NCBI RefSeq assembly: GCF_002161065.1
Contig: NZ_NFLV01000003.1
Coordinates: 1-64,000, forward strand
From: Eubacterium sp. An11
Lineage (GTDB): Bacteria; Bacillota; Clostridia; Lachnospirales; Lachnospiraceae
Direction of reading: 5' to 3'
DNA: 64,000 bases
The notes under the pieces were generated by a model, which was not told the DNA's origin, ran no database searches, and was given only the letters and a program-made list of their open reading frames with translations. The translations under genes were made by a program, and so were the position numbers. This document shows, piece by piece, positions 1 to 64,000 of the stretch. Every line of letters starts with the position of its first letter. Positions within the stretch are counted from its first letter, which is position 1.

Positions 1-40
1 TCCATTGTTCGCAGCGGACTTTATGAGTAATTTTATCCAT
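1..40 (-). CDS. Start of an IS66-type accessory protein, cut by the window edge
   Basis: Only the first 13 codons lie in the window. They read MDKITHKVRCEQW, which resembles the N-terminus of the small Tnp accessory proteins of IS66-family elements (recalled family pattern, not searched). The ATG at 38-40 is preceded on the minus strand by a GGGAGGG ribosome site about 10 bases upstream. The IS21 element at 119-2702 sits just upstream of this start, so it probably landed in the end or promoter region of an older element. The fragment is too short for certainty. Confidence 0.45.
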   Translation of the reverse strand, partial: MDKITHKVRCEQW

Positions 41-113
41 GAGTGCGATAACCCTCCCTGAAAAATCTTAGATTTTATAAAGGGATTATCTCATAAAAAC
101 TAGCATTTGACAC

Positions 114-118
114 GGTAC
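114..118. repeat. Target-site duplication of the IS21 element, left copy (GGTAC)
   Basis: GGTAC at 114-118 directly abuts the left inverted end, and the same five bases at 2703-2707 directly abut the right end. A short direct repeat flanking both ends is what IS21-family transposition leaves behind, so the element appears to have inserted as one intact unit. Confidence 0.8.
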
Positions 119-136
119 TGAATATTCTGCGGTGGC

Positions 137-209
137 AGAGCCACCAAATCTCCTGGAATAGAGCCATGGAATCCGTTATTGAGAGCCAGTCGTCCGATGG
201 TGGGAGCCA
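137..209. repeat. Left-end array of AGAGCCA repeats (transposase-binding type)
   Basis: AGAGCCA occurs at 137-143, 160-166 and 182-188, with a weaker GGAGCCA at 203-209. The spacing is 21-23 bases, about two helical turns. IS21 elements are known to carry multiple terminal repeats bound by IstA, and this array mirrors the one at the right end. Confidence 0.75.
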
Positions 210-240
210 TGACCTGTGTCGTGGCTCCCAGTAGGATGAT

Positions 241-987
241 CTAGTTTTTGATCTTCCTTTTCCTTTGCCGCATGGAAACATCCCCGTCAATCCGCATGGT
301 ATAGGCAGATGGGATGATGCGGTCAAGGATGGAATCGGCAAGGGCACTGCCCCCTAATCTTTCATGCCAGCCTTCTGGCATGAACTGGGAACAGAAGATG
401 GTGGAAACCTGGCCGCAGCGGTATTCCATCAGTTCCAACAGATCCCTTTGCTCCTGATCGGAAGCAGGGATCAAAAGAAATTCATCAAGAATCACAAGTG
501 GGAGCTTTTGAAACTGCTTCATCACTTGATGATATTTTCCCTGTATCCTCGCTGCTTCCAGTTCGCTGAACAGTTCCAGCAGACGGATATATCTGGTCTT
601 ATATCCGGATTGGCAGGCGTTGACTCCCAGTGCATTAGCAATAAAACTCTTGCCGGAACCTGTGGCTCCGATCAGAACGACATTCAGCCCTTGGCGGATG
701 TAGTCATTATCCGCCAGGCTCTCCAGAAGATCCCGGTTCAGATGCCGGTCCGGCAGATAATCAATGTTTCCAAGAAATGCAGATGAATCAGAGAACTTCG
801 CGTTCTTGATCAATCTTTTGATATTGTTATTATGCCGGGAATCGTATTCCGCATCAACCAACAGCATGAGACGCTCATGGAAGGACATGGAGCCGTATTC
901 AGCTTCCCGGTCGATCTGTTTTTCATAAGCTTCCGCAAAGGCAGGCAGCCTCATAGACTTTAACTTTTTCACTGTATCATTTTTCAT
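241..987 (-). CDS. istB: IS21-family helper ATPase IstB
   Basis: This 248-residue protein is the AAA+ helper of IS21 transposition. It regulates the IstA transposase and target choice through ATP. A Walker A motif, GATGSGKS, is visible, and a Walker B-type LVILDEFLL follows. The N-terminal part with LPAFAEAYEKQ is typical of IstB. I chose the ATG at 985-987 because a GGAGGTGG ribosome site precedes it; a longer reading frame upstream lacks such a site. Its start overlaps the last 11 bases of istA, so translation is probably coupled. Length is normal for the family and no lesion is seen. Confidence 0.93.
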   Translation of the reverse strand: MKNDTVKKLKSMRLPAFAEAYEKQIDREAEYGSMSFHERLMLLVDAEYDSRHNNNIKRLIKNAKFSDSSAFLGNIDYLPDRHLNRDLLESLADNDYIRQGLNVVLIGATGSGKSFIANALGVNACQSGYKTRYIRLLELFSELEAARIQGKYHQVMKQFQKLPLVILDEFLLIPASDQEQRDLLELMEYRCGQVSTIFCSQFMPEGWHERLGGSALADSILDRIIPSAYTMRIDGDVSMRQRKRKIKN

Positions 988-2533
988 GGCTGCCACCTCC
1001 GTAATAAGAAGCTCCACGGACCAGGGCATAGCTTTCGTCATGGATAGTCTCAGAGGATCGGTCTGATGGGCCAGCAGCCTTGTCATTGCCGGATTCCAGG
1101 ATCAGGCGGATATTCTTATAACGCGGGCTGGGGATCCGCTCTAAAGCTGCTTTGCAGGCATGTTCCAATCTTTCCGGAGTATATTTATCCGCCAGTTTCA
1201 GGAGAGACAGGCAGCCCTTATAAGCCTGTTCTTCAATCCGGTAGGAATCAAAGATCCTCTGGATCACCTGATGGGTTGACTCACCGATACCAGATGCCCA
1301 CTTAAGGAACCTCGCCTTATCCCATTCACTGTACAGCTGATGGTTGACAGGCATATGCTCCGGGATTGTGGAGTACTGCCCGCGGCGACCATAAAGGCGT
1401 TTGTGGCTGCAGATCCGATTCCCTTTGTAATAAACCTCAATGCTGCTCTTGGTGTACCGGACGTCCACTTTCTTGCGCACATACTCATAAGGGACCGAAT
1501 AGTTCTGAAAATCTATGGCAATGTGATAGTTCAGCTGAACGGTAGCGGATTTCCAGTGGGCAAACTCATATGGATATCTGGGAAGCGGCTGTAAAAAGGG
1601 AAGTTCCTCTTCCAGAAATACAGAGTGACGGGAACCGTCTTTTTTCTGGAAAGGAGCCTCATTAAACTGATCCAGTTCCTTTCGGATCGCTGCATTCATG
1701 GTATGGATATCAAAAAATTTCCGGTTCCGCAGACGGGCAATGATGTGGGAAGTCAGATTCCCAACACTCCCTTCTACAGCTGCTTTATCACGCGGGGCCA
1801 ATACCCGGGCCGGAAGCAATGCAGTGTGATAGTGATCCGCAAGCTCCTGGTAAGAGTGGTTTACGACTGGATCTTCGTATTTTCTGTTGCTGAGGATGCC
1901 AACCTTCAGATTATCCGGGGTCAGGATCCTGGTGGCACCGCCGAAGAACTCATACATAGCGATATGCGCATTGATCCAGTCCTCCTCTTTCATGGTCCGG
2001 CATGCCTGCGCATAGCAGTACATGCTGAAAGGCAGCGTTGCTACAAACAGATAAACCTTGCTGCTGTTCCCAGAGATCTTATCATAAAGGGGCAGCGCGG
2101 TCCCGGCCCAATCGACCATCAGTTTGTCACCAGGTTTATGCCGGATATGCATGGTAAGCTTATTTTTCAAAACATAATCCTGATATAACTTGCAGTATTG
2201 GGAGTAGCCGTATGGTGGTTTTCCGGCATCCCGGCAGGTATCAACATACTCCTGCCACAACAGCTTTAATGTTACGCCGCTTTTCAATAATTCCTTATGG
2301 ATATAAGGAAAATCCGGTGTGACCAATGCTGGGAGCAATGCTTCTTCTGGAAAAAGTGTATTGTGGATTTCCATTTCTTCCATGGATTCCAGTGCCTCTT
2401 TCGATAACTGATGATTTGAGGCTGCTTTTACCACCTTAGCAACCGTATTCCTGGATACGCACAAAGTACTGGCAATGCGCCGTTGGCTATAACCGTCCTG
2501 CAGCATCTGTAAAATTTGTTTTTCTTTGGACAT
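977..2533 (-). CDS. istA: IS21-family transposase IstA
   Basis: This 518-residue transposase cuts and joins the element ends. The N-terminus is a resolvase-like helix-turn-helix (about residues 10-35, GYSQRRIASTLCVSRNTVAKV). A DDE integrase core follows, with the first Asp in KLMVDWAGTAL, the second in ILTPDNLKVG and the Glu in RDKAAVEGSVGN. The C-terminal region has the usual IS21 beta-barrel-like sequence before a basic tail. It is full length, with istB directly downstream and overlapping. The right-end repeat array lies 66 bases upstream of its start. Confidence 0.93.
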   Translation of the reverse strand: MSKEKQILQMLQDGYSQRRIASTLCVSRNTVAKVVKAASNHQLSKEALESMEEMEIHNTLFPEEALLPALVTPDFPYIHKELLKSGVTLKLLWQEYVDTCRDAGKPPYGYSQYCKLYQDYVLKNKLTMHIRHKPGDKLMVDWAGTALPLYDKISGNSSKVYLFVATLPFSMYCYAQACRTMKEEDWINAHIAMYEFFGGATRILTPDNLKVGILSNRKYEDPVVNHSYQELADHYHTALLPARVLAPRDKAAVEGSVGNLTSHIIARLRNRKFFDIHTMNAAIRKELDQFNEAPFQKKDGSRHSVFLEEELPFLQPLPRYPYEFAHWKSATVQLNYHIAIDFQNYSVPYEYVRKKVDVRYTKSSIEVYYKGNRICSHKRLYGRRGQYSTIPEHMPVNHQLYSEWDKARFLKWASGIGESTHQVIQRIFDSYRIEEQAYKGCLSLLKLADKYTPERLEHACKAALERIPSPRYKNIRLILESGNDKAAGPSDRSSETIHDESYALVRGASYYGGGSHEK

Positions 2534-2598
2534 TTGATCGTCCTCCTCTCAAAGTATTACGGATTCATCCGTTAGGATGATTGTATTGCTTCAAGAGG

Positions 2599-2684
2599 TG
2601 GCTCTCAACAGCGGATTGCCCTTATAATTTAGGTGGCTCTATCGTTCGGAATAGATGGCTCTCTGTAACGGATTGAGTGGCTCT
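2599..2684. repeat. Right-end array of TGGCTCT repeats (inverse of the left array)
   Basis: TGGCTCT, the complement of AGAGCCA, occurs at 2599-2605, 2634-2640, 2656-2662 and 2678-2684. The outer three are 22 bases apart. Together with the left array this gives the element mirrored multiple binding sites. The sequence from 2534 to the next gene at 2889 holds this array, the element end at 2702 and about 190 bases of AT-rich sequence with no gene. Confidence 0.75.
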
Positions 2685-2888
2685 GAAGCCACGGAATACT
2701 CAGGTACTTGCTATTATGCGTTTACATTTTTATGAAATTGCTTTTGCGAAATTAATTATACATTATTAATAAATACCTCATAATTCTCCTTTCCGCTTCT
2801 GTACATCATGTTCAAAAGCAATAAAAAAGGCAGCTACAAATCTCTCGACTTATAACTACCCTGACGCTATGCTATATTATTGATAATA

Positions 2889-3533
2889 TCAGCAAATATA
2901 CCAACATTCACTTGTTATATCCAATATGTTTTTAAAATCATCGAACTCTATTTTTTTATCCAATCCAATTTTATATGTTGCTGCAGTATCCAAACATATG
3001 TCTAGATGATTTAGCGGATGCATTCTCCCATTTTCATGTTCCGAATCAATATCATATCGTATATATCCTAAATCATATTTTAATAAATGCGAAATAAGTA
3101 ACCACATTTCTTTTGTAGTAAAATCATTATCATTTACCTCAGGTTCCATAATTATCTCAAAAATTGTTTCAAAATCCATTTCTTTTCGATTCATCTTCTC
3201 GAATGCTTCTATAAGAAATGACACCACCATTGGATTAATTATGGTTCCTGTAATATTATCATAAATTATAATATTATCTTGATTGCTACTATCATCAATA
3301 CAAAATGGAAACTGCATTGAAAACATTTTTTCTTCAAGCAAATAAAATATACGATTCATTTTATCAATTGAAATTTTTACCTTTTCGCTACGCTCATCTG
3401 TCAAAAAAATACTAACATCAAACATTCTAATAGTATATAATAATAATAGAATTGCTTCTTCCCTTGTTCTTAGTGGCTTTATTGACATCTCGGAAATCTG
3501 TTTACTCATTCTAAACGTAAGTTCTTTTCCCAT
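2889..3533 (-). CDS. DUF2290-like protein paired with a helicase
   Basis: This is a 214-residue protein of unknown biochemical role. The C-terminal stretch YIRYDIDSEHENGRMHPLNH, followed by a hydrophobic strand and an FDDFKNIL ending, resembles my memory of DUF2290, in which an RYD segment is followed by HPxxHL. That assignment is an inference. The start codon lies one base after the helicase stop, and its ribosome site (GGAG) sits inside the helicase 3' end, so the two are probably co-translated. Helicase-DUF2290 pairs have been described as an anti-phage arrangement. The gene is strongly AT-rich, unlike the genes right of 10 kb. Confidence 0.5.
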   Translation of the reverse strand: MGKELTFRMSKQISEMSIKPLRTREEAILLLLYTIRMFDVSIFLTDERSEKVKISIDKMNRIFYLLEEKMFSMQFPFCIDDSSNQDNIIIYDNITGTIINPMVVSFLIEAFEKMNRKEMDFETIFEIIMEPEVNDNDFTTKEMWLLISHLLKYDLGYIRYDIDSEHENGRMHPLNHLDICLDTAATYKIGLDKKIEFDDFKNILDITSECWYIC

Positions 3534-3534
3534 C

Positions 3535-5547
3535 TTACTGCTCCATCATAGAGAAATTAGTTTGAATAAATTCTTCTAATTTATCTCTATCCACTTCCTT
3601 ATTAAACCTTGTCTTTGTCATTTCATGAATTATTTTACGATTCTCCTTATTAGTCACACCTATTTCATCCATAATTTCTGTAGCCATATCAAACAATGAT
3701 TGATGCAAATTAGTTCTCTTAATTATTGCATTAGCAAGTCTTGTTTTTTCTTCATCCGATGGTTCCTCAACTTTAAGAAATCCTTCTCTATTAACAAAGT
3801 CTATTCCTGGCTTTAGTATTTTGATATTCTTTGCCTCACTTGGCAATATTAAATAAGAGGTTAAAAAGGACCTTGTTAACATCATATAAATAGAATTTCT
3901 TATTGAAAAATCATTTGTAAGAACATTTTGCATAATACAAATTACAAACGGAAATTCCAATCCCTTAACATTATTCCTATTACTTATAAAAAGAGTTCCC
4001 TTTCTCTTCTCCTTAGTTTCATATCCTATATTCACCGTCCAGTTATATTTTTCTTTTATCATGGATTGTAAATTTGATGCAAGTTTAAAGTTGGCATCAA
4101 TATTTTCCATAAATATAATACCTATATCATCCGGAAGAACTGTTGGATTACATGCTCTTATATTATCAATAATACCTAACACTGTAGAAAGATACTTATC
4201 CTCTCCTGATGGAATAATTGTAATCCCATCGGATTTAGACGTATCTATATCTTCAAAACGTTTTAAGGGTTTTCTATATAATTCGATATACTGTCCTTCT
4301 CTTTTTACATCATATCCACAAGCTTCCCACTCATCATCTTTAAGCCATCTTAATTTTTTCTCAAATAATCCCATACCAATTGCATGGGCGCCCATTAATG
4401 TTCTAGGATCTGTTCTATAACATTTATTAAGCAAAAAATCCGGATTTACAACAGTTAATGACTTATTTTCAAATATATCTTGAAAGATATCACCTGCAAC
4501 ATATACACATTTCTTAGCTACTTTCTCGCATAATGCAAAAAAACCCTCAGAAAAATCCTGGCTCTCATCAATCAATATATAATCAAAGCAAGTTTGAAAA
4601 TCTTCTATTTGATTTAGCCTTAATAATGCTTCCCTACATATAGTATCAAACGACTTATTATATGAAAATCCGCTAAACGGAATATCATAGTGATTGCAGA
4701 TATAGCTATATACTCCAGAATCAGGATTTCTATATGATCCCCAGCTTCTCATAACCCAAAGTCTTTTTTTCCATTGAATCTGTTCTTCAACTTTCATAAA
4801 ATCAAAAAATTCTGGCACTCTTTTTCTTAAACTATCAGCCAATATGACATTATGACAGGTGAATACTATTTTACATTCATTGTCATCAGTATATAATTCC
4901 TTTATTTTATGCAGTAACAACTCTGTCTTACCGGTTCCAGCAAGTCCCTGAATTGTTATACGCTTTTTCTTAGGCTCATCAAAAATAAATTTTGTTTGTT
5001 CTCCATCAAACAAAATAATTTTCCTTTTTATCTGATCCAAAATATTATCTGGGATACCTGTTCCCAAACGCTCGGCTTCATTAATGCTACCTGTAGCCAG
5101 AGAAATAAGAATATCACCTTTCCTTATTAATTCATCGCCCGTTATTTCATTTTCTTTTAATATATTTTTGAAAGAAAACTCTTCTGGTGAATATTGTATC
5201 TCTGATACAAATTCCTCTCTCCATTGTCTAGGTCTGCCCACTATATTAATAAAATCATATTTTTTTGCAATATATCCTATATCATCAATAAAATCATCTT
5301 GGAATTCTTCAAATAATTCTCCTTCATCACCAAAATTAATAAATATCATCTTGTGTCTTGGCATAAGAACCACAAATGCATCTTGATAGTCATAATCTGC
5401 TTTTTTGTCAATTATCGGTTTCTTAAGCAAATATATAGGATTCATAATATCATCTAATCCTATTCTTTTGATTGCTTCAACACACCTTTTTTGACTATTT
5501 GATGAAACTTCAAAGTTCATATAAAACATACTATTTTCTATCATCAT
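3535..5547 (-). CDS. SF1 (UvrD-like) helicase of a candidate defence operon
   Basis: This 670-residue protein carries a superfamily 1 helicase core. Walker A is GLAGTGKT at residues 201-208, and a Walker B-type YILIDESQDF lies near residue 320. A C-terminal motor region contains NNVKGLEFPFVICIM and MLTRSFLTSYLIL. The first 190 residues match no domain I recognise and may be a sensor or nuclease-like part. It starts at ATGATG directly after GGGAGGAA, inside the end of the upstream HTH gene (17-base overlap). The DUF2290-like gene follows after one base. The tight three-gene order and low GC suggest a mobile defence cassette. The exact system is not established. Confidence 0.75.
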   Translation of the reverse strand: MMIENSMFYMNFEVSSNSQKRCVEAIKRIGLDDIMNPIYLLKKPIIDKKADYDYQDAFVVLMPRHKMIFINFGDEGELFEEFQDDFIDDIGYIAKKYDFINIVGRPRQWREEFVSEIQYSPEEFSFKNILKENEITGDELIRKGDILISLATGSINEAERLGTGIPDNILDQIKRKIILFDGEQTKFIFDEPKKKRITIQGLAGTGKTELLLHKIKELYTDDNECKIVFTCHNVILADSLRKRVPEFFDFMKVEEQIQWKKRLWVMRSWGSYRNPDSGVYSYICNHYDIPFSGFSYNKSFDTICREALLRLNQIEDFQTCFDYILIDESQDFSEGFFALCEKVAKKCVYVAGDIFQDIFENKSLTVVNPDFLLNKCYRTDPRTLMGAHAIGMGLFEKKLRWLKDDEWEACGYDVKREGQYIELYRKPLKRFEDIDTSKSDGITIIPSGEDKYLSTVLGIIDNIRACNPTVLPDDIGIIFMENIDANFKLASNLQSMIKEKYNWTVNIGYETKEKRKGTLFISNRNNVKGLEFPFVICIMQNVLTNDFSIRNSIYMMLTRSFLTSYLILPSEAKNIKILKPGIDFVNREGFLKVEEPSDEEKTRLANAIIKRTNLHQSLFDMATEIMDEIGVTNKENRKIIHEMTKTRFNKEVDRDKLEEFIQTNFSMMEQ

Positions 5548-5740
5548 TTCCTCCCATTTTTAAAAGTCTTTCCATTTTCATTTTATACTGCATAAGTCTT
5601 AAAACATAGTTTGGCATTTTTCTTTTTCCATGTTCCCAATCTTGAATAGTCCTATATGGTATCTCATAGTATTCAGAAAACTGTTTCCAGTTCATTCCAC
5701 TTTTATTTTTCAATTCTATCAATTCTTCCCGTTTTCCCAT
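5531..5740 (-). CDS. Small helix-turn-helix protein, first gene of the helicase operon
   Basis: This 69-residue protein is mostly one HTH: MNWKQFSEYYEIPYRTIQDW followed by EHGKRKMPNYVLRLMQYK. Such small HTH proteins usually bind DNA as local regulators. Three ATG codons occur in a row; I chose the third (MGKREE) because GGAGGG lies six bases before it. The reading frame overlaps the helicase start by 17 bases, so it may autoregulate the operon. An untested alternative is that it is a structural partner of the helicase. Confidence 0.7.
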   Translation of the reverse strand: MGKREELIELKNKSGMNWKQFSEYYEIPYRTIQDWEHGKRKMPNYVLRLMQYKMKMERLLKMGGNDDRK

Positions 5741-5761
5741 CATCATCCCTCCATGTTGACT

Positions 5762-5790
5762 ATTATATACCAGACAACGCACTGCGTCCA
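5762..5790 (-). promoter_or_regulatory. Promoter of the HTH-helicase operon
   Basis: On the minus strand there is a perfect TATAAT (5762-5767) with TGGACG (5785-5790) exactly 17 bases upstream, a 4-of-6 match to the -35 consensus. It lies just upstream of the operon's first ribosome site. Confidence 0.55.
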
Positions 5791-5894
5791 CATGATTTTC
5801 ATGAACTATATATGGCTTCAATTTTCTCAAAATAAGGACAGCAGCAAACCATTTGTTACGGCCCGCAACTGCCCCACGTTGTCATAATGAAAAT

Positions 5895-6827
5895 TTATAT
5901 AATCATATCTAAATTGTGACTTGCAATATTCCTTTTATTTTGGAAATCAATAAAAAATGCTTTAAACTCTCTCCTCTCCATTTCTCCATCGCCAAGATAA
6001 TCATAAATCTTCGTCAAAAGTCCCATTGAAAAAGTGCATGTTAATGAAAAAGTTGAACTTCCATCAACTGGATTTCTGATAGGTTTTAAACATATTCCGT
6101 TCTCATTGAAACTGATATCCATTGTAGAATTATATGCATGTGTTTCATACGATAACTCTCCATAAATACTATCATAATACTTTTCATACCCGGTTTCCGT
6201 CATCAGACCTTTAAAATTTGTCACATTGCTGCAAACCTCATACCATTTTATATACTTCTTTTTTTCTTTTTTCCTTTTTCTATCTCTATCAATTTCCTGA
6301 AAAACGGGCTTAGATTTAACAATTCGTTCAAAAGCTTCTCTCTTTTTCAGAAGCTTATTCATATCAACATCAAAAGCCTCTTGACCTTTGTTTGCAATAA
6401 CTTGTTTTTTAAATTCAGATTCGGTATTAAATTTTTTTTCTCCCATTTCTATTTCTTGATAATGATGTTCTAAACAATATGCCGATGCTCTTTTTTGTAT
6501 GTCTTCTTTTAATATAAATTGCAAACTAACAATATTCTCAACAAGAGACCTGAAAATAATTTGAGTTTGCTTAAAGGAACCTATTGAAAACAACAAATTT
6601 ATTGCATCAATTTGTTCCATAATTTTTCTGATGAATAAACATACAACTGTATCGATAAAATCATCTTTTCTTGATGTCCCATAGCACATTTCATTTTCTA
6701 ATTCACCAAACTTAGTTATTATAGATGCCAACACATTGCTTACTTGTTCTATTGTATTTTTGACATTGCTATTGTTATTAACATTATAAAAAAGGTTGTC
6801 AAAGGTATTTAAATAACTATCGTTCAT
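5895..6827 (-). CDS. DUF5677-like protein
   Basis: This 310-residue protein has helical segments in the centre: IMEQIDAINLLFSIGS, then FKQTQIIFRSLVENIVSLQF. The Arg-Ser-Leu-x-Glu helix pattern is typical of DUF5677-type proteins as I recall them. Their activity is not well established, and they recur near defence genes. A lysine/arginine-rich linker (DRDRKRKKEKKKYIKWYEV) follows, and then a conserved-looking SYETHAYNST segment. An AAGGAG ribosome site and its own promoter precede it. It has the same low GC as the helicase operon but is separately transcribed. Function unknown. Confidence 0.55.
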   Translation of the reverse strand: MNDSYLNTFDNLFYNVNNNSNVKNTIEQVSNVLASIITKFGELENEMCYGTSRKDDFIDTVVCLFIRKIMEQIDAINLLFSIGSFKQTQIIFRSLVENIVSLQFILKEDIQKRASAYCLEHHYQEIEMGEKKFNTESEFKKQVIANKGQEAFDVDMNKLLKKREAFERIVKSKPVFQEIDRDRKRKKEKKKYIKWYEVCSNVTNFKGLMTETGYEKYYDSIYGELSYETHAYNSTMDISFNENGICLKPIRNPVDGSSTFSLTCTFSMGLLTKIYDYLGDGEMERREFKAFFIDFQNKRNIASHNLDMII

Positions 6828-6858
6828 ATTGAAGTCTCCTTATCCCAAATTTATTTGT

Positions 6859-6887
6859 ATTATATTCCATCAGCTTATATTAGTAAA
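6859..6887 (-). promoter_or_regulatory. Promoter of the DUF5677-like gene
   Basis: TATAAT (complement at 6859-6864) and TTTACT (complement at 6882-6887) are separated by 17 bases on the minus strand, about 30 bases upstream of the start codon. Confidence 0.55.
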
Positions 6888-7399
6888 TCCCGAAACTAAT
6901 GTTTTATTATCTCGTTAAAAAAATAATAATTATATAAGTTATTAGCCAAACTGTACAAAACTTATACCTAACAACTTCTTTCTACTTCTAGACATCGTAT
7001 CCTAAAATACAAAAATGCAGTTACAAGTATTATTTCTGCCTTTTCAAATCCAGCTTTTCTATTCAGAAATTCCTCTTGTTCTTGACTCTCTCCTGGTTCA
7101 CATACTTCTGTTTTACCTTATCCCGGAACACAGCTAAAGGGCTTCTGCTCCTGTGGGAACTTCTTTGCAGAAAACTCCTTAAAGGCTACGGTCAGCGCGT
7201 CATTCTGCCGGGTGGTAACAGCCTGTTACACGGCTTCAAATACGTTCAATAGGCAAATTCTCCTGAAAATCAGCAAAGATGGACAGGACTGTCAACGACG
7301 GCACAGAGCGATGTTCATTTTATCGTGGATTGGTTCGGCTGACTTTATTATGCGTTGAATCAGTTTTAACTGCGAAAGGTACAAATCAAACTAGTTGCG
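6888..7399. other. Degenerate stretch with gene fragments
   Basis: No intact gene is seen in about 500 bases. On the minus strand, near 7110-7220, short protein-like runs appear in alternating frames. One reads TRQNDALTVAFKEFSAKKF up to a stop; another, in a different frame, reads VFRDKVKQKYVNQERVK. This is how a gene looks after several frameshifts. The parent family was not recognised. Confidence 0.35.
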
Positions 7400-7724
7400 C
7401 CTGGTTTCTTCATCTGTGTTATCGGGATTTGGCATATTCACTAGCTCTAGTTATAGCTTCCATCTGGTTTTCGGCCAATCAGACCATCTTCATTCAATGG
7501 CATTTAGCAACACTGTCAAACAAATTGCCATGGAGAACTCCAAAACGTATAGATTGACACATCAAAATCTTGTGATAACAGTTTTAAGGTATCTGTATTT
7601 GGCTACGTTTCACCTGTTTCCCATCTACTAACCGCCTGTCGGATAACTTGCACACGCTCTGCCAGTTGTTTTTGTGTAAGATTGTTTTTTTATCGCAATT
7701 TTTAAGAATATCTTGTATTTTCAT
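7400..7724 (-). pseudogene. Decayed Xre regulator with zinc-ribbon tail
   Basis: The gene begins at the ATG at 7722-7724 behind GGAGGG and reads MKIQDILKNCDKK. It then shifts frame at a run of seven A. One more A would restore NNLTQKQLAERVQVIRQAVS and RWETGET, a classic Xre helix-turn-helix. A TAG (probably from CAG) follows, then PNTDTLKLLSQDFDVSI. Further on, QCC-stop-MPLNEDGLIGRKPDGSYN matches the zinc-ribbon CQCCGMPL tail seen in one Xre subfamily, again with stops and a shift near 7440. Several independent lesions make this a true pseudogene rather than a sequencing error. Confidence 0.7.
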
Positions 7725-7910
7725 GCTAATCCCTCCTAAAGGATAATTTTTACTCATTATAGCCTCAAAACAGGATTTTTAACAAGCAACTCGCTGTTAC
7801 TACGGAATAGTGGGCTGCTATCTGTCAAATTCTTGTGTGTTACTTTAAGGTACATGAGCATTAACACAAGGGACATAATCTCTCGTCATATGACGCATGT
7901 GACAGATTTT

Positions 7911-8189
7911 TTATTTTTGGCGAACAATTCCAAATATGTATTTGCCTTTAGGTGGGATGCTTTCACCAGTCAGCTTCTGATTATAATAGATTAGGTCGTC
8001 AAGTCCCACATCATACAGTCTTGTCAGTGCATCGCAATTCAAAATGTCGGGTACTGACTGACCGGATTCCCATTTTGCAACAGCTTGTCGTGAAACACCA
8101 ATTCGCTCTGCTACATCTTCTTGAGAAAATTTATTAAGTTGTCGCAGTATAGCTAAATTGTAAGCGATATTACTTTTCTGCATTTTCAT
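7911..8189 (-). CDS. Xre-family regulator, probably truncated (AbrB tail lost)
   Basis: This 92-residue protein has an Xre helix-turn-helix (LRQLNKFSQEDVAERIGVSR then QAVAKWESGQSVPD) near residues 14-48. The tail ends PPKGKYIFGIVRQK. In a common Firmicute family that segment continues into an AbrB-like DNA-binding domain (GERGQIVIPKKAR). Here it stops, and the downstream bases do not read as that domain in the same frame, so the C-terminal half appears deleted. I chose ATG 8187-8189, nine bases after AGGTGG. It may still bind DNA, or may be a remnant next to the IS110 copy. Confidence 0.65.
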   Translation of the reverse strand: MKMQKSNIAYNLAILRQLNKFSQEDVAERIGVSRQAVAKWESGQSVPDILNCDALTRLYDVGLDDLIYYNQKLTGESIPPKGKYIFGIVRQK

Positions 8190-8297
8190 ATTTATAATCC
8201 ACCTTTCTGCGAAAGGTACCAATGCATCATGAAACATGTTGGATGGCTTTCGCTTTTTATTTTCTTCTGATATTATCTCCTTATAAGACTGACACAC

Positions 8298-8495
8298 TAC
8301 TCAACACGCGGAGGTGAGTGGCGGGGCTGTATAGCGGCGACCCCGTATTTTTATTTGTGTCGGTCATCCGTTAAGGCATCAATGATTGGCGCATACCCGT
8401 AGCCCGCAAACTTATCTCTTCCAAAGTCGACTCGATTTTGCCGGATGACCAGTCCCTGTCAGTTTTATAGTTACAAAATATCAGGAGGTTATTTT
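8298..8495 (+). ncRNA. IS110 left-end non-coding region, candidate bridge RNA
   Basis: About 200 bases without a gene precede the IS110-family transposase. IS110-type elements are known to express a structured guide (bridge) RNA from the non-coding end next to the recombinase gene. Two dyads are visible: GGTCATCCG (8362-8370) with CGGATGACC (8442-8450), and CGGGG (8322-8326) with CCCCG (8341-8345). The exact element end was not identified, so the RNA assignment is an inference from family and position. Confidence 0.35.
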
Positions 8496-9754
8496 GTGTC
8501 ATTCAAAATCTTAAAAAAACATTGCTGCGGACTTGATGTCCACAAAACATGGATCTATGCCTGTATCGGTATTACGGATTCCAACAAACGTACGTTTTAT
8601 AAGCAATCCCGCTTTTCTTCCTTCACAAAGGGATTACAAGCATTGTGTGACTGGCTTGCCAAATACAATTGTACTGACGTTTGTATGGAATCTACCGGAA
8701 AGTTTTGGATCCCTGTTTTCAATATCTTAGAGAAGAATAACATCTGGGTCACTCTTTCTCATCCTAAATATACCAAGCCTCAAAAAGGCAACAAGACTGA
8801 CCGCAAAGATGCCGGTGGATCTGCGACCTATATATGTGCGGGATGGTGAAACCTTCTTTTATCCCACCTGCCGACATCCGTGCGTTAAGAGACCTTGTAA
8901 GATACCGATTCAAGCTCACCTGTATGATCACCGGCGAGAAGAATCGTGCCCATAACTGTCTTACTGTATCTAACTTAAAACTTGATGATGTCTTTTCGGA
9001 TATATTTGGTAAATCTTCACGTTCTATCACTGAACAGATCTTACAACACCCGGGGGAAACTTTCGATGTGGCACCTTTTGTGGATAGCAGGTGTAAAACT
9101 CCGATTGAAGAGATACAGGATGCTGTTGATGGTGCCATTTCCACAGAACAGGCTGTAAAACTTAGACAATGTCTCAATCACATCGATGAATTAGAAAATC
9201 ACAAAGCAGAAATAGAACGGGAAATCTTTCGTCTCAGTGATAAATACGAAGAAGTCCTAAATCTTATACGAACCGTCTCAGGATTCGATAAGAACCCAAT
9301 GACTGCCATTCAGGTGCTCTCTGAAATCGGAGGTGATATGTCTGTCTTCCCCACAGCGAAAAACCTCGTTTCATGGGCTGGATGTTGTCCTCGCAACGAT
9401 CAAAGCAATCAAAAAATCAAATCCACTAGGATTTCCCGTGCTGGTTCCTATTTTAAACCAGTTTTGGTGCAGATTGCAAATGCTTTGATCAAATCGAAGA
9501 AACATCCGGAATTTACTATCCGTTATCGACGCATAAAAGCACGCCGCGGGCACAAGAAAGCCATCATTGCCATCTGCCGTATGATCCTGACCGCTATCTG
9601 GCACATACTCACAGATCTAAAACCATATACTCCAGAAGGCTTTCTTGAACAACGTCCTGTGAAAAGATTAAAAATACTGACGACTTCACAAGCACTTAAT
9701 CTGCTGAAACAGAGAGGTTATATCATCAAAGAGGATACCATTCCTGTTACCTGA
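8496..9754 (+). pseudogene. IS110-family transposase with one frameshift
   Basis: This is the DEDD-type (RuvC-like) recombinase of an IS110 element. It starts at GTG 8496, seven bases after AGGAGG. The first part has CCGLDVHKTW, VCMESTGKFW and KTDRKDA. It then loses frame at about 8812-8814, where one missing base turns the expected RWICDLYMCGMVKP into GGSATYICAGW and a stop. The second part continues to 9754 with IRALRDLVRYR and the C-terminal serine domain (LVSWAGCCPRNDQSN, ISRAGSYFKPVLVQIANALI). IS110 genes are not known for programmed shifting at this place, so this copy is probably dead or contains a base-call error. Confidence 0.85.
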
Positions 9755-9947
9755 TTTGGTGTTGTGTCCATATTTCTCTTTTAAACCACCGAAAGATGGT
9801 TTATTTGCTATGCCCTTTATTTCTTGGCTGTCCACTATTTATTTGTTTCAAACTTTTCACACCTCCTTGCCTCATTATAATCTCAACTTTTTGAAAGTTC
9901 CACCAACTATGGAAATCAAAATATGTCATGTTTTGTTGTGCAGAATC

Positions 9948-11174
9948 TCACAACTTATTAAAAATCCTTTTAGAGTAAAAAGATATCAACAATGAGGCTG
10001 TCGCAGCTCCCATTAAAACCACCCATGTATGCATAGCAAAAATATCAAACAGAACACCATAAATCGCCTGCCCGACCGGTTGTCCACACATTGCAATGGA
10101 AATCAGTGCTGCCATGATTTTTCCGACTAATTGAGGCGGGGTCTGTGTTTGCACCAGTGTGTAGATTTGAACCATAAAGAGCGTGGAAGCTCCCATAGCA
10201 ATGAAGCTCATGAAAGTGATTGCCCAATACGATACGATGGCGGGCATATTCAGGAAAAGGGAAATACCCATAACCGCTACGGCAATCGAACAAACCAAAA
10301 GCAGCACATACGAATTTTGGATTTTCAGCTTTTCCGATACGATGGCAGTTAAGATTCCGCCGCACAGACCTCCAAGCGCCAGCGCCCCCTGCGTGAAGCC
10401 ATACATGGTATCAGACATCCCTAATACCTGCGTAATGAGAATGGGAGTTCCAACAATCATCACTGCGCTTAAAACTAGATTGAAGATGGACACCAGAAAA
10501 ACTACCGAAAAGAAAATGGGCTTTTCTGTCTTTACAAATTGATAGCTTTCTTTCAGATCCATTTCGATTATCTGAAATACACCGACTTCACGCGGGCGTT
10601 TTTCGTATGGGATATGAATAAAAATCTCCATGATAGCTGAAAAAGTAAAACACGCTGCGCTCAAAAACAAAATCGGATCAATCCCCCAGAGAGTAAACAT
10701 CACGCCACCGATCACCGGACCCAATAGTCCGGAAAGTGTATTGACCTGATTGATTACTGCATTTCCGGCCATCAATTTGTCTTTTGCTACCAGCAGTGGA
10801 ACGCTCGCCTGTACTGCTGGCTGGTATGTGCCGGAAATACCATAGAGTAGCATCAAAACAACGATAAAAAGCGGAACTGTGGGAATTTTCCCCAGCGAAA
10901 AGTAAAACAGCATAATAATGGCTGCCGTAGAGAAATCCAGTCCTACCATTATGTTACGTTTATTCACACGATCAGCCAGTACCCCTCCAGCCATAGAAAG
11001 AATAACCATGGGAGCAAATGAACAGGCAGTCACAATACCAAACAAAGTGGAAGAACCTGTTTCCCGCAATAAATACAGCGGCAAGGCAAAACGCAAGATG
11101 GCATTGCCAAAAAGAGAAATGATCTGGCCGATCACCACGAGAGTAAAATCACGTCTGAAAAGTTTTGTCTTCAT
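9948..11174 (-). CDS. MFS drug efflux transporter under TetR control
   Basis: This 408-residue major facilitator has about 12 hydrophobic segments spread over its length. After the second helix it has the loop motif GGVLADRVNKRN (MFS motif A type), and it resembles the macrolide-efflux (MefA-like) branch in its N-terminus, FTLVVIGQIISLFGNAILRF. It probably exports a drug or toxic compound across the cytoplasmic membrane using proton flux; the substrate is unknown. It starts at ATG 11172-11174 six bases after GGAGG. The tetR gene lies upstream on the same strand, with a near-perfect operator palindrome between them. Confidence 0.85.
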   Translation of the reverse strand: MKTKLFRRDFTLVVIGQIISLFGNAILRFALPLYLLRETGSSTLFGIVTACSFAPMVILSMAGGVLADRVNKRNIMVGLDFSTAAIIMLFYFSLGKIPTVPLFIVVLMLLYGISGTYQPAVQASVPLLVAKDKLMAGNAVINQVNTLSGLLGPVIGGVMFTLWGIDPILFLSAACFTFSAIMEIFIHIPYEKRPREVGVFQIIEMDLKESYQFVKTEKPIFFSVVFLVSIFNLVLSAVMIVGTPILITQVLGMSDTMYGFTQGALALGGLCGGILTAIVSEKLKIQNSYVLLLVCSIAVAVMGISLFLNMPAIVSYWAITFMSFIAMGASTLFMVQIYTLVQTQTPPQLVGKIMAALISIAMCGQPVGQAIYGVLFDIFAMHTWVVLMGAATASLLISFYSKRIFNKL

Positions 11175-11199
11175 AAAATACCTCCATTATCTAACTATT

Positions 11200-11216
11200 A
11201 AACCGACCGTCGGTTT
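11200..11216. promoter_or_regulatory. TetR-type operator before the MFS gene
   Basis: AAACCGACCGTCGGTTT is palindromic apart from its central base and lies 26 bases upstream of the MFS start. A related half-site pattern (ACC/GGT in an ATACA...TGTAT dyad) sits before tetR itself, so one repressor could control both. Confidence 0.7.
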
Positions 11217-11235
11217 GATATATGTCTAAAATAAA

Positions 11236-11252
11236 CTGCTCATTTAGAGCAG
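11236..11252 (-). terminator. Weak hairpin after tetR
   Basis: CTGCTC (11236-11241) pairs with GAGCAG (11247-11252) across a 5-base loop. On the minus strand a T-rich stretch (TTTATTTTA) follows. It could terminate or attenuate tetR transcripts ahead of the MFS gene. Confidence 0.4.
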
Positions 11253-11266
11253 CTCATTTTAGGGAG

Positions 11267-11917
11267 TCAGTCCGTGTGCTGGGACTTGCAATAGCTGATA
11301 TAGCCTTTTATCATTTCCTCGTCCAAAAGTTGATGGATACCAACACCCTCTAACATGTCATTAAATGTTTCGCAACGATTACGCATCCCCGCTTTGTCAG
11401 TCATACTGACCAGTGGATTGAGCCATACATTTGATAAAACCATGATAGCTTCTGCCAGTTCATGGGGATTATCCGCCTGAATGGAACCATCGTCAATCCC
11501 CTGCTGTAAGATCGGCTGGATGAACTTTGGAGCAACAATCTGATAGAGCTGGGCAATCTGCATTGCCAGAAAGCGTGGATTATCCAACAAGCATGGCGTA
11601 ACTGTCAGCATTAAGCTCTGGTTGGAGTTAAATAAAGCAGCTTTAAAGATTGCCCGTAGTTTTTCCAGTCCATTCAAGGATTTTTCATCCCGTACTTTTG
11701 CCAAAGCAGTTGTATTTTCTTCGCCTATCCGATGAAATATTGCTTCAAAAATTTCTTCCTTGGACGAAAAGTGATGGTAAATTGCACCTTTTGAAAGCTT
11801 TGTTTCATTGATAATGTCCTGCAAAGATGTTGCGTCATATCCTTTTTCAACAAACAAATGGGTGGCAGCATCCAAGATTAGCTTCACGGTTTCCTCCGGG
11901 TATTTGTTTCTTGCCAT
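11267..11917 (-). CDS. TetR/AcrR-family repressor
   Basis: This 216-residue regulator has an N-terminal HTH of classic TetR form, ATSLQDIINETKLSKGAIYH then HFSSKEEIFEAI, at about residues 27-58. A helical ligand-binding domain follows. I chose the ATG at 11915-11917 because GGAGGTGTCAG precedes it; the longer frame upstream would run through the promoter. It most likely represses itself and the downstream MFS exporter until the exported compound binds. Its promoter and a dyad overlap, as expected for autoregulation. Confidence 0.88.
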   Translation of the reverse strand: MARNKYPEETVKLILDAATHLFVEKGYDATSLQDIINETKLSKGAIYHHFSSKEEIFEAIFHRIGEENTTALAKVRDEKSLNGLEKLRAIFKAALFNSNQSLMLTVTPCLLDNPRFLAMQIAQLYQIVAPKFIQPILQQGIDDGSIQADNPHELAEAIMVLSNVWLNPLVSMTDKAGMRNRCETFNDMLEGVGIHQLLDEEMIKGYISYCKSQHTD

Positions 11918-11928
11918 CTGACACCTCC

Positions 11929-11980
11929 ATACAAACCAACGGTCTGTATAAAGTATATCAATATCGATTGTTATTGTCAA
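11929..11980 (-). promoter_or_regulatory. tetR promoter with overlapping operator dyad
   Basis: On the minus strand TTGACA (complement 11975-11980) and TATACT (complement 11952-11957) are exactly 17 bases apart. Directly downstream, 11929-11949 forms a dyad with ATACA/TGTAT outer arms and ACC/GGT inner arms, similar to the operator at 11200. Confidence 0.8.
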
Positions 11981-12019
11981 GCAGGTTATAGCTTGAAAAT
12001 ATCTTCTTTTCTACTACCC

Positions 12020-13495
12020 TCACGCGCTATGCCAATATCTTTCCTCTTTCTGCGTCTTGGCGCCAAAAACAGCCTCTGCATTCTCATCGCTCGCCAGCTG
12101 TTTCAGCAGATTCACGGTGTCGCAGATATCTTTTTCTGTTGTCCTCGGATTGATGGTACACATTCTGAGCACTTTCTGTCCATTTAATTCCGTGGTGTAG
12201 ATCTGTGCGAAACCGCTCTCCGTGATTTTTCTGGATATTTCCTGATTGTATGCATCAATTTCTGCCGGCGTTGTGTTTCCATGCGGCACATAACGGAAAT
12301 TGATGACTCCCAGCTGGGCAGGGGAAATGATTTCCCAGCCCGGGGTTTTCTGGAGAAGCTCTTCTGTCAGTTCTGCCATGGCGCAGCCATGATCAATGAC
12401 TTCGCCCATGGCGCGGCTTCCCATGGTCTGCAGGGTGAGCCACAGTTTTAAGCCGCGGGCGGGACGTGTCAGTTCCGGACCCAGATCCCAGAATTCCACG
12501 CCTTCTTCGGAGGTTTCTGCATCTTTTAAATATTCCGGATGTGCGGCGAAGCTGTGTACCAGCGTGGATTCTTTGCGCACCAGAACTGCGCTGCAGCTGT
12601 ATGTCTGGAGCATCCATTTGTGGGCGTCCCAGCTCATGCTGTCTGAATATTCTATTCCGGACAGTTTTTCTCTGTATTTTTCTGAAAGCAGTGCGGAGGC
12701 TCCAAAGGCTCCGTCCACGTGCATCCATATGTCAAATTCTTTGCAGAGCGCGGCGATGTCATGCATCGGGTCCACGCTGCCGGTATTGGTTGTACCGGCT
12801 GAGGCAATAACTGCAAATGGAATCCGTCCTTCTTCCCGGTCGTTAAGGATGGCGGCGCGCAGTGCGGTAATGTCCATACGAAACAATGAATCTACCGGGA
12901 TAACACGAATCTGATCTTTGCGGAAACCAATGATATGCAGGCCCTTTGCCACGGACGCATGGGTCTGCCCGGAAACGTAAATGACAGCGCGGCTTCGCTC
13001 TTCGTAAGTCAGTTTCTGGTCTCTTGCCGCGGTCAGAGCGGTCAGATTGGCCATGGAACCTCCGGAAACGAACAGTCCTCCGCTGGTCTTCGGATATCCT
13101 GCGAGGCTGCACATCCAGTTGATCAGTTTCTTTTCCACCAGCCCGGCAGCTGGTCCATTGACCCGGCAGCTGGCATGCGGGTTATAAAAGCCAGTCATGA
13201 CATCGCCCATCCAGGAAAGCAGAGACGCCGTGGACGGAACGCAGGAAAAGCTGCGGGGATGCTGTCCGAGAATCGTATTGGAATAAATGTCCCGGAGCAT
13301 TTCGGAATACACTTCCTGTACCGGACGCCCCTCTGCAGGAATCGTTTGTTTTTCAAGATGTTCCAATGTTGCTTCCTTCGCCGGGCGGCATACCGGCTGC
13401 TCTTTCATGCCGTCATAAAATGCAACGGCCTGCCCGGTGAATTCCTGTATCAAAGTACCTATCTGTGCATTTTGTATTTCTGTATTTGTCTTCAT
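12020..13495 (-). CDS. PLP-dependent aromatic amino acid decarboxylase (tryptophan decarboxylase-like)
   Basis: This 491-residue group II decarboxylase removes CO2 from an aromatic amino acid to give an arylamine such as tryptamine. The PLP lysine is K293 in SWDAHKW, the ring-stacking histidine is H179 in SGQTHASVAKG, and D261 lies in MHVDGAFGAS. From memory, the segments LFVSGGSMANLTALTAARD and ELTRPARGLKLWLTLQ are nearly the same as in the Ruminococcus gnavus tryptophan decarboxylase. Substrate choice among Trp, Tyr and Phe cannot be settled by eye. The start is the ATG behind AAGGAGG at 13493-13495. A LysR gene diverges 125 bases away and probably regulates it. Confidence 0.85.
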   Translation of the reverse strand: MKTNTEIQNAQIGTLIQEFTGQAVAFYDGMKEQPVCRPAKEATLEHLEKQTIPAEGRPVQEVYSEMLRDIYSNTILGQHPRSFSCVPSTASLLSWMGDVMTGFYNPHASCRVNGPAAGLVEKKLINWMCSLAGYPKTSGGLFVSGGSMANLTALTAARDQKLTYEERSRAVIYVSGQTHASVAKGLHIIGFRKDQIRVIPVDSLFRMDITALRAAILNDREEGRIPFAVIASAGTTNTGSVDPMHDIAALCKEFDIWMHVDGAFGASALLSEKYREKLSGIEYSDSMSWDAHKWMLQTYSCSAVLVRKESTLVHSFAAHPEYLKDAETSEEGVEFWDLGPELTRPARGLKLWLTLQTMGSRAMGEVIDHGCAMAELTEELLQKTPGWEIISPAQLGVINFRYVPHGNTTPAEIDAYNQEISRKITESGFAQIYTTELNGQKVLRMCTINPRTTEKDICDTVNLLKQLASDENAEAVFGAKTQKEERYWHSA

Positions 13496-13620
13496 CTGCA
13501 GATGCCTCCTTGACTTTCTTCTGAAAGAAATGGTACCATGAATCGTAGCATTTGTATAATTCATAGTTTTGATGAAAATATTCAATTTTTTTGAACAGTA
13601 AAGTACGGAAGGGCAAGGAA
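13496..13620. promoter_or_regulatory. Divergent control region, decarboxylase / LysR
   Basis: Between the two divergent starts lies an inverted repeat, ATGAAT (13538-13543) and ATTCAT (13559-13564), with a 15-base spacer, close to the T-N11-A layout that LysR proteins bind. No clear consensus promoter was found in either direction. Confidence 0.4.
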
Positions 13621-14535
13621 ATGGAAATAAGAAATTTGATAACTTTTATCCGAATTGCAGAAGTCAGGAATTTTTCCAAGGCTGCAGAGCAGCTGGGTTA
13701 CTCACAGTCTGCGGTAACCATGCAGATCAAACAGCTGGAAAAGGAACTTCACGCGCAGCTGTTTGAACGAATTGGCAGACAGGTAAAATTGACACAGGCT
13801 GGAGAACGGTTGCTTCCTCATGCACTGGATATACTGAAAGCCGTCAGTCAGGCTGAAAATATTGTCCGGGAGCCCGGAGACATTTCCGGAAAGATTCGCA
13901 TCGGTACCTGTGAATCCTATGTCATCAGCGTACTTCCCCATGTGATCATGGAGCTGCAGGAAATCTGTCCCCATGTGGAAGTCAGTACCTATACCGCGTT
14001 AGTACCTGATCTTTTCAGTATGCTCCGCCAAAATGATATCGACATTCTTTACTTTCTTGACGAGAAAATGTATTTTCCCGAATGGATCAAGGTCTCAGAA
14101 CAGCCGGAAAATATATATTTTGTGGCGTCTGCGGATTCTCCTCTCGCCGGAGAAAAACAGATTCCCATAGAACGGCTCCTGCAGGAACCTCTTTATCTCA
14201 CGGAGAAGGGCATCAGCTACCGGAATCCCATGGAACAGTTTCTTGCGTCGAAGGGCTATGAACTGCATCCCTTCTGGGAAGTGGGCAATACTGATGTCAT
14301 CACCCGCTTTTTGCTGCAAAACAGGGGAATCTCTTTTCTTCCGGAATACGTGGTACGTGATTACATAAAAAACGGACAGCTGGTTGTTCTTGATACCGAA
14401 TGCCCCGACATCGTCATGTGGAGCCAGATCGTACACCACCGTCATAAACTGGTGACGCCACAGCTGCATCTTTGTATGGAACTGATGATGAAATATATGG
14501 GACAGAGCGCATATCCCGCGAACTGTCATTTATAA
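13621..14535 (+). CDS. LysR-family regulator of the decarboxylase
   Basis: This 304-residue regulator has an N-terminal winged HTH (NFSKAAEQLGYSQSAVTMQI, about residues 18-37) and a substrate-binding effector domain of the usual length starting near residue 90 (GKIRIGTCESYVISVLPHVI). I chose ATG 13621 (MEIRNL) behind GGAAGGG; a TTG 30 bases upstream is less likely. Divergence from the aromatic amino acid decarboxylase suggests it senses an aromatic amino acid or amine and controls that gene. This is an inference from layout. Confidence 0.88.
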   Translation: MEIRNLITFIRIAEVRNFSKAAEQLGYSQSAVTMQIKQLEKELHAQLFERIGRQVKLTQAGERLLPHALDILKAVSQAENIVREPGDISGKIRIGTCESYVISVLPHVIMELQEICPHVEVSTYTALVPDLFSMLRQNDIDILYFLDEKMYFPEWIKVSEQPENIYFVASADSPLAGEKQIPIERLLQEPLYLTEKGISYRNPMEQFLASKGYELHPFWEVGNTDVITRFLLQNRGISFLPEYVVRDYIKNGQLVVLDTECPDIVMWSQIVHHRHKLVTPQLHLCMELMMKYMGQSAYPANCHL

Positions 14536-14572
14536 AACGCCCAACGATAGCAGCGGCTGCACTCTATGCATT

Positions 14573-16018
14573 TTATTCGGGGGATGACTCAAGGGCAATT
14601 CCTTCCTCCGCCGGGCCGTCTATCCGGTTTCCCTTATAATCAAAACGAGAACCGTGACACGGACAGTCCCAGGAACGCTCGTCCGGGTTCCATGTCAGCT
14701 CACATCCCATGTGAGGGCAGACGATATCCACCTGAAAGAGCTGCCCATCTTCGGTCTTATAAACCCCGGTTTTCCCCTGCGAGGTGTCAATGACGCCGCC
14801 ATGTCCCCGCGGAAGTTCGTCCACAGTCTCCTGCGGCATATGAAAGAATCGTTTTGTCAGCCCCTTCACGGACTTCCCGGTATCCTCCAGGAGCTGAGGG
14901 ATTTCCTCGCCGGAGAACCGGGACGGCGCAAATACCTCTGTGTAAGGATTATTTATTCCGCAGATCATATCTTTAAGCAGTATGGCAGATACCATGGCAG
15001 AGCTCATTCCCCATTTGCAAAATCCTGTCGCCACGTACCAGTCCGGGCGATCAGCGGCATATAATCCGATAAAAGGAACACGGTCTGTGGTCATACAATC
15101 CTGCGCAGACCAGCAGGCGGCGATACGGCTCTGAAGATACATTCTTCCGGCAGCTTCTTTCAGTTTCTCATAGCGTCCTCTCTCCCGGTTCTCGCCGGTC
15201 CGGTGCGCCTGCCCGCCGAGAAGAAGATACTGCTTGTACTGTCGGAAGGAAAGAACATCCTCGCCCTCTCCGATATAGAGCCCATCTACCGTTCCGGCGT
15301 TCTCCAGAGCGAGCACATAAGAACGTTCCTGATGCATTCTTGCAAAATACATCCCGGGAAAGTTAATAAAAGGAAAATGAACAGCAAAAACAATTTTATC
15401 TGCTCTCACACTGCCGCCAGGCGTTTTCACCAGATGTTCCTCCACTTCTTTCACGGGAGTATTCTCATAAATCTCCAGTTCCTCAGCCAGCGCCCCGATA
15501 AACTTCAGCGGATGAAATTCTGCCTGACCGTGGAAGCACACGGCGCCTGCGCAGGCGACCGGAAGAGAAATCTGGTTCTCCAGTACAACATCGACACCAA
15601 GCTTTTTGGCGGCTTCCACCTCTTTGGCTAATGTATCACCGTCCGCTGAATAAACGTAAGAATCACACTCCCTCAGATCACAGGAGATCCCCTTCTCCCG
15701 AATGATTTTTTTGTACTCTTCCACCGCAGCCTGATTGGCCTGCACATATTTCCGCGCTGTTTCTTCTCCTTTATTCTCGATAAATGTATGACAGAACATT
15801 CCGTGCTGAGACGTGATCTTCGCGGTAGTATTTCCGGTCTGTCCCCTTCCAATCCGGTCTGCTTCCAGAACAACTGCCCGCACACCGGCCTGCTTAAGCT
15901 GCCATGCCGTCAGTATTCCTGTCATTCCTCCGCCGATCACAGCCACATCCGCCCAGATGTCGCCTTTCAGAGAGGCTCTCTTTCTAATCGTAAAGGTTTT
16001 CGTCCATATTGAATCCAT
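14573..16018 (-). CDS. FAD-dependent oxidoreductase with C-terminal Rieske domain
   Basis: The 481-residue protein joins a DAO-type FAD oxidoreductase to a Rieske [2Fe-2S] domain. The dinucleotide motif VAVIGGGMTGILTAWQL lies near residue 25, followed by VVLEADRIGRGQTGNTTAKI. The Rieske ligands are C434 and H436 (CPHMGC) and C452 and H455 (CPCH). The family probably oxidises an amine or amino acid and passes electrons to the iron-sulfur centre; the substrate is unknown. The start at 16016-16018 follows AGGAGA. It is convergent with the LysR gene, so it may be independent of the decarboxylase, although an amine oxidase beside an amine-forming enzyme is suggestive. Confidence 0.85.
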   Translation of the reverse strand: MDSIWTKTFTIRKRASLKGDIWADVAVIGGGMTGILTAWQLKQAGVRAVVLEADRIGRGQTGNTTAKITSQHGMFCHTFIENKGEETARKYVQANQAAVEEYKKIIREKGISCDLRECDSYVYSADGDTLAKEVEAAKKLGVDVVLENQISLPVACAGAVCFHGQAEFHPLKFIGALAEELEIYENTPVKEVEEHLVKTPGGSVRADKIVFAVHFPFINFPGMYFARMHQERSYVLALENAGTVDGLYIGEGEDVLSFRQYKQYLLLGGQAHRTGENRERGRYEKLKEAAGRMYLQSRIAACWSAQDCMTTDRVPFIGLYAADRPDWYVATGFCKWGMSSAMVSAILLKDMICGINNPYTEVFAPSRFSGEEIPQLLEDTGKSVKGLTKRFFHMPQETVDELPRGHGGVIDTSQGKTGVYKTEDGQLFQVDIVCPHMGCELTWNPDERSWDCPCHGSRFDYKGNRIDGPAEEGIALESSPE

Positions 16019-16109
16019 TTGATGTCTCCTATGCTTACTATTTAACCGTTTTTTATTTAATATTTCTCATAGGGGACATTTTATGCATGGAATGGGCAGA
16101 GGTGTTACT

Positions 16110-17201
16110 TTAAAATATCCTGATCTCTTTAGCCAGACTAAACGGAATAATCTCTCCGGAAGCAGTTTCTGTATATGCTTTCTCTTCATGCATATATGCA
16201 ATAATTTCTTTTGCTTTGTAATACTTGAACTTTGCAACTACTTTATCCAGGATTATCTTTTCGTCATCACTTAATATTGAATAATCCATGTTTTTGCTTG
16301 GATATATGTGAAGCATCGATCCATAATTATCACTTACTTCTTCCTGGACATTTAATTTTTCAAGATTCATCAGACTATAGTGGCCAATAGGCAATGCTCC
16401 CATTGCCTCATGCCTGTATACCATTCCCGTCATGGCAAATCCATTTTTTATATATGCCAAAACATCAGAATACCAAAGCATTTTCATAAGTTTAACTTTA
16501 TACAAATTTGAAATTTTCTCAGCTAAATAAGATATTATTGCTTCGATTTTGTCAATATCCAGCGTCCGAAAACCATTAGAATCGGAAGGCTCCTCAAAAT
16601 TTGCATATTCACCTTCCAATGCCCGTCGCGTCAAATATTCCTTACCATAAGCATCTAATTTTTCAATAATCCTGGAATGGATTTCTCTTCTTTTTATATT
16701 AGAAAATTTATCCGCATTTTTCTTAAGAAATTCTAATGCCTGAAGCGGATTATCTTTAACCAGACGAAGCATTGTGTCATAAGCTTCATCCTGAATCGCT
16801 TTGCTCTCATACCGTGAAATAGTAGCTTCCCCCCATCCAAGCAGTCTTGCCAGATCCACTTGAGACAAGCCATAACTTTCTCTGATAGCTACAATCTCAT
16901 CAGAAGTAAGCAATCCATGTTTTATCCGATAGGCATTACGGGCATTAAGCAGATTTTCATTTGTCATTGCACCCGTTTCAAATTCATTTTCATCTTCATC
17001 AGAATTCGCACAGAAATAAAATCTCTCTTCATATGTTACTTCTTCGCCCTTAAGAATCATCGTTGTAAAACGTTTTCTTTCTTCGACTTCGTGGGTTTTG
17101 CCGCACAGCGGACAATTCATATGGACCTTTTTATGTAATTCCTCCCAAAAATCATTAACTTCCGTCTTTTTCGATTGTACACCCAGTTTGATTTTATTCA
17201 C
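16110..17201 (-). CDS. YgiT-type zinc finger / HTH / Panacea (DUF4065) regulator
   Basis: This 363-residue protein has three parts: a zinc finger (NCPLCGKTH with a later FYFC), an HTH (IRESYGLSQVDLARLLGWGE followed by ATISRYESKAIQDEAYD), and a Panacea/SocA-like domain (KVKLMKMLWYSDVLAY and HEAMGALPIGHYSL). Panacea domains act as antitoxins for varied toxins, but no toxin gene is visible on either side, so it may be an orphan. The start is uncertain. GTG 17199-17201 fits the family start (NKIKLG), but GGAGG abuts it; upstream codons lie within the promoter. Two TATCAA/TTGATA palindromes suggest autoregulation. Confidence 0.75.
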   Translation of the reverse strand: MNKIKLGVQSKKTEVNDFWEELHKKVHMNCPLCGKTHEVEERKRFTTMILKGEEVTYEERFYFCANSDEDENEFETGAMTNENLLNARNAYRIKHGLLTSDEIVAIRESYGLSQVDLARLLGWGEATISRYESKAIQDEAYDTMLRLVKDNPLQALEFLKKNADKFSNIKRREIHSRIIEKLDAYGKEYLTRRALEGEYANFEEPSDSNGFRTLDIDKIEAIISYLAEKISNLYKVKLMKMLWYSDVLAYIKNGFAMTGMVYRHEAMGALPIGHYSLMNLEKLNVQEEVSDNYGSMLHIYPSKNMDYSILSDDEKIILDKVVAKFKYYKAKEIIAYMHEEKAYTETASGEIIPFSLAKEIRIF

Positions 17202-17219
17202 CTCCAAAAATGTACTTGC

Positions 17220-17259
17220 TATCAATTGATAGTATATCAATCATTTGATAGGGTGTCAA
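17220..17259 (-). promoter_or_regulatory. Promoter and double operator of the Panacea regulator
   Basis: TTGACA (complement 17254-17259) and TATACT (complement 17231-17236) are 17 bases apart on the minus strand. Two palindromes overlap them: TATCAATTGATA at 17220-17231, and TATCAA-TCAT-TTGATA at 17235-17250, inside the spacer and -10 box. A protein bound there would block RNA polymerase. Confidence 0.8.
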
Positions 17260-17344
17260 CATTGAGAATTTTTAAAAATGTATTTTTCTTATATCGTGAA
17301 TCTTTCCTGGACATATGAGATATTTTGCCGTCATCTTCCTCTCT

Positions 17345-17397
17345 CAAAAACGAAAAGGAAAAGCAAACGATTCTATTGATACATTCGCTTGCTTTCC
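17345..17397 (-). terminator. Intrinsic terminator after the DUF3795 gene
   Basis: GGAAAAGCAAACGA (17357-17370) pairs imperfectly with TCGCTTGCTTTCC (17385-17397). Read on the minus strand, a T-rich tract follows the stem. Confidence 0.7.
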
Positions 17398-17459
17398 CTT
17401 ATAGCTTTATGTTCTGTTTGCTTTTTTGATTCGTGGCAATCTGATATAATTTATGTATT

Positions 17460-17792
17460 TTATCCCTGCAAATTTTCCAAAGCAGAAGGATTATTGGCTA
17501 TAATCGCTCCCACTGTTGAACAATTTGCCAAATCCGAACAATCGCCGCAGGTAGTGACGCCTTTTTTCAGCGCGCATTGACGAACCGCACACATACTCTC
17601 GCAAAATACGGTTTTAGCTCCGCTCATGCGGCAGCCCTCACAGTTGATATGCTCAGGAAGAATCGGGGCGTTATTTAATCCCGCCCAAAGCTTCGCGGTT
17701 TTTTCACGCAGCACCTGATCATTATGAATTGTGGCAATATATGCATCACATTTTTCACAATCCAGCCCGCAGAATCCAATTATATCTTTCAT
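17460..17792 (-). CDS. DUF3795 cysteine-rich protein
   Basis: This 110-residue protein begins IGFCGLDCEKCDAY and has further cysteine pairs: CEGCRMSG, CESMCAVRQC and CGDCSDLANC. It has the spacing of DUF3795 proteins, which probably bind zinc or an iron-sulfur cluster; their role is unknown. The start at 17790-17792 follows GGAGG at good distance. It is preceded by an Xre regulator on the same strand and followed by a clear terminator. Confidence 0.75.
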   Translation of the reverse strand: MKDIIGFCGLDCEKCDAYIATIHNDQVLREKTAKLWAGLNNAPILPEHINCEGCRMSGAKTVFCESMCAVRQCALKKGVTTCGDCSDLANCSTVGAIIANNPSALENLQG

Positions 17793-17840
17793 AAATCTTA
17801 TACCTCCAATTATACATTTGCCTTCTCATTTTATCGTACA

Positions 17841-18269
17841 CTAGTGTTCTTTTATCATTTGCTTTCTTCCTTTTTTTGACGGGAACTGTGCGATAGACAA
17901 ACATGCCAAGCCTATGCCCAACATACAAATTGCGTTATCAGACTCAATTTCATTTAAAAATGATAAGACGACAACCGCGATTCCCATTGCCAATGATACA
18001 CCCTTTAGAGCCAGAGTAACCACTTCAGAAATATTTTTATTTGTCGTATCATCTTTTGTATCTGTTTTTACCTGCATAAGTTCATCGACAGTCACATTAT
18101 AAATTTCAGCCAATTTAGGAATAGTATTTATATCTGGAAAAGATAAATCCCTCTCCCATTTTGATACTGCTTTATCTGTAATGCCCAATTTTTCAGCAAG
18201 CTCGGCTTGTGTCATTCCTTGTTTCTTACGCAATTCTGCTATCATGCTTCCGAATGTTTGCTTTTCCAT
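17841..18269 (-). CDS. Xre-family regulator with two C-terminal membrane segments
   Basis: The 142-residue protein has an Xre HTH near residues 8-50 (LRKKQGMTQAELAEKLGITD, AVSKWERDLSFPDI) and a hydrophobic tail with two likely membrane helices (ALKGVSLAMGIAVVVLSFL and AICMLGIGLACLSIA). This membrane-tethered Xre layout is common in Firmicutes, and targets are usually unknown. I chose ATG 18267-18269, eight bases after AAAGGAG, over a GTG nine bases earlier. It may be co-transcribed with the DUF3795 gene. Confidence 0.78.
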   Translation of the reverse strand: MEKQTFGSMIAELRKKQGMTQAELAEKLGITDKAVSKWERDLSFPDINTIPKLAEIYNVTVDELMQVKTDTKDDTTNKNISEVVTLALKGVSLAMGIAVVVLSFLNEIESDNAICMLGIGLACLSIAQFPSKKGRKQMIKEH

Positions 18270-18629
18270 TGTGTACACTCCTTTGCTTTAATAGTTGCAT
18301 GATAACATATTCTCCGGTCTCTACTCAACCGACCGCCAGTTTAGTCTGCTCGTCTGACGGTTTAAAGGCAGTTTAGTTGGAAAAATTGATATGTTGCATC
18401 ATAAAAAATCATGATATTTATATACAGCGTCGTTTGCAACGAAAATATATTTTGGAAATTATAAAAACTACTCTTCTTCATAAATTAAAATGATTTATTT
18501 GCAAAAACCAGCTGGCACGAGAAGACAGAAAGTACGTCATTTGCTGAACGGTTCGTCCGACTTGATCCGTCGCTATTTTACCCTCTCGGTCGTATATGGG
18601 AACATATCCAAAACAAACCATAATCTGTC
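18270..18629. other. Intergenic region with a possible 47-codon frame
   Basis: Mostly non-coding. On the minus strand, TTGAGT and a TGTTATCAT extended -10 lie about 50 bases before the Xre gene and could be its promoter. A short open frame at 18478-18621 (minus) reads MVCFGYVPIYDREGKIATDQ and onward. It has only a weak ribosome site and no recognised relative, so it may be a gene remnant. Confidence 0.3.
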
Positions 18630-19445
18630 TCATTTAATCTGTAGCAACAGTGGCAATAATGCAATTCCTACGTCTACGCCCTTATCTGCAATCCATTTAA
18701 TAACGCCTTTTACATTTTCCCATTTCTTCGATTTTCGATCTGAAGATTTAACTATTTTTTCCAATTCATCTATCTTGTGCAAAATTTCCTCTATTTCCGC
18801 ATCCGGTAATGCTGACATATTTTCAATTTTTCTTCGCACATCGTTAAAAGAAATATTGATATCAATTTTATTTTCATTTGTATTTGTTATCTGAACCATC
18901 GGGGCACCTTGTGGAATTGTTTCTTGTAGAGAAGGAAATCCTAATGCCTTAAAAGATAACATCTTATTATAAACTTGTCTAAGATTATGAAATAGTGAGT
19001 CGCCCGACACATCATCATAAAATGCTTGCGACGAAATATAGAAATATAGTCCATCGCTAAGTTTGGGTATATACGGATGATATTTTGCAGTTACATCTTT
19101 GTATAACTGTAATTTTGCAAACTCTGGTGTCTCTTTATTTGCAGAATCAGAAATAGCATTTTTTAACGACTCCAAATCTTCTTCATACATAACTTTAAAA
19201 TCAAATAACGGATCTTTATCCTTATCCGTTGCAATAATCAACTCAAGTTTTTCTTTAATTGCATTCAATTCTGGTCTGTAACTGAATTCACTGTCTTCAA
19301 TAGCTGCTTTTCCAAATCCTTCAAAAATCCCGTTATATTTGTCAATTAATGTTTGATATAATTTTTCTGTGCCCTTATTGGAACTTTGAGCATCTTCGCA
19401 CTGTTTTATATCTTCTTTCATTATTTTTAATAATTCTGTAGTCAT
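18630..19445 (-). CDS. Hypothetical protein with C-terminal hydrophobic segment
   Basis: I do not recognise this 271-residue protein. It is mostly polar and helical, with many Lys/Glu/Asp. A coiled-coil-like stretch lies before the end (DAEIEEILHKIDELEKIVKS). A hydrophobic C-terminus, GVDVGIALLPLLLQI, could anchor it in the membrane. A start at ATG 19443-19445 is supported by GGGAGG. It is AT-rich and isolated between non-coding gaps, like a recently acquired cargo gene. The gap 19446-19722 downstream of the phosphoesterase holds nothing I can identify. Confidence 0.6.
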   Translation of the reverse strand: MTTELLKIMKEDIKQCEDAQSSNKGTEKLYQTLIDKYNGIFEGFGKAAIEDSEFSYRPELNAIKEKLELIIATDKDKDPLFDFKVMYEEDLESLKNAISDSANKETPEFAKLQLYKDVTAKYHPYIPKLSDGLYFYISSQAFYDDVSGDSLFHNLRQVYNKMLSFKALGFPSLQETIPQGAPMVQITNTNENKIDINISFNDVRRKIENMSALPDAEIEEILHKIDELEKIVKSSDRKSKKWENVKGVIKWIADKGVDVGIALLPLLLQIK

Positions 19446-19722
19446 TGTATTGCCTCCCATAAATTAGTATCTTCTTAAATCTTAAACAAATTATATCAAA
19501 ACACGCCTTCATTTACACTTCTGAATGATTGGCGCATCGCAGGCATTTGATTTATGCTCTACATGGGTGAGATATCGCCTCAGTAAGATTTAGAAGAAAG
19601 TTATGTTATTCAGATTGAATATAACACAGTATTTCGGCTGTGCGCTGTTTCGAAATGCCTGATAGTGTTGTTTTCTTTTCCATGTAGATACATCAAAAAA
19701 ACGCATTATTTCCTTCTTTTCC

Positions 19723-20484
19723 TCACACCACCCGTACTATCTGCTCATACAGCAGAAAATCTTGTTTTGTGAATCTTTTGTTCATATGCATATGTCCCAT
19801 AAACCAGTATTTATAGTCGATGGTGCATCGTATGTCTTCCAGGTATTTTGTCAGGATATCCTGTTTGTAGGAGCCGAATCCCAGCAGGGCGATGATGGAA
19901 GCAGGCGGTGAATGGGTGATGATATAATCGACATGGTTGCCGGTTTTGTCCAGATTAGCCAGACCGTTTTGCAGTTCTTTATCCGATGGCAGTTCTTCTT
20001 TCCACCAGCTTAGGCCGTCGATCCGGTACATGTATTTTCCGCGCCGGTCCAGTTTTTTGGCTTCTTCTTTCCAGTTTTCTTTTTGAAGGATTCCATCGGA
20101 AATGTCGTGGGAAGAGGCTCCTCCGAAGGCAAAGACAGTATTTCCATCAATGCAGAAGGTCTCTCCGCGCATCAGATGGAGAATGGACGGACGAATCACA
20201 TGTACATTTCCACCGTAGCGGTTTTCGATGGGAAATGCGGACAGCCGGTCGAAATTCTCATGATTTCCGCAGACGAAAAGCGTGGTAAAAGGTTTTTGAT
20301 CCAGCCAGTCCAGCCAATAGTTTTCATTTCTCATCGCTTTTTTGTTATCTTCCTGGCACCAGATGCCGCCGAAATCTCCGCAGATGATAACAAAATCATC
20401 TTTCGTCATTTCTTTTTGTTCCGGAAAAATGTCCGTGGAAAATCGACGGAAGTCTCCGTGGGTATCTCCCGTGATGTAAATCAT
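19723..20484 (-). CDS. Calcineurin-like metallophosphoesterase
   Basis: The 253-residue protein has the metal-binding motifs of the family in order: GDTHGD near the N-terminus, ICGDFGG, CGNHENFD, then THSPP and a GHMHMN near the C-terminus. It probably hydrolyses a phosphoester in the cytoplasm; the substrate is unknown. The start at 20482-20484 follows GAGGAGGGG. It diverges from the MATE gene across 259 bases in which no clear promoter was found. Confidence 0.85.
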   Translation of the reverse strand: MIYITGDTHGDFRRFSTDIFPEQKEMTKDDFVIICGDFGGIWCQEDNKKAMRNENYWLDWLDQKPFTTLFVCGNHENFDRLSAFPIENRYGGNVHVIRPSILHLMRGETFCIDGNTVFAFGGASSHDISDGILQKENWKEEAKKLDRRGKYMYRIDGLSWWKEELPSDKELQNGLANLDKTGNHVDYIITHSPPASIIALLGFGSYKQDILTKYLEDIRCTIDYKYWFMGHMHMNKRFTKQDFLLYEQIVRVV

Positions 20485-20743
20485 ATAACCCCTCCTCCCT
20501 GTGCTGGAAAATTAAATCTTCCTATTATAAAGTATAAATATTTTATCATTTATAAACATTTTACCATTAAGGGACGGGAAAACCAAGCTGAGGTTGAATA
20601 ATACAGGGGAATTGGCAGTATGACGGAGCGCCGTTCCGGGCTCATGTGACCTCTTCCAGAAAGGCAAGAAATGAATTCACTTCTTGTCCTCAGAGGCAAA
20701 ATAGTATAGAATAGCATCGAGAAAATTTAAAGGAGCTTTCATT

Positions 20744-22090
20744 ATGAATTCAGAAAATAAAACTCTGGTGAAAAAATTGCTGGTGCTGGTTCTTCCTATG
20801 GCGCTGCAGAACCTTATGGCGTCGCTGGTGAGCGCCTCCGACGCGCTCATGCTTGGATTTTTAAATCAGTCTTCTTTGTCAGCGGTGTCGCTGGCGGGAC
20901 AGGTGCAGTTTGTTCTGAGCTTGTTTTTAGGTGCGTTTACTATCGGAGAGTCTGTTCTTGCCGCCCAGTATTGGGGGAAAGGTGAGAAGCATCGTCTGGA
21001 GGAGATTCTCGGGATTGTGCTTCGGTTTTCCATCCTTGTTTCTTTCCTTTTTACTGTGGCTGCGCTGTGTGCGCCGGACCTTCTGATGCGGATTTTTACC
21101 AACGATGAGGAGCTAATTCGCCTCGGCGCTTCCTATCTGCGGATAACCTCATTTTCTTATTTCTTTATGGGAATCTCGCAGATTTATCTGTGTATCATGA
21201 AAAATACCGGACGGGCTTTACTGAGTACTCTCTACAGTTCTTCTTCCGTCATTTTAAATATTATCATAAACGCCATCCTCATTTTCGGTCTGCTTGGCTT
21301 TCCGAAACTTGGCATTGCAGGCGCGGCTATCGCGACGAGTATTTCCCGTGGTGTGGAGCTGGCACTCATTCTCTCTGAAAATGTACGGCAGAAAGAGATC
21401 AGGATCCGCATGAAACATATCCTGCGTCCGCCTTCCTGGCTTCAGAAAGACTACATACATTATACATGGCCGTCTCTTGCCAATCAGGTCATCTGGGGCT
21501 GCGGATTTACCATGACGTCCGTTATCATGGGGCATCTGGGAACTGACGCGGTGGCTGCCAATTCCATCGCGCAGATTGCGAAGAATCTGGCTGCCTGTCT
21601 GTGTCTGGGTATCGGAACCGGAGCCGGCATCATCATCGGCAATGAGCTGGGACAGGGCAATCTGGCGCAGGCAAAGAAGACGGGAAACAAGCTGTGCATT
21701 ATCTCTCTCATTACCGGCGCGAGCTCCTGCGTGATTCTCTTTGCCTGCATCCCGGTCATCCAGGGATTCGCAGGCACGCTCAGCCCGCAGGCGCAGGATT
21801 ACCTGCGGTTCATGCTGTTTGTCTGCTCCTACTATCTGATCGGCAAATCGTTCAGTGCCACCGTCATCGGCGGTATATTCAGCGCCGGCGGCGATACCCG
21901 GTTCGGACTGATCTGCGATACGATCAATATGTGGGCTATCATCGTGCCCGTGGGATGCATCGCCGCCTTTGTCCTGCATCTGCCGGTTCCGGTGGTATAT
22001 TTCCTCCTGAATCTGGACGAGTTCACGAAGATGCCGCTGGAAATCTGGTACTATCGTAAGTATCGCTGGGTGAAGAATATTACAAAATAA
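20744..22090 (+). CDS. MATE-family efflux transporter
   Basis: This 448-residue membrane protein has about 12 hydrophobic segments and the MATE pattern of two related halves, beginning LLVLVLPMALQNLMASLVSA followed by SDALMLGFLNQSSLSAVSLA. Such transporters export drugs or metabolites using Na+ or H+ gradients. AAAGGAG precedes the ATG at a good distance. The gene ends two bases before the outer arm of a very large hairpin that separates it from the convergent HTH gene. The substrate is unknown. Confidence 0.88.
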   Translation: MNSENKTLVKKLLVLVLPMALQNLMASLVSASDALMLGFLNQSSLSAVSLAGQVQFVLSLFLGAFTIGESVLAAQYWGKGEKHRLEEILGIVLRFSILVSFLFTVAALCAPDLLMRIFTNDEELIRLGASYLRITSFSYFFMGISQIYLCIMKNTGRALLSTLYSSSSVILNIIINAILIFGLLGFPKLGIAGAAIATSISRGVELALILSENVRQKEIRIRMKHILRPPSWLQKDYIHYTWPSLANQVIWGCGFTMTSVIMGHLGTDAVAANSIAQIAKNLAACLCLGIGTGAGIIIGNELGQGNLAQAKKTGNKLCIISLITGASSCVILFACIPVIQGFAGTLSPQAQDYLRFMLFVCSYYLIGKSFSATVIGGIFSAGGDTRFGLICDTINMWAIIVPVGCIAAFVLHLPVPVVYFLLNLDEFTKMPLEIWYYRKYRWVKNITK

Positions 22091-22091
22091 A

Positions 22092-22192
22092 AAAAACTGC
22101 TGCAAGCCACAGTTCTAGCGGGAAGGAATCGCACGTATGTGTCAATACGTTCATGTTCCTTCCCGCCGTCTGTGTATATTGCGGCAGTTTTT
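22092..22192. terminator. Bidirectional terminator with three nested stems
   Basis: The outer arms AAAAACTGCTGCAA (22092-22105) and TTGCGGCAGTTTTT (22179-22192) pair apart from one position. Inside, GCGGGAAGGAA (22118-22128) pairs perfectly with TTCCTTCCCGC (22156-22166). At the tip, ACGTAT (22133-22138) pairs with ATACGT (22145-22150). A/T runs at both ends suit termination from either side, between convergent genes. It overlaps the HTH stop codon. The nesting is far more elaborate than a terminator needs. Confidence 0.75.
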
Positions 22193-22382
22193 ATGATGGA
22201 GTGAAAAGCTCATCCACGGTGAGCTGCAGCTCTTTCGCGAGGCGAAAGGCCAGCGAAAGGGTCGGATCGTATTTATTATTTTCAATGGCGTTGACGGTCT
22301 GACGGGAAACGTCACATTTTCTGGCAAGCTGTTCCTGTGACAGGCCCAGCTCTTTTCTTCTTATTCTTATGATATTTTCCAT
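22191..22382 (-). CDS. Small Xre-family regulator
   Basis: This 63-residue protein is almost entirely an HTH: IIRIRRKELGLSQEQLARKC, then DVSRQTVNAIENNKYDPTLS, with the ending LQLTVDELF typical of the YozG/Cro-like subfamily. ATG 22380-22382 follows GGAGG by five bases. The stop of the upstream membrane gene lies one base before this start, so the two are translationally coupled. It probably regulates the pair. Confidence 0.85.
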   Translation of the reverse strand: MENIIRIRRKELGLSQEQLARKCDVSRQTVNAIENNKYDPTLSLAFRLAKELQLTVDELFTPS

Positions 22383-22383
22383 C

Positions 22384-22674
22384 TCAGCCTCCATGCTTCC
22401 TTCTGTAGTACATCAGGGCCGCAAAATAAATGATGGCCGCCACTTCCAGCTCTATAAAAGGATTAGCGGTCATAGGCTGCGACCGAACCAGATTCTCAAT
22501 GATGTCCAGCATCTTTGCTCCTGCTGTCCCAAGCAACGTAAAGGTGCTGGCTTTCCACACGATAATCTGATTACGCTCATCTCCCGGCCGGGATAGCGAT
22601 ACCAGCATAATAACGTCCAGAGCAATAAAAACAATGAAAATAACCCCTAAAAATATCATGGCTCCAATCGGCAT
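22384..22674 (-). CDS. Small membrane protein paired with an Xre regulator
   Basis: The 96-residue protein has about three hydrophobic segments (GAMIFLGVIFIVFIALDVIM, TFTLLGTAGAKMLDII, AAIIYFAALMYY) and a basic end, RRKHGG. The start at 22672-22674 has AAAGGAG upstream. Membrane protein plus HTH pairs of this size are common in Clostridia and poorly characterised. It has its own strong promoter. Function unknown. Confidence 0.7.
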   Translation of the reverse strand: MPIGAMIFLGVIFIVFIALDVIMLVSLSRPGDERNQIIVWKASTFTLLGTAGAKMLDIIENLVRSQPMTANPFIELEVAAIIYFAALMYYRRKHGG

Positions 22675-22726
22675 ATGGTTTTTCTCCTTTCTGCAAAACA
22701 AAATGTAAAATACTTTTGACATTTTT

Positions 22727-22755
22727 AAGATAACAAAAGAGGAGCAGAATGTCAA
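22727..22755 (-). promoter_or_regulatory. Promoter of the membrane protein / Xre pair
   Basis: TTGACA (complement 22750-22755) and TATCTT (complement 22727-22732) are separated by 17 bases on the minus strand, about 50 bases before the start codon. Confidence 0.7.
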
Positions 22756-22813
22756 GAGTTTTTAACATTTTGCTCCCGCTCTTTTTTCACAGAAAATGTA
22801 TTTATCAGAAAAA

Positions 22814-24139
22814 CTATAACTTCTTCTTAATGTGTCTCCACATGATCACCGACAGCACAACTGCGATATAGTCGGTGATACTCTGCCCGTAGATCACGCC
22901 ATTCAGCCCAAACAGCCTGTCCAGGAGGTACAGAAGCGGGATCAGCAGGATGCCCTGGCGCAGCACGGAGAGCACGGTTGCCGGGAAAGCGTGTCCCACT
23001 GACTGCATGCAGTTCATGTTCATGAACAGGATGCCGATGACCGGGCCGGACAGCATGTAGCCGATGAGCATCTGTACGCCATAAGCGACCACGTCGTTGT
23101 CGTTGATGAATATACGGATGATCGGCTCTCTGCATACATAATACAGGATAACCGAGGCAATGCCCACGACAATGCAGCATATTTTTGTAAAACGCTCCAC
23201 CGCCTGAAAACGCTGCATATTTTCCGCTCCGTAATTATATCCCAGCAGTGGCTGCACACCGTTGGCAAGACCCATCTGCAGGAAAGTGATAAACATGTTT
23301 GCTTTGAACACAATGCCGATAGCCGCCACCGGCGCATTGCCGTAGACCACCAGAATCTGGTTAAGGATAATAGTGGAAATGCTCATGAGGCCGGAAAAAA
23401 TCGCTGTCGGCAGTCCAATGGTGCAGACCTTGACGAGAATCTCCTCGCCGCATGTAAAATATCGGGGGCTGATGGAGAAGATCTTCGTCTTCTTCAGGAA
23501 ATACCAGAGATAATACAGGCAGGCCAGTACATTTCCTATGGTAGTGGCAATGGCGGCGCCCGCCGCGCCCATACCAAGCCCGGAGATAAAAATCGGGTCC
23601 AGCACGATGTTGGCGATGGTTCCAATCATATTTCCAATCATGGCCTCCTTGCTGGCTCCCTCCACGCGGAGTATGAAACTAGAGGCCGCGGACCAGATGA
23701 TAAACGGCGCGCCGTAAGAAATGTGCAGCGTATACCCCCGCGCAAAGGCGTAGGTCTCGGCATTGGCGCCGAACAGAGTTAGTATAGGGCGCATGAAAAC
23801 AAGCAGCAGGATCATGAAGACCACGCCCACAGCCAGCGACGCAAAAAATACAAACGATGTGACGTTTTTTACTCTCTTTTCTTTTTTCTTACCCAGTGCC
23901 ACAGACGCCACGGCGCTGCCGCCCATTCCCAGCATGTTGGCAAAGGCCATCAGCAGAATAAAAATCGGGTTTGTCAGGCTGACTGCCGCCACCTGCAGGG
24001 CGTCGCCGGTCTGTCCCACAAAAAATGTATCGGCCATATTGTAGATTACGGTAACTAAACTGCTGACGACGCTCGGCACGGCCATCTTCGCCACCGCCTT
24101 TGACACTTTCATCTCTGCCATTAATTCATGTTCATTCAT
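22814..24139 (-). CDS. MATE-family multidrug exporter (MepA-like)
   Basis: This 441-residue protein has about 12 membrane segments and the N-terminal signature MAVPSVVSSLVTVIYNMADT followed by FFVGQTGD, typical of the MepA/DinF branch. It probably exports cationic drugs. A marR gene lies 48 bases upstream on the same strand, which matches the mepR-mepA arrangement known from Staphylococcus. GAGGAAG precedes the start. No lesion is seen. Confidence 0.88.
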   Translation of the reverse strand: MNEHELMAEMKVSKAVAKMAVPSVVSSLVTVIYNMADTFFVGQTGDALQVAAVSLTNPIFILLMAFANMLGMGGSAVASVALGKKKEKRVKNVTSFVFFASLAVGVVFMILLLVFMRPILTLFGANAETYAFARGYTLHISYGAPFIIWSAASSFILRVEGASKEAMIGNMIGTIANIVLDPIFISGLGMGAAGAAIATTIGNVLACLYYLWYFLKKTKIFSISPRYFTCGEEILVKVCTIGLPTAIFSGLMSISTIILNQILVVYGNAPVAAIGIVFKANMFITFLQMGLANGVQPLLGYNYGAENMQRFQAVERFTKICCIVVGIASVILYYVCREPIIRIFINDNDVVAYGVQMLIGYMLSGPVIGILFMNMNCMQSVGHAFPATVLSVLRQGILLIPLLYLLDRLFGLNGVIYGQSITDYIAVVLSVIMWRHIKKKL

Positions 24140-24187
24140 CGTTGTTCTTCCTCTCTTGTCATCTTATAATATGTTTTTACGGCATCG

Positions 24188-24607
24188 TCACTCCTCAAGA
24201 TTGTGAAACATTTTCTCTGCCAGACGCAGAAACATTTTCTGTTCCTCGTCGGTGATGCCGTCCAGGAGCCGCCGCTCGGTCTCCACGATCTCTTCCTCCA
24301 GAGCTAAGCGGATCTTGTCCGCTTTTTCGGTGAAAATCAGTTTTTTCAGCCGGCCGTCGGTCTCGTCGGGTACCCGGGAAATCATCTCCTGTTTCTCCAG
24401 ACTTCTTAAAATACTGCTGGCTGTGGGAGGACGCAGATCGAACTCCTCCTCAATATCTTTCTGATAGACATTGCGCCGGGAGCCTTCCGCCAGAATATAG
24501 TTAAGAATCCGTCCCTGCGCTTCGCTGATGCCGATAGATTCCTGCACTGCCTGGGAACGCCGGCGGAGGCGGTGGGATATTTTGTTGATGATCATTCCCG
24601 TTTCCAT
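24188..24607 (-). CDS. MarR-family repressor of the MATE exporter
   Basis: This 139-residue regulator has a winged HTH (YQKDIEEEFDLRPPTASSIL, then RSLEKQEMISRVPDETDGRL) with the DxR wing expected for MarR proteins. It most likely represses itself and the MATE gene until a ligand binds. The start at 24605-24607 follows GAAGGAG. Its promoter is overlapped by a perfect 7-bp-arm palindrome. Confidence 0.88.
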   Translation of the reverse strand: METGMIINKISHRLRRRSQAVQESIGISEAQGRILNYILAEGSRRNVYQKDIEEEFDLRPPTASSILRSLEKQEMISRVPDETDGRLKKLIFTEKADKIRLALEEEIVETERRLLDGITDEEQKMFLRLAEKMFHNLEE

Positions 24608-24647
24608 AAATGTACTCCTTCCTTCTGGTTTGCGTCCAAATTACAAT

Positions 24648-24693
24648 TACTTAGTTTTCTAAGTATTTTAATACTGGTTTCCGGAAATGTCAA
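24648..24693 (-). promoter_or_regulatory. marR promoter and operator
   Basis: TTGACA (complement 24688-24693) and TAAAAT (complement 24665-24670) are 17 bases apart on the minus strand. TACTTAG-TTTT-CTAAGTA at 24648-24665 has perfect 7-base arms and touches the -10 box, as expected for autorepression. Confidence 0.8.
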
Positions 24694-24698
24694 GAAAT

Positions 24699-24734
24699 GA
24701 AAAAAGAGCCAGTCCGCAAAAAGCAGACTGGCTC
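24699..24734 (-). terminator. Intrinsic terminator of the carboxymuconolactone-type operon
   Basis: GAGCCAGTC (24706-24714) pairs with GACTGGCTC (24726-24734). Read on the minus strand, a TTTTTT run follows directly. Confidence 0.85.
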
Positions 24735-24820
24735 GATGAAACAGAGAATTTCGCTCCTCTGCATCTATTTTATAAAATAACATATTGAAATCATTTTTTA
24801 TAGAAAGATATTTTTATATT

Positions 24821-25591
24821 CTATGCATCTGCACCGGCAGCAAGCTGTTCTGTCACTTCATCAATAATACCCATGGCATTTAAGCTGCGGGGATATCCGA
24901 TGTATGGCATGCACTGTTCCACCACGCTGTACAGCTTTTCTTTGTCATTTCCGACGGACAAGTTCCCTGCCGTGTGGCCGCGAAGCTGATTTTCACAGCC
25001 GCCCTGCGCGAGGATAAAACAAAATGTGATCATTTCCCGTTCCTGGTCGTTGAGGCCGGTTCGGGTGTAGTAGTCGCCAAAGCAGTTGTCGGCCAGCCAG
25101 CGGTTGATATTGCGCCGCAGAGCCGGAGCATCGGTCTGCTGTTTTTTCATGCCCGGCCCGAACAGAGCGACCTGTTTGTCGAGTCCCGCCTGGAAACGGC
25201 TCTCTTCGGTGGTTGTGCTCTGAGGAGCGAGCGGCAGTGTCACCCCGCATTTTTCCATAATCCGGTTGGTGGCAACGAGGAAATCGTAGACGCGTCCGAT
25301 GCCAAGATAGGCGGTTGCCTGGTATACGGTTTCCTTGATGGTTACCGGGTCAACGCCGCTTTTTAATGCGGCATAGAGCATATTCTGATACTCGCCCAGG
25401 CCCTGGCATCCCAGCAACGCCGAGAGGATACAGAGCATTTGCTCCTTCTGCGTCAGTTTGCTTTCCTTCACAGTTTCATTCTGAGAAAAATTTGCCACAA
25501 TATCCACCCATTCCGGGTCAGTGGCAGAAAGTGTATTTTCTTCCATGCCCTCAAACAAATCCTGCACTCTTTTCTTTGCTTCGTTGTTCAT
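24821..25591 (-). CDS. Carboxymuconolactone decarboxylase-family protein, two domains
   Basis: The 256-residue protein contains two AhpD/CMD-like units. The first has LCILSALLGCQGLGEYQNML and ALKSGVDPVTIKETVYQATA, and the second has ITFCFILAQGGCENQLRGHT. In this family cysteines near GCQ or GCE can serve peroxide or thiol redox chemistry, but a full CxxC is not visible here, so catalysis is uncertain. It lies 58 bases after the flavin reductase-like gene on the same strand and probably belongs to the same redox block. A strong terminator follows. Confidence 0.8.
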   Translation of the reverse strand: MNNEAKKRVQDLFEGMEENTLSATDPEWVDIVANFSQNETVKESKLTQKEQMLCILSALLGCQGLGEYQNMLYAALKSGVDPVTIKETVYQATAYLGIGRVYDFLVATNRIMEKCGVTLPLAPQSTTTEESRFQAGLDKQVALFGPGMKKQQTDAPALRRNINRWLADNCFGDYYTRTGLNDQEREMITFCFILAQGGCENQLRGHTAGNLSVGNDKEKLYSVVEQCMPYIGYPRSLNAMGIIDEVTEQLAAGADA

Positions 25592-25649
25592 TCTATCGCC
25601 TCCTGATAGTTACCGCAATAATAGAAAGATTTTATTATATAAAGCACAT

Positions 25650-26201
25650 TTATTTTAACGCCTTTCCATCGGAAAATGCTTTTCCTACGCAGTCGCCAAG
25701 TCTATAATATTTAAGTCCTACGGTGTCATAGGTGATCGGAGCAAATTTCTCCAGACTGATGGTTCCCTCCTGATCGAGGATACTTTCATCGGCACTGACG
25801 TTGACAATCCGTCCGAGAATCAGGCCGTCCAGAACTTTGATCATCTCACACTCCAGCGTCAGTGGCAGTTCGTTGATGACAGGCGCATTGACAAAATCAC
25901 TCTTTGTTGTGGTAAAACCGGCTTTTTCCATCTTGCGCGGTTCGTCTTTTCCGGAAACCAGCCCCACATAGTCGCAGGCAGCCACATGATCGACATCCGC
26001 CATGCTGACAGTAAATGCTTTGTTTGTCATGATGTTATCGGTGGTTTGATGGCTGCCGAGGGAGATGATAATCTCATCCATGCCAACGATACCGCCCCAC
26101 GCGGCGTTCATGGCGTTGGATTCTCCTTTTTCATTGTAGCTGCCGATGATCATTACCGGCTGTGGGAACAGAAAAGGTTTCGCACCAAAATTTTTTCTCA
26201 T
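25650..26201 (-). CDS. Flavin reductase-like (FMN split-barrel) protein
   Basis: This 183-residue protein has the flavoredoxin/flavin-reductase pattern, FPQPVMIIGSYNEKGESNAM then NAAWGGIVG, followed by FTVSMADVDHVAACDYVGLV. It probably binds FMN and passes electrons to a partner. The start at 26199-26201 follows GGAGG. It is 18 bases after the alcohol dehydrogenase gene, so the two are likely co-transcribed. Confidence 0.85.
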   Translation of the reverse strand: MRKNFGAKPFLFPQPVMIIGSYNEKGESNAMNAAWGGIVGMDEIIISLGSHQTTDNIMTNKAFTVSMADVDHVAACDYVGLVSGKDEPRKMEKAGFTTTKSDFVNAPVINELPLTLECEMIKVLDGLILGRIVNVSADESILDQEGTISLEKFAPITYDTVGLKYYRLGDCVGKAFSDGKALK

Positions 26202-26219
26202 AATATATACCTCCATTTT

Positions 26220-27407
26220 TTAACGATAAGATTCTTTATAAATAGACACACAGTCTTCGTCGGTCAGTTCGCAAGGATCGTTCAGGAAATTGATGCCAAG
26301 CGTTGCTCGGGCGTTCTTTGCCATTTCTTCAAATTCTTCCGGTCTGATGCCATAATCAGACATTTTCAGATCTGCTACGCCGCATTTTTCCTGAAGATTC
26401 ATCAGTGCGGTGATAAAGTCTTCCGGTTTGTCCGCGTCTTTCATTCCCATGAGCTGTGCCATTTCAATGAAACGATCGTCGCACACATGGCGGTTGACGA
26501 AAAAGCTGTAGTATGCTTTGGAAATCATGATAAGTCCAGCTCCATGAGGCAGATTTTCATGATAAGCGCTCATGGCGTGCTCCAGTGCGTGGGCGCTGGT
26601 ACAGGAACCTACGCACATCTGAATACCGGACAGGTAGCTGCCAAAGGCCACTTTGCCCATGGCGTCCAGATCCTGCGGATCCTCAATGGTTGTTACCAGA
26701 TTCTCTGCCACATTGCGGATGGCTTCACTGGCAACCATCTTGCTCATTTCATTTCTCTGTCTGGAAATAAAACCTTCTGTGCTGTGGAACATGGCATCAA
26801 AGCCCTGATACGCCTTAAACTTTGACGGGACGGTTGTCATCAGTTCCGGATCGATGATGGCGAGAACCGGCATGGTGCCTGGACCAAATACGCCGGTCTT
26901 TTCCTTTGTTTCCGGATTAGTGATCACGCCGCCGGCATCCGTCTCAGAACCGGTGCCTGCCGTCGTGGTGATCGCGACGATCGGGAGACAAGGATTAGCC
27001 GGCCACTGTTTTTTCCCGCTTCCAAGCATCACGTAATCCCACAGGTCGCCGCCGTTGGTCGCCATGAGACCGATGGCTTTGGCTGCATCCATGACACTGC
27101 CGCCGCCCAGGGCCACGATGAAATCACAGCCATTTTCACTGGCGAATCGTCCTCCTTCTTCCACAACCGGTTTGGTCGGGTTGGCTCCCACTTTATCAAA
27201 AATCACATAGTCCACGCCAGCCTGGGACAGCTCGTTCTCCAGACGGTCCAGATACCCGTTGGCCCGTGTGGATTTTCCGTTGGAAATGACGACCAGGGCC
27301 TTCTTACCATGCACTGCACCCATGGGTGAGCTGATCTGTGTATGAAGTTCACTGAGCTTTCCCGGCCCGAAAATTGCATTGGTGGAAACAGCGAAATTAA
27401 AACTCAT
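26220..27407 (-). CDS. Iron-containing alcohol dehydrogenase
   Basis: The 395-residue protein is a type III alcohol dehydrogenase. Nucleotide binding is indicated by IVALGGGSVMDAAKAIGLMA. The metal-binding region contains FHSTEGF and HALEHAMSAYHENLPHGAGL, with histidines for iron. It probably interconverts an aldehyde or ketone with an alcohol using NAD(P)H; the substrate is unknown (BdhA/YqdH-like). Its leader contains a nested hairpin. It is followed by the flavin reductase-like gene. Confidence 0.9.
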   Translation of the reverse strand: MSFNFAVSTNAIFGPGKLSELHTQISSPMGAVHGKKALVVISNGKSTRANGYLDRLENELSQAGVDYVIFDKVGANPTKPVVEEGGRFASENGCDFIVALGGGSVMDAAKAIGLMATNGGDLWDYVMLGSGKKQWPANPCLPIVAITTTAGTGSETDAGGVITNPETKEKTGVFGPGTMPVLAIIDPELMTTVPSKFKAYQGFDAMFHSTEGFISRQRNEMSKMVASEAIRNVAENLVTTIEDPQDLDAMGKVAFGSYLSGIQMCVGSCTSAHALEHAMSAYHENLPHGAGLIMISKAYYSFFVNRHVCDDRFIEMAQLMGMKDADKPEDFITALMNLQEKCGVADLKMSDYGIRPEEFEEMAKNARATLGINFLNDPCELTDEDCVSIYKESYR

Positions 27408-27446
27408 AGCATTGTCCTCCTGCTTATATTATAAATGTATTGCTGT

Positions 27447-27483
27447 GACAGTTCTGACGGAAATTCCTCCGTGAGGAACTGTC
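27447..27483 (-). promoter_or_regulatory. Nested hairpin in the alcohol dehydrogenase leader
   Basis: GACAGTTC (27447-27454) pairs perfectly with GAACTGTC (27476-27483), and ACGGA (27457-27461) pairs with TCCGT (27468-27472) inside it. It lies between a TATAAT-containing region (about 27505) and the start codon. It may be a protein-binding dyad or an RNA switch; no known riboswitch was recognised. Confidence 0.4.
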
Positions 27484-27597
27484 GTTTCTCAATTTCTGCT
27501 TTCATTATAATGAGCGGCTTTTAAAATGTACAATGCCAATTATACAGTCTGCTCTAACTAAAACGCATAGCAGAAAATGCAGGAGGGCAGACAGACA

Positions 27598-27641
27598 GGG
27601 GCGCAGCCACTTCCGCCTGGTTTGGGAAGTGGCTGCGCCCC
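27598..27641 (-). terminator. 17-bp perfect hairpin after fprA
   Basis: The left arm 27598-27614 (starts GGGGCGCAGCC) and right arm 27625-27641 (ends CTGCGCCCC) are perfectly complementary over 17 bases around a 10-base loop. It begins 19 bases after the flavodiiron stop codon. The following minus-strand sequence is only moderately T-rich, so it could also protect the 3' end of the transcript. Confidence 0.75.
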
Positions 27642-27659
27642 GAAGTCCTTCTTACATAT

Positions 27660-28880
27660 CTATTCTTTTTCTTCCATAGAATCAATAATGGCGTCGGCCA
27701 GCATATCAAGCTCTGCTGCCTTGCTGTCATGCAGAGCGGACGCCAGACTCAGACGTTCATTGAGTACCGTCATATTTTTCATCTCTTCATCCACAAACTT
27801 CTGCATCAAATCTCCGGATTTACATGCCCACGAACCATTTTCGATGATGGCAAAGGTCCTGTGCTGCAGGTTCAGCGCTTTGATGTGCATCAGATAATCG
27901 TGCATCACCGGGTAAATTCCCAGATTATATGTCACGCTGGCCAGTACGATGTGACTCAGACGGAACGATTCCGATACCAGCTGGGAAACATGGGTGTTGG
28001 AGACATCGTAAACCCACACATTGGTCATTCCCTTTTCGCAGAGCCTGGAAGCCAGCGCCTGGGCTGCCGCCTCCGTGTTGCCGTACATGGACGCGTAAGC
28101 GATCATGACGCCTTTTTCTTCCGGCTCATAACGGCTCCATTTGTCATATTTGTCAATGAAGTACATCAGATTCTCCCGCCATACCGGTCCGTGCAGCGGA
28201 CAGATGTATTTAATCTGATCCAGGATACCGGAAGCTTTCTTCAGCAGAAGCTGCACATGAGGGCCATACTTGCCAACGATGTTGGTCAGGTATCTTCTGG
28301 CGTCGTCAATCCAGTCTCTGTCAAAGTTCATTTCGTCTGCAAAGAGTTTACCGTCCAGTGCTCCGAAGGAGCCAAAGGCGTCGGCGGAGAATAAAGCGCC
28401 GTTGGTGGTGTCGAAGGTCACCATGGCTTCCGGCCAGTGTACCATCGGAGCCTCCACGAAGGTCACCGTATGGCCGCCGAAGTTGTAAGTGTCTCCTTCT
28501 TTGACCTCGATGAGTTCATGGCTGTCCACATGGAAACCGAATTGCCGCATGAGCATGAAGGATTTTTCTGTGGAGATGATCTTCACATCCGGCCAGCGCA
28601 GAAGAATCTCCTCGATGGACGCGCCGTGATCCGGTTCCATATGGTTAATCACCAGGTAATCGAGAACTCTCTCGCCCAGGAGATGCTCTACATTTTCCAG
28701 AAGCTGCCGGCAGGCGGACCAGTCTACCGTATCGAACAAAACGGTTTTTTCGTCCAGCAGCAGATAAGCGTTGTAGGATACTCCGCGGGGAATCGGGTGA
28801 ATATTTTCAAATAAATGTAATCTATGATCGTTTGCCCCTACCCAGTAGAGGTCTTCAGTTATATTTCGTACACAATACAT
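27660..28880 (-). CDS. fprA: FprA-type flavodiiron protein
   Basis: This 406-residue A-type flavoprotein reduces O2 to water (or NO to N2O) in anaerobes. The metallo-beta-lactamase-like part carries the diiron ligands H80, E82, D84 and H85 (NHMEPDH), then MVHWPE, SADAFG and CPLHGPV. The C-terminal flavodoxin domain begins near residue 256 with IAYASMYGNTEAAAQ. No rubredoxin is attached, but the gene 14 bases upstream encodes a rubredoxin domain that could feed it. It is the last gene of the Rrf2-led operon. Confidence 0.93.
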   Translation of the reverse strand: MYCVRNITEDLYWVGANDHRLHLFENIHPIPRGVSYNAYLLLDEKTVLFDTVDWSACRQLLENVEHLLGERVLDYLVINHMEPDHGASIEEILLRWPDVKIISTEKSFMLMRQFGFHVDSHELIEVKEGDTYNFGGHTVTFVEAPMVHWPEAMVTFDTTNGALFSADAFGSFGALDGKLFADEMNFDRDWIDDARRYLTNIVGKYGPHVQLLLKKASGILDQIKYICPLHGPVWRENLMYFIDKYDKWSRYEPEEKGVMIAYASMYGNTEAAAQALASRLCEKGMTNVWVYDVSNTHVSQLVSESFRLSHIVLASVTYNLGIYPVMHDYLMHIKALNLQHRTFAIIENGSWACKSGDLMQKFVDEEMKNMTVLNERLSLASALHDSKAAELDMLADAIIDSMEEKE

Positions 28881-28894
28881 CCTCTTTTCCTCCT

Positions 28895-30805
28895 TTACGC
28901 TTCAATAAATTTATCCTTGCCTTCCGCACATTCCGGACATACCCACTCTTCCGGCAGTTTTTCAAAGAGGGTTCCCGGTGCGATCTCAGCATCCGGATCG
29001 CCAAGTTCCGGAACATATTCATAGCCGCAGCCGCCGCAGACATATCTCTTGCCGATCGGTTCCGGCTTAGGAGGCGTCGGACGTTTCATCTTCACCATAG
29101 GAGGCGCCGGCTGTTTTTCTCCGGTATCCAGTGCCTTTGTGAGGAGCGGAAGAAGCTCATTCACATCGCCCACAATGCCGTAATCGCAGTTTTTAAAGAT
29201 CGGAGCCCCGGCATTTTTATTGATGGCAACGATGGTGGAAGCATCTTTGATTCCTTTCAAATGCTGCACCGCACCGGAAATACCACAGGCAATGTACAGA
29301 TTACCGACAAACTTCTGACCGGACATACCCACGTAGCGGTCAAGCGGTACATACTGGAGAGTTTCCGCCACCGGACGGGACGAGCCGATGGCCGCGCCAC
29401 TGGCTTTCGCCAGATCTTCGATCAGTTTCATGTTTTCTTTGCTGCCGATACCCTGTCCGGCGGAAACCACCCGCTCTGCCTGGGAGATCGGAGTATCTAT
29501 CGGAATACCAACAGTAAAATCATGGCCGTCTTTTTTCAGGTGCTCTACCAGCTCCGCAACCTTTTCTTCGGCAGAGCCATCCCGGAAAATGTGATTCTTC
29601 CTGATGCCGGTCACCGGGGCCGGTTTCTTTGGTCTGCTGGAAGAACCATGCTCACTTTTCGGCGGTTTTCCCATGATGGAGGAGGCGATAACCACTCTCT
29701 GAATCTCGTTGGTTCCTTCGTAAATGGTCGTAATCTTCGCATCACGGTACGCACGTTCCACATCCATACCTTTCATGAAACCGGCGCCGCCGTGAATCTG
29801 CATGGCGTCGTTGGTGACTTCCAGAGCGATATCCGAAGCGTACATTTTTGCCATGGCGGCCTCGGTGCCGTAAGATTCATGATGCTCTTTCAGCTCGGCT
29901 GCCGAATAAACGAGGAAACGTGCGCAGCGCAGTTTTGTTGCCATATCGGCCAGCTTAAAGGAAATGGACTGCTGGAATCCGATCGGTTTTCCAAACTGTA
30001 CTCTCTCTTTTGCATACTCCACTGCCGCGTCGTTGGCTCCCTGAGCGATGCCCAGCGCCTGAGCCGCGATACCGATGCGGCCGCCGTCCAGAGTAGCCAT
30101 GGCGATTTTAAACCCTTCGCCTTCTTTTCCGAGGAGATTTTCCTTCGGAACGATAACGTCGTTAAAAATTAATTCTGCTGTGGAAGAAGAACGGATGCCC
30201 ATTTTGTCATAATGGTCGCCAAAATCAAAGCCCTTCCAGCCCTTTTCCACGATGAATGCCGAGATACCGCGGGTTCCGATGTCCGGCGTGGTAACGGCAA
30301 ACACCACATAGGTATCGGCCTTCGGTGCATTGGTGATAAAGATCTTTCCTCCGTTTAATACGTAATGGTCTCCTTTGAGAACCGCCGTTGTTTCCGTGCC
30401 ACCCGCATCGGAACCGGCATTGGTTTCTGTCAGACCGAAAGCGCCCAGCTTTTCACCTTTTGCCAGAGGTACCAAATATTTCTGTTTCTGCTCTTCTGTT
30501 CCAAAAGCAAAAATCGGCCAGGAGCCAAGTGAAACATGGGCCGATAAAATAACCCCTGTTCCGCCGTCTACTCTGGAAAGTTCTTCCACTGCGATAGCGT
30601 AGCTGATCACATCCAGTCCCGCGCCGCCGTATTCCTTTGGATAAGGGAGTCCCATGAGACCCATCTCTCCCATTTTTTTCACGGCTTCTTCCGGGAAACG
30701 ATTCTCCTTATCCAGGAGAAATGCGATCGGTTTCACTTCTTTCTCCGCAAAAGCTCTCACTTTCGCCCGAAAATCTTCGTGTTCCTGTGACGTTTTAAAA
30801 TACAT
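28895..30805 (-). CDS. Acyl-CoA dehydrogenase / ETF-alpha C-domain / rubredoxin fusion
   Basis: The 636-residue protein has three redox modules. Residues 1-380 are an acyl-CoA dehydrogenase ([30 protein letters not shown]363 in [10 protein letters not shown]). Residues about 440-560 are the FAD-binding C-domain of electron-transfer flavoprotein alpha ([32 protein letters not shown]). Residues 587-634 are rubredoxin with C590, C593, C623 and C626. An ETF beta subunit and the ETF-alpha N-domain are absent. A natural reading is electron flow from acyl-CoA to FAD to rubredoxin to FprA, encoded directly downstream. The reaction direction and acyl substrate are unknown. Confidence 0.92.
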
Positions 30806-30822
30806 ACGGGTACCTCCTTTTC

Positions 30823-31266
30823 TTATGATTTCCTGTTGTTTGTCTGTCCCTCCTGTGTGGAAGGCCCAAATATCAAATCATACAGGCTGTGACTCTTCAG
30901 TTCATTGTCCAGATTCCTCTGAATCACAGATAATCTCTGATGAATCTGGCAGATCTGCCTGTTCTGTTCCCGCCAGCTGCACTCATATCCCTGCTGCATA
31001 CAGGCGGACAGCAGCGTCACTTCATCCATTGCTACCATCAACTCATATAAAGAAATGTCATGCAAATCCACCTGCAGGCGGCATCCTCCCTCCGCCCCTC
31101 GGGTCACCGACAGGATACCGGCACGATGCAGCTTCCTCACGATCTTGTAAGCAAACTGCTGAGGAATCAAATGTTCTTCCGCAATGTGAACGACACTTTT
31201 CTGACTGCCATCTGAAACCGCGCGTATAATTCGAAGCGCATAATCTGTCTCTCTTGTAAGAATCAT
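30823..31266 (-). CDS. Rrf2-family regulator, possibly iron-sulfur
   Basis: This 147-residue regulator has the Rrf2 N-terminus ([15 protein letters not shown], then [19 protein letters not shown] and [12 protein letters not shown]). Three cysteines, C89, C96 and C106, are placed like the cluster ligands of IscR/NsrR-type members, so it may sense O2, NO or iron-sulfur status. It is the first gene of the operon, 17 bases before the dehydrogenase fusion, and its promoter carries a perfect palindrome. This supports redox control of the flavodiiron pathway. Confidence 0.88.
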
Positions 31267-31321
31267 CCTTTTCTCCTCCGATTCTGTCTCTGTTTTTAGA
31301 TCTGCTTTTTCTTTTCTCAGG

Positions 31322-31360
31322 TGATGAGCTCATCATATCAATCTGGACAAAAATAGTCAA
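31322..31360 (-). promoter_or_regulatory. Promoter and operator of the Rrf2-fusion-fprA operon
   Basis: TTGACT (complement 31355-31360) and TATGAT (complement 31332-31337) are 17 bases apart on the minus strand. TGATGAGCTCATCA at 31322-31335 is a perfect 14-bp palindrome overlapping the -10 box. Confidence 0.8.
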
Positions 31361-31469
31361 GATTAAATGCAGAGAAAATAGTAACTTTGTATATTGTGTT
31401 AAAAATTACTCGCATGTTTTTAGTTATATTTACTCATTTACTTGTTTTCCGAACAGCTTTGACCCTCAG

Positions 31470-31955
31470 CTACAACTCCCGGTAAATCACTTTTCCATCT
31501 CTCATCTCCGACTTCATAAGCGACACTTTCTCCACCACCATCTCCGCTCTCGGGAGTTTCGCCTGATACGGCTTTTTGGCTGAAGATTTTCTGACCAGCG
31601 TGATATGCGGCACAAAATGGTCATGGTCAAAAGGAATCTCGTTTTGCTGCAATGCCGTCCGCAGCTCTTTGACGTAAGTTTTTAGCTTCTGATTCCCTTT
31701 CACGCCAGCCCAGAGGAGATTGCCGAAACGGCCCTGCTCTGAAAGCGTCAGGCGAAAATGTGGCATCGGAACCTGCTCTATCACTCGTTTCACCTTGTCC
31801 GGATCTCCGTATTCGCCGATGAAAGCCAGTGTCATATGCAGATTCTGTGCCGGAACATAACGGCCCTCCACGCCTTGCTTCTTTAATTGGTGCATATAAG
31901 CGATGAGAGCATTTTTCATTTCTTTAGAGAGTGTTATAGCTATAAATAATCGCAT
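31470..31955 (-). CDS. thpR: RNA 2',3'-cyclic phosphodiesterase
   Basis: The 161-residue protein belongs to the 2H phosphoesterases (LigT/ThpR). The two catalytic motifs are HMTL near residue 41 and HITL near residue 127, and the N-terminus MRLFIAITLS is typical. It hydrolyses 2',3'-cyclic phosphates on RNA ends in vitro; its physiological role is unclear. Length is slightly short but normal for Clostridia. Confidence 0.88.
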   Translation of the reverse strand: MRLFIAITLSKEMKNALIAYMHQLKKQGVEGRYVPAQNLHMTLAFIGEYGDPDKVKRVIEQVPMPHFRLTLSEQGRFGNLLWAGVKGNQKLKTYVKELRTALQQNEIPFDHDHFVPHITLVRKSSAKKPYQAKLPRAEMVVEKVSLMKSEMRDGKVIYREL

Positions 31956-32032
31956 GGATACCCCCCTTTATAAAATTCTATTTCTTCGTCGCGGTTGTAA
32001 TGTATGGTTAATTCATAGAAGTACCCATTTGC

Positions 32033-32773
32033 TCATGACAACACTAACGCCGGCCGGAAATTCAGATAATCCCCCGACACAAGCATATAGTTGACGCCGC
32101 GATACTCTCCCCGGATACTGTCCCCGAAGCGGCTCTCGCCGTGGCAGTGAGAATATACCACTGTCTCCACACCGTATTCTTCTGCAATCTCCGTAAACGG
32201 GGACGTCTTTTCCAGGATGTTTGTCGGCGGATAATGAAGAAACATGATAAACTTCCGGTATCCTGCCGCCTTTGCCTGCCGGAACGAATCCCGCAGACGT
32301 TCCATTTCCCGGGACACCAGTTTCCGGGCATGGGCTTCTTTCTCTTCGTCCCAGCCCATAATCTGCCCCCGGCGGTTCAGATAGAACGGTCCCTCAAAGG
32401 TATAGCCCTTGGTTCCTACCAGCGCGTAATCTTCATACGGGACAAAATTATTCTGCAGAAAAAACAGCTTTCCGCTGTACATTTCATTGAGGCGATTGGT
32501 CTTTTTGGCGTCCCAGAACATATCATGATTCCCCCGCAGAAGAATCTTCTGTCCCGGAAGCTGCTCGATGAACGCCAGATCCTCCTCGCACTCCGCCAGC
32601 TTTCTCCCCCAGGAATGATCGCCGGTGAGCACAAGAGTATCCTCCGGCTTTACGATTTTATTGACATATTTCTCTATTTTTCTTTCATGATTCTTCCAGA
32701 CCCGCCCGAATTTGTCCATGGATTTATCGGCCTGGAAACTCAAATGCAGGTCGCCCAGCGCGTAAAGAGACAT
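32033..32773 (-). CDS. Metallophosphoesterase
   Basis: This 246-residue calcineurin-like enzyme has ALGDLHLS at the N-terminus, LTGDHSWG, LLRGNHDMFW, FLHYPPTN and a late SHCHG. The substrate is unknown. I chose ATG 32771-32773 behind AAGGTG rather than the GTG nine bases earlier. It lies 24 bases after the MazG-like gene on the same strand, suggesting a housekeeping operon. Confidence 0.87.
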   Translation of the reverse strand: MSLYALGDLHLSFQADKSMDKFGRVWKNHERKIEKYVNKIVKPEDTLVLTGDHSWGRKLAECEEDLAFIEQLPGQKILLRGNHDMFWDAKKTNRLNEMYSGKLFFLQNNFVPYEDYALVGTKGYTFEGPFYLNRRGQIMGWDEEKEAHARKLVSREMERLRDSFRQAKAAGYRKFIMFLHYPPTNILEKTSPFTEIAEEYGVETVVYSHCHGESRFGDSIRGEYRGVNYMLVSGDYLNFRPALVLS

Positions 32774-32797
32774 GGCTGACACCTTCTTTCTTTTTTG

Positions 32798-33148
32798 TCA
32801 ATCTATTATTCCGTTTTTCAGCTCCGTATATTTCTCCTTACTCCCGTAGGCCTTCTCCACGGGATACTTCTCCGCGTTTTTCTTCACCTTTTCCCGGATA
32901 ATCTCATCCATGTCAAGGCCGCAGGCGTCTGCCATCAGGATACAATAATTGAGCACATCGGCCAGCTCCTCCCGGATTTTATCCATCTTATCCTCACAGC
33001 GGACATCTTCCGCGCTCCACTGAAATACTTCCAGCAGCTCCGCCGCCTCCAGAGAAATGGAGATGGCAAGGTCTTTGGGGTTATGAAACTGTTTCCAGTT
33101 GCGCTCATCTCTGAAATGTAATACCTGATTGATGGTTTCCTGGTTCAT
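32798..33148 (-). CDS. MazG-like nucleotide pyrophosphohydrolase
   Basis: The 116-residue protein is a single MazG/RS21-C6-type unit. The acidic metal motif is visible as EAAELLEVFQW followed by EELADVLNYCILMADACGLD. It probably hydrolyses abnormal or excess nucleoside triphosphates to monophosphates. It is short, as expected for the house-cleaning branch. Confidence 0.87.
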   Translation of the reverse strand: MNQETINQVLHFRDERNWKQFHNPKDLAISISLEAAELLEVFQWSAEDVRCEDKMDKIREELADVLNYCILMADACGLDMDEIIREKVKKNAEKYPVEKAYGSKEKYTELKNGIID

Positions 33149-33171
33149 TTTTAGTCCTCTTTCTGTTTGTG

Positions 33172-34929
33172 TTATCGTTTTGCCGCCTCCAAAAGAGCTT
33201 TTCGCAGCTCTTCATCGCAGGCATAAATGTACAGACCTTCCACGCCGCGGGTCATCAGCACCCGAACTTCATGTTGAATGAGGGTTTCTCCAAACTTTCG
33301 CTTGCTGCCATCAGACAGCGTCCGGTTCCGCACTGCTTTTGCATTGCAGCTTTCCGATGGGTCAAATATGATCTCTCCGTTCCGGTATTTCACCGACGGC
33401 CCGAGAATGACGCCGGCATAGTTCAGATCAAATCCCTGTATGGTAAATGTGGAGCCAACTTCATCGATGGTCTGCGGCTGTTCTGCCCAGGAAAGGGATT
33501 TGTTGGCTTTTTTTGTTTTCTTATCCATATTACGCTCCAATTCCCTGTTCCACGGCTTATGCCAGTTTCCGATGATAACCTCCCAATACTGGGACATTTC
33601 ATCCGCCCGCGCATTTTTCTGATTATATTCCCAGTCATAAGAGGCAATGATTCTGGACAGCTTATGTTTTTCATCGGAGGCCTTTTCCCGCAAAGCAGCT
33701 TCCAGATTAGCAGGCGTCTCAAAGATCTGAATATCATACCCTCCAAGATTTTCCGGCAATTTGAAAAGCTGCTGCTCTTTTGTAAATGCATCGAGCCAGT
33801 CCATCATTTCTTTCGATGCTCGCAATCGGAGCTGCTTCGTCAGTTCAAAATAATTATTCTGCTTTTTGGCCAGCTCCCGGTACTCTTCCAGAATCTTTGC
33901 CTCCCAGTACTGCTCCGTGGTGAGAATCTGGTTTTCATCAAACATGACGACGGTAACCTTTGCCCGTTCAATAATATCCTTTAGCTGATTGCTTCCCTGA
34001 TAAGCCTGTTTGCCCTGAGTCAGCAGCAAATGTGCCTCATCGATAAAAGCCACGTCCACAGGGTCTTCCGGCGAATGGTGATTAATAAACGTCGTCGGTT
34101 TGCAGACGACTTCTCCATATTCATCCGTGAGTCCCAGCTTCCTGGCAATCTGCTGATAGACGCCGACCTGTTCGTCATGATTGACCATCATAAAACAGGA
34201 TAGCGACTCCATCTTACTTTCTTTTGCCCGGACAAAAATCTCATAAAATGTACTGCTGTTCAATACGGTTTTCCCGGTGCCAGCCTCTCCCTCAATGAAG
34301 ATCAGTTGTCTGCCCTGTCCGGTTTTCAGCGCGTCAAAAACCCTGCGAAGAATACATTCTTTAATGTTTTCCTGATCTTCCGTCAGTTTGTGAAGAGGCG
34401 AAGCCTTAAATACAGCCGAATCTTTAATGGCACTTTCCGTCGGAAATAATTCTTTATTATCCCTGCGAAGCCTTCTCCATATCATCTGAAAGATTCCGTC
34501 AGTCTCTCCATCCGGATAGTATCTGTTCTGGGGATTGCCCCTGAGATTATGAATTTTCCGCACCCGATCTGCGCTCATCATATAGTGCATCAGCCGGTTT
34601 TCTATATCCAATGTCATCGATTTATTAAAATGTTCATGTCCGATAATATAAAGACTTGCTTTATTCTCAAACAGATCATGCTGCCAGCTGTCAGTTTTTC
34701 TCCGGTCATCATAATGCTGTTTTGTCCTCTGGACAATGTCATTGGACTCTCCGATGTATACCTCATATTCCCCGGTCTTCTTCCAGTTATGGATATACAC
34801 GGTTGGAAAATGCAGCAAAATCTCCTCTTCTTTGGAAGGCTCCTGCTGAACCAGCTCATCCTGAAACCGCTGCAGCTCCTGTATATTATCCTCTATTTTT
34901 CTGACGATTGGTTGTATCTTTCCTGCCAT
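33172..34929 (-). CDS. GIY-YIG nuclease-like plus Schlafen-group-3-type helicase (DUF2075)
   Basis: The 585-residue protein begins with a GIY-YIG-like segment (PTVYIHNWKKTGEYEVYIGE, SNDIVQRTKQH, about residues 43-75). An SF1 ATPase of the DUF2075 type follows: Walker A GEAGTGKT near residue 215, Walker B VAFIDEAHLL near 290, and EVRVLMTRGVEGLYIYA at the end. A nuclease on a Schlafen-like helicase suggests nucleic-acid surveillance, possibly against phage, but this is not established. It lies 24 bases upstream of the MazG-like gene and 9 bases after the DUF1653 gene. Confidence 0.8.
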   Translation of the reverse strand: MAGKIQPIVRKIEDNIQELQRFQDELVQQEPSKEEEILLHFPTVYIHNWKKTGEYEVYIGESNDIVQRTKQHYDDRRKTDSWQHDLFENKASLYIIGHEHFNKSMTLDIENRLMHYMMSADRVRKIHNLRGNPQNRYYPDGETDGIFQMIWRRLRRDNKELFPTESAIKDSAVFKASPLHKLTEDQENIKECILRRVFDALKTGQGRQLIFIEGEAGTGKTVLNSSTFYEIFVRAKESKMESLSCFMMVNHDEQVGVYQQIARKLGLTDEYGEVVCKPTTFINHHSPEDPVDVAFIDEAHLLLTQGKQAYQGSNQLKDIIERAKVTVVMFDENQILTTEQYWEAKILEEYRELAKKQNNYFELTKQLRLRASKEMMDWLDAFTKEQQLFKLPENLGGYDIQIFETPANLEAALREKASDEKHKLSRIIASYDWEYNQKNARADEMSQYWEVIIGNWHKPWNRELERNMDKKTKKANKSLSWAEQPQTIDEVGSTFTIQGFDLNYAGVILGPSVKYRNGEIIFDPSESCNAKAVRNRTLSDGSKRKFGETLIQHEVRVLMTRGVEGLYIYACDEELRKALLEAAKR

Positions 34930-34938
34930 AATGCTTCC

Positions 34939-35400
34939 TTACATTTCCACTTTCTCAAACCGGTATTTCTGCTTAATCTCCGGGTATTTCTCCCTGTCCA
35001 CTTCACTCATAAACATGGCGTACGGTCTGGCGCACACCTTAAACGGCGCATACAACGCCTGGTAAATGACCAGCCGCTCGCCGGTCTCCGTATGCTGCGC
35101 AAAGGCCAGAACCTTATAAAGATACTCCGATGTCTCCGCAGACACCCATTCTCTTTTAAAATGTCTCACAATATCTCCCACATGGATATCCCGCTGGATG
35201 TTTTCTGCATTTTCTTCTTTCGGCGCCTCCGGCTCTGTATCCAGTTCCGTATATTCCTCTTTATCCAGAGATACCGGCACTCCGGTTCTGCCGGAAATAT
35301 GCACGCCGCCGTACCAGGTTCCCTCTATCTCAAAAATATCGCCAATCTCATATTCCGGGCTGAATTCGTCGTTCTTTTTTATGATTCTGATTCTGCTCAT
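34939..35400 (-). CDS. DUF1653-domain protein
   Basis: The 153-residue protein has a C-terminal DUF1653 unit: [13 protein letters not shown], then [20 protein letters not shown] and [19 protein letters not shown]. The N-terminal 60 residues look like a small beta-barrel ([20 protein letters not shown]). The role of DUF1653 is unknown. I chose ATG 35398-35400 eight bases after AGGAG. It is 9 bases before the helicase gene, so the two may be co-expressed. Confidence 0.72.
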
Positions 35401-35427
35401 TTTTACTGCTCCTGTTCTGTTTTGCAA

Positions 35428-36273
35428 TTATTTAACATTTTTCTTCTCATCCGGCACAAAACTGTCAAAAATGATAACCTGAAAGATTCCCTTCGCCCTT
35501 TCCAGCTCATCCTGATTTCTGATGGTCCAGCCTACATTTTCCACATCATAGATCTTCCTGCACAAGGTGTAAGCCAGGCTGCCACTCCATATGTGGTTAA
35601 AAGCGATAAAATCAGGCCTGGCTTTGAAATTCAGCAGCAAATTAGTCAGAATAAATTTTTCTGACCATTTCCGCCTTGGCTCGTCCAGGAAAAAATTAGT
35701 GCTGAGCTGTCCTCGAATCACAGCCGGCCGGTTTTTTCGGAACCATTCCACAGCAAGAGGATGGAAGGACTCCATACAATAACAGCCGGAGTAACCATCC
35801 ATAATCTCTGCCATGACTTTTGTCGTTTCTTTCCAGTTCCCCTCCGGTTTCACCTCGACAATTAACGGAACTTTTCCGTCCACAACCTTCAGAACATCTT
35901 CAAACAGAGGAATCCTCTCTCTGGATATTCCCAGAAAATATTCCTGCAATTCGGCATATGTACAATCACGTAACAGGCGGTCTGCGCGACACAGCCTCCT
36001 CAGTGATTCGTCATGAAATACTACCAGTTTATGGTCCATTGTCAGCTGAACATCCAGTTCAATGCCATATCCCTGATCCACGGCCCGCTTAAACGCCGGA
36101 ATCGAATTCTCCGGTATGCCGTTTTCATTATCAAACAGTCCTCTGTGAGCAATATACTGCTTCTCAAAAACAGCCATTTCCTGCCGCCTTGAAGTATTTG
36201 GCCTGATGCAGTATAAAAATACAATTGCAATCAAAATTATTACGATGCATATTCCAATAATTATTGTTGTCAT
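35428..36273 (-). CDS. Membrane-anchored glycerophosphodiester phosphodiesterase
   Basis: The 281-residue protein starts with one membrane helix (IIIGICIVIILIAIVFLY). A GDPD catalytic domain follows: IAHRGLFDNENGIPENSIPA, GIELDVQLTMD and VVFHDESLRR, then VEVKPEG. It hydrolyses glycerophosphodiesters to glycerol-3-phosphate and an alcohol, here probably at the outer face of the membrane. It is 3 bases after the fic remnant and 27 before the DUF1653 gene. Confidence 0.87.
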   Translation of the reverse strand: MTTIIIGICIVIILIAIVFLYCIRPNTSRRQEMAVFEKQYIAHRGLFDNENGIPENSIPAFKRAVDQGYGIELDVQLTMDHKLVVFHDESLRRLCRADRLLRDCTYAELQEYFLGISRERIPLFEDVLKVVDGKVPLIVEVKPEGNWKETTKVMAEIMDGYSGCYCMESFHPLAVEWFRKNRPAVIRGQLSTNFFLDEPRRKWSEKFILTNLLLNFKARPDFIAFNHIWSGSLAYTLCRKIYDVENVGWTIRNQDELERAKGIFQVIIFDSFVPDEKKNVK

Positions 36274-36276
36274 TGT

Positions 36277-37392
36277 TTAAATCCCCTTTGTTATTATCCA
36301 TTTTCCGCGGCTTCTTCCGTTGACACGCTGCAGAATGTTTTTCTTTTTTAATCTGCTTATAATCCTTTGAATGGTTCGTATTGATTTTCCCGTCCTCTCA
36401 GAAAGCATCTTCTGTGCGATGTCAGGATTTTCTTCAATAAAACTTAAAACCAGATTTTCATCTGACGTAAGCTCTAAATCGTCATCCAAACCGCCATTTT
36501 GGCGGTTAGAAGATTTTTTATTGGCGGTTAGAACTTCAGCAGTATTGTCTGCATCCGGAAAATAATCCAAATGCAGATATCTGTTCTTCAATTCAAAATT
36601 TGTTCCCAAAAGCAGATTACTGAAAAACAGTTCCAGATATTTTGTTGTAGAATAAATCCCTTTCCGCAGATTGCTGTAATTAGCTCTTACCAGTGCGTTT
36701 CTAAAATACCAGGAATGTCTCTCAAACATATTATTATTAATCTGAAAACCAAGAGTATTCAAATACTTAATCATGAATACCGCTGTTGCCTGCGTATTTC
36801 CCTCATAAAAAGGATGAATCTGCCAAATATCACAGGTAAATTTTGATAAATGACCAATGATCTCTTCCATGGAAAGCCCGTTATAAGAAAATTGCTTTTC
36901 CGTATTAAAATCATATTCCATTGTTTCCCGGATATTTGTATAAGAAGAATACACAACCGATTCTCCTTTTAAAACCTACTCCCGTTTGGAAATATTATAA
37001 TCACGAATTTTTCCTGCTTCCTTCAAAACACCCTCAACTAATCTTCTGTGAATACCAATCCATTCCACACTGGAAAAATTAAACGATTTCTCACCGAGCA
37101 ATCTGGCGATCCTGGAAGAAACAATATCTGCCTCCCGGGTTTTTTCTTCTATCTGATTTCGTTCCTTCCGCTCCTCGTAATAACTGAAAAGTCTTTTCTC
37201 TGCTTCGTCAATCGATATTTTACCTTCGATATGATTTTTTGCAGTATCCAATAAATAAGGAGACGTCTGCAACCCATCCACATCCTGAAGACCTATGGCT
37301 GTCATCCATGCTTCGCTTTTTTCTTTCTGCGAAGGTTCTCCCTGTCGAATGTATTCACTTAAATCCATTTGCCAGTTATTCTTTGATGACAT
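36277..37392 (-). pseudogene. fic (AMP-transferase) gene broken by one amber codon
   Basis: Two frames in the same phase form one Fic protein. The first, 36976-37392, begins MSSKNNWQMDL and ends IRDYNISKRE. A TAG follows where the family has a Trp (TGG), and seven codons (VLKGESV) link into VYSSYTNIRETMEYDF. The Fic motif reads HPFYEGNTQAT, with Gln where the essential second Arg-type position normally lies, so the active site is also altered. The N-terminal region (LLDTAKNHIEGKISIDEAEK) resembles a built-in VbhA-type antitoxin segment. A winged helix at the C-terminus (TGKSIRTIQRIISRLKKKNI) suggests self-regulation. It appears inactivated twice. Confidence 0.85.
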
Positions 37393-37518
37393 GTAAGCCT
37401 CCCTTCGTTTCACATTCAATCCACACATTCATGAAATATATTGTAATAAAAACATTACTACTGTCCATACGCTCCGTAAAGCACATCTCTCCTCAACAAT
37501 TCCCCGCATACACCCACT

Positions 37519-38337
37519 TCAAATGTTTTTCGGCACTGCTTTCAGCCGATATATTTTCTCCACATCTGTCGCCGCTTTGTCCGTCATCTTGTATCGAGGG
37601 AAGAACCTGGTCACATGGAGGGGCATGTCGGGATTGATGGAGGCAATCCACTGTGCTTCCTGTTCCATTTCTTCTTCGGAATCGTTTTCTCCGGGTACGA
37701 TGAGGGTGGTCAGTTCCACATGGCAGCTGCCGGCGGCCCGCTCGATAAAATGTTTCACCGTATCCAGGTCTCCGCCCAGTTTTTTGTAATAGCCTTCGCT
37801 GAATCCTTTCAGATCGATGTTCATGGCGTCAATGTAAGGGAGAATCTCGTCCAGAACGGACAGCTCCGCCGTGCCATTGGTAACCAGTACATTTTTCATG
37901 CCGCGGGCGTGTACCAGACGGGCGGTATCCCGGACGTATTCGTAGCCGATCAATGGCTCGTTGTAGGTAAAGGCCACGCCGATATTTCCGTACATTTTGC
38001 ACTGCTCTGCCAGGTCTGCCAGCTCTTCCGGCGACATATGGCGGCAGCCGGTTTCCGATTCGCTGCACATGGAGATTTCATAATTCTGGCAGAATGGGCA
38101 GGACAGGTTACAACCGAAGCTGCCCACCGACAGAATCTGACTGCCTGGATGGAAGCGGCGCAGTGGCTTCTTTTCGATGGGGTCGAGCATCAGGGCTGTA
38201 AGTTTTCCATAGCTTGTGCTGATGATCGTTCCGTTTTCGTTTTTTCTTGCCCGACAGCGGCCGTACTGCCCTTCTGCCAGAGAACAATGATGAGGACAGA
38301 CCGGGCAGATGATACGATTTCCTTCTCTTTGCTTCAT
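37519..38337 (-). CDS. amrS: AmmeMemoRadiSam radical SAM protein AmrS, frameshifted at its end
   Basis: This 272-residue radical SAM enzyme has the cluster motif CNLSCPFC (C76, C80, C83) and an N-terminal CPVCPHHC zinc-like motif typical of AmrS. The reaction of the AmmeMemoRadiSam trio is unknown. The end reads LKAVPKNI and stops. Adding one base near 37526-37535 (for example in the run of five T) restores KHLKWVYAGNC ending at 37493, which matches the conserved tail of the family. The start overlaps the stop of the upstream AmrB-AmrA fusion by one base, so coupling is certain in layout. Confidence 0.88.
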   Translation of the reverse strand: MKQREGNRIICPVCPHHCSLAEGQYGRCRARKNENGTIISTSYGKLTALMLDPIEKKPLRRFHPGSQILSVGSFGCNLSCPFCQNYEISMCSESETGCRHMSPEELADLAEQCKMYGNIGVAFTYNEPLIGYEYVRDTARLVHARGMKNVLVTNGTAELSVLDEILPYIDAMNIDLKGFSEGYYKKLGGDLDTVKHFIERAAGSCHVELTTLIVPGENDSEEEMEQEAQWIASINPDMPLHVTRFFPRYKMTDKAATDVEKIYRLKAVPKNI

Positions 38338-39725
38338 TAGAAATGTCTCACCACCTCAAACCGTTCCAGTTGAACAGCATCATCGTAAGTAGAGATGCCT
38401 GCTTTCTGTTTTGCAATGGTGATCTGGTCTTCGACGGTGTCCACTCCGTCCAGATTCGGCAGCAGCAGTCCCCGCTTGCGGCCTTTTGTTACGATCACAC
38501 CGTAGCGTTTGACATCCAGTTCGTCCGGAGAGGTGATTGCTTCCGGTGTGCCTAGGACATCAACGCTGTAAACCAGCTTGTCAAGCTCGTCCGACTGTAC
38601 CGGATGGAAACGCGGATCTTTTGTGGACGCACTGATGGCGTTAGCGATGATTTCTTCCGCGATATTTTTCTGTACCGGAGCAATGGTGCCGATGCAGCCC
38701 CGGAGACGTCCTTCTTCTTTCAGGGAAACGAAGACGCCTGCCCGGCTTTCATACATTTCTTCCGGCAGGTCTCTTGGGATAGAGATTTGCTTTCTTTCGC
38801 CCACGTAAGCCTCGATGGTCTGACGGGCCAGACGAACATATGCGTCTTCCGATTCTTTCCGGCGTTTGGCTTCATCTGCGATTTTCTCCTCGTACTGACG
38901 CAGAAAGTCCCGTTCCGGCGCCCGGCCTTCCACCTCATAGGTACAGACGCCATACCCGACGCCGAAGGTTCCCTCGTGAGATAGCTTTTCCGCTTTTACT
39001 GCCAGGCGATCCAGCGTTCCGGCCATGATAACAAAGGAACGGTGCCCACATTCCGCCGCTTTATCGCAGAATTCTTCCGTAAAATCAAAAAGCTGGTCAA
39101 AGGCGGCGGCTCCCATGACTTCCATGATGCGGCTGTCGTATTCCGGCCCTTCCTTCTGGAAACCGTAAGGCCCGTCTTCTTTGAGTTTGTGAGACAAATC
39201 GCCGCTGCCGATAACGACAATATTTCTTCCACAAAGCTCCGCCGCTTTCTGTATACACTGCCCCAGCATGTAATGCTGCGACAGTGGCAGACCGGACAGT
39301 CCGATGCGCACTGTCTTGTAATCCGTATAATAATGATTGAGAAACCAGAGGGGAATCATAGTGGCATGATCGAGCCTGCTGTCCCGCTCCCCCATGGTTC
39401 CGGCAGGAATTTCTCTGGCTTCGGCTTCCTGAGACAGGGCTTCCACCAATTCCGTGTCATACTGCACCTGGATTTTTACCTGCGGCGCACGGAACTGACC
39501 GAAATCTCCCCGGGCTCCTGTCCCCGGTGAAATGTGAAAATAATCTGCATACATAATAGAATGTGGCGACAGCACCACCACGGTATCCGGCTGCCATGAA
39601 GCGATTTTTTTCGCTGCCTCATGATACGCGTCGATGGTCGCCTGAATTGCCTTCTCCTGTCCTCGTCCCACATCCGGTATGATCAGCGGCGGATGAGGAA
39701 CCATCACTGCACCTTTTACTGCCAT
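38337..39725 (-). CDS. AmrB-AmrA fusion (Memo plus AMMECR1 domains)
   Basis: The 462-residue protein joins two parts of the AmmeMemoRadiSam system. Residues 1-265 are the Memo domain, a class III dioxygenase fold (MVPHPPLIIPDVG, VLSPHSIMYADYF, VVIGSGDLSHKLKEDGPYGF). Residues about 290-462 are the AMMECR1 domain (GVFVSLKEEGRLRGCIGTIA, SASTKDPRFHPV, ELDVKRYGVIVTKGRKRGLL). The system is widely conserved in bacteria, archaea and eukaryotes, but its chemistry is not known. The fusion argues that the two domains act together. The gene overlaps amrS by one base. Confidence 0.92.
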   Translation of the reverse strand: MAVKGAVMVPHPPLIIPDVGRGQEKAIQATIDAYHEAAKKIASWQPDTVVVLSPHSIMYADYFHISPGTGARGDFGQFRAPQVKIQVQYDTELVEALSQEAEAREIPAGTMGERDSRLDHATMIPLWFLNHYYTDYKTVRIGLSGLPLSQHYMLGQCIQKAAELCGRNIVVIGSGDLSHKLKEDGPYGFQKEGPEYDSRIMEVMGAAAFDQLFDFTEEFCDKAAECGHRSFVIMAGTLDRLAVKAEKLSHEGTFGVGYGVCTYEVEGRAPERDFLRQYEEKIADEAKRRKESEDAYVRLARQTIEAYVGERKQISIPRDLPEEMYESRAGVFVSLKEEGRLRGCIGTIAPVQKNIAEEIIANAISASTKDPRFHPVQSDELDKLVYSVDVLGTPEAITSPDELDVKRYGVIVTKGRKRGLLLPNLDGVDTVEDQITIAKQKAGISTYDDAVQLERFEVVRHF

Positions 39726-39757
39726 AGTAACCCTCCTGTTCCAAATGATATTTTCGG

Positions 39758-40297
39758 TTAAAAATCATACCGCAGCACAGCGCAGTTTTTCACGCCGAAT
39801 GCGGCATATTCTTCATTGGTCATCTCATAAAAATACGACTGTACCACTCTGGCAATGCCGTTATGAGCCACCAGTATGTATGTTTTCTCATCGGACTCTG
39901 CTTTTACATCGTCCAGCAGATTGTAAATCCTCTGCGCCAGGTGGAGCATGGATTCGCCGCCGTCATAGCGGCAGCAAAAGTCTTCTTTCGCCTTCTTAAA
40001 TTCCAGCCCGTCTCTGGCAGTGGACTCCCATTTGCCGAAGTTCTGCTCGATGAGCCGAGGTTCCATTCTGGCTGGAATACCGGTGATCTCGGAGATATGC
40101 CGGGCAGTCTCCGCCGCGCGGCTGAGCGGTGAGTAGAGGATTTCATCAGCCTGTATGCCTTCCTCCACGATCTTTTTTCCTGTCTCGATGGCCTGCTGAT
40201 GTCCAAGCTCCGTCAGCGGAATATCCGTTGCCCCGCAGATTTTATTTTCCACGTTCCACACGGTCTGACCGTGACGAACAAAATATACATGTCCCAT
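39758..40297 (-). CDS. Histidine phosphatase (phosphoglycerate mutase-like)
   Basis: The 179-residue protein has the RHG motif in VYFVRHGQTVWN at the N-terminus, the acidic SPLSRAAETARH segment and a second catalytic histidine in LVAHNGIARVV. It probably dephosphorylates a small metabolite. It lies 32 bases before the AmrB-AmrA gene and 17 after the methyltransferase gene on the same strand, so it may belong to the same operon. Confidence 0.9.
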   Translation of the reverse strand: MGHVYFVRHGQTVWNVENKICGATDIPLTELGHQQAIETGKKIVEEGIQADEILYSPLSRAAETARHISEITGIPARMEPRLIEQNFGKWESTARDGLEFKKAKEDFCCRYDGGESMLHLAQRIYNLLDDVKAESDEKTYILVAHNGIARVVQSYFYEMTNEEYAAFGVKNCAVLRYDF

Positions 40298-40314
40298 TAT
40301 ACTGTCCTTTCTCC

Positions 40315-40929
40315 TTACATAATCTCGAATATCAATATCTTCTCCCGCGGATCTTTCCCTTCAAACAGATCTCCGCAGTCTATCTCGTCCACAAACATCA
40401 GCAGCTCCTGCGTCATCAGATACGCCACATATTCATCGGACGGATAATAAAAATAAAGCTGAATGTTTCTGGAATTCTCATAGTAAGAATCCAGAATCCG
40501 CGCCATCACTTTCTGCAGGATTTCCACAGAAAATGGATTGAAAAAATAACACCGATCCACTTCAGCGGGAACCGGGTACTGCTCTGCATTTACCAAAACG
40601 AAGGAAGCTCTCCTTCCGGACACTGCCGTCTGCTGATTAGACAGCGCACGTTCATACATGCGAGGGTCGTACTCGATTCCCATGGTGCGGCATCGGGTCT
40701 GATAAGACAGGTAGAAGTCCACCCGACCTTTCCCGCAGCCATAGTCCAGAAGTACATTTCTTTTGGAAATGTATCCGCTGCCGACCAGCCGTTCCAGGAC
40801 AGAGTACGGCGTCGGTTCATAAGGATACCGGTACTGGTCCGCCATGGAATCATCCCGCCCGGTGGTTTTGATACGGAGAAGCTTGTCCCATTGCAGGGAT
40901 AAGCTCTCTTCTGACTGTTGTTTTCCCAT
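40315..40929 (-). CDS. Class I SAM-dependent methyltransferase
   Basis: The 204-residue protein has the SAM-binding motif LLDYGCGKGRVDFYLSYQ near residue 62, followed by MGIEYDPRMYERA. After it, FFNPFSVEIL occupies the NPPY-like position. The substrate is unknown. It starts 3 bases after the zinc-ribbon gene and ends 17 before the phosphatase gene, so the run is probably co-transcribed. Confidence 0.85.
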   Translation of the reverse strand: MGKQQSEESLSLQWDKLLRIKTTGRDDSMADQYRYPYEPTPYSVLERLVGSGYISKRNVLLDYGCGKGRVDFYLSYQTRCRTMGIEYDPRMYERALSNQQTAVSGRRASFVLVNAEQYPVPAEVDRCYFFNPFSVEILQKVMARILDSYYENSRNIQLYFYYPSDEYVAYLMTQELLMFVDEIDCGDLFEGKDPREKILIFEIM

Positions 40930-40932
40930 AAA

Positions 40933-41304
40933 CTAAAACTTCCTTCCACATTTCGGGCAGTATTCATAATCTTCCTGGGTCTCGAAACCGCAGTTGCCGC
41001 AGCGCTTGTACCTGCTTCTCCAGCCAGTCTGCACCTCCGTCAGATGCTCAGGTAAGATCTCGATGTCCTCGCCCCTGGCAATCCGTTTGCCAATAACCGG
41101 GTCCAGAGCATAGAGAGTATTGCAGCAGGACATCTGCACATAATATTGTTTGTTCCATTTGAAAACGGGAAGGAAAAACAAAGACAGGCACATGTAAGTC
41201 ATGTACACCTGATATCTGCCATAAGACCCGCAGTGGCTGCAGATGACCATCTGATTAAAGTTAAAGTCTTTTCTTCCCTGGGTGATACCCATAATAAAAA
41301 ACAT
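40933..41304 (-). CDS. Zinc-ribbon protein
   Basis: This 123-residue protein has a first cysteine pair, CSHCG, near residue 22, a hydrophobic patch (YMCLSLFFLPVF), and a C-terminal zinc ribbon, CGNCGFETQEDYEYCPKCG. It might act as a scaffold or RNA/DNA-binding adaptor; this is not established. It sits in a tight run with the methyltransferase and HIRAN genes. The first Met follows a purine-rich region, but the start is not certain. Confidence 0.7.
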   Translation of the reverse strand: MFFIMGITQGRKDFNFNQMVICSHCGSYGRYQVYMTYMCLSLFFLPVFKWNKQYYVQMSCCNTLYALDPVIGKRIARGEDIEILPEHLTEVQTGWRSRYKRCGNCGFETQEDYEYCPKCGRKF

Positions 41305-41321
41305 TTGTTGTCGCTCCTGTG

Positions 41322-41633
41322 TTATTTATCTGTCAGGCTCTTCTTACATACCTTGCATATCACTCCCTTCGGAGTCACAAACAAAATCCGGGCCTTCGCC
41401 TTATTACCGATCTTGTCATAAAGGCGTCCTGCGCTCAAAGATTCGCCCAGTACAGTGTAAGGGCTGTTGGCCACGTAACCGATTTTACCAACCCCCTTCA
41501 GCAGCACTTTGATTGCCTCCTGATCGTATTCATTGTCCGGTTCTTTTACCAGCCTCACCTTCATGCCCGGTTCCAGAAAGTCGGAACCAAAATAATGCTT
41601 TGTTCCTGTTAGGGTAAAATATATCTTTTTCAT
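41322..41633 (-). CDS. HIRAN-domain protein
   Basis: The 103-residue protein has a HIRAN domain: FLEPGMKVRLVKEPDNEYDQ, AIKV and GKIGYVANS. HIRAN domains bind damaged or 3' single-stranded DNA ends in other proteins. The C-terminus has a CxxC (CKVCKKS). I chose ATG 41631-41633 behind GGAGG. It is the first gene of the run that leads to the AmmeMemoRadiSam genes. Confidence 0.8.
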   Translation of the reverse strand: MKKIYFTLTGTKHYFGSDFLEPGMKVRLVKEPDNEYDQEAIKVLLKGVGKIGYVANSPYTVLGESLSAGRLYDKIGNKAKARILFVTPKGVICKVCKKSLTDK

Positions 41634-42000
41634 GCTGTCCTCCTTCATGATCTGACAGACTGTTTCTCTCTGCCAGTAATTCTATTGGAATGGCCGATGG
41701 CGTCATAGTTCCAGTGATACAGTGATTACTTATTACTATACGCATAATCACAAATAATTTCAACAGCCGCATTTTAAAAATTCTCGTTACTGGTCACTGC
41801 GTGAACAATAACAAATTCCCTCCTCCTGCCGGAAGCCTCCCCTTTTTCCTTCTTGCCAAGGCGAACCGGCTTATGTTAAGATTGTCGTGGCCTGCTGCCC
41901 GGGGCGGCAGCAGCGGCCGAATATCGTCAGCGAACGCTGAAGGGAAAATTATGACGGGCTTTCGCGCAGGCGCAGCCCGGGAAAAATACACAGGAGGTTT
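41634..42000 (+). other. Leader region of the ABC transporter with strong hairpins
   Basis: No gene is seen. On the plus strand, a GC-rich hairpin spans 41889-41918 (GGCC outer, GCTGCC/GGCAGC inner), and GGGCT (41956-41960) pairs with AGCCC (41974-41978) just before the ribosome site. This could be a structured 5' leader. It matches no riboswitch I know. A dispersed palindromic repeat lies at 41786-41812. Confidence 0.4.
41786..41812. repeat. Dispersed palindromic repeat, copy 1
   Basis: The 27-base unit contains TTACTGGTCACTGC and ends GAACAATAAC. Copy 2 at 48879-48905 shares TTACTGGTCACTGC exactly and ends GAACAGTAAC. Both follow a TTTTAAAAAT run. TTACTG and CAGTAA can pair within copy 2. 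Two related copies with a shared flank suggest a small interspersed (REP-like) element. Confidence 0.6.
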
Positions 42001-42003
42001 ATG

Positions 42004-43725
42004 ATGCAGACCATAAAGAAGTTTATTCATTATTATGGCCCGTACAAGGCGGTCTTTTTTCTTGATCTTTTGTGCGCGGCCTTTATCAGTCTGGCGGATC
42101 TGGCTTATCCGCAGATTCTTCGAACAGCGACCAATACTTTGTTTACCAGAGACAGCGCGGTGATTCTCCGGGCGCTTCCGCTGATTGCTCTGGGACTTTT
42201 TGCCATGTATCTGGTGCAGAGTCTTTGTAAATATTACGTGAGTTATCAGGGGCATATGATGGGCGCTCATATGGAGCGGGACATGCGCCAGCAGCTTTTT
42301 GACCATTATGAGAAACTTTCTTTTTCTTATTACAGCCAGAATAATTCCGGTCAGATGATGAGCAAACTGGTGTCGGATCTGTTTGATATCGCGGAGTTTG
42401 CGCACCATGGGCCGGAGAATCTTTTTATTTCGCTGGTGAAGATCATCGGTTCCTTTATTTTCCTGTTCCTTATCAACTGGCGTCTGGCGCTGCCGCTGGT
42501 TTTTCTTGTTTTCTGTATGTTTGTGTTTTCCTTCCGCCAGAACCGTCGGATGCAGGAAACATTTATGGAAAACCGGAGAAAGATCGGAGATGTGAACGCC
42601 AGCCTGCAGGATACGCTGGCGGGCATCCGGGTGGTGCAGTCTTTTGCCAATGAAGACATCGAGCGGGAGAAATTTAAGAAGAGCAACCATGCATTTCTTC
42701 TTTCCAAACGAGATAATTATAACTGTATGGGAAGTTTCATGGGCTGGAACCTGTTTTTTCAGGGTATGATGTATCTGGTGACCCTCGTTTACGGAGGCTA
42801 TCTCATCGCCAGGGGACTGATGGCTCCAGCGGATCTTGCCATGTATGCCCTATATATCGGTATTTTCATTAATCCGATCCAGATTCTGGTGGAGCTGATC
42901 GAGACCATGCAAAAAGGTATGTCGGGATTCCGCCGTTTCCTGGATGTGATGGAAACGGAGCCGGAGATCACAGACGCGCCGGATGCACACGAGCTGGAAA
43001 ATGTACAGGGACACGTTTGTTACGAGGATGTTTCCTTCCATTATAGTGATGATAATACGCCGGTGCTCTCTCATGTCTCTTTTGAGATTCCGGCCGGAAA
43101 GTCCATCGCCCTTGTGGGGCCGTCCGGCAGCGGCAAGACGACCATCTGCTCTCTTCTTCCCCGTTTTTATGATGTGACGGGCGGAAGGATCACTATAGAC
43201 GGCCAGGATGTGCGCACGCTGACCCTGAAAAGTCTGCGCAGTCAGATCGGTATGGTGCAGCAGGACGTGTATCTGTTCTGTGGTACCATCAAAGAAAATA
43301 TCGCCTACGGCAAACCGGGCGCTTCCATGGAGGAAATTATTGCGGCGGCGAAGCGCGCCAACATTCATGACTTTATTGAAGAGCTGCCGGATGGGTATGA
43401 TACATATGTGGGCGAGCGGGGCACCCGTCTGTCCGGAGGACAGAAACAGAGGATTTCCATCGCCCGGGTATTCCTGAAGAATCCGCCGGTGCTGATTCTC
43501 GACGAGGCCACCAGCGCGCTGGATAATGAGAGCGAACGCTGGATTCAGCAAAGTCTTGAGGAACTGTCCAAAGACAGAACTACCATCACCATCGCCCACC
43601 GTCTGTCCACCATCCGCAACGCGGACGAAATCATCGTGATCACCGAGGACGGCATCGCCGAGCGAGGCACCCATGAGAGTCTTCTGGAACAGGGAGGCAT
43701 CTACGCTCATTATTACAATATGTAG
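42004..43725 (+). CDS. ABC transporter, membrane and ATPase fused (exporter type)
   Basis: The 573-residue protein has six membrane segments in the first 300 residues and a nucleotide-binding domain with Walker A GPSGSGKTT, signature LSGGQKQRIS, Walker B VLILDEATSALDNESE and an H-loop IAHRLSTIRNAD. It is a half-transporter that must dimerise. A second half gene is not adjacent, so it may form a homodimer. It probably exports a lipid, peptide or drug. Two ATGs in a row follow AGGAGG; I chose the second for better spacing. Confidence 0.9.
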   Translation: MQTIKKFIHYYGPYKAVFFLDLLCAAFISLADLAYPQILRTATNTLFTRDSAVILRALPLIALGLFAMYLVQSLCKYYVSYQGHMMGAHMERDMRQQLFDHYEKLSFSYYSQNNSGQMMSKLVSDLFDIAEFAHHGPENLFISLVKIIGSFIFLFLINWRLALPLVFLVFCMFVFSFRQNRRMQETFMENRRKIGDVNASLQDTLAGIRVVQSFANEDIEREKFKKSNHAFLLSKRDNYNCMGSFMGWNLFFQGMMYLVTLVYGGYLIARGLMAPADLAMYALYIGIFINPIQILVELIETMQKGMSGFRRFLDVMETEPEITDAPDAHELENVQGHVCYEDVSFHYSDDNTPVLSHVSFEIPAGKSIALVGPSGSGKTTICSLLPRFYDVTGGRITIDGQDVRTLTLKSLRSQIGMVQQDVYLFCGTIKENIAYGKPGASMEEIIAAAKRANIHDFIEELPDGYDTYVGERGTRLSGGQKQRISIARVFLKNPPVLILDEATSALDNESERWIQQSLEELSKDRTTITIAHRLSTIRNADEIIVITEDGIAERGTHESLLEQGGIYAHYYNM

Positions 43726-43788
43726 AATAAAAGATAAAATATGGCACTGTCCGCTAAAAAATCGCTGGCAGACACAAAAAAACTACCC

Positions 43789-43818
43789 TTGAATATTTCA
43801 TGGGACTTATCTTATAAT
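43789..43818 (+). promoter_or_regulatory. Promoter of the purine permease operon
   Basis: TTGAAT (43789-43794) and a perfect TATAAT (43813-43818) are 18 bases apart, about 80 bases before the permease start. The leader shows no purine-riboswitch sequence. Confidence 0.65.
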
Positions 43819-43896
43819 GGAACGGCACAGATGCCGGGGTATCGTTCTTCGGATATCTGAAAATGTAACTTATGTGCAAAAGAAAGAGAGGACACT

Positions 43897-45252
43897 ATGG
43901 AAAAATTTTTTAAGTTGAAGGAAAATGGCACCACATTTTCCACTGAGGTTATGGCAGGTCTTACTACCTTCTTTACCATGGCTTATATCATTGCGGTCAA
44001 TCCGAGCGTATTGAGCCAGTCAGGCATGGAATGGGGCGCTGTATTTCTGGCAACAATCATCGCGTCGATCATCGGTACGCTGGTGATGGGACTTTTTGCC
44101 AATGTACCGTATGCACAGGCTCCGGGTATGGGTCTCAATGCATTTTTCGTGTACACCGTTTGTTTCGGTCTGGGCTTTACCTGGCAGCAGGCGCTGTCCA
44201 TGGTATTTATCTGCGGTATCTTTAATATCATCATCACAGTGACAAAAGTCCGCAAGTTTATTATCAAGGCCATCCCAAACAGCCTGCAGAACGCCATCGG
44301 CGGCGGTATCGGCGTGTTTGTGGCATATATCGGCCTTTTAAATGTAGGCATTATCAGTTTTGATTCCGGAGTTCCGGCCATTGCCACTCTGAATCAGCCT
44401 GTTTTCTGGCTGTTCCTGATCGGTCTTGTTCTGACCATCGTACTTCTTGTGTGCAATGTAAAGGGAGCTATTCTGATCGGTATCGTGGTGACGACCCTGA
44501 TCGGTATCCCTATGGGCGTTACGACAGCCAGTGATTCCGTGAGCTTCTCGGAGGCATGCGCTGCTCTTCCATCCACCTTTGGAGCAATTTTTACGTCAGA
44601 AGGACTTCCATCCCTGTTCAATGATGTTTCCAAGCTTCCGCTGGTACTGGTAACTATTTTTGCCTTCAGTATCTCCGATACCTTTGATACCCTTGGAACC
44701 TTTATCGGAACCGGACGCAGAAGCGGTATTTTCAGCGAGGAAGATGAAAAAGCCATGGATTCCAGTTCAGGATTTAAGTCAAAAATGGACAAGGCTCTCT
44801 TTGCAGACGCCATCGCCACCTCCATCGGCTCTATCTTCGGAACATCCAACACCACTACTTTCGTGGAAAGTGCTTCCGGTATCGGTGCCGGCGGACGTAC
44901 CGGTCTGACCAGCGTTGTCGTGGCCATCTGTTTTGCCATCAGCGCCTTCCTGGCAACCTTTGTGAGCGCTATTCCATCTGCAGCCACCGCTCCGGCTCTG
45001 GTTGTTGTCGGCATTATGATGACCTCCGCCTTTAAGGAGATCCAGTGGGAAGACTTTTCCGAGGCGGTTCCTGCATTCTTTGCCGGACTGTTCATGGCGC
45101 TTTGCTACAGTATTTCTTACGGTATTGCCTTTGGCTTTATCTCCTACTGTATCGTAAAAATCTGCAAGAAAGAAGCAAATACCATCCATCCGATTCTCTG
45201 GGTGGCAACGGTTCTGTTTATCTTAAACTTCGTGCTTCTGGCAATCATTTAG
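43897..45252 (+). CDS. NCS2-family purine permease (AzgA/PbuG type)
   Basis: The 451-residue transporter has about 12-14 hydrophobic segments and the AzgA-branch N-terminus EVMAGLTTFFTMAYIIAVNP. Other branch motifs are QAPGMGLNAFF, IPNSLQNAIGGGIGVFVAYI and FSISDTFDTLGTFIGTGRRS. Members import hypoxanthine, guanine or adenine by proton symport. It is 10 bases before a BrnQ gene on the same strand, likely one transcript. Confidence 0.9.
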   Translation: MEKFFKLKENGTTFSTEVMAGLTTFFTMAYIIAVNPSVLSQSGMEWGAVFLATIIASIIGTLVMGLFANVPYAQAPGMGLNAFFVYTVCFGLGFTWQQALSMVFICGIFNIIITVTKVRKFIIKAIPNSLQNAIGGGIGVFVAYIGLLNVGIISFDSGVPAIATLNQPVFWLFLIGLVLTIVLLVCNVKGAILIGIVVTTLIGIPMGVTTASDSVSFSEACAALPSTFGAIFTSEGLPSLFNDVSKLPLVLVTIFAFSISDTFDTLGTFIGTGRRSGIFSEEDEKAMDSSSGFKSKMDKALFADAIATSIGSIFGTSNTTTFVESASGIGAGGRTGLTSVVVAICFAISAFLATFVSAIPSAATAPALVVVGIMMTSAFKEIQWEDFSEAVPAFFAGLFMALCYSISYGIAFGFISYCIVKICKKEANTIHPILWVATVLFILNFVLLAII

Positions 45253-45262
45253 GAATTATGTC

Positions 45263-46615
45263 ATGGAAAAATTGTCTTACAGGAAAATAATCACAGTGGC
45301 CAGCATGCTGTTCGGCATGTTTTTCGGAGCAGGGAATCTGATTTTCCCTGCCTCCATGGGCCAGCTTGCCGGACGGAATATGTGGCAGGCGTCGGCGGGA
45401 TTCCTGATCACCGGAGTCGGTCTGCCGCTTCTTGGCGTGGCCGCTCTGGGCATCAGCCGCGAAAACGGCCTGCTGGGTCTTGCCAGCCGGGTCGGAAAGA
45501 AGTACGGCCTCTTTTTTACCTGTGCGCTTTATCTGACCATCGGCCCGTTTTTTGCCATCCCGAGATGTGCCACTGTTTCCTACACGGTGGGAATCGAGCG
45601 TATTCTGCCGGGAACGGGACAGTCTCTGGGGCTGGCAGTATTTTCTCTGCTCTTCTTCGGAGCTGTTCTTTTCTTTTCCCTTCGTCCGGGAGAGATTCTC
45701 ACTTGGATCGGCAAGGTATTAAATCCGCTGTTTCTGGTTTTTCTTGCCATATTAATCCTACGGGCGCTGACGGCTCCCATGGGAGAAATCTCTGCCGTTG
45801 ATCCGCAGGGCGCGTATCTGACAGGAGCCTTCGCCACGGGACTTCTGGAAGGATATAATACGATGGATGCGCTGGCGGGACTTGCCTTCGGCATCATTGT
45901 GGTGGATGTGATCCGCAGTCTCGGCGTCACGGAACCGGGTGCTGTGGCCAAAAATACGGTGCGGGCAGGTATTTTCAGCTCTTTTCTGATGGCAGTGATC
46001 TATGTTCTTGTCACCGCGGTGGGTGCTCAGAGCCGCGGGATGTTTGCGGCTGCCGCCAATGGCGGGGAGGCTCTTGCGCAGATCGCGCAGCATTATTTTG
46101 GAAGCGCCGGCGCTCTTATTCTGGCAGTCACTGTCACAATCGCCTGCCTGAAAACAGCAGTGGGCTTAATTACCAGCTGTGGGGAAACCTTTGTGAACAT
46201 ATTCCCAAATGGTCCTTCCTACCGGGTATGGGCCATCCTGTTCTGCCTGCTGTCCTTCCTCATCGCCAATCTGGGGCTGGACGCCATCATCGCTTACTCC
46301 ATGCCGGTGCTGATGTTTTTATATCCTCTGGCCATTGTACTGATTCTTCTGACCCTGTGCGGCAAAATGTTTCATAATAATCAGACGGTTCTTCAGTGGA
46401 CCATTGGATTTACAACCGCAGCGGCGTTCTTTGATCTGCTTCGGGCGCTGCCGGAAGGTACAAAAGCTGTTCTTCATCTGAACGGAGTTGTGGAGTTTGC
46501 CGCCGATGTGCTGCCGCTGGCAGAGGCCGGGTTCGGATGGCTGATTCCGGCTGTGATTGGATTTATAGCGGGGCTTGCTGTATCCTCTGCCAGAAAAAAG
46601 AGACATTTCCAGTAA
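45263..46615 (+). CDS. brnQ: Branched-chain amino acid transporter BrnQ
   Basis: The 450-residue protein has about 12 membrane segments and the BrnQ start MLFGMFFGAGNLIFPASMGQ, with FFAIPRCATVSYTVGIE and LLEGYNTMDALAGLAFGIIV. It imports Leu, Ile or Val with Na+ or H+. Its ribosome site (AGGAAT) is weak and it follows the purine permease by 10 bases, so it probably relies on that transcript. A terminator follows. Confidence 0.9.
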   Translation: MEKLSYRKIITVASMLFGMFFGAGNLIFPASMGQLAGRNMWQASAGFLITGVGLPLLGVAALGISRENGLLGLASRVGKKYGLFFTCALYLTIGPFFAIPRCATVSYTVGIERILPGTGQSLGLAVFSLLFFGAVLFFSLRPGEILTWIGKVLNPLFLVFLAILILRALTAPMGEISAVDPQGAYLTGAFATGLLEGYNTMDALAGLAFGIIVVDVIRSLGVTEPGAVAKNTVRAGIFSSFLMAVIYVLVTAVGAQSRGMFAAAANGGEALAQIAQHYFGSAGALILAVTVTIACLKTAVGLITSCGETFVNIFPNGPSYRVWAILFCLLSFLIANLGLDAIIAYSMPVLMFLYPLAIVLILLTLCGKMFHNNQTVLQWTIGFTTAAAFFDLLRALPEGTKAVLHLNGVVEFAADVLPLAEAGFGWLIPAVIGFIAGLAVSSARKKRHFQ

Positions 46616-46633
46616 CTGTACATTTGCTCATTT

Positions 46634-46675
46634 AAGGCGTGTACCCGGATATTCTTATGTTCCGGACACGCCTTT
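46634..46675 (+). terminator. Intrinsic terminator after brnQ
   Basis: AAGGCGTGT (46634-46642) pairs with ACACGCCTT, and CCGGA pairs with TCCGG inside. TTTTCT follows on the plus strand. The stem overlaps the stop codon region of the convergent EamA gene. Confidence 0.8.
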
Positions 46676-47572
46676 TCTATTTCTCCTGACAATAAAAGAT
46701 CTGCGTTCTGAAAGAATCAATCCCCCCAGCGTCAGTGCGATGCCCGCCGCGGTCATCCATGTAAGGGGCTCCCGCAGAATCAGCGCGGAGGCCGCCACCG
46801 TGATGACCGGGTCCAGATAAATATAAATACTCGTCGTTACAGCTCCCAGCACCTTCACCGCATAATTCCAAGACACAAAGCAGAGCGCAGAAGCGCCCAA
46901 TCCCAGAAAAAGAATATTAAACAGATACACCGGATTGGCAAATCTTTCCGGTGCAAAACGAAAATCAAAAATAAAAAGAGCCGGAATCATAAAAAGGATA
47001 CCGTAGAAAAAGGTTCGCCGCGTCGTCAGAATCGTATGATAACCAAAGCCGCTGATTTTTTTTGTGAAAATAGAATAGCAGGCCCAGAGAAAAGCGGCCA
47101 GCAGCGCCAGCAGATCGCCAAGCGGATTCACATGCAGGGACGAGCCGTTAAAGCTGATGAGGGCGATTCCTGCCATGGCCGCCAGAAAACCTGCAAAAAA
47201 ACCAGCGCCGAGCTTCTCTTCATTTTTTAAAAAAATGCGGGATAAGATGGCGGTAAAAAACGGCGCCACAGAAATAATAATCCCCACATTGGAAGCCATA
47301 GTATAAGTCAGCGCGATATTTTCCAACAGATAATAGAGACACACGCCGCACAGCCCTGCCACCGCAAAGGTGAGTTCCTGTTTTAACGTGGTTTTCTTCA
47401 TCCGGTGCGGATATATGAGCGACAATACCAGCAGTCCCATGACAAACCGGAAAAAGAGAATCTCCACCGGCTGAAAATCTGCCAGCATCACTTTTGTCGA
47501 TATAAATGTCGTTCCCCAGATGAACGTGGTCAGCAGGGCACACAGATGACCGGCTTTTGTCTGTTGATTCAT
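46655..47572 (-). CDS. EamA/DMT-family transporter
   Basis: The 305-residue protein has about ten hydrophobic segments in two EamA repeats, starting LCALLTTFIWGTTFISTKVM and later LLALLAAFLWACYSIFTKKI. Members export amino acids or metabolites; the substrate is unknown. I chose ATG 47570-47572, eight bases after GGGAGAG, over an ATG 24 bases upstream. Confidence 0.85.
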   Translation of the reverse strand: MNQQTKAGHLCALLTTFIWGTTFISTKVMLADFQPVEILFFRFVMGLLVLSLIYPHRMKKTTLKQELTFAVAGLCGVCLYYLLENIALTYTMASNVGIIISVAPFFTAILSRIFLKNEEKLGAGFFAGFLAAMAGIALISFNGSSLHVNPLGDLLALLAAFLWACYSIFTKKISGFGYHTILTTRRTFFYGILFMIPALFIFDFRFAPERFANPVYLFNILFLGLGASALCFVSWNYAVKVLGAVTTSIYIYLDPVITVAASALILREPLTWMTAAGIALTLGGLILSERRSFIVRRNRKGVSGT

Positions 47573-47713
47573 ATTATTTCTCTCCCGTCTCTCCATTCAT
47601 TGTCTGAGGCCGGCACGACTGCGGCAGCCTCATCTCAATGAACGGCATTTTTTTGCAAAATACTTTTACAAGTATAGCAAAAAAGAGAAACGGATTCAAT
47701 GTTTTCGATAGTT

Positions 47714-48706
47714 TTACAATGAATGGCCGCAATAATCGGCCAGAATCTCCATGGCAATCTGCCGTGCATCCGTACTGGAAACGTCTTCTCCCTCATTTTC
47801 TCCCAGATACACACAGAAATACACATTTCCTTCCGGCGTTTCTGTAAAGCCGGTGAACCAGGCGTCTACGAGCACCCCATGTGCCTTCCCTGTTCCGGTT
47901 TTTCCGTACACCGTACAGTCCGCGATGTTCTGCTCTTCTGCCCGCATTACATTTTTCAGTTCTTCTATTGTATTCCCGGAATATATGGTATCCTTTCCGA
48001 AAATGCGTTCCATCACTTCTGTCTGCTCTTTCGGTGAGATCTGCAGAGAAGATTCAATCCAGAAGCCAGTCAGCGCGCGGTTGTCATTATTGGTATTCTG
48101 CCGTCCTTCCCAGTCGGAAATGTCACAGTTACCATAGGAAAGCGTATCAAGCGCTTCCTGCATCCGCTCTTTGCCAATCTCGTCAATGACTTCCCGGAAA
48201 TACCAGACGCAGGAGGTTCGGAACGCTTCTTCAAAATCAATATCTTTATTCCAGTCCTCATTCCAGAATTCCTCGCCACTCCACGAGCGGGTAGAATCTT
48301 CCGGTACGATCGTTCCGTCCTCCAATGCTGTGAGGGAAGAGATGATTTTAAATGTGGAGCAGGGAGAACGCCTCGTGTTCGCCAGCTCTTCATTATAAAT
48401 CATATATTTATTGTTGGAAGGATCGTAAATGACTGCCGCTCCGTTCAGGCCGTCAAAATACGAAGACCAGTCCGCTTCTTCTGTCTGCGGAGCAGGCGCT
48501 TCTGTGTCGGATTCCGGCGATACTTTTTCTGCTTCTTCAACCGGGACGCCGCTCATTCCTGTCCCTGTATTATTTTCCACTTCTGTCTGCTCATCACCAT
48601 TCATTTGCTCCTTTCCCTCGCGGGACGTTTCCGTGCAGCCCGCCGATAAAACAGCACAGAGCAGCACCATGCAAATACATAATAAAAAATTTTTCTTTCT
48701 CATCAT
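47714..48706 (-). CDS. Class D beta-lactamase lipoprotein
   Basis: This 330-residue protein has all class D signatures: S117-T-F-K120, S165-C-V167, Y191-G-N193, W216 in GFWIESSLQISPKEQ and K269-T-G271. The N-terminus is a signal peptide with a lipobox-like LSAGC (C24), followed by a long Glu/Thr-rich linker, so it is probably tethered to the outer face of the membrane. It resembles the Clostridium difficile CDD type in layout. No blaI/blaR genes are adjacent, and the BlaR1 sensor domain, a related fold, lacks this stand-alone layout. Two dyads lie over its promoter. Confidence 0.88.
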   Translation of the reverse strand: MMRKKNFLLCICMVLLCAVLSAGCTETSREGKEQMNGDEQTEVENNTGTGMSGVPVEEAEKVSPESDTEAPAPQTEEADWSSYFDGLNGAAVIYDPSNNKYMIYNEELANTRRSPCSTFKIISSLTALEDGTIVPEDSTRSWSGEEFWNEDWNKDIDFEEAFRTSCVWYFREVIDEIGKERMQEALDTLSYGNCDISDWEGRQNTNNDNRALTGFWIESSLQISPKEQTEVMERIFGKDTIYSGNTIEELKNVMRAEEQNIADCTVYGKTGTGKAHGVLVDAWFTGFTETPEGNVYFCVYLGENEGEDVSSTDARQIAMEILADYCGHSL

Positions 48707-48717
48707 TTCCTCTTTCC

Positions 48718-48736
48718 TGACGCATTTACTGCGTCA
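48718..48736 (-). promoter_or_regulatory. Hairpin in the beta-lactamase leader
   Basis: TGACGCA (48718-48724) pairs perfectly with TGCGTCA (48730-48736), 12 bases upstream of the beta-lactamase start codon and next to its ribosome site. It could modulate translation or be a protein site. Confidence 0.5.
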
Positions 48737-48775
48737 ATGATGGTAGATTTGGAAGTTTACTTCAAACCTTCCTCC

Positions 48776-48839
48776 ATCTTACATTTGTAGTATTTATAGT
48801 TATGCCTATTATCTTACACAAGTAAGATTACAATGTCAA
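48776..48839 (-). promoter_or_regulatory. Beta-lactamase promoter with two operator-like dyads
   Basis: TTGACA (complement 48834-48839) and TAAGAT (complement 48811-48816) are 17 bases apart on the minus strand. ATCTTAC-ACAA-GTAAGAT (48811-48828) overlaps the -10 and spacer. A second, imperfect dyad at 48776-48793 (ATCTTACATTTGTAGTAT) lies just downstream. Paired TACA/TGTA-type dyads are reminiscent of BlaI/MecI sites, although no such regulator is encoded here. Confidence 0.75.
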
Positions 48840-48878
48840 GAAATCCGGCACTTTTCTCTTTTTAAAAATGTACCTCTC

Positions 48879-48905
48879 ATTACTGGTCACTGCACGAACA
48901 GTAAC
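48879..48905. repeat. Dispersed palindromic repeat, copy 2
   Basis: Shares TTACTGGTCACTGC and a GAACAnTAAC end with the copy at 41786-41812, and also the upstream TTTTAAAAAT run. TTACTG and CAGTAA form short inverted arms. Confidence 0.6.
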
Positions 48906-49007
48906 TACCTCTCTTCTTTTCTTGACGTTCTGCCCAAAATCCTTTACCATGAATGTAGAATGTGTACCAATGGTACCGATCACTATTTCTTACAGGAGGA
49001 GTTCTCT

Positions 49008-51023
49008 ATGAGAATTTATGTTGACGCCAATGCCGGACGGGACGGCAACGGCACAAAAGAAATGCCTTTCAGACAGATTAATGACGCGGCGCAGATGGCT
49101 GTGCCTGGGGATGAAGTCCTGGTGGCCCCCGGCGTTTACCGGGAATATGTGAATCCTCTTCACGCCGGAACGGAAGAAAACCGAATTATTTACCGCAGTA
49201 CGGAGCCCCTGGGCGCTGTGATCACCGGCGCAGAAGAAATGAAGCAATGGCAGCCATATGAAGGAGATGTATGGGTCTGCCGGGTATCCAATTCCATTTT
49301 CGGAAAATATAATCCTTATACAACCTATGTCTACGGAGACTGGTATTTTGCCGGCCGGAACAAACATACCGGCGCAGTCTATCTCAACGATAAGATGCTG
49401 TACGAGGCAGACAGCCTGGAAGACTGTCTTAAGGGCGAGGTGTACGAGTATTCCTGGGAGCCGGAAGCTTCTGTCTATAAATGGTATTCCGAGCAGGATA
49501 CCGCCCGCAATGAAACTATCCTCTACGCAAACTTCCAGGGCAAAAATCCTAACGAAGAAAAAGTGGAGATCAACGTGCGCCGGGAGTGTTTCTTTCCGGA
49601 GGAAACCGGCGTAAACTATATCACGGTCAGCGGCTTTCGCATCGAGAAAGCAGCCACCACCTGGGCGCCGCCGGCGGCTTTTCAGGACGGAATGATCGGC
49701 CCCCACTGGTCCAAAGGCTGGATCATCGAGGACTGTGATATCAGCAACAGCAAATGTGCCGGCATCTCTCTGGGCAAATATCTGGACCCGGACAACGAGC
49801 ATTATTTTACTAACAAGCATGTCAAAAGTCCGACCCAGATGGAACGGGACGCCGTATGCCGTGGCCAGTATCACGGATGGCTCAAAGAAAAAGTGGGCAG
49901 CCATATCATCCGCCGCTGCAACATCCACCACTGCGAGCAGGACGGCATCTGCGGACGGATGGGCGGCGTGTTCTCGATTATTGAAGACAACCACATCCAT
50001 CATATCAACAATATGATGGAGCTTGGCGGAGCAGAAATCGCCGGTATCAAGATGCACGCCGCCATCGACGTCACCTTCCGCCGCAATTATATTCATCACT
50101 GCACCATGGGAATCTGGTGTGATTGGGAAGCTCAGGGCGTCCGCATCACGCAAAACCTTTTCCATGACAACCAGCGCCCGGCTTACGCCAAACAGTTGAA
50201 GGGAAGCATGATGAGTCAGGATCTCTTTGTGGAAGTGAGTCACGGCCCGACCCTCATCGACAATAACATTCTGCTCTCCGACGCCTCTCTCCGACTGGCC
50301 ACCCAGGGCGTCGCTATGGTACATAACTTAATCTGCGGCTCACTCACCGCCGTGGGCGCCGGCACAGACAGCATAGTGGAAGGCGTAAACCGCGCCCGCT
50401 ACACGCCGTACCACATGCCGCACCGCACGGAAGTCATGGGCTTTATGACCATCCTTCACGGTGACGACCGTTTCTATAACAATATCTTCGTCCAGAAATG
50501 GCCGGCAGAACCATTCCTGATCATCCGGGACAGCGAGGAAGGCTGCGACGAAGAAAACCGCGAAGTAGGCACCCATGTACTGGACGAATACCCGACTTAC
50601 GAAGAATGGATCCAACATTTTGACATGGATACAGACACCCCGGATATGAAAAAACTGGAACCGTTCCATTTCCGCCATCTTCCGGTCTGGTCAGACGGCA
50701 ACGCCTACTTTGGCGGCGCAAAAGCATGGAAGAACGAGCAAAATTATCTGTTCGACGCAGACCGTGACATAAAAGTGGAGCTGATCTCCCGGGACGATGC
50801 TCCATGCCTGTCCACCAATCTTTACGATTACCTGAACGACTTTTCCGCGGAAATGATCCACAGCGACACCCTCGGATGCGCTTTTGAGCCGGAACAGCGC
50901 TTTGAGAATCCGGACGGCACCGCCATCACCTTTGACCGGGATTATTTTGGCAGCCACCGGGGCCTTACGATTCTTCCTGGACCGTTCGCCAGCCCGGAAG
51001 ACGCGAAGAAGCCGTTGTGGTAG
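49008..51023 (+). CDS. Right-handed parallel beta-helix protein, possible glycoside hydrolase
   Basis: The 671-residue protein begins IYVDANAGRDGNGTKEMPFR, the DUF1565-like start of pectate-lyase-fold proteins, then PGDEVLVAPGVYREY. Repeated turns of NIHHCEQDGICGR, NHIHHINNM, NYIHHCTMGIW and NLFHDNQ form the beta-helix. There is no signal peptide, so it is probably cytoplasmic. Similar proteins are common in gut Lachnospiraceae; GH141-type activity on fucose- or xylose-containing glycans is possible but unproven. I chose ATG 49008-49010 behind AGGAGGAG. It stands alone, with no transport genes beside it. Confidence 0.8.
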   Translation: MRIYVDANAGRDGNGTKEMPFRQINDAAQMAVPGDEVLVAPGVYREYVNPLHAGTEENRIIYRSTEPLGAVITGAEEMKQWQPYEGDVWVCRVSNSIFGKYNPYTTYVYGDWYFAGRNKHTGAVYLNDKMLYEADSLEDCLKGEVYEYSWEPEASVYKWYSEQDTARNETILYANFQGKNPNEEKVEINVRRECFFPEETGVNYITVSGFRIEKAATTWAPPAAFQDGMIGPHWSKGWIIEDCDISNSKCAGISLGKYLDPDNEHYFTNKHVKSPTQMERDAVCRGQYHGWLKEKVGSHIIRRCNIHHCEQDGICGRMGGVFSIIEDNHIHHINNMMELGGAEIAGIKMHAAIDVTFRRNYIHHCTMGIWCDWEAQGVRITQNLFHDNQRPAYAKQLKGSMMSQDLFVEVSHGPTLIDNNILLSDASLRLATQGVAMVHNLICGSLTAVGAGTDSIVEGVNRARYTPYHMPHRTEVMGFMTILHGDDRFYNNIFVQKWPAEPFLIIRDSEEGCDEENREVGTHVLDEYPTYEEWIQHFDMDTDTPDMKKLEPFHFRHLPVWSDGNAYFGGAKAWKNEQNYLFDADRDIKVELISRDDAPCLSTNLYDYLNDFSAEMIHSDTLGCAFEPEQRFENPDGTAITFDRDYFGSHRGLTILPGPFASPEDAKKPLW

Positions 51024-51095
51024 AAGGATTATAAATGTAACATATGCGCGCTTAGATAAAAAGAAAACTTTTATCCAGCGCGCATAACTGCTCTT

Positions 51096-51461
51096 TTAAT
51101 TCACATCCAACTTTTTATTTAGTTTTTTATCAAAGCTGATTACATTATCACCCAGTTTACGATGTCTCGCAATGAGAATGCAGTCTACAAAGTCAAGAGA
51201 TGTTTCCGCAAATAACTGCAAAGAAAAACTCATCACCTCTTTGTCTTTCATATGGATTTCTTCCAGAAAATCAATCAAGGTATTTGCAATTTCTATTCGG
51301 GAAATTCCATATACCCTTTTTAATACATACACAACTTCTGCAAGAACCTCGGGTATAGTAAATGCGCCCCTTTCTATAATCTGTTTTGATTGTTCTGACA
51401 TTTGGGGATGATCCGCAAGAAGATATCGCAATATGACATTTGCGTCAATCAGACTCTTCAT
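51096..51461 (-). CDS. PIN-domain toxin
   Basis: The 121-residue protein is a VapC-like PIN ribonuclease. The first Asp is in MKSLIDANVILRYL, acidic residues lie near EVLAEVVYVL and LDFVDCILIA, and the C-terminal SFDKKL is typical. It probably cleaves RNA and is held by the antitoxin encoded just upstream. Its start codon lies inside the antitoxin gene (17-base overlap), typical of toxin-antitoxin pairs. Confidence 0.87.
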   Translation of the reverse strand: MKSLIDANVILRYLLADHPQMSEQSKQIIERGAFTIPEVLAEVVYVLKRVYGISRIEIANTLIDFLEEIHMKDKEVMSFSLQLFAETSLDFVDCILIARHRKLGDNVISFDKKLNKKLDVN

Positions 51462-51717
51462 GTTTTTCAGCCATCGCTTTCTCAAAAGCTATTTTTTCCT
51501 GCTCCATTTTCAGATAATCTGCATATTTGGCAAGGCGGCCATAAGAACTGCTTCGATTTGCCGAAACAACAAAAGGCATGCCATTCTCAAGCACACTTTG
51601 TTTGGTAAAAATACGTACTGCTTCTGCCAAGGAAGTTCCCATCTCCCTATAAAGTGCTTCTGCCTGTTCTTTTAATTCTGCATCCATCCGAACTTGTAAT
51701 GTTGCTTCTTTTGCCAT
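51445..51717 (-). CDS. RelB/DinJ-type antitoxin
   Basis: The 90-residue protein has a ribbon-helix-helix N-terminus, ATLQVRMDAELKEQAEALYR, then EMGTSLAEAVRIFTKQSV, and a charged C-terminus that would bind the PIN toxin. RelB/DinJ antitoxins usually pair with RelE or YafQ, so a PIN partner is a less common match. GGAGG precedes ATG 51715-51717. A perfect 26-bp palindrome overlaps its promoter. Confidence 0.87.
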   Translation of the reverse strand: MAKEATLQVRMDAELKEQAEALYREMGTSLAEAVRIFTKQSVLENGMPFVVSANRSSSYGRLAKYADYLKMEQEKIAFEKAMAEKHEESD

Positions 51718-51731
51718 TGTATCGCCTCCTT

Positions 51732-51772
51732 TTTTGTAATACAATTGTATTACAAAAGAAATACGATGTCAA
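51732..51772 (-). promoter_or_regulatory. Toxin-antitoxin promoter with 26-bp perfect operator
   Basis: TTGACA (complement 51767-51772) and TACAAT (complement 51744-51749) are 17 bases apart on the minus strand. The stretch 51732-51757 is a perfect palindrome of 26 bases centred on ACAATTGT and covers the -10 box. It fits binding by a ribbon-helix-helix dimer of dimers. Confidence 0.87.
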
Positions 51773-51866
51773 TTCAAAAATAAAAATAAATGCTCATTTG
51801 TTTTTTCAATATTGAAACGTGCATTCTTTCTTACTCAAAACTAATTTTTCTCTCTTTTAACAACTT

Positions 51867-54527
51867 TTACAGAAACCTCCCGGTCACGCTCTCCGGCGTA
51901 TTTTTTATCTCCTCCGGCGTTCCGGCGGCGACGATCCGCCCTCCCTCGGTTCCGCCGCCCGGTCCCATGTCGATGATGTAATCGGCGTTTCGGATCACGT
52001 CCAGATCATGCTCAATGACAATGACTGTGGCGCCGTGCTCCATCAACGTCCGGAAAACGTGGAGCAGAGTCTGAACGTCCAGCGGATGAAGTCCTATGGT
52101 CGGCTCGTCAAACACAAAGACGGAGGCCGTCTGTAATTTTCCCATCTCGCTGGCCAGTTTCAGACGCTGGGCTTCGCCGCCGGACAGACCCGGCGTCTCT
52201 TCTCCCAGGGTGAGGTATCCCAGTCCCAGTTCTTTTAGAACCTCTAATCTCTGACAGACAGTTTTCATTCCTTTACAAACGGTAAGTGCCGTATTCACAT
52301 CCATGGACATCAGTTCCGGAAGGGAAAAAGCCGTTTCCCTCATCTGTGTGGACACAGCCACGGCTTTATCTGTCTGCAGGGATTCTGCCTCATTTTTCTT
52401 CTTCCGGCGGACTGCAGATTCTTCCATGTGATATTTAATCTCATAAGCTTCCCTGGCGTAGCGGGAACCCCGGCATTCCGGACAAGGGATGTCCACATCC
52501 GGAAGGAACTGCACGTCCAGGCTGATAACGCCGGTACCATCGCAGACCGGGCAGCGCAGTTTCCCCGTATTATAGGAAAAATCGCCTGCCTTATAGCCGG
52601 CCTGTTTCGCTTCCGGCAGCTTTGCAAAGGTCTTTCGCAGCAGGTCATGGACATTGGCGTAGGTTGCCACCGTGGAGCGGACATTGATACCAATGGGAGC
52701 GGCGTCAATGAGTTTTACCTGCTCCACGCCTTCCGCTTCGATGCTTTGCACATGCTCCGGCAGTTTTTCTTTTCGGGTCATCGCTTCCAGAGCCGGAACC
52801 AGACTCTCCAGGATCAGCGTGGTCTTTCCGGAACCGGAAACTCCCGTGACCACGGTCAATCTGCCCTTTGGAATGGACACATTTAGTGGTTTTACCGTAT
52901 GGATGGCATCGGTGGAAAGACGAATACATCCTTCACCAAATATCTCTGTGTTACATTGAGTTGCTGCGGACCCGGGAACCTCTTTTTCATTTTTTCTCTG
53001 CAGATTTGCAGCCGTTTCCCCTGTCTCCGGTTCTTTTGTCAACTGTTTTTCTCCATCCTGCGTCTTCTTAGCGTTATTTATGTAAACCTCTTTCAGAAAC
53101 GGCCCAATCTTTGACTGCACATTTTTTGTGAGAGAGGCCGGGCTGCCTTCCGCGATCACCTGCCCGCCGTCGACTCCCGCACCCGGGCCCATCTCGATGA
53201 TCCAGTCAGCCTCTGACAGAATCTGCGTGTCGTGGTCCACCAGAATAATGGAGTTGCCGTCGGCGATGAGATCATGCATCACTCCGGTGAGACCCACGAT
53301 ATTGGCCGGATGCAGACCGATAGACGGTTCATCAAGAACATACAAAACGCCCGTGGTCCGGTTGCGGACAGCCCGTGCCAGCTGCATTCTCTGGCGCTCT
53401 CCCGTGGATAAAGTGGATGCGGCACGATCCAGGGTCAGATAGCCAAGCCCCAGGTCCAGCAATCGTCTGGCCGCCGTTTCAAAAGACTCGCAGATGCTCT
53501 CTGCCATGGGACGCATTTCTTCCGGCAGAGAAGCCGGCACTCCTCTCACCCATTCCGTCACCTCCGACAGCGTCATCTGACAGACTTCATCCAGGGACAG
53601 TCCGCAGATTTTTGGCGCCCGGGCTTTCTCAGAAAGACGCGTACCGCGGCACTTCGGGCAAGGCGTCTGCTTTAAGAACTTTTCCACCCGCTTCATACCC
53701 TTTTCATCTTTTACCTTTGCCAGCGCATTTTCCACCGTATAAGTGGCATTAAAATAAGTAAAATCCAGTTCTGTCCCCTGATCTGCGTTTTTCGGCATAT
53801 AAAAAATGTGTTTCTTTTCCGCCGGTCCATTATATACAATATCTTTTTCTTTCTCCGTAAGATCCCGGAAAGGCACATCGGTGCGGACGCCCATGGCCCG
53901 GCAGACATCCGTCATCAGTGACCACATGAGGCTCTTCCATGGCGCTACCGCTCCCTCGTCAATGGTAAGAGATTCATCGGGCACCAAAGTATTTTTATCT
54001 ACCGTCCACACGGTTCCCGTTCCGTCACATTCCGGGCAGGCGCCCTGACTGTTAAAAGCCAGTTCTTCTGCCGACGGCGCGTAAAAGGAAACTCCGCACA
54101 CCGGACAAGTCAGCGTTTTCTCCGCCGCCACCGCCAGAGTCGGCGGATGATAATGTCCGTTGGGACAACGATGGCTGGCCAGCCTGGAAAACATCAGCCG
54201 CAGACTGTTTAACAATTCTGTCCCGGTGCCAAAGGTGCTGCGGATGCCGGGAATCCCCGGTCTCTGGTGAAGCGCCAGCGCTGCCGGCACATGAAGCACC
54301 TCATCCACCTGCGCTTTTGCCGCCTGGGTCATCCTCCGTCTCGTATAAGTGGACAGCGCATCCAGATATCTTCGGGACCCTTCCGCATACAAAACGCCCA
54401 GCGCCAGCGAAGACTTGCCGGAACCGGACACACCGGCGATTCCCACAATTTTATGCAGAGGGACATCCACATCAATATTTTTCAGATTATGTACTTTCGC
54501 CCCGCGAATGATTATTTTATCAATCAT
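51867..54527 (-). CDS. UvrA paralogue (excinuclease ATPase-like)
   Basis: The 886-residue protein has two ABC ATPase halves with zinc modules. The first Walker A is GVSGSGKSS, with CPVCG...CPECDGTG and signature LSTGERQRMQLAR. The second has GVSGSGKTT, CPVCDGTG...CPECRGSRY and LSGGEAQRLKLA. It is shorter than true UvrA (about 940 residues) and lacks a clear UvrB-binding domain, as in the UvrA2/DrrC group tied to drug or DNA-damage tolerance. A charged linker (about residues 490-535) separates the halves. The start overlaps the end of the arginase-fold gene (ATGA). Confidence 0.87.
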   Translation of the reverse strand: MIDKIIIRGAKVHNLKNIDVDVPLHKIVGIAGVSGSGKSSLALGVLYAEGSRRYLDALSTYTRRRMTQAAKAQVDEVLHVPAALALHQRPGIPGIRSTFGTGTELLNSLRLMFSRLASHRCPNGHYHPPTLAVAAEKTLTCPVCGVSFYAPSAEELAFNSQGACPECDGTGTVWTVDKNTLVPDESLTIDEGAVAPWKSLMWSLMTDVCRAMGVRTDVPFRDLTEKEKDIVYNGPAEKKHIFYMPKNADQGTELDFTYFNATYTVENALAKVKDEKGMKRVEKFLKQTPCPKCRGTRLSEKARAPKICGLSLDEVCQMTLSEVTEWVRGVPASLPEEMRPMAESICESFETAARRLLDLGLGYLTLDRAASTLSTGERQRMQLARAVRNRTTGVLYVLDEPSIGLHPANIVGLTGVMHDLIADGNSIILVDHDTQILSEADWIIEMGPGAGVDGGQVIAEGSPASLTKNVQSKIGPFLKEVYINNAKKTQDGEKQLTKEPETGETAANLQRKNEKEVPGSAATQCNTEIFGEGCIRLSTDAIHTVKPLNVSIPKGRLTVVTGVSGSGKTTLILESLVPALEAMTRKEKLPEHVQSIEAEGVEQVKLIDAAPIGINVRSTVATYANVHDLLRKTFAKLPEAKQAGYKAGDFSYNTGKLRCPVCDGTGVISLDVQFLPDVDIPCPECRGSRYAREAYEIKYHMEESAVRRKKKNEAESLQTDKAVAVSTQMRETAFSLPELMSMDVNTALTVCKGMKTVCQRLEVLKELGLGYLTLGEETPGLSGGEAQRLKLASEMGKLQTASVFVFDEPTIGLHPLDVQTLLHVFRTLMEHGATVIVIEHDLDVIRNADYIIDMGPGGGTEGGRIVAAGTPEEIKNTPESVTGRFL

Positions 54528-55342
54528 AAACTTCTCCCTGTTTCCTTGCAAAATAATTCCCCGTTTTTCAAAGTCGTATCAAAAACCTGAAACAGTCCCG
54601 ACAAAAAAGAATACAATGTATCATTGGTCATCTTATTGATCTTCTCATCTTTTAAAAGCTCCTGCATGGGTTCCATGGGACTGCACTCACCGCAGATATC
54701 CACACCGATCACATTTTGATGTTCAAACACCTGAAGAAGCAGCTTCTCAAGGATTCGAAGTGACATACTCCCCTGATTCCAGTTGGTCCGCGCGCCGTTT
54801 TTGTCCAGAACATCCTTATCAATAGAAATGTACACCGGAAGTTTCATCTGGATCCCGGACAACTTCCCGTCTATGACTTGCTCATCGATTTCCTCCATGC
54901 TGATGCAGACCAGCCTGTCCGCAAACTCTGACGGAATCTCTTCTATGCTTTTTTGTTCCGGCCCCACAAGAATCAGCTGTCTCAGACTGGAGTGACTGCG
55001 CAGCAGCTCCGCCGCCCAGTTTCCGCAGCTTAACATCCCCGGAAGCAGTGATGGCTGCATATCACTGTGATGATCGTAAAGAACGAGCGAAAACGGAAAA
55101 GAAACCTTTTCCGCAAAAAACTTCGTCGCATAATGATAATTTCCGTTATCCAGAAAATGAATCCCATGGGGGCTGCAGGCGGCCAGACGCCTGCGGATCT
55201 CATTCTCCGCCTCTTTTGTACAATACATGTTTGTGCCTTCAATGTCACTTAAATCAATTCTTTTTAATCCTCTGATCTTTGATTCAATGTCTTTAGGATA
55301 AATATGTGAAAAATCAAGAATAACATTCTCGCAAATCTTCAA
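54524..55342 (-). CDS. Arginase/agmatinase-fold protein
   Basis: The 272-residue protein keeps the six metal ligands of the ureohydrolase fold: H70, D90, H92 and D94 (YDHHSDMQ), and D175 and D177 (ISIDKDVL). The late GVDICGECSPMEP replaces the usual Asp-Glu substrate region. It likely hydrolyses a guanidino or amide compound, but the substrate is unclear, since the arginine-specific loop is not recognisable. It overlaps the UvrA paralogue by ATGA, an unusual coupling. Confidence 0.82.
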   Translation of the reverse strand: MKICENVILDFSHIYPKDIESKIRGLKRIDLSDIEGTNMYCTKEAENEIRRRLAACSPHGIHFLDNGNYHYATKFFAEKVSFPFSLVLYDHHSDMQPSLLPGMLSCGNWAAELLRSHSSLRQLILVGPEQKSIEEIPSEFADRLVCISMEEIDEQVIDGKLSGIQMKLPVYISIDKDVLDKNGARTNWNQGSMSLRILEKLLLQVFEHQNVIGVDICGECSPMEPMQELLKDEKINKMTNDTLYSFLSGLFQVFDTTLKNGELFCKETGRSL

Positions 55343-55481
55343 ACTTCTGTCCTCCTATTCTTCATTTTCCTTTTTTTATTTTACTATTTTCACCGCCGGT
55401 AAACAAGGCAGAAATATATCACGCAAATAATCCACAAATAATCGATACCGTCGGGAAAGTTCCGCCAGAACATTCGGACAA

Positions 55482-55520
55482 AAGATCATCCGGCGTCCAA
55501 TTCGAACGCCGGATGATCTT
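55482..55520 (-). terminator. Intrinsic terminator with 15-bp perfect stem
   Basis: AAGATCATCCGGCGT (55482-55496) pairs perfectly with ACGCCGGATGATCTT (55506-55520) around a 9-base loop. Read on the minus strand, TTTT follows within TGATCTTTTG. It lies 37 bases after the hypothetical gene at 55557. Confidence 0.8.
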
Positions 55521-55556
55521 ATACACATCTCTTCTTCTGTATCATTTATTTATTTT

Positions 55557-55991
55557 TTATTCTGGCGCCTTTCCGAAAAAAGCCTCATAAATCTGCGGCG
55601 TAATATCTTTATCTGTCTCATATTTTTTGCTGCAGATCATCAACTGATGCTCGGTCACGGCAAAAGAAATAATTCTGTTTCCCGCAGTCAGTTCCAGGGG
55701 ATAGCATCCGCTCATCTCCGCTCTTTGACTTTCCCGCAGATTCAGAGATTGCAGCAGAGAAAAAATGGAAGCTATGGTCTCCTTGTTCGTGGTAGTGTAA
55801 CATCTGCCATTTCGCCAGAACGAAAGCTCCGTGGTGTCCTTTTCCAGCTGGTTCGTAAAAATCGCTTTGGCACTCCGGTACTCTTTCGCATTGGCATTGG
55901 CAAAATGAGACACGATAAATCCTGACAAAATGAGAATAATAGCTGCGGCCACGGCTGGAACCAGGAACGTGTGTGTTTTTACTTTTTTCAT
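55557..55991 (-). CDS. Hypothetical single-pass membrane protein
   Basis: I do not recognise this 144-residue protein. It has a basic start (MKKVKTHT), one membrane helix (FLVPAVAAAIILILSGFIVS) and a polar outer part with an ISFAVTEHQLMICSKKY segment. A DUF of the small Clostridial membrane type is possible. ATG 55989-55991 follows GAGG. It has its own promoter and a leader hairpin. Confidence 0.6.
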   Translation of the reverse strand: MKKVKTHTFLVPAVAAAIILILSGFIVSHFANANAKEYRSAKAIFTNQLEKDTTELSFWRNGRCYTTTNKETIASIFSLLQSLNLRESQRAEMSGCYPLELTAGNRIISFAVTEHQLMICSKKYETDKDITPQIYEAFFGKAPE

Positions 55992-56006
55992 AGGCGCCTC
56001 ATTTCT

Positions 56007-56106
56007 GTTGATTTTTTGCAAAATCAACTCTGCTGTTTGTTATTTGGTTGCATTTTTGTACTAATGTGTTGTAATATATTATACCATCTCATAAACAGAC
56101 AGGCAA
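56007..56106 (-). promoter_or_regulatory. Promoter and leader hairpin of the hypothetical membrane gene
   Basis: TTGCCT (complement 56101-56106) and TATAAT (complement 56078-56083) are 17 bases apart on the minus strand. In the leader, GTTGATTTT (56007-56015) pairs with AAAATCAAC (56020-56028). Confidence 0.65.
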
Positions 56107-56217
56107 TTATTTTAGTTCATACTTCTTTCAAAAGATTTTCGAAGAAAGAGTTCTTTAATGTCTTTATAATATAAACGTTTGAGGAAGCGATTTTGTGACA
56201 AAAAAATGCAATTTATT

Positions 56218-57174
56218 TTACATTACTTGCCGAATCTGCTCATATACATTTTCTGCGTCTATCACATGGTACGGTTCCGTATAATGATTCCCGTCGGCTT
56301 TCGCGGTGACAAGGATGTACTCTCTGCCGTTAATCTCTGCCAGACTGGCAAGACAGAGCCCGGCTTTCTCCGTGTACCCGGTCTTGCCGCCCAAAATATT
56401 GTCATCGCTGATACCGGCGTTGTCCATGGCCTGAAACATGGTGTTATAAAAAGTAAATCCTTCCGGATGTTCATTTGTCGGTGGAACACTGTAGCGCCTG
56501 GCGGTAAGAGCCTGACGGAATGTCTCGTTCTTCAGCGCATATCGAAGTAAGACAGCCATATCTTCCACCGTGCTGTAATGCTTTTTATCCTGCAATCCTG
56601 TCACATTGGAAAAATGAGTATCCCTCATACCCAGTTCTTCTGCCTTTTCGTTCATTATATCCACAAAGGCTTTTTCTGAACCGGCGATATGTTCTGCAAA
56701 AGTCAGGCAGCATTCCGCCCCGGACGGAAGCAGAATACCATAGAGTAAATCTTTCCATGTTACTTCTTCCCCCGGCTGAAATCCCGCCAGAGAAGCATCT
56801 TCTGCATATAATGAAGAAAAAATATCTGACGGAACCGTTGTCTTCTCTCCCATCTTATCTGTATGCTCAATGGCCACAATAGCTGTCATGATTTTTGTCA
56901 GGGACGCCGGATAGATTCGAGCTGTACTTTTCTGTTTTGCCAGCACATTTCCGGATTCCACATCCATAAGCACCGCATAGGGACTATTCAGTTTTTTCAG
57001 ATTGACGCTGCCTTCCGGAAGCACATCAGAACCGGAGGACAGATTTTTTCCGCTTTCCGTAAAAAATGGGATTTGGGGAACAGAAGAAGAAATCTTCATT
57101 CCAGCAGCGATGATCATGACGGCAATCGCAGCGGCGCAAATTTTTTTCCATTTTGATTTTCTGTGTTTTTTCAT
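56218..57174 (-). CDS. D-alanyl-D-alanine carboxypeptidase (PBP5/6-like)
   Basis: The 318-residue protein has an N-terminal membrane or signal segment (ICAAAIAVMIIAAGM) and a DD-peptidase core. The nucleophile motif is SLTK (YPASLTKIMTAIVAIEHTDK), the second motif reads SGAECC, and KTGYT is the third. The second motif is usually SGN; here Asn is Ala, so activity may be altered, although some family members show this. It trims peptidoglycan pentapeptides at the cell surface. ATG 57172-57174 has an AGGG-containing site upstream. Confidence 0.85.
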   Translation of the reverse strand: MKKHRKSKWKKICAAAIAVMIIAAGMKISSSVPQIPFFTESGKNLSSGSDVLPEGSVNLKKLNSPYAVLMDVESGNVLAKQKSTARIYPASLTKIMTAIVAIEHTDKMGEKTTVPSDIFSSLYAEDASLAGFQPGEEVTWKDLLYGILLPSGAECCLTFAEHIAGSEKAFVDIMNEKAEELGMRDTHFSNVTGLQDKKHYSTVEDMAVLLRYALKNETFRQALTARRYSVPPTNEHPEGFTFYNTMFQAMDNAGISDDNILGGKTGYTEKAGLCLASLAEINGREYILVTAKADGNHYTEPYHVIDAENVYEQIRQVM

Positions 57175-57340
57175 AAAAATACCCTGCCTTTCCTTGGTAT
57201 ACGAGGGAATGTCTCTTGCCACGCCGGATTTCCCGGCATCGACAGGCCTGGGAGCATATCCCTTCTTATACTCTATAGAGCAGGGTTCAAAAAATCAGGT
57301 TCATCGGTATCAGACATAACGTTTATGGAAATTTACCCTT

Positions 57341-57895
57341 TTACAACGAAAACAGAACTTTCATTACACCCGCCAGAAGCATCACCGCCACCGGGCTTAC
57401 TTTCGTTTTGCGGAGCAGAATGAAACACAGAATGAAAATAAGTACCATTTCCCACTGAATGCCATTCAGTGTTATTTTCTGCCCGTTCTGGAAAAAAGCG
57501 GTCAGTAAAATAGACAAGCCAGCAGATGCGATCATTGCCACCACAGCCGGCCGAAGGGTTGTGAGAGCACCGTTTAAAAGGCTGCCATTCCGATATTTCA
57601 GATAAAGATTTGCCAGGATGAAAATGATGATACAGGACGGAAACACACATCCCGCCGTGGCAGCCACTGCTCCGGGGATTCCCGCAATGCGGATACCCAC
57701 AAAGGTGGCAGAATTGACGGCGATGGGTCCTGGAGTCATCTGAGATATGGTGATCAGATCCGTAAATTCTGAAACGGTCATCCAGTGATGAAGTGTGATC
57801 ACCTGATTTTCAATGAGTGGAAGAGCCGCATATCCTCCTCCAAAACTGAACAATCCAATCTGCAAAAAACTCAGAAAAAGCTGCAGGTATATCAT
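57341..57895 (-). CDS. Chromate transporter family protein, short form B
   Basis: This 184-residue protein is one half of a ChrA-type transporter: SFLQIGLFSFGGGYAALPLI, then TISQMTPGPIAVNSATFVGI. About six hydrophobic segments follow. Short ChrA proteins usually act in pairs, and this gene overlaps its partner by ATGA. Chromate or sulfate transport is the family assignment; the true substrate in an anaerobe is unknown. Confidence 0.88.
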   Translation of the reverse strand: MIYLQLFLSFLQIGLFSFGGGYAALPLIENQVITLHHWMTVSEFTDLITISQMTPGPIAVNSATFVGIRIAGIPGAVAATAGCVFPSCIIIFILANLYLKYRNGSLLNGALTTLRPAVVAMIASAGLSILLTAFFQNGQKITLNGIQWEMVLIFILCFILLRKTKVSPVAVMLLAGVMKVLFSL

Positions 57896-58497
57896 AATCC
57901 CGCCCTCCTTTCATCCATCCTTATCGAATGTCTGTTCTTACGGCTTCCATTTTTTGAAATTGTCTGGAAAACGCCCAAAGCCAGACAGATAAGAATCACA
58001 TAAATGACGTTCACGCCGAAAAAACTGGTGGCGGCAAAAGATACGCCCATAATTATAATAGAAGAAATGCGTTTTTCCCTCATCACTCCCGCCGCCATAT
58101 CGTAAGTCACAGAAGCAATCACCGCGCCCACGCCAGCCTGCATTCCCGTGAGCATCTGACCGATAAGTACATTTTCCCGAAAAGTATCATAACACACTGA
58201 AATCAGGGAAAGTATACCAAAGGGCGGCAGTATGGTGGCAGCCACGGCGGTGACCGCGCCGGCAATGCCAGCCAGTTTATATCCCACTACCACTGCTCCG
58301 TTGACCGCGATGGCTCCCGGCGCCGATTCCGCGATGGCAATCAGATCCAGCATTTCCTTTTCCTCTATCCAGTGATATTGATCCACAAATTTCTTTTTCA
58401 TCAGCGTGACAATGACATACCCTCCGCCGAAGGTGAAGGCACTTAAATAAAGAGTCGATATAAAAATCTGAATCAATATTTTTCTTTTTTCTCCCAT
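57892..58497 (-). CDS. Chromate transporter family protein, short form A
   Basis: The 201-residue partner of the downstream gene has TLYLSAFTFGGGYVIVTLMK and AESAPGAIAVNGAVVVGYKL, the same FGGGY and PGxIAVN motifs as its partner. The start at 58495-58497 follows AAGGAGG. Its 3' end overlaps the next gene by four bases. A LysR gene diverges 197 bases away and probably controls the pair. Confidence 0.88.
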   Translation of the reverse strand: MGEKRKILIQIFISTLYLSAFTFGGGYVIVTLMKKKFVDQYHWIEEKEMLDLIAIAESAPGAIAVNGAVVVGYKLAGIAGAVTAVAATILPPFGILSLISVCYDTFRENVLIGQMLTGMQAGVGAVIASVTYDMAAGVMREKRISSIIIMGVSFAATSFFGVNVIYVILICLALGVFQTISKNGSRKNRHSIRMDERRAGL

Positions 58498-58694
58498 GGC
58501 AGTTTCCTCCTTCTGCCAACAGTATACCGCCCCTTGACTCATAAGAAAAATAGTATTATTTTATGATAAAGATAATATTTTTATTATATATTGAAAATAT
58601 ATTTTATTTCAAGCAAATGTATCCCATGTAAATATCTTCATTTTTTCATTGGACTTAAAATGTAATCTACAATAACAGGGAAGGAAGGATTCTC

Positions 58695-59588
58695 ATGACA
58701 CTTCGCCATATGAAAATATTTGTGACTGTATTTCAACAGGGCAGCATCACCGGAGCCGCCAGAGATCTGCATCTGGCGCAGCCTTCCGTAAGTCTCGCCA
58801 TCAAAGAACTGGAAAACTATTATGGGCTCCGACTTTTCGAGCGCATCGGCAGGCACATTTCCCCCACAGAAGGAGGAAAAGAATTTTATGGCTACGCCGT
58901 ACACATCGTTTCGTTATTCCAGGAAATGGAAAAGAAAATGAAAAATTGGGACGCCGTCGGTTCCATCCGCATTGGCACCAGCATTACCATCGGCACGCAT
59001 ATCCTCCCCGCGCTGACCCGCCGCTTTCAAAGGGAATATCCAAAACTGCACCTGGAAGCCATCATCAGCAAATCTTCCGACATCGAACAGCATATTTTAA
59101 ATAACTCCATCGACATCGGCCTCATTGAAACCCAGCCGGAACATCCGGAACTGACCTTCATCCCTTTCATGGAAGATACCATGTGCGCCATCGTTCCCTG
59201 TCATCACCCCCTGACCCGGCAAACAGATGTCTCCCTATCCCAGCTGGCTGAATACCCTTTTCTCATGCGGGAACACGGCAGCGCCGGCAGAGAAATCCTT
59301 GACGCCGCCCTTTCTCTGCAGCAGATTTCTGTCCGACCGGTATGGGAAAGTTCCAGCACTCAGGCTATTGTCCGGGGTGTATCAGAAGGCATCGGCGTGG
59401 CTGTGCTTCCCTATTTGCTGGTAGAGAGAGACATCAGAGAAAAACTTGTCGCAATGGTTCCCCTGACCGAACCCATCCGGAGAAATCTCAATATCATCTA
59501 CCACAAAAGCAAATATCTGACGCCAAATATGCTGGCCTTTATAGATTTGTGTCAAAAGGAATCCTTCTCCAAAGATTTTTCAGTATGA
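58695..59588 (+). CDS. LysR-family regulator of the ChrA pair
   Basis: The 297-residue regulator has the LysR HTH, GSITGAARDLHLAQPSVSLA then IKELENYYGLRLFERIG, and an effector domain with IRIGTSITIGTHILPALTRR. It is divergent from the ChrA pair, and the intergenic region is AT-rich with no clear consensus promoter. A CysB/CysL-like role in oxyanion sensing is possible but not shown. A terminator follows. Confidence 0.88.
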   Translation: MTLRHMKIFVTVFQQGSITGAARDLHLAQPSVSLAIKELENYYGLRLFERIGRHISPTEGGKEFYGYAVHIVSLFQEMEKKMKNWDAVGSIRIGTSITIGTHILPALTRRFQREYPKLHLEAIISKSSDIEQHILNNSIDIGLIETQPEHPELTFIPFMEDTMCAIVPCHHPLTRQTDVSLSQLAEYPFLMREHGSAGREILDAALSLQQISVRPVWESSSTQAIVRGVSEGIGVAVLPYLLVERDIREKLVAMVPLTEPIRRNLNIIYHKSKYLTPNMLAFIDLCQKESFSKDFSV

Positions 59589-59614
59589 TAAAGACTCCTG
59601 TATTGATATAAAAA

Positions 59615-59644
59615 GTGGCAGGGATGATAGATCATCTCTGCCAC
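59615..59644. terminator. Bidirectional terminator, lysR / small cysteine protein
   Basis: GTGGCAGGGATGA pairs with TCATCTCTGCCAC apart from one mismatch, around a 4-base loop. An A run (AAAAAA) follows on the plus strand and AAAA precedes the stem, so T runs follow on both strands only weakly. It separates convergent genes. Confidence 0.7.
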
Positions 59645-59695
59645 AAAAAACTATTCTTATCACAATACAATTATAAAAAGAGTTGTCATCAGCTT

Positions 59696-60055
59696 TTATG
59701 AAAGAATCTCATCTTTCTTCTCAAAAATCGCCTCAATGGCAGCGCAGGCCGGGCAGTCACAATATTTTCCTCCTGCCTCTTTGATTCCCTTTGCGTGAGC
59801 AGCCACTTCTTTTGTCTTTTCTGCTCCAAATACCTGTGCGCCGGCGTCCGAAGATGCAAAAGCGATGAGAGTATCAATCGGCATGATATCTTCTTCCAGC
59901 TCCGCCATCAGATTCTTTGTCTCTTCTTCCTCTTTATCCGTTCCGAGGGCGTCCAGCCATCTCTGTCCTGCCTCTTTTGCTTCCGCACAGCAGGAAAATG
60001 ATCCCATCATCTCTTTTACCTTCTGTTCCGTATACTCTTTCACGTCTTGTTTCAT
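59696..60055 (-). CDS. Small cysteine-motif protein (often labelled Hsp90 chaperone-like)
   Basis: The 119-residue protein is acidic, with FSCCAEAKEAGQRWLDALGT near the start and a late CDCPACAAIEAIF. Relatives in Lachnospiraceae are often named molecular chaperone Hsp90 in databases, but it has no Hsp90 ATPase sequence; I treat its role as unknown. The Cys-rich CxCxxC could bind metal or be redox-active. ATG 60053-60055 follows AAGGAAGG. Confidence 0.65.
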   Translation of the reverse strand: MKQDVKEYTEQKVKEMMGSFSCCAEAKEAGQRWLDALGTDKEEEETKNLMAELEEDIMPIDTLIAFASSDAGAQVFGAEKTKEVAAHAKGIKEAGGKYCDCPACAAIEAIFEKKDEILS

Positions 60056-60150
60056 GCTATCCTTCCTTTCTGCCTGTATATTTTTGACGGAAAATATCAG
60101 CAAACGATATTATCCGTTTCTTCCTTATCCAATAATAAGAAAATCCCACA

Positions 60151-60393
60151 TTACTCTTCTTCCGGCAGCAGCCCAATGCCCTCCAGCACCTGGCGGGCCC
60201 TGCCAACATTGATGTCCGCCACATAAATCTCTTCCCCAAATCTGGAATTACCGGTATACATGTTCAGGAAACCGGCGTTTCCCAGATCTTTTTTGTAAGC
60301 GGGAATATTCTGATCCTTCAAGGCTGCCAAAATCATCTCCGCCTGCAGATTATCGACGGTAGTAAAAATCTTTACAGCTTTATGTTCTTCCAT
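60151..60393 (-). CDS. DUF2007 signal-transducing-like protein
   Basis: The 80-residue protein has the DUF2007 form: VKIFTTVDNLQAEMILAALK, DQNIPAY and EEIYVADINVGRARQVLEGI. It resembles a PII-like fold by family annotation; the ligand is unknown. ATG 60391-60393 follows GGAGGAGG. Confidence 0.8.
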   Translation of the reverse strand: MEEHKAVKIFTTVDNLQAEMILAALKDQNIPAYKKDLGNAGFLNMYTGNSRFGEEIYVADINVGRARQVLEGIGLLPEEE

Positions 60394-60467
60394 ACAAATA
60401 CCTCCTCCGCCACATTTTTTATATTGCATTCTCCGAAGATCATGCCAATATTATAGCATAGATCATC

Positions 60468-61379
60468 TTAATCTTCCAAATGTATCGGCGCTTTGGAAAT
60501 GGATGACGTCAGTTTCTCTTTTTCTGCGTTTCGCATTTTCTCGGCGAACTGGACAATCTTATTCTCGATCCACATGTAGGCGGTCGTTCCTTCACTGTAA
60601 TCCGCCTCAGCGTACATATCGATGCGGCCGTCCCGGCGCATCTGCTCCACCTGCTGGAATGCATCCAGATCCCCCTTTGGGTAAACAGCAAAAGTGGCGC
60701 CGCCATTTTTATTGACAACGGAAAATGCCGGGATATCGCTGGGGCCATCCGCTATGTATATCATGTTCTCAAACCGGACGCGCCGCAGTTCCTCCGGCAC
60801 CTTGGAATTCACATCAATCTCCGGATGTTTCGGCACCCCTTTATTGATTTCAAAAATAGCCCTCGTCTTAGATGTGTTATCAATGGTGTAGCCAATTTCA
60901 CTGATGACTGATTTGCCATTCTTTTCCTTTTCAATTAATTCACAGCCCCAGATGGCATCCACATATTCGGCCACCGGAGAACCTGCAATGATTTCCTTCA
61001 TTCCGGTGCTGACAATGTAATGTTCCACTCGGATATCGTATTCCTGGTAGGCGGGATTTTTGCGGATGATCTGCCTGGTCTTCTCAAAAATCTCCGGAAT
61101 CCCCGGATAAAAGGTCAGCTCAGAGCCGAACTTCCGCAGCATTTCATTATTCAGTCCCTCAAAAATCCCTTCATTGGCATACTGAATGAAATGATTCAGA
61201 TAAATGCTGTCCTTATTGACCCGCACTCCCTGCTCTTCCATGTATTTCTGAGGAAGGGCATGAACTTCCTTCCAAAACTGCCTGGAATCCACGCCATAGT
61301 GTTTAAAGATCGGATCCTGCATGTATCCGTCCACCAAGGTTTTATCAAAATCCCAGATTATCGCGATAATGTTCGCCAC
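60468..61379 (-). CDS. HAD-family hydrolase
   Basis: The 303-residue protein has HAD motif I in IIWDFDKTLVDGY, motif II in YIVSTGMKEII and motif IV in YIADGPSDIPAF. A long cap insert lies between motifs I and II (about residues 20-115). It probably dephosphorylates a metabolite; the substrate is unknown. GGGAGGG lies upstream of the start. Confidence 0.87.
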   Translation of the reverse strand: MANIIAIIWDFDKTLVDGYMQDPIFKHYGVDSRQFWKEVHALPQKYMEEQGVRVNKDSIYLNHFIQYANEGIFEGLNNEMLRKFGSELTFYPGIPEIFEKTRQIIRKNPAYQEYDIRVEHYIVSTGMKEIIAGSPVAEYVDAIWGCELIEKEKNGKSVISEIGYTIDNTSKTRAIFEINKGVPKHPEIDVNSKVPEELRRVRFENMIYIADGPSDIPAFSVVNKNGGATFAVYPKGDLDAFQQVEQMRRDGRIDMYAEADYSEGTTAYMWIENKIVQFAEKMRNAEKEKLTSSISKAPIHLED

Positions 61380-61502
61380 TGACCATCCCTCCCGTCGTTA
61401 CTCATTCATTTTCTCATACCCTGCCAAATATTTCCTTCATTATATCATATAAATCATTTCTTTAAAAACAAAAATATTATATTTCTTAAATTTCTATATG
61501 TT

Positions 61503-62273
61503 TCAAATTCTTCTCAGCAATGCCCACAGGCCCATCATGATTTCATTTGGAATAAATTTGGCGGCAATCCGGTGCAGGGTACAGACGATTCCCGGTGTTG
61601 CCACCGGAAGGCCCACTTTGGCAGCAAACAGAGCTCCTGCCACCACGTTTTTCTTTCGGGATGCCAGCGGAAAATGACAGATATACCGACTGTTGTTTGT
61701 CTGTTTTGACACGCCGATAAACTCCGTATCTTTCACCCAGTAAGGACAGACGGCGGTCACATGGATGCCCCGCCCGAAAAGCTCCACACGCAGCGCCCGG
61801 CTGTACCTGTAGAGAAATGCCTTTGTGGACGCATAGACATTCAGATACGGAAAGCTCTGGAATCCCGCCGTGGACACGATTTCCAGAATCCGTCCGCCTT
61901 TTTCCATATATGGCAGCACTAACTGGGTCATCTTCACCGCCGCCTTGCAGTTTAAATCAATCATATCCTCGCAATCCTGCAGTGAAATGTCTGACCATGC
62001 ACCGATTTTCCCGAACCCTGCCGCGTTAACCAGGATTTTCACATTGGGATTTTCTTTTTTTAACAGCTCATCTATCTGCATAAAAGATTCCTTTTTTGTC
62101 AGATCACAGCGCATAGCACGAAAAGGATGCTTTAATTCCCTGCCAATCTCCTCAAGACGATCCTCTCTCCGGGCTATGCCCCAGATGGCGTCCAGTCTTT
62201 CGTTTCTGTCAATCTGCCGGGCAAATTCCGTACCCAGTCCGCTGGAAGCGCCGGTGATGATTGCGATATCCAT
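61503..62273 (-). CDS. Short-chain dehydrogenase/reductase
   Basis: The 256-residue SDR has the nucleotide motif TGASSGLGTEFA, NAAG in LVNAAGFGKIGAW, the catalytic Ser in VSTAGF and YxxxK in YASTKAF. It probably uses NADP(H); the substrate is unknown. I chose ATG 62271-62273 behind GGGAGGAA over a longer frame that overlaps the upstream gene. It is 32 bases after the esterase gene. Confidence 0.88.
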   Translation of the reverse strand: MDIAIITGASSGLGTEFARQIDRNERLDAIWGIARREDRLEEIGRELKHPFRAMRCDLTKKESFMQIDELLKKENPNVKILVNAAGFGKIGAWSDISLQDCEDMIDLNCKAAVKMTQLVLPYMEKGGRILEIVSTAGFQSFPYLNVYASTKAFLYRYSRALRVELFGRGIHVTAVCPYWVKDTEFIGVSKQTNNSRYICHFPLASRKKNVVAGALFAAKVGLPVATPGIVCTLHRIAAKFIPNEIMMGLWALLRRI

Positions 62274-62305
62274 TCTGTCATTCCTCCCTGTCCCAAAATG
62301 AAATG

Positions 62306-62968
62306 TCATTGCAGTATACTGACAATTCCCTTTGCCATACGATTAACAGCATCCTGAAAATGATTGCCGGGATTTTCCTCATAAATCGTATCAATCCCCT
62401 GTATCTGATACCATCGGTAAAGCTCCCTTGTCCGCTCTTCCACAGTCTTCATGACGGGATTCTTCGTCTTTGCCTCTTTATTGCCCAGTGAAAAATACAG
62501 CCGGACTGGCTTTCGGCAAAATCTATGCTCTTTGACAAAATCCAGAAAATCCGGATACCAGAACGAACCGGATGCACTTACTGCACGATCAAACAAATCC
62601 GTCCGGTACAAAGCGTAAACAGCAAAAAGGCCTCCCAGAGAATATCCCGCCAACGCCATATATTCTGGCTTTGCAGAAATCTTCGCAAGGATATCCGGCA
62701 GAATGGTTCCTGTCAGTTCCTTCAGATATCCATCGGCTTTCCCGGCAAAATCCTCTCCTCCTCGCATCACCGCCGGCGCCGGCCACGGAGTCATCTCTCT
62801 GTTCCAGTCAAGGTTTCCGATCGCGGCCATAGAGAAATCCACGTCTGCCATACTGACCACGGAGTCATAAACCTGTTCACCCTCATTTTGTACAGTATTT
62901 AAAAGAATGAGAGGAGCAGTGGAAGATGTGCTTTCGAATATTGTAATATCTTTTTGTATTGTGGACAT
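62306..62968 (-). CDS. Alpha/beta hydrolase esterase
   Basis: The 220-residue protein has the nucleophile elbow GYSLGG and a late HFQD histidine (NPGNHFQDAV). It resembles the enterochelin esterase/IroE-like branch without a signal peptide, so it is probably cytoplasmic. The start at 62966-62968 follows GGAGG. It lies upstream of the SDR gene on the same strand and may be co-expressed with it. Confidence 0.82.
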   Translation of the reverse strand: MSTIQKDITIFESTSSTAPLILLNTVQNEGEQVYDSVVSMADVDFSMAAIGNLDWNREMTPWPAPAVMRGGEDFAGKADGYLKELTGTILPDILAKISAKPEYMALAGYSLGGLFAVYALYRTDLFDRAVSASGSFWYPDFLDFVKEHRFCRKPVRLYFSLGNKEAKTKNPVMKTVEERTRELYRWYQIQGIDTIYEENPGNHFQDAVNRMAKGIVSILQ

Positions 62969-62997
62969 GAATGATTCCTCCATCATAAAATAAAACT

Positions 62998-63999
62998 TTA
63001 TTTCTTATTTTCTCTGTCTTTCAACTCCCGATACGCCGGAAAACCATAGGCGCTCTCCGTATTAGTCACCGCCCGCACGATAGCCGCGCTCATCACCTCT
63101 GCAGCCAGTGTTCCCACCAGATCCTGGTCAGCTTTTATCTTTCCCGTCTCATTTCCAACCGACACTGCATAAATACTATCCCCGTCGGCACTGGTATGCA
63201 CCGGACGAATAGCACGGGCGTAACCATCCTGCGCCATACCGGCAATTTTACAAAGAGCCGGCTTTTTAAAATCTGCGTTAGTAATGACGACCCCAATCGT
63301 TGTGTTACCGGTAAATTTGTTATCTACAACATCTGTTCTGGCATACATTATTTCGACTGTATCCCGAAATGACTTTCTATCTTCTGTCAGAAGCCCGGCA
63401 ATTTTTTCTCCGGTTTTCCAATTATAAATATCTCCCAATGCATTGACTGCCACTACAGCGCCCACCTGCAGACTTCCGATCTGCACCGCATAGCTGCCGA
63501 TGCCGGACTTCATGCAATAATCCATTCCGGCAAACTTTCCTACCGTGGCACCGCATCCGGCGCCGTAACAGCCATCTCTGTAATTTCCTTTTTCTGCATT
63601 CACGCAGGCCTGATACCCCATGGCTTTATCCGGCCGCACCGACATATCTCCAACGGTCAGATCGAATAAATCCGCCTGACATACCAGCGGAACCTTTGTC
63701 ACACCCACATCAAAACCAATCCCTCTCTCCTCCAGATACTGCATGACACCACCAGCTGCATCCAGTCCGAAGGCACTGCCTCCGGCCAGCACAATTCCAT
63801 GGATTTCCTGCGCCGCCGCAAGAGGATTCATCAACTCCGACTCCCTCGATGCCGGACCGCCGCCCCGCACATCAAGTCCGGCCGCCATGCCATTCTCCGC
63901 CAGAATAACCGTACAGCCGGTGCCGGCCGATACATTTTCTGTCTGACCGATTTTGATATCTTTGATGGATTTTACATTTATTTCACGCAATCCTTCCAT
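62998..63999 (-). CDS. P1-family peptidase (DmpA-like, self-processing)
   Basis: The 333-residue protein is an S58/DmpA-type aminopeptidase. Signatures are GGGPASRESELMNPL, VLAGGSAFGLDAAGGVMQYL and GNTTIGVVITNADF. In this family a Ser or Thr next to the cleavage site becomes the N-terminal nucleophile after self-cleavage; here one of the threonines in GNTTIG is the likely one. It acts on small peptides or esters. The start ATG 63997-63999 touches the window edge, so its promoter lies outside. Confidence 0.87.
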   Translation of the reverse strand: MEGLREINVKSIKDIKIGQTENVSAGTGCTVILAENGMAAGLDVRGGGPASRESELMNPLAAAQEIHGIVLAGGSAFGLDAAGGVMQYLEERGIGFDVGVTKVPLVCQADLFDLTVGDMSVRPDKAMGYQACVNAEKGNYRDGCYGAGCGATVGKFAGMDYCMKSGIGSYAVQIGSLQVGAVVAVNALGDIYNWKTGEKIAGLLTEDRKSFRDTVEIMYARTDVVDNKFTGNTTIGVVITNADFKKPALCKIAGMAQDGYARAIRPVHTSADGDSIYAVSVGNETGKIKADQDLVGTLAAEVMSAAIVRAVTNTESAYGFPAYRELKDRENKK

Positions 64000-64000
64000 T

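Follow-up and report, generated by a model that had tools for sequence, protein, structure and literature searches.

A candidate Rrf2 operator upstream of a probable butyryl-CoA oxygen oxidoreductase locus in Eubacterium sp. An11

The rrf2, bcr, and fdp genes in the window, the 64,000-nucleotide stretch of Eubacterium sp. An11 DNA analyzed here, very probably constitute a butyryl-CoA oxygen oxidoreductase (BOOR) locus, taken whole with the electron path and the Rrf2 repression proposed below. The fusion, the gene pair, the function, and the link to a regulator are already published, so the system is not the new finding that the earlier note had presented. The additions made here are a candidate operator, the ligand pattern of the regulator, and one relative that lacks the rubredoxin.

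BOOR was characterized in 2024 by Bystrom and Wolthers, as cited in PMC12288474, PMC12630350, and PMC13404960. The Fusobacterium nucleatum BCR is described as a fusion of butyryl-CoA dehydrogenase, the EtfA C terminus, and rubredoxin that is bicistronic with a flavodiiron protein (FDP), and BCR and FDP together oxidize butyryl-CoA and reduce O2 to water (PMC12288474); this biochemistry is likewise summarized in PMC12630350. BOOR is reported to be encoded by many Firmicutes, butyrogenic gut bacteria among them (PMC12288474). The window locus has the same three-domain order and the same adjacent FDP in a two-gene unit as the F. nucleatum system and differs from it in being headed by rrf2 and a candidate operator. 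The assignment rests on the domain order, the gene pair, the residues, and a Fusobacterium gastrosuis relative (L065), with F. nucleatum itself known from descriptions. The F. gastrosuis BCR is 77% identical to the window protein over its full length and the adjoining FDP is 69% identical, and no match to the window Rrf2 lies within 4 kb on either side. Multidomain FDP systems driven by NAD(P)H (C. difficile, Syntrophomonas, Trichomonas) resemble the window system in FDP-based O2 reduction and added electron-transfer domains; as described, they take electrons from reduced pyridine nucleotides, whereas the window system would take them from acyl-CoA.

Table 1. Features of the rrf2-bcr-fdp locus, in window coordinates
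Feature	Position	Strand	Remarks
fdp (fprA): class A flavodiiron protein, ODP metallo-lactamase + flavodoxin	27660..28880	(-)	406 aa
bcr: acyl-CoA dehydrogenase + ETF-alpha FAD domain + rubredoxin fusion (butyryl-CoA reductase-type)	28895..30805	(-)	636 aa
rrf2: Rrf2-family regulator, Asp8, Cys89/96/106, His109 (CxxH)	30823..31266	(-)	147 aa
Sigma-70-type promoter TTGACT-17-TATGAT before rrf2-bcr-fdp	31332..31360	(-)	-35 inside candidate operator
Candidate Rrf2 operator, 25-bp imperfect dyad AATCTTGACTATTTTTGTCCAGATT, IscR type-1-like	31340..31364	(-)	19/25 to consensus

The fused dehydrogenase

The bcr reading frame is continuous, with no internal stop. Pfam places the acyl-CoA dehydrogenase domains at residues 6-118 (Acyl-CoA_dh_N), 122-217 (_M), and 229-377 (_1), followed by the ETF_alpha FAD domain (440-520) and rubredoxin (587-633). 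No match to an ETF N-domain is found by Pfam at E ≤ 1e-3, in agreement with the earlier note that the ETF-alpha N-domain is missing, and it is plausible that the FAD domain works inside its own chain. Relatives were taken as the 80 best matches listed, which are 75-89% identical to the window BCR. Glu363 and Cys590/593/623/626 are identical in all 79 full-length sequences (the window and 78 of the 80 loci), as are Ser495, Gln514, and His515, and Arg477 of the ETF domain is invariant in 30 of 30 sequences. From the families, we take Glu363 to be the catalytic residue and the four cysteines to be the rubredoxin ligands. The three-domain chain, its coordinates, and these five residues thus stand as the earlier note gave them, on the strength of the reading frame, Pfam, and conservation. 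In 78 of the 80 best relatives listed the fusion spans its full length, and none of the 78 has an internal stop; the frameshift or stop between domains that was sought as a refutation is absent, and the chain is neither a frameshift nor an assembly artifact.

An AlphaFold2 model of BCR built with 30 sequences has a mean pLDDT of 81.7 and a pTM of 0.65. Its weak segments are 125-137, 199-205, 383-395, in the link from the dehydrogenase to the ETF domain, and 578-581, ahead of the rubredoxin. One match to the fusion in the window genome is full length; eight others cover the dehydrogenase or the ETF part (four ACAD and four EtfA matches).

The window BCR probably uses butyryl-CoA as substrate. 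That it is a BOOR relative with another acyl-CoA donor, such as propionyl-CoA or a branched acyl-CoA, and with a role other than butyrate-linked O2 removal, is improbable. Among NCBIfam models, acryloyl-CoA reductase AcrC scores best on the dehydrogenase half, which speaks for another donor, as do the additional ACAD and EtfA matches in the genome; the AcrC score of 495.9 bits, however, is well below the cut-off of 640, and butyryl-CoA and short-chain dehydrogenases are among the relatives of solved structure nearest in sequence. The identity across the 80 best relatives listed also argues for a single function, and a crt-hbd-bcd-etfB-etfA run, with products named from the translations, is present on contig C14 of the window genome.

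The probable flavodiiron partner and the proposed electron path

The fdp gene starts 14 bases downstream of bcr on the same strand, and rrf2 lies upstream; both open reading frames bear out the arrangement first described. His80, Glu82, Asp84, His85, His148, Asp167, and His230 of FDP, which are presumably the diiron-ligand positions, do not vary among the 72 aligned proteins (the window and 71 of the 78 relatives' FDPs, those long enough). Co-occurrence with fprA across genomes, suggested by the earlier note as a check, is borne out: 78 of the 80 best BCR relatives listed have a co-directional FDP downstream, at gaps of 11-584 bases. In the two relatives without one (L026 and L047), the contig ends at that point.

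At E ≤ 1e-200, BCR matches occur in at least 6 of 150 same-family genomes and at least 6 of 398 genomes of a phylum sample, the window's own genome included in each; owing to this cut-off and a loose first look, both counts are lower bounds. Apart from the window's own, five family genomes have BCR; FDP is adjacent in four, and the fifth (G122) has its sole FDP match, at 60% identity, on another contig than bcr. FDP is likewise adjacent in four of the five other phylum-sample genomes with BCR; the fifth is the rubredoxin-less locus L105. The window genome encodes a second FDP with 44% identity, and the partner of BCR is therefore not fixed by necessity.

Two observations concern the neighborhood. 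Two neighboring convergent FDP genes, 85% and 57% identical to the window FDP, lie beside one bcr at G056:C9:14916-17385 (in part L092). Downstream of fdp on the same strand (25650-27407, minus strand), the window encodes an iron-dependent alcohol dehydrogenase and a flavin-reductase-like protein; the former has a weak match, on the opposite strand, at 1 of the 80 best relatives listed (L020), and the latter has no match around any of the 80.

In the proposed mechanism, BCR would oxidize butyryl-CoA with Glu363 as the base and FAD as the acceptor. The electrons would then pass to the FAD of the fused ETF-alpha domain and next to the rubredoxin iron, an order inside the chain that is likely from its domain content. 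The rubredoxin would reduce the FMN of the adjacent FDP, and the FDP diiron site would reduce O2 to water. Crotonyl-CoA would be re-reduced by bifurcating Bcd-EtfAB, so that O2 would be removed while Rnf-linked energy conservation continues. A cycle of BOOR, Bcd-Etf, and Rnf is drawn in a review (PMC12288474), and the crt-hbd-bcd-etfBA cluster, an RnfC match above its cut-off, and the second FDP in the window genome fit that cycle.

A single relative bears on the role of the rubredoxin. L105:1501-3186 encodes a 561-residue chain of ACAD and ETF-alpha domains that stops after the latter and has no rubredoxin; its identity to residues 1-560 of the window BCR is 63%. No FDP lies within 1.5 kb on either side, and the FDPs in its genome (G241) are distant, at about 30% identity. 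Both the absence of a neighboring FDP and the distance of those in the genome are expected if the rubredoxin serves FDP, and this one case fits the view that the rubredoxin exists to feed FDP. A second rubredoxin-less relative was sought in 12 further genomes of the G241 family and none was found, G241 alone giving a match.

An Rrf2 regulator with a mixed ligand pattern

The rrf2 gene ends 17 bases upstream of bcr, and rrf2, bcr, and fdp are probably carried on one transcript. The protein matches PF02082 (77.8 against a cut-off of 30) and TIGR00738 (73.9 against 73.3) and falls below the NCBIfam cut-offs for IscR (38.3 versus 207.55 bits) and NsrR (41.4 versus 182 bits). An adjacent, same-strand rrf2 accompanies 25 of the 80 best BCR relatives listed and is absent from 55, which places the switch outside the core system.

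The aspartate and three cysteines, the predicted cluster ligands, are present in 25 of 25 Rrf2 proteins. The aspartate is at position 8, or at 7 in L019 and L022, whose matches begin one residue late. By reading, a Cys-x-x-His follows from the third cysteine in 24 of the 25, with asparagine in L038. The cluster ligands of IscR are given as C92, C98, C104, and H107 (PMC3899308), and Asp8 is given as a ligand of NsrR (preprint PMC13404960). The window Rrf2 can thus be read from its residues as a hybrid sensor that combines an NsrR-type Asp8 with an IscR-type Cys3-His, and it is assigned to neither equivalog. It shares the Cys3-His pattern with IscR and differs in having aspartate at position 8, in heading an O2-reductase operon, and in scoring far below the IscR cut-off.

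In gut Clostridia, an Rrf2 regulator (UniRef50_C0FN14) is described beside BOOR in a July 2026 preprint, which proposes derepression or induction of BOOR once the Fe-S cluster of the regulator is oxidized (PMC13404960). Compared by description, the two regulators are alike in being Rrf2 proteins with Asp8 and three cysteines beside bcr-fdp; the candidate site and the CxxH motif are what the window adds.

The candidate operator and its alternatives

The operator rows comprise 22 rrf2 loci and the window, 23 sites in all; L053 and L055, whose Rrf2 proteins are 35-36% identical, and L054, which is masked, were left out. Sites were picked by TTGAC and a -10 element at 16-18 bases, and the right half of the dyad, which lies in the spacer, took no part in the picking. 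All 22 comparable rrf2 promoters have the layout of the window, with 17 bases in the spacer. T, C, and A occur at offsets +13, +14, and +16 in 23 of 23 sites, where they pair with left-half A, G, and T. Of 253 cells in the dyad, 164 are paired; permuting the columns of the right arm gives 74 (sd 21), and none of 5000 permutations reaches 164, which is not a probability because the rows are related.

The window and each of the 22 rrf2 loci carry the arrangement TTGAC-N8-TCNA-N6-TANNNT, a pattern drawn from the same 23 rows. Where rrf2 is not adjacent, none of 54 loci has it in the 400 bases preceding bcr, and it appears in none of 2200 shuffles. The 54 are from the 55 loci that lack an adjacent rrf2; L043 has no upstream DNA, and L011 contributes 281 bases only. 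Within 1500 bases, 1 of the 54 (L060) carries the arrangement, at 400-1500 bases upstream of bcr. The L053 and L055 promoters do not have it. Matrix scores are 20.5-41.9 for the 23 sites and at best 15.8 for loci without adjacent rrf2; L015 and L022 fall to 13.1 when left out in turn, so the matrix score alone gives no clean separation. Two held-out rrf2 loci (L102 and L103) carry CTTGACTTTTTTTGTCCA with a 17-base spacer to TATGAT and, as near-copies, count as one case. The arrangement is absent from L101, L104, L105, and L092-L096, which have no rrf2 match within 1.5 kb. Operator-like stretches also occur upstream of bcr in L058, L059, L062, and L069 in the absence of an adjacent rrf2, for example GTATACTAAATTAGTCCAGATT (L059) and AATCTGGACTAAAATAGTAT (L069).

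These distributions bear on the possibility that the dyad is merely a conserved promoter and no Rrf2 site, which is unlikely. The left half includes the -35 box, common to promoters anyway, the rows are related sequences chosen by requiring TTGAC and a -10, and the bare half-site [AG]TCCA[AG] also occurs in 17 of the 54 loci without adjacent rrf2. Against a plain promoter stand the invariant T, C, and A in a spacer half unused in picking and the confinement of the whole arrangement to the rrf2 loci at the frequencies given above.

Similarity alone links the candidate operator to IscR: it resembles the 25-bp type-1 consensus ATASYYGACTRWWWYAGTCRRSTAT (PMC3899308). The 23 sites match this consensus at 16-20 of 25 positions (16 only in L022; mean 18.3), and a control that keeps TTGAC has a mean of 13.35, an sd of 0.42, and a maximum of 14.78 in 2000. 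The overlap with the promoter is also shared with the type-1 site of autoregulated iscR (PMC3899308). No description of the candidate operator was found in the papers searched, and the main text of preprint PMC13404960 names no such site. A perfect 14-bp palindrome over and after the -10, TGATGAGCTCATCA (31322-31335), was dropped as an operator candidate because it is missing from the other 24 readable rrf2 upstream regions.

A 22-base pattern searched in the window genome with up to two mismatches finds the operator (on both strands) and one other place at two mismatches; the reversed control has one match, so the search at this stringency gives no sign of a wider regulon. A looser pattern with one mismatch finds only this site in the window, against a chance expectation of 0.36.

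An Fe-S-loaded Rrf2 dimer would probably sit on the dyad over the -35 box and repress the operon, and damage to the cluster by O2 or reactive species would release it; Rrf2 would in this way be the switch of the BOOR operon. The earlier note drew a path from acyl-CoA to O2 or NO; its O2 part is upheld by the F. nucleatum biochemistry and its NO part is not, the BCR-FDP complex of that organism being reported to have no NO reductase activity (PMC12288474). An FDP acting mainly as a BCR-fed NO reductase under an NsrR-like NO sensor is accordingly highly improbable. Asp8, the NsrR-type fourth ligand, is compatible with such a sensor, and preprint PMC13404960 likens the BOOR-adjacent regulator to NsrR; the regulator, however, also has the IscR Cys3-His pattern, and the candidate site is IscR type-1-like and, by eye, unlike the NsrR palindrome gATGyAT-N5-ATrCATc (PMC1274295).

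It is an evenly balanced question whether Rrf2, with Asp8 and Cys3-His, represses only its own BOOR operon through the IscR type-1-like site over the -35 box, the module of rrf2 and operator being gained and lost as a unit. Mapped on a quickly built tree of 79 BCR proteins, the label of rrf2 plus operator (22 rows) needs nine changes, at least four of which are forced by well supported branches. The window BCR lies near Oscillospiraceae and Butyricicoccaceae sequences and is in no well supported set. If Rrf2 is such a dedicated switch, destruction of its cluster by O2 would switch on the combustion of butyryl-CoA.

BOOR couples butyrate metabolism to O2 removal in anaerobes, and its trigger therefore bears on the survival of butyrate producers in O2. 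The candidate operator makes the published guess on the regulator testable with one 25-bp DNA.
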